A stretch of DNA of 10,832 bases. Source: Desulfobulbus sp. Its GTDB lineage: Bacteria; Desulfobacterota; Desulfobulbia; Desulfobulbales; Desulfobulbaceae. The translations under genes were made by a program, and so were the position numbers. The stretch lies in contig JAUWAH010000034.1 of the NCBI GenBank assembly GCA_030602145.1, positions 1-10,832 on the forward strand, written 5' to 3'. The notes beneath the pieces were generated by a model. The model was not told the DNA's origin, ran no database searches, and was given only the letters and a program-made list of their open reading frames with translations. Of the stretch, positions 1 to 10,832 are shown piece after piece (position 1 is the first letter of the stretch; each line of letters starts with the position of its first letter).

Positions 1-555
1 GGTGGCGATGGCCTGCAAGCCGGCCACGCCGACCCCGATGATGAACACCTTGGCCGGCTTGATGGTCCCGGCCGGGGTGGTCATCATCGGCAGGATCCGA
101 TCGAGGTGGGCAGCACCGACCAGCACCGAGACGTAACCGGCCAGATTGGCCTGGGAACTGAGCACATCCATCTTCTGGGCCAGGGTGGTGCGGGGGATCA
201 TTTCCAGGCTGACACCGCTGATGCCGGCTGCCAGCAGCGCATCGACCAACTCCGGCTCGTTGAACGGATCGAGGTAGCTGATGTGGATGGCACCCCTTCG
301 CATCAGGGGGATCTCGGCCAGCGGCGGCTTGCGCAGACGCAGGACCATATCGGCCCCGGCCAGTATCGCTTGACGCTGCCCCGACACCACGGCGCCGACA
401 GCCTCATAGGCCGCATCGGCGAACCGGCAGGATGCCCCGAGCCCCGCCTCGACCACCACTTCGGCTCCCAGCTTGACCAGACGATCGACGCTGGCAGGGA
501 TCATTGGCACCCGACTCTCGCCGGGATGGGTTTCACGCAGCACGGCAATGTTCAT
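1..555 (-). CDS. pntA: NAD(P) transhydrogenase subunit alpha, N-terminal part (3' end cut by window edge)
   Basis: This is the NAD(H)-binding alpha subunit of the proton-translocating transhydrogenase, which exchanges hydride between NAD(H) and NADP(H) at the inner membrane. The 185 visible residues start at ATG 555-553, behind a good ribosome site (AAGGAG, complement of 564-569, 8 nt away). The N-terminal AlaDH/PNT domain opens with RETHPGESRV (7-16). MDVLSSQANLAGY (129-141) is the characteristic PNT block, and PAGTIKPAKVFIIGVGVAGLQ (161-181) leads into the Rossmann fold with its GxGxxG-like glycines. These blocks resemble the Rhodospirillum rubrum alpha1 subunit more than alanine dehydrogenase. 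The frame is open to base 1; the catalytic and NAD-binding remainder, and presumably the membrane subunits, lie outside. It is downstream of mpl on the same strand, but a terminator hairpin separates them. The assignment to PntA is confident; split or fused architecture cannot be seen. Confidence 0.93.
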   Translation of the reverse strand, partial: MNIAVLRETHPGESRVPMIPASVDRLVKLGAEVVVEAGLGASCRFADAAYEAVGAVVSGQRQAILAGADMVLRLRKPPLAEIPLMRRGAIHISYLDPFNEPELVDALLAAGISGVSLEMIPRTTLAQKMDVLSSQANLAGYVSVLVGAAHLDRILPMMTTPAGTIKPAKVFIIGVGVAGLQAIAT

Positions 556-580
556 AGGCTCAACTCCTTGTGGGAACGCG

Positions 581-608
581 AAAAAGAAAGACGGCTCGAT
601 CAGCCGTC
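581..608 (-). terminator. Rho-independent terminator after mpl, inside the pntA leader
   Basis: On the minus strand a 7-bp perfect GC-rich stem (GACGGCT / AGCCGTC, 608-602 with 596-590) and a 5-nt loop are followed by TTTCTTTTT (589-581). It lies 45 nt past the mpl stop and only 25 nt before the pntA start codon, so RNA encoding pntA must pass through it. Confidence 0.8.
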
Positions 609-627
609 CCGGCCGGCGAAGGACTGG

Positions 628-656
628 AAGGTATATCGACCGGCTAGCGGTGTCAA
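628..656 (-). promoter_or_regulatory. Possible pntA promoter overlapping the mpl stop codon
   Basis: On the minus strand a perfect -35 box TTGACA (656-651) overlaps the mpl TGA (655-653). The -10 is weaker: TACCTT at 17-bp spacing (633-628) or TATACC at 15-bp spacing (635-630). The predicted start near 621 would be upstream of the terminator at 608-581. It is plausible because pntA has no other room for a promoter, but the -10 is poor. Confidence 0.4.
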
Positions 657-2101
657 GCAGCTTGCGCCAGCAGGCTCAGAAGACGGTCGTGGATGTTGTC
701 GAAGCCGCCGTTGGAGAGGATGGCCACCACGTCGCCGTCGCCGCAGGAATGGGCCAGGTCGGCGAGGATGGCCTCGGTGTCAACATAGACCCGGGCCGCG
801 ATCCCTTGGTCGCGGAGATCGGTCGCCAGCCGGCCGGAGGAAAACTGGTCGGCGGCGGGCACGGTATCCAGCGGCACATGCTCGCGGATGAGGACCCGGT
901 CGGCGGCGGCGAACACACGGGTGTAGTCCTCCTGGAACACGGCCCGGCGACTGGAGTTGGTGCGCGGCTCGAACACCGCGATCAACCGGTTGTTCGGCCA
1001 GGCCAGTCGCAGGGCGGCCAGGGTTTCGCGGACCGCGGTGGGGTGATGGGCAAAATCGTCGAGGACGGTCACGCCGCGGACCACGCCCCGGATCTGCTGA
1101 CGCCGCTTGACCCCTTCGAAAGTGGCCAGGCCGGCTACCACGGCCTCGAAATCGAAACCGAGATGGGTGAGCAGGGCGATCACTGCCAGACTGTTGAGGG
1201 CGTTGTGGTGTCCCGGCATGGGGAGACGGCAGCGCCCCATGGTCTCGCCCCGATGGATCACCGTCCATTCGCTGGCCAATCCCCGGGCGGTGAAATCGGC
1301 CAAGCGCCATTCGCAGTCCGAACCCACCCCATAGCCGATCACCGGACAGCCGGCTGCACCGGCTACCTCGGCCACCACCGGATCGTCGACATGGGCCACC
1401 AACACCCCTTCCGGGGGAATGCGGCCGACGAATTCGGCAAAGGCGGCCTTGATGGCGGCCAAATCGGCAAAGATGTCGGCGTGGTCGAACTCCACAGAGG
1501 TGAGGATGGCGCAATGGGGCCGGTAGTGCTGGAATTTCGATACCTTGTTGAAGAAAGCGGTGTCGTATTCGTCACCCTCGACCACGAAGAAGGGACCGTC
1601 GCTGACCTGGGCGTTACGGCCAAAGGCCTCAACCAGGCCACCGATCATGAATCCCGGAGTGGCGCCGATGCGGTGCAGGGTGGTGGCCAACAGCGAGGAG
1701 GTGGTGGTTTTGCCGTGGGTGCCGGCCACCACCAGGGAGCGTTTGCCTTCGAGGAAAAAGTGGCCCAGAGCCTGGGGCATGGACAGGTAGGGCAACCGCA
1801 GTCGGCCGAGTTCGATGGCCTCGGGATTGGTCGCCCGCACCACGTTGCCGACGATCACCAGATCGGGCCGGGCGGCCAGGTTGGCGGCCGCATACCCGGT
1901 CATCACCTCGATGCCCAGGGCGGCGAGGAAGTCGGACATCGGCGGATAGACGTTCTGGTCCGAGCCGGTGACCGTGAACCCCTGCTGGAGAAGCATGGCA
2001 GCCAGGGCGGCCATGCCGGTGCCGCAGATACCGATCAGATGGATGTGGCGGGGGGAGACCGGGGCGACGTTCAGGGCCGGATCGAGCACCAGCCCGCTCA
2101 T
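653..2101 (-). CDS. mpl: UDP-N-acetylmuramate:L-alanyl-gamma-D-glutamyl-meso-diaminopimelate ligase (murein peptide ligase)
   Basis: Mpl is a cytoplasmic Mur-ligase-family enzyme that reattaches the salvaged tripeptide L-Ala-gamma-D-Glu-meso-DAP to UDP-MurNAc using ATP, returning it to peptidoglycan synthesis. The 482-aa protein shows the N-terminal nucleotide-sugar domain (HIHLIGICGTGMAALA, about 19-34), the P-loop GTHGKTT (127-133), the Mpl block EGDEYDTAFF (175-184) with EFDHADIF (204-211), DDFAHHP (348-354) and the C-terminal EPRTNSSRR (378-386) and SNGGFDNIH (463-471). The EGDEYD...EFDHADIF and SNGGF..IH blocks separate Mpl from MurC. The N terminus is about 18 residues longer than E. 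coli Mpl. ATG 2101 overlaps the stop of the preceding 60-aa gene by 4 bp (ATGA) and lacks its own clear Shine-Dalgarno, so coupled translation is likely. Transcription probably ends at the 608-581 hairpin. Confidence 0.95.
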   Translation of the reverse strand: MSGLVLDPALNVAPVSPRHIHLIGICGTGMAALAAMLLQQGFTVTGSDQNVYPPMSDFLAALGIEVMTGYAAANLAARPDLVIVGNVVRATNPEAIELGRLRLPYLSMPQALGHFFLEGKRSLVVAGTHGKTTTSSLLATTLHRIGATPGFMIGGLVEAFGRNAQVSDGPFFVVEGDEYDTAFFNKVSKFQHYRPHCAILTSVEFDHADIFADLAAIKAAFAEFVGRIPPEGVLVAHVDDPVVAEVAGAAGCPVIGYGVGSDCEWRLADFTARGLASEWTVIHRGETMGRCRLPMPGHHNALNSLAVIALLTHLGFDFEAVVAGLATFEGVKRRQQIRGVVRGVTVLDDFAHHPTAVRETLAALRLAWPNNRLIAVFEPRTNSSRRAVFQEDYTRVFAAADRVLIREHVPLDTVPAADQFSSGRLATDLRDQGIAARVYVDTEAILADLAHSCGDGDVVAILSNGGFDNIHDRLLSLLAQAA

Positions 2102-2280
2102 TTGGAGCGCACCGTCCGTTCGATGGCCTTGTAGACCCGATCGAAGGTCTCCTCAAACGCGGAAGGGGTCAACCGTCCCACCTCAATGAACTTGACCACG
2201 ATCTCCTTGGCGACCTTGAAAATGGCCTCATCGGTCACTTCATGCCGGGGCGACTGCCGATTTTTCTCGTCTGCGGCCAT
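2098..2280 (-). CDS. Small conserved-looking hypothetical protein, translationally coupled to mpl
   Basis: This 60-aa soluble charged protein has no signal peptide or membrane segment. After a polar N terminus (1-15) the rest looks helical: about 17-33 (DEAIFKVAKEIVVKFIE) and 38-57 (TPSAFEETFDRVYKAIERTV), with regularly spaced hydrophobics. The start at 2280 has a GAGGTG ribosome site (complement of 2286-2291). It ends in an ATGA overlap with mpl, so it is the first gene of that operon, and the pairing suggests a role near murein recycling or simply a coupling leader. I do not recognise a named family. The helical pattern is faintly like the N-terminal part of Ros/MucR regulators, but no zinc-finger part is present and I do not assign that. 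It is real by ribosome site, overlap and composition; function unknown. Confidence 0.75.
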   Translation of the reverse strand: MAADEKNRQSPRHEVTDEAIFKVAKEIVVKFIEVGRLTPSAFEETFDRVYKAIERTVRSK

Positions 2281-2402
2281 GGATGCACCTCGGGTTGCCT
2301 GGCACTAACCAGCATGGCCGGACACAATTGGCCAGCCACTGCGAACAGTGAAAGGTCTGCCGCCGGCATACCACTGCCGCCGGAACCACCATTCTCATAG
2401 AA

Positions 2403-2535
2403 GATGGTCTCGCAAAAAGTGGCTTTCTGTCATTTCGAGGAGCGCAGCGACGAGAAATCTCTCTAGTATTCCGGAGATTTCTCGCTACACTCGAAATGAC
2501 AAAAGAGCCGTTTTCCGACTTTTCGCCAATCCATC
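2403..2535. repeat. Palindromic repeat element with imperfect terminal inverted repeats (REP/MITE-like)
   Basis: The core is a long imperfect inverted repeat. TGTCATTTCGAG (2428-2439) and GAGAAATCTC (2452-2461) are mirrored exactly by GAGATTTCTC (2474-2483) and CTCGAAATGACA (2490-2501), around a 12-nt loop. The linker of the left arm is longer than that of the right. The outer ends, 2403-2420 (GATGG...AAAAAGT) and 2518-2535 (ACTTTT...CCATC), are inverted repeats of each other matching at 14 of 18 positions, which sets the element at about 133 bp. It codes for nothing. I recall similar GTCATTTCGAG/GAGAAATCTC palindromes as dispersed repeats in many environmental bacterial genomes, but only one copy is in this window, so dispersal is inference. 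No clear target duplication flanks it. Confidence 0.7.
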
Positions 2536-2539
2536 ATAT

Positions 2540-2592
2540 AAAAAACCCCTGTTACCGGAAGAAGGCCAATTCTTTACCAGGGGTAACAGGGG
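2540..2592 (-). terminator. Rho-independent terminator of the secreted-protein gene
   Basis: On the minus strand an 11-bp perfect stem (CCCCTGTTACC / GGTAACAGGGG, 2592-2582 with 2556-2546) is followed at once by TTTTTT (2545-2540). The 25-nt loop contains a further AAGAA/TTCTT pairing. It lies about 100 nt past the stop at 2690 and directly beside the repeat element, insulating the mpl operon from it. Confidence 0.88.
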
Positions 2593-2689
2593 AAACCATC
2601 CTCGCACGGAAAAAACCTCGCCGGCACTCTCCGCAAGGCCATGGTTTTTCTCGCTGCCGGGACAAACTGCTCGTTCGCCGCCGTGCGGC

Positions 2690-3286
2690 TCAGTTCTTTT
2701 CCAGGGCCCGGTAATCGATGGCCTCAGCGTAGGCGATCAGGTCTTCCCGGGTTGCAGGCCGTCCCTTGATGGTGACCACGAAACGGGAAGCCACCACCAC
2801 ATAGACTTCTCCGCTCTTTTTACCGGCATCGTACTTGATGACTGCCCGCTGCCCTTTAAGGGTTTCCAGCTTGACACCTCCGGCGCCGGCGAACATGGGA
2901 TTATTGACCATCATCAGCACCGACTGCAAAACCGGTGAATCGGAGACGATTTCGACGCTGACGTTCGCTCCCGCTTTCCTGTAATCACGGCTGACGGTGA
3001 CCCCACCGCCGAGAATGGCCGCGCCCAGCGCCTGGGCACTGGCCTCCTGGCCTTCCCATCCGGGCAGCGGCTGGGGCAACAGGGACTTCATCCGCTCGCT
3101 CTTCTGCTGACGGACCAACTGGGCGGCGTAATCGAGATTGGAGGCTGCCCCGGTGTAGTCGCCGGCCTGATACTGCCTGGTTGCCTCCCGGATGGTGCTG
3201 AGCACGGTATCCTCGGCATGCAGTGGCGACGCGAACCACGCCATGATCACCAGCAAAAAAATGTGCTTCAGCGACCGCACCCCCAT
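2690..3286 (-). CDS. Exported protein of unknown function
   Basis: The protein is 198 aa from ATG 3286, chosen because AGGAGAGGAAG lies just upstream and a typical Sec signal peptide follows: MGVRSLKH, hydrophobic 9-20, then SPLHA with likely cleavage after A24. The mature part begins with an amphipathic TPR-like helix pair (about 27-62, QAGDYTGAASNLDYAAQL). After PGWEGQEASAQALGAAILGGG (75-95) comes a mixed beta region, 96-175, containing SDSPVLQSVLMMVNNPMF (115-132) and VYVVVASRFVVTIKG (161-175), and a helical end (180-195). I know of proteobacterial hypothetical proteins with this W-E ... LGGG ... SDSP-QS ... NPMF pattern but no established function. It is probably periplasmic. It has its own promoter and terminator, so it is monocistronic. 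Confidence 0.85.
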   Translation of the reverse strand: MGVRSLKHIFLLVIMAWFASPLHAEDTVLSTIREATRQYQAGDYTGAASNLDYAAQLVRQQKSERMKSLLPQPLPGWEGQEASAQALGAAILGGGVTVSRDYRKAGANVSVEIVSDSPVLQSVLMMVNNPMFAGAGGVKLETLKGQRAVIKYDAGKKSGEVYVVVASRFVVTIKGRPATREDLIAYAEAIDYRALEKN

Positions 3287-3326
3287 GGACACTTCCTCTC
3301 CTGTCAATCGGATAAAATTCTGCTCT

Positions 3327-3355
3327 GTGATACCAGGAGGCGGTGGTGGTGTCAA
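3327..3355 (-). promoter_or_regulatory. Sigma70-type promoter of the secreted-protein gene
   Basis: On the minus strand a perfect -35 TTGACA (3355-3350) is followed after 17 bp by TATCAC (3332-3327, 4 of 6 matches). The start site would be near 3320, giving a leader of about 34 nt to ATG 3286. Spacing and position are both right. Confidence 0.65.
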
Positions 3356-3675
3356 GCACAGATCAGCGTCTAGGCACTGGACAGACTTGAATTAAAACAA
3401 ACTAAATCAAAATGTTAAAAACCATGCCAGGCAAGGAAGCCTGCAAAAAATCCAGCGGTGGCACCATGTCGGCACGCCCCCCTTTCACTGTGTACCATGG
3501 CCGCCGACCTGGTCCGGCCCTGCCGGTTGGCCTGATTCCCGGGCAGGCCCGATGACAAGGGTCCGCTGTGAGGCAACGATTGCCGATGGCGGCGAAACCG
3601 GCTACCCTGTTGACCGTTTCAGGCGGGAATCGGCCCCGGCCGTTCCAGCCGCCCTTGATCTGCTCAGGAGGCCAC
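3356..3675. other. Intergenic region between divergent genes, no gene seen
   Basis: No convincing coding frame is present. It holds an AT-rich block at about 3386-3425 that stands out in the GC-rich window, and a short hairpin at 3428-3443 without a proper T-run. The promoter of the downstream plus-strand CYTH gene should lie here. The best candidate I can find is weak: TTGCCG (3580-3585), 17 bp, TACCCT (3603-3608). Confidence 0.5.
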
Positions 3676-4152
3676 ATGCCCCAAGAAATCGAACGCAAAT
3701 TCCTCGTCGTCGGCGACGGCTGGCGCGAACTGGCCCCGGCGGTCGAATACCGCCAGGGATACCTCTGCGCCAGCCGGGAGCGAACCGTGCGGGTCCGGAT
3801 CGCCGGTGATCGTGGCTTTCTCACCGTCAAGGGGGCCACGCGGGGCGCAACCCGAAGCGAATACGAGTATGAGATTCCGCTGGTTGAGGCCCGTGAGATG
3901 CTGGACACCCTCTGTCCGCAGCCGCAGATCGAAAAGCGCCGCTCCACCATCGATATCCAGGGGGACATTTGGGAGGTCGACGAGTTTTTCGGCGTCAACG
4001 CCGGCCTGATCGTGGCCGAAATCGAACTGGAATCGGAGGATCAACCCTTTGTCCGACCCGAGTGGATCGGCCAGGAGGTCACCGCTGATCCCCGCTACAG
4101 CAACGCCGCCCTCTGTACGGTCCCCTACTCGACCTGGCCCCACCGACCCTAA
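3676..4152 (+). CDS. Small CYTH-domain protein, probable inorganic triphosphatase
   Basis: CYTH enzymes form a tunnel of acidic and basic residues that binds triphosphate with divalent metal. Short bacterial members such as Nitrosomonas europaea NeuTTM hydrolyse inorganic tripolyphosphate, while other relatives are class IV adenylate cyclases or thiamine triphosphatases. The 158-aa protein has the signature ExExK (EIERK, 4-8), then RQGYL (26-30), RVRI (38-41), LTVKG (49-53), EYEYEIP (63-69), EKRR (86-89), WEVDEF (99-104) and EIELESE (115-121). The whole protein is one CYTH domain with no CHAD domain. ATG 3676 is chosen because AGGAGG lies at 3666-3671 and the signature follows directly; the open frame extends 36 codons further upstream but without family similarity. 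It converges on the slipin gene with only 19 bp between the stops. Family sure; tripolyphosphatase activity inferred. Confidence 0.9.
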   Translation: MPQEIERKFLVVGDGWRELAPAVEYRQGYLCASRERTVRVRIAGDRGFLTVKGATRGATRSEYEYEIPLVEAREMLDTLCPQPQIEKRRSTIDIQGDIWEVDEFFGVNAGLIVAEIELESEDQPFVRPEWIGQEVTADPRYSNAALCTVPYSTWPHRP

Positions 4153-4171
4153 CGGCGGCGGCGCCGGCCGC

Positions 4172-4969
4172 TCACCGTTCAGGGCCGGTGGTGGGGTTGG
4201 CGGCCGAACCGTTTCCACCCCGACCCATCAGGTTGCCAATCATCTCCACCGGCACCGGAAAGACCAGGGTCGAAGTCTTGTCACCGGCCACCTGGGTGAG
4301 GGTCTGCAAGTAGCGCAACTGCATGGCAGCCGGTTCCCGGGCCAGCATTTCCGCCGCCTCCCGCAGGGTTTCCGCCGCCTGCTTCTCACCCTCGGCGTGG
4401 ATGATCTTGGCGCGACGCTCCCGTTCGGCCTCGGCCTGGCGTGCAATCGCCCGGATCATGGTTTCGTTGAGGTCGATGTGCTTGATCTCGACGTTGGTCA
4501 CCTTGATTCCCCAGGAGTCGGTCTGGGCATCCAGGATCTGCTGCACATCGAGGTTGAGTCGCTCCCGCTCCACCAGCATCTCGTCCAACTCATGCTTGCC
4601 GAGTACCGCCCGCAGGGTGGTCTGGGCCAGTTGGCTGGTGGCGACCAGGAAATTTTCCACCTGGATGATCGCCTTTTCCGGGTCCACCACCCGGAAAAAG
4701 ACGATGGCGTTGACCTGCACCGAGACGTTGTCCTTGGAGATCACGTCCTGGGGCGGCACGTCCATGGTCACCACCCGCAGATCCACCTTGACGATCTGCT
4801 GGATGCCGGGAATGACGATCACCAACCCCGGGCCCTTGACCTTCCAGAAACGGCCGAGCAGAAAAATGACCCCGCGCTCGTACTCCCGGAGGATCTTGAT
4901 CGAGGCGAAAATGATGAAGACCAGCAGGATCAGGAAGGGGGCGAAACTCAGTTGCATATTGAAGATCAT
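4172..4969 (-). CDS. Slipin / stomatin-like SPFH-domain membrane protein
   Basis: Slipins are inner-membrane proteins that oligomerise and organise membrane microdomains. The 265-aa product has one N-terminal membrane segment (about 9-26), then [14 protein letters not shown] (28-41), which is typical of the stomatin group. An SPFH domain runs to about 185 ([20 protein letters not shown] at 46-65; VDPEKAI 95-101; [14 protein letters not shown] 119-132). An Ala/Glu-rich coiled coil follows (175-215, [19 protein letters not shown]), then a hydrophobic stretch [14 protein letters not shown] (234-247) and a polar tail. The start at 4969 has AGGAGG (complement of 4975-4980) and overlaps the nfeD stop by ATGA. 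This matches the conserved nfeD-slipin pairing; in Pyrococcus horikoshii the NfeD protease PH1510 cuts its slipin PH1511 near the C-terminal hydrophobic region. Confidence 0.93.
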
Positions 4970-6429
4970 GGAGTCCTCCTGGGGGTTGAAGGGTCGGATG
5001 AGGGCGACACGTCCACGGTGAGGCCGTCGACATGGTCGACCCGGACACGGTCACCCGGTTTGAGCGGCGTCTCGGAACGGGCCCGCCAGCGCTCGCCTTG
5101 GAGCAGCACCCACCATTGCCCGTCCTCGGTCTGGCCGATGACTGTGGCCGGGGCGCCGGAAAGTGTCTCGCGGCCGCTCACCACCGGCCGCCGGACACTG
5201 CGGGCGGCAAAGGTGCCGATGGCCAGCAGGATGGCACCGCTGGCAAAAGCCAGGCCGATGATCAGGGCCAGCGGCACCCCGAATCCGGGGGCCTCGGTAT
5301 CCATCAGAAACAGCCCGCCGACCACGAAGGCGATGATGCCGCCGATACCCAGGGCGCCGAAACTGGGGATGAACGCCTCGGCCAGCATCATGCCGGCCCC
5401 GACCGCCAGGAGCAGCACCCCGGCCCAATTCACCGGCAGCAGTTGAAAGGCGTACAAGGCCACCAGCAGGGAAATCGCCCCGGCCACGCCCGGCACGCCG
5501 AAACCCGGCGAGGTGAATTCGAAGAACAGGCCGTAGATGCCGATCATCATCAGGACAAGGGCGACCTGGGGATTGGCCAGGGTCGCCAGGATGCGGTTGC
5601 GCCAGTCGGGTTCAACCCGCTCCACCGCGGCCCCGGCGGTGGCCAATGTCTTCTTGCCGCCAGCCACGGTCACCTCGCGGCCATCGATCTGGGCAAGCAG
5701 GGAGGACAGGTCAACAGCCATCACATCGATCACCTTCCGGGCCAGGGCTTCCTCCGCCGACAGGCTGGCAGCATCGCGGACCGCCCGCACGGCGAAATCG
5801 ACATCGCGGCCGCGAAGTTGGGCCAGGCTGCGGATATAGGCGGTGGCATCCTCGAGCGCCTTGGCGGTCATGGCATCGCCGCCCGCCGGTTTGGCCGCCT
5901 TGGCGGGCTGCGGTTTCTCCTCTTCCTTGCCTCCGGCGGCCTGTTCCTTCTTGCCGTCGGTCGCACCAGCCGAGGGCCGACCGGTTTCGGGTTCGGCGCC
6001 CGGCTTCTCGGGCTGACTGCCGCCGATACCTATGGCCACCGGTGTGGCGGCGCCCAGGTTGGTTGCCGGTGCCATGGCGGCGATATGACTGGCATAGAGA
6101 ATGTAAGTCCCTGCGCTGGCCGCCCGGGCTCCCTCCGGAGCGACAAAGGTGGCCACGGGAACGGTCGAGGCAAGGATATCCTTGATGATGGTCCGCATCG
6201 AGGTATCAAGGCCGCCCGGGGTGTCGATCTCGATCACCACCAGACCGCCGTTCGATGCGGCGGCATGCTTGAGCCCCCTGTGGATGTAATCGGCAGTGGC
6301 CGGTCCGATCGGACCGTCGACCCGCAGGACAGTCACCCCGCCCCCCTGATCACTCCAGCCGGTGAGCGCAGTCACCAGCATCACCAGAAAAAGGCCGACA
6401 GCGTACCGGCACCATGACCCACACCGCAT
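4966..6429 (-). CDS. nfeD: NfeD-family membrane serine protease (ClpP-like domain, long form)
   Basis: Long NfeD proteins combine a ClpP-class serine protease with a membrane region and a soluble OB-fold tail, and partner with slipins. The start at 6429 (487 aa) is preferred over a longer frame from 6555 because GGGGAGG (complement of 6437-6443) precedes it and a signal peptide follows (hydrophobic 9-24). Protease blocks: [15 protein letters not shown] (34-48), [10 protein letters not shown] (64-73), and ASAGTYIL (104-111) with the expected nucleophile Ser105. [17 protein letters not shown] (187-203) has Lys190 as the expected general base. Between these, residues 137-186 form a Lys/Glu/Ala/Pro-rich low-complexity insert. 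Four or five membrane segments fill about 286-408, and the OB-fold NfeD tail covers about 420-475. It overlaps the slipin gene by ATGA and has a strong promoter. Confidence 0.93.
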
Positions 6430-6517
6430 AGAGTGTCCTCCCCGATCGCCTTGGTGAACGAATCCGACCGCGCCGCGGGTCCTCTTGCGGACCCGGGCAG
6501 CACAGCCAGGACCGGCC

Positions 6518-6554
6518 TGACACATCGACAGGACGGCGTCCCTACCATGTGTCA
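6518..6554. promoter_or_regulatory. 8-bp perfect dyad at the nfeD transcription start
   Basis: TGACACAT (6518-6525) and ATGTGTCA (6547-6554) are exact inverted repeats 21 bp apart, and the right half directly abuts the -10 box. Between them is GGACG-G-CGTCC. It could be an operator covering the start site or a stem at the 5' end of the nfeD mRNA; the sequence alone does not decide. Confidence 0.45.
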
Positions 6555-6582
6555 ACTATAAAGAGCAAGCGATGAAAGTCAA
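6555..6582 (-). promoter_or_regulatory. Sigma70-type promoter of the nfeD-slipin operon
   Basis: On the minus strand TTGACT (6582-6577) and TATAGT (6560-6555) are each 5 of 6 matches to consensus at 16-bp spacing. This is the best promoter in the window. The start near 6548 gives a leader of about 120 nt to ATG 6429. It lies in the short gap after der, showing that nfeD is transcribed on its own even if der also reads through. Confidence 0.75.
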
Positions 6583-6621
6583 CGGCCGCCCGGGCAGGCG
6601 AGGCGGCAAACGACCCTGTCT

Positions 6622-7956
6622 CTACTTCTTGCGGCCGCTCCGTTCGCGGAACAGCAGGCGGACCGGCACCCTGTCGAGTCCCAAGCCCTCCCGGAAGCAG
6701 TTGGTCAGGTAGCTCTGATAGGATAAATGGATCCCCTTGGGGTCACTGGCGACCACGGCGAACAGCGGCGGTGCGGTGCCCAGTTGGGCGGTATAGAAAA
6801 ACTTGAGGCGACGGCCGTGGAAGTAGGGCGGCTCGTGTCTGGCCACGGCCTCGGCCAGCAACCGGTTGAGGGCGGCGGTGGGGAACCGCTGGTGGAACTG
6901 GCGATGCACCTTGCCGATTTCGGGAAAGAGACGCTTGATCCCGGTGCCGGTCAGGGCGGAAACCTTGAGCACCGGCGCGAAGGGAATGAACTTGACCGCC
7001 ATCCGCACCTCCTGCAGGAGCTGCTCCTGCCGCTTTTTGTCGTCCTTGATCAAATCCCACTTGTTGATGAGGATGATCAGCGCCCTGCCCTGATCCTGGG
7101 TATAGCCGATCACCTTGGTATCCTGCTCGGTGATGCCCTCTTCGGCGTCGATGAGCACCAAGGCGATGTCGCAGCGCCCAAGGGCCTTGAGCGCCTTGAG
7201 AATGGAGAACTTCTCCAGCTTGTCGGTGGTCTTGCCCTTGCGGCGGATGCCGGCGGTATCGATGAGCAGATAGGTATAGGGATCGCGGCTCACCAGGGTA
7301 TCGATCGAATCGCGGGTGGTGCCGGCGATTTCGGAGACCACCATCCGCTCCTGGCCGATGATGGCGTTGATCATCGACGACTTGCCGACATTGGGGCGGC
7401 CGAGGAAGGCTACCCGCATGGTGTTGTCCGGCAGGTCGACCGCATCGGTTCGTTCCAGATGGGGCAGCAGCGCCTCCATCAGGGTGTCGACCCCGTAGCC
7501 ATGGTCGGCGGACAGCGCCCACAGCGACTCGACCCCCAATTCCCAGAAGGGGGTGATCAGGGTGTCTTCGATCTCCGGGCTGTCGATCTTGTTGACGATG
7601 AAAAAGACCTTCTTGTCGGTGCGGCGGAGCAGATCGACGATTTCAATATCGCTCGGGGTCAACCCCTCGCGGCCGTCCATGAGAAAGAAAATGACATCCG
7701 CCTCCTCGACGGCCAACAGGGCCTGATGGCGGATATGGTTGACGATGGTGTCGTCCTCGTTGTCAATGCCGCCGGTATCCACCAGGACAAAGGGATGCTC
7801 CTCCCAGCTCACCTGCGCATAATGGCGGTCGCGGGTCACGCCAGGCGTCGGGTCGACCAGGGCGTCGCGGCGGCGGGTCAACCGGTTGAACAGGGTGGAC
7901 TTGCCCACGTTGGGGCGGCCGATGAGGGCGACCAGGGTGGTGTTTTCGGTCTTCAT
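6622..7956 (-). CDS. der: Ribosome-associated GTPase Der (EngA)
   Basis: Der is an essential GTPase with two tandem G domains that acts in assembly of the 50S ribosomal subunit. The 444-aa protein has a first G domain with GRPNVGKS (13-20), TPGVTRD (37-43), DTGG (60-63) and NKID (122-125). The second has GRPNVGKS (186-193), AGTTRD (211-216), DTAG (233-236) and NKWD (298-301). The C-terminal KH-like domain spans about 350-444. The linker between the G domains is short. The start at 7956 is preferred over ATG 7983 because it gives an ATGA overlap with the kinase gene upstream and places MKTENTTLVALIG directly at the fold; the nearest AGGAG (complement of 7971-7975) is 14 nt away, so coupling probably drives initiation. 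It is third in a three-gene operon. No clear intrinsic terminator follows the stop. Confidence 0.96.
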   Translation of the reverse strand: MKTENTTLVALIGRPNVGKSTLFNRLTRRRDALVDPTPGVTRDRHYAQVSWEEHPFVLVDTGGIDNEDDTIVNHIRHQALLAVEEADVIFFLMDGREGLTPSDIEIVDLLRRTDKKVFFIVNKIDSPEIEDTLITPFWELGVESLWALSADHGYGVDTLMEALLPHLERTDAVDLPDNTMRVAFLGRPNVGKSSMINAIIGQERMVVSEIAGTTRDSIDTLVSRDPYTYLLIDTAGIRRKGKTTDKLEKFSILKALKALGRCDIALVLIDAEEGITEQDTKVIGYTQDQGRALIILINKWDLIKDDKKRQEQLLQEVRMAVKFIPFAPVLKVSALTGTGIKRLFPEIGKVHRQFHQRFPTAALNRLLAEAVARHEPPYFHGRRLKFFYTAQLGTAPPLFAVVASDPKGIHLSYQSYLTNCFREGLGLDRVPVRLLFRERSGRKK

Positions 7957-8990
7957 GATCGTCGGGCAATCTCCTGGCGGCATTGATCGGTGAGGCGGCG
8001 TAGGGCAGCATACCCGGCGGCCTCGGGTTTGGCAAGCAGGCCGCCCAGCGAAACCAGGGCCGGTTCGAGGTAGCGGGCGAAAAACGGCTTGCCGCGCACC
8101 TGGCTTAAGAAGGCGAATGCCCCCAGGATCTGGAGATTGCGTTGCAGGGCCAGGTGCAGGTATTCGGAGCGGAACCGATCCGGATCGTAGGGCAGCTCTT
8201 CCCGCAGGGCATCGAGATAGACTGCGAGGAGATGGTCCTGCACGGGTTCGGGCAACCCGGCATAGGGATCAAGCAGCAGCGAGGCCAGATCGTAGCCCAA
8301 CGGCCCGAGACGGCCACCCTGAAAATCGATAAACCGGATCCGGCCGTCGACGACCATGACGTTGCGGCACTGGACATCGCGGTGGAGGAAAAACCCGGCC
8401 GGGGCGCGGGCCGCCTCCCCGGCCAGCCGTTCGCAGTCGGCGGCCACCGCGGCGCGGTCGAAATCAAGCCCCAGCAGGTCGGTGCAGCAGGCCCGGAGAA
8501 AATAGCCGGATTCGCGCTCGATCATCAATTGCCGGTCATACCGGGGCGTGTCCCAGCACCAGGCCGGATCGAAACCCGCCGCCCCCCGCACCTGCATCCG
8601 CGCCAGTTGCCGCACGGTCTGCTCGTACAGCACCACGGCTCGATCGATCCCCTGCTCCCGGACCTGCTCGAACAGGCGCCGGTCCCCCAGATCTTCGCAG
8701 AGCACCAGGCCGGTGTCCGGATCAAAACCATGCATCGCCGGCACGGCGGCGCCGGCACGGTGGAGATGACGGCCGATGCGGATGAAGGCCAGGGCCTCGT
8801 CGTGGCCGCGCGGCTCACCCTCCGGGGGCAGCACCGCAATCACCGCCAGCTTTGGCCCGCACAACTGATAGAAACGCCGGCTGGACCCGTCGGGCACCAG
8901 GACCTGCACCCGAACGTTCGCCCCGTTCCACTCCTCAGGCGCAGCACCGAGGAGCCGACCGGCCAGGGCAATGAGCCGGTCGGTGTTCAT
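7953..8990 (-). CDS. AmgK-like sugar kinase (APH-fold phosphotransferase, COG3178 type)
   Basis: This 345-aa protein has an aminoglycoside-phosphotransferase/choline-kinase fold. The ATP-binding lobe contains DGSSRRFYQL (34-43), followed by the hinge-like VLCEDLGDRRL (96-106). The catalytic loop is FFLHRDVQCRNVM (200-212; Brenner motif H203, D205, N210) and the metal-binding motif is IDFQ (221-224, D222), followed by GPLGYDLASLLLDPY (229-243). The HRD...RNVM, DFQ, GP..YDLASLL series matches the AmgK group, whose characterised Pseudomonas members phosphorylate MurNAc/GlcNAc at the anomeric carbon in a recycling shortcut with MurU. The neighbouring gene is a MurU-like nucleotidyltransferase, which supports a linked kinase-uridylyltransferase pair, though another sugar substrate is possible. 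The start at 8990 has GGAGGG (complement of 8997-9002) and an ATGA overlap with the gene before it; the stop overlaps der likewise. Confidence 0.88.
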   Translation of the reverse strand: MNTDRLIALAGRLLGAAPEEWNGANVRVQVLVPDGSSRRFYQLCGPKLAVIAVLPPEGEPRGHDEALAFIRIGRHLHRAGAAVPAMHGFDPDTGLVLCEDLGDRRLFEQVREQGIDRAVVLYEQTVRQLARMQVRGAAGFDPAWCWDTPRYDRQLMIERESGYFLRACCTDLLGLDFDRAAVAADCERLAGEAARAPAGFFLHRDVQCRNVMVVDGRIRFIDFQGGRLGPLGYDLASLLLDPYAGLPEPVQDHLLAVYLDALREELPYDPDRFRSEYLHLALQRNLQILGAFAFLSQVRGKPFFARYLEPALVSLGGLLAKPEAAGYAALRRLTDQCRQEIARRS

Positions 8991-9883
8991 TGTTGGCCCT
9001 CCGGCTGTGGCGACACTGCCTGCCCATCGACCTCGGCATGGCCGGTGACGATCCGGTCGATGCAAACAGCACCCGGAACCACCTCGGCCCCATCCCAGAC
9101 CACCGATCGGCACAGGCTGGCGCCCGCACCGATCACCGCACCCGCCCCGATGCAGCCCCATCCCTCCAGGATCACGCCGGCCTCAATCCGGGCGGTCGGG
9201 TCGATCAACCAGTCTGTTCGACCGGCGAGCAGCTCCCGGTGCAGATCGAGGTAGTCCATGGGTGTGCCGATGTCCCGCCAGAGGGCGCCGTCAACCCGGC
9301 AGAAACCGATCCGCCCCTCCACGGCCAGTTGCCGATACAGATCGATGATGTGGTGGAACCGGCCGAATGGAATTCGCTCGATCGCCTCCGGATCGACCAC
9401 CTGGATGCCGGTGAAGGCCAGATGACCGTCTCCGCCTCCGTCGAAGCCCCGCACCCGATCACCCTCGACGCCAACCTTGTTGAAGCGGGGCAGATCGTGC
9501 AGGGCCAGAGTGACGTCGTTTTTCGAGAGCAGGTGGCGGTGATAGACCCACTCCAGGTCGATCTCGTGGTACAGGTCGCCGTTCATCACCAGTACCGGAT
9601 CGTTGTCCAACTGCTCCAGGGCCAGGCGGAGGCTGCCGCCGGTGCCGAGGATCACCGGCTCCTCCTGGATGATCACCCCCGGCCACGGGGCCAGCGCCGC
9701 CCTGACCTGCTGGGCCAGGTGGTGGCAGTTGACCACCACCAGCCGGCAATCGTGGGCGCGGAGCTGGTCGAGCAATCGGTGGAGCAGCGGTTGGTTGACC
9801 ACCGGGAAGAGCGGCTTGGGACGGATGTCGGTGTAGGGCCGCAGTCGGGTACCGTACCCGGCGGCCAGGAGAATGGCTTGCAT
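8987..9883 (-). CDS. MurU-like sugar-1-phosphate nucleotidyltransferase with C-terminal beta-helix
   Basis: This 298-aa NTP-transferase starts with the canonical nucleotide-binding signature LLAAGYGTRLRPYT (5-18) and K23 (RPKPLFPV). It has GTGGSLRLAL (80-89), the metal-binding NGD (101-103), FTGIQVVDP (157-165) and WRDIGTP (202-208). Residues about 227-285 look like hexapeptide/left-handed beta-helix turns (ARIEAGVILEGWGCIGAGAVIGAGA). Pseudomonas MurU is only about 220 residues and lacks this tail, so this is a longer relative; mannose-1-phosphate guanylyltransferase-like or other NDP-sugar synthase activity remains possible. Pairing with the AmgK-like kinase favours MurNAc-1-phosphate uridylyltransferase. 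ATG 9883 is fixed by the signature at its N terminus, yet no Shine-Dalgarno is visible and no convincing promoter was found. It is the first gene of the operon with the kinase and der. Confidence 0.88.
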   Translation of the reverse strand: MQAILLAAGYGTRLRPYTDIRPKPLFPVVNQPLLHRLLDQLRAHDCRLVVVNCHHLAQQVRAALAPWPGVIIQEEPVILGTGGSLRLALEQLDNDPVLVMNGDLYHEIDLEWVYHRHLLSKNDVTLALHDLPRFNKVGVEGDRVRGFDGGGDGHLAFTGIQVVDPEAIERIPFGRFHHIIDLYRQLAVEGRIGFCRVDGALWRDIGTPMDYLDLHRELLAGRTDWLIDPTARIEAGVILEGWGCIGAGAVIGAGASLCRSVVWDGAEVVPGAVCIDRIVTGHAEVDGQAVSPQPEGQQ

Positions 9884-9900
9884 GGTCGTTGGGATTGAAC

Positions 9901-9929
9901 TTGACTTGTGCCGGAAACTGCTCTACAAA
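9901..9929 (+). promoter_or_regulatory. Candidate promoter of the hisH-hisF fusion gene
   Basis: TTGACT (9901-9906, 5 of 6) and TACAAA (9924-9929, 4 of 6) are 17 bp apart in the gap between divergent genes. A start near 9936 would give a leader of about 117 nt before ATG 10053. The leader shows no run of His codons and no clear attenuator. Confidence 0.5.
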
Positions 9930-10052
9930 TCAGCCTTTCCGGCCGGATGGCTCGGCCCGTTGGGCCTGGTTGGCGCCCACGGCGCACGCTTCTGCCGGCA
10001 GGACCTTGTACCGTTTCCACACCCTCCTTGCAAGCATCCGAGCAAAAAAACC

Positions 10053-10832
10053 ATGATTACCCTGCTTGATTACGGCGCCGGCAACGTTCGTTCGGTGATC
10101 AACGCCATCGAACGGCTCGGCGAGACCGTCTCCCTGGTCAGCAGCTCCACCGATATCGACCGGGCCGAGCGGCTGATCTTCCCCGGTGTCGGCAACTTCG
10201 GCGCCCTGATGCACACCCTGCGGGAAAAAGGATTGCGCGAGCCATTGCTCCGCTACCTGCATTCCGGCAAACCCTTCTTCGGCATCTGCGTCGCCCTGCA
10301 GGCCCTGTTCGAGTCGAGCGAGGAGGCCCCCGAAGAACCGGGACTGGGCCTGCTCCCCGGCCGGGTGCAGCGGTTCACCTGCGACCTGGCCATACCGCAC
10401 ATCGGCTGGAACGGCATCAAGGCTCATCAGGCCTCGCCGCTCTTCAAGGGGCTCACCGGCAACGAAAAGTTCTACTTCGTCCACTCGTACCATGTGGCCC
10501 CGGCCACCGGCGACGACATCCTCACCACCACCGATTACGGCTACGAGTTCGTCAGCGCCATCCAGAAGGGGGCCATGGTGGCCACCCAGTTCCATCCGGA
10601 AAAGAGCGGCCGGGCCGGGCTCAAACTGCTGGAAAACTTCCTCGCCGGCAACCGCCAGGCCATTCGCCCGGCGGCCTGTCCGCAGACCACCGAGCTGGCC
10701 AAGCGGATCATCGCCTGTCTCGATGTCCGCGCCAACGACCAGGGCGACCTGGTGGTCACCAAGGGCGACCAGTACGATGTCCGCGAGGAGGGAGCGGTTC
10801 GCAACCTGGGTAAGCCGGTGGAACTGGCCGGC
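10053..10832 (+). CDS. hisHF: Fused imidazole glycerol phosphate synthase HisH-HisF, HIS7-like (3' end cut by window edge)
   Basis: The enzyme makes imidazole glycerol phosphate and AICAR from PRFAR and glutamine in histidine synthesis. In most bacteria the glutaminase (HisH) and cyclase (HisF) are separate. Here 260 codons are open without a stop to the last base. Residues 1-198 are a complete HisH domain: DYGAGNVRS (6-14), FPGVGNFG (43-50), nucleophile Cys79 in GICVALQALF, HIGWN (116-120), YFVHSYH (141-147), and the His181/Glu183 pair in ATQFHPEKSG. A linker of about 15 residues follows. Then LAKRIIACLDVRAND (215-229) opens HisF, with Asp224 at the place of the cyclase catalytic Asp, and the insert GDLVVTKGDQYDVRE...VRNLGKPVELAG (231-260) matches fungal HIS7. 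No strong Shine-Dalgarno precedes the ATG, only an A-rich stretch. Domain identity is certain; the cyclase remainder is outside. Confidence 0.94.
   Translation, partial: MITLLDYGAGNVRSVINAIERLGETVSLVSSSTDIDRAERLIFPGVGNFGALMHTLREKGLREPLLRYLHSGKPFFGICVALQALFESSEEAPEEPGLGLLPGRVQRFTCDLAIPHIGWNGIKAHQASPLFKGLTGNEKFYFVHSYHVAPATGDDILTTTDYGYEFVSAIQKGAMVATQFHPEKSGRAGLKLLENFLAGNRQAIRPAACPQTTELAKRIIACLDVRANDQGDLVVTKGDQYDVREEGAVRNLGKPVELAG

Follow-up and report, generated by a model that had tools for sequence, protein, structure and literature searches.

A Desulfobulbus gene predicted to encode a HIS7-type HisH–HisF fusion and its kinship with the eukaryotic enzyme

In the ordinary two-gene bacterial arrangement, HisH and HisF are separate proteins of families TIGR01855 and TIGR00735, and HisF is about 253 aa long, with spacings of 4, 11 and 10 residues at three sites where HIS7-type HisF has 9, 22 and 34. 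The best described fused counterpart is yeast HIS7, for which PDB entries 1jvn, 1ox4, 1ox5 and 1ox6 are HisHF structures. Excerpts of an earlier survey (Fani et al., 2007; PMC1963479) describe a set of 21 bifunctional sequences that includes three from two delta-proteobacteria, note inserts found only in the bifunctional proteins, and propose a plant-to-bacterium transfer for HisHF. HisHF is also described in two Archaeoglobales in an excerpt of PMC11237513, and prokaryotic HisHF as such is already known from these two sources. For the origin of HIS7, the excerpted text of PMC8305728 offers either a fusion in a eukaryotic ancestor or a transfer from a still unknown prokaryote.

The stretch of DNA analysed here (the window) comprises 10,832 nucleotides of Desulfobulbus sp., and at its end a frame of 260 codons runs without a stop until the contig itself ends (C179 of source genome G000; Table 1). 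A longer frame starts at 9873; we placed the start of the gene at 10053 because relatives begin with the same MITLLDYGAGN. The NCBIfam HisH model covers residues 2–197 with a score above its cut-off of 105.4 bits, indicating a complete N-terminal HisH. It is followed by the start of HisF on residues 215–259, where the score falls below the model cut-off because the contig stops there. The original prediction of a HisH running in frame into a HisF with a long HIS7-like insert, and of HIS7-like blocks in the glutaminase, was thus borne out: both family matches lie in one frame, and insert and blocks are where it had placed them. We take GICVALQ to be the nucleophile motif and both it and HPEKSG to carry catalytic roles in the HisH glutaminase. 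The ordinary two-gene pattern is absent, as there is no stop before 10832 and the first HisF loop is long. The window almost certainly contains the first half of Desulfobulbus hisHF, whose predicted product is a HIS7-type bifunctional imidazole glycerol phosphate synthase. The 3′ half was not found in the source assembly (a 72% complete draft of 481 contigs), so the complete fusion is known from relatives and not from this assembly; nor was a separate hisH or hisF found in this 72% complete genome. Elsewhere in the window, a kinase and sugar nucleotidyltransferase pair (7953–9883, minus strand) resembles AmgK and MurU, with scores far below the NCBIfam cut-offs, and a Mur ligase lies at 653–2101; by sequence, this set hints at a possible role in cell-wall recycling.

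Table 1. Coordinates of the fused gene, its parts and related genes (window positions unless a genome or locus is given)
Feature	Position	Strand	Basis
hisHF (HIS7-type), 5′ part, 260 codons, ends at contig end	10053..10832	+	open frame and homology
HisH glutaminase domain, residues 1–197, contains GICVALQ and HPEKSG	10053..10643	+	TIGR01855, 221.8 bits
GICVALQ motif	10281–10301	+	motif position
HPEKSG motif	10593–10610	+	motif position
HisH–HisF linker, about 17 residues	10644..10694	+	gap separating the two family matches
HisF cyclase domain start, about 46 residues, with CLDVR	10695..10832	+	TIGR00735, 30.9 bits, partial
CLDVR motif	10716–10730	+	motif position
HIS7-type insert 1 region NDQGDLVVTKGDQYDVRE, loop after HisF strand 1	10734..10787	+	motif position, alignments
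VRNLGKPVELAG, last window letters of the HisF start	10797–10832	+	motif position
Eukaryote-type HisA	G000:C87:3091-3687 (L003:1489-2085)	+	TIGR02129
Unfused f34-type HisF with HIS7-type inserts 1 and 3	L055:1731-2624; L056:1499-2392 (-); L057:1250-2143 (-)		

In the closest full-length relative (L006), the frame continues as a single ORF of 524 aa, which rules out a chance open frame and is near the roughly 550 aa expected of a fusion product. This ORF is identical to the frame of L141 from Desulfobulbus elongatus DSM 2908, and the part in the window matches it at 93.1% identity (242/260). Its HisF domain scores 318.8 bits with TIGR00735 (cut-off 294.55), and the full-length relative scores 585.9 bits against the HisHF of PDB 1jvn as opposed to at most 172 bits against stand-alone HisF or HisH chains. 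Across the genus, 20 of 23 genomes match the fused gene, the source genome counted; the other 19 have open frames of 472–749 aa, and the three without a match are 56–76% complete. A stop or frameshift just past the point where the window ends was looked for in these congeners, and none was seen. In all seven near-complete congeners examined (G001, G004, G008, G011, G014, G018, G022), the fused frame is the sole HisH over the cut-off, and PF00977 matches above 30 bits comprise only the fused HisF, a eukaryote-type HisA and a 122-aa piece in G014; at that threshold, no full separate hisF was seen in any of the seven. Since these near-complete congeners show no separate HisH over the cut-off and no full separate hisF, we take the fused gene to be the copy on which the genus relies. 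The piece in G014 (G014:C1:2937867-2938151) is a C-terminal HisF fragment separated from the fused gene by about 14 kb, perhaps the remnant of a duplication.

The position of the gene at the contig end of a draft genome might suggest an assembly chimera or eukaryotic contamination. We give that explanation practically no credence: its same-contig neighbours, a Mur ligase, an EngA-type GTPase and NfeD, are bacterial, and the fused gene also occurs in the single-contig congeners G001, G008, G014 and G018.

In the order, the fused gene is missing or possibly missing from four near-complete genomes. G041 and G042 have matches only in HisH of stand-alone size, and G036 and G045 (98–99% complete) have no HisH over the cut-off, through either gene loss or an assembly gap; these last two nevertheless carry a eukaryote-type HisA. 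In the single-contig genome G027, the HisHF match is divided over two overlapping frames of 111 and 477 aa (G027:C1:718880-719655, minus strand), an apparent frameshift or sequencing error. An extra stand-alone HisH of 37–42% identity was seen in G023, G030, G031, G046, G048, G051 and others, and this second HisH is perhaps a sugar-amidation paralogue.

If the reaction scheme of the known enzyme applies (described in part in PMC1963479), the N-terminal HisH would split glutamine and the ammonia would pass through the barrel of the C-terminal HisF, which would convert PRFAR to imidazole glycerol phosphate and AICAR in the fifth step of histidine synthesis; through the fusion, the two domains would be present in a fixed 1:1 ratio and in fixed contact. 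The loop after HisF strand 1, where insert 1 lies, is described as mobile, and the control that it exerts on catalysis has been studied in ordinary HisF (PMC11350729, in excerpt). By analogy, we infer that insert 1 makes a changed active-site loop, which may give HIS7-type enzymes an altered control.

The fused gene is widespread in the phylum, occurring in 65 of 395 genomes and 26 families. These counts were read off the match listing, in which the other genomes listed mostly match over HisH alone in frames of 200–300 aa, and the 65 consist of 61 near full-length one-frame matches (at least 524 aa), G050 (a split match inside one 582-aa frame, counted as fused), the source genome, and G086 and G192, which are ended by contig ends and presumed fused. 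In G353, the fused frame would have had an upstream partner (an 869-aa open frame), a candidate that we dropped since its 346 leading residues have no Pfam match at 0.001. In a wider scan of genome contigs, the gene was fused in all 80 of the best 80 of 552 loci; these were ranked by yeast likeness, so they are uninformative on the fused share outside the phylum. Their organisms are mainly delta-proteobacteria and Thermodesulfobacteriota, with sporadic fused records in SAR324 (L092), Chromatiaceae (L097), Archaeoglobales (L120), Aenigmatarchaeota (L131) and Magnetocorallium (L153, ranked as Nitrospirota); these five are MAG contigs that could be misbinned, and for Archaeoglobales PMC11237513 describes the same kind of gene. 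The HIS7-type spacings (9, 22) recur in 80/80 fused prokaryotic loci and in 111 of the 120 proteins from a search with the yeast query, the remaining nine being (9, 23) or unread. Inserts 2 and 3 would fall past the contig end of the window and are present in L006, and insert 2 was found in all 80 fused loci.

Part of this insert pattern also occurs in HisF proteins with no HisH attached. In family f34 (3/3 sampled genomes, G073, G110 and G145; 3/395 overall), HisF is a separate 298-aa protein with inserts 1 and 3 present and insert 2 absent. G073 and G110 encode their HisH at another place in the genome, and G145 (80% complete) yielded none above the cut-off. A protein search with one of these HisF listed 26 clusters of this form (P0121–P0146), of 278–325 aa without a glutaminase domain, 23 of which show the first insert while the other three begin downstream of it. 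All 26 have 11 residues at the site of the 22 in fused proteins; in P0150 (named Aenigmatarchaeota) and P0158, which are likewise unfused, there are 13. L055–L057, P0121–P0146, P0150 and P0158 are like the fused proteins in their HIS7-type inserts 1 and 3, and unlike them in the missing HisH and the shorter second spacing. HisF of 270–275 aa, including those of Archaeoglobus, Geoglobus, Methanosphaera and Methanothermobacter, show a first spacing of 8 (ordinary 4) and a third of 25–29 (ordinary 10, HIS7-type 34). Some proteins combine a first spacing of 4 with a third of 25–35, so the order of the early insert steps is only an inferred one.

The f34 proteins are possibly a retained pre-fusion state. 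The opposite course, fission of a fused gene followed by loss of insert 2, could in principle produce the same form, and it would fit with f34 being the only bacterial family that carries the unfused form in our survey. We nevertheless consider fission unlikely, given that the second spacing is exactly the ordinary 11 residues in every f34-type cluster and that, with insert columns removed, the unfused rows branch outside the fused clade (below).

Our HisF core tree (83 rows, 257 columns, insert columns left out) was made from a 90-row set by removing seven near-copies and partials. The joined HisH and HisF tree (57 rows, 524 columns) was made from an 88-row set by removing 31 rows, namely 28 bacterial rows (thinning) and P0173, P0174 and P0191. 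For a third tree with an unfused outgroup (eight unfused rows), we took away six ordinary rows, restored L060, L071 and P0173, and brought in L062 together with six unfused rows that have HisF only. The window itself is not a row, its gene being represented by L006. The eukaryotic rows are fungi and protist-like sequences, the latter called eukaryotic by their grouping with fungi, with no plants and no Asgard archaea in the trees. In all nine protist-like rows of the 88-row set, the HisH part is shorter than 170 residues, and a quick HisH-only tree of 88 rows was set aside as evidence on account of three long protist rows. P0174, named as the ostracod Cyprideis torosa, falls among bacteria in the 90-row, 83-row and 88-row trees and is likely a contaminant. 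P0173 (EukProt) stands beside a bacterium in the 83-row tree and with eukaryotes in the 90-row, 88-row and unfused-outgroup trees.

In the HisF core tree, fused and unfused HIS7-type HisF form one clade (100/100), within which the fused prokaryotic and eukaryotic rows form another (100/99), leaving the unfused rows outside. The gene therefore shares common descent with eukaryotic HIS7, judging by sequence, and the homology that the original prediction had implied stands. Adjacent hisH and hisF genes split by a single stop do exist in the phylum (L063–L068), which makes fusion look easy and independent fusion in bacteria and eukaryotes conceivable; such convergence is highly improbable, though, with three HisF inserts common to all fused rows and one clade recovered even without the insert columns.

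The direction of descent is a separate matter, for which that prediction had offered either a bacterial lineage close to the origin of the eukaryotic enzyme or a transfer between the domains. In the HisF core tree, eukaryotes fall among the prokaryotic fused rows, their own clade being weak (93/50). The joined tree unites them in a single clade (100/98), and the nodes that nest it have 100/97, 99/95 and 97/86; with the unfused outgroup the eukaryote clade has 99/96. The prokaryotic fused rows were kept together in 0% of bootstrap trees for the HisF core, in 0/200 for the joined tree (as one side of a branch) and in 2% with the unfused outgroup. Trees that keep the prokaryotes together are not rejected by approximately unbiased (AU) tests (p 0.322 for the HisF core; 0.187, 0.093 and 0.175), nor are three trees in which prokaryotes and one eukaryote group are separated from the remaining eukaryotes (p 0.097, 0.06 and 0.068), and p stayed at or above 0.05 after joining HisH and HisF, dropping the far outgroup or adding HisF-only unfused rows.

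These tests leave room for the published direction, in which the fusion was made in eukaryotes and passed (from plants, in Fani et al., 2007) to delta-proteobacteria, then to sulfate reducers and a few archaea. The excerpted PMC1963479 places bacterial HisHF beside plants, which our trees lack, and AU rejects neither prokaryotes together nor prokaryotes inside eukaryotes. We regard this direction as doubtful, considering that the best trees nest eukaryotes among prokaryotes, that at most 2% of bootstrap trees keep the prokaryotic fused rows together, that the insert-bearing unfused HisF proteins come from prokaryotes and branch outside every fused row, and that the gene is so widely spread among the families of the phylum. 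Because unfused HisF with part of the inserts lies outside the fused clade and eukaryotes are nested within it, we lean towards a prokaryotic origin: the two-domain tree suggested at the outset, run with fungi, protist-like sequences, bacteria and archaea, tips towards a lineage close to the origin, with the AU tests compatible with the opposite direction too.

Assembly of the fusion in prokaryotes, followed by transfer to eukaryotes, is accordingly the course that these sequences favour, short of proof. In its full form, to which we incline on the tree and the insert pattern, eukaryotic HIS7 would not be eukaryote-made. The series would start from a euryarchaeal-type HisF in which the segment at insert 3 is lengthened; inserts 1 and 3 would then be completed, a state kept unfused in f34 and some Aenigmatarchaeota; insert 2 and fusion to HisH would follow, most likely in Thermodesulfobacteriota; and lastly an already fused gene of the prokaryotic pool would enter early eukaryotes. 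There is a precedent for histidine genes from the deltaproteobacterial side in plant HISN2 (HisIE), which is closest to Deltaproteobacteria according to an excerpt of PMC8102479.

The source genome also encodes a second eukaryote-like enzyme of the histidine pathway, a eukaryote-type HisA (TIGR02129 hisA_euk, 275.2 bits, cut-off 229.3). In the PDB it matches nothing but 9fcf and 2agk, which are of plant and yeast origin. This HisA is strong in 53 of 55 kin-group genomes and weak in G043, with no match in G005. At E ≤ 1e-15, it occurs in 34/395 phylum genomes, 24 of them among the 65 with HisHF and 10 not (Fisher p 1e-13, kinship uncorrected). Many of the same bacteria have it, and it may have travelled with the fused gene. 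Among the titles and abstract openings listed by our searches of open-licence literature, we saw no report of eukaryote-type HisA in these bacteria, nor of unfused HisF with HIS7 inserts. A different fusion was seen in P0209 (491 aa), where an ordinary HisA (TIGR00007, 403 bits) stands ahead of an ordinary HisF (TIGR00735, 465 bits).

Taken alone, the window gene is ordinary for its group. What is added here is the phylum-wide spread, the unfused HisF with part of the inserts, and the nesting of eukaryotes among prokaryotic fused rows. A wide prokaryotic HisHF family with unfused outgroups makes the origin of HIS7 testable by ordinary phylogenetics, and the series of inserts and fusion can be read as showing, step by step, how a bifunctional channelling enzyme came together.

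Compared with S. cerevisiae HIS7, the full-length relative L006 has the same HisH–HisF order in one chain and the same three HisF inserts, with 55.9% identity over 513 aligned residues; it is about 30 residues shorter than the 552-aa yeast protein (P0241), mainly in the linker and HisH. The delta-proteobacterial and Archaeoglobales HisHF, as far as the excerpts of PMC1963479 and PMC11237513 describe them, are the same kind of fused gene in sulfate reducers. Fani et al. (2007, in excerpt) inferred plant transfer from three bacterial sequences, and the window gene is another member of that set.
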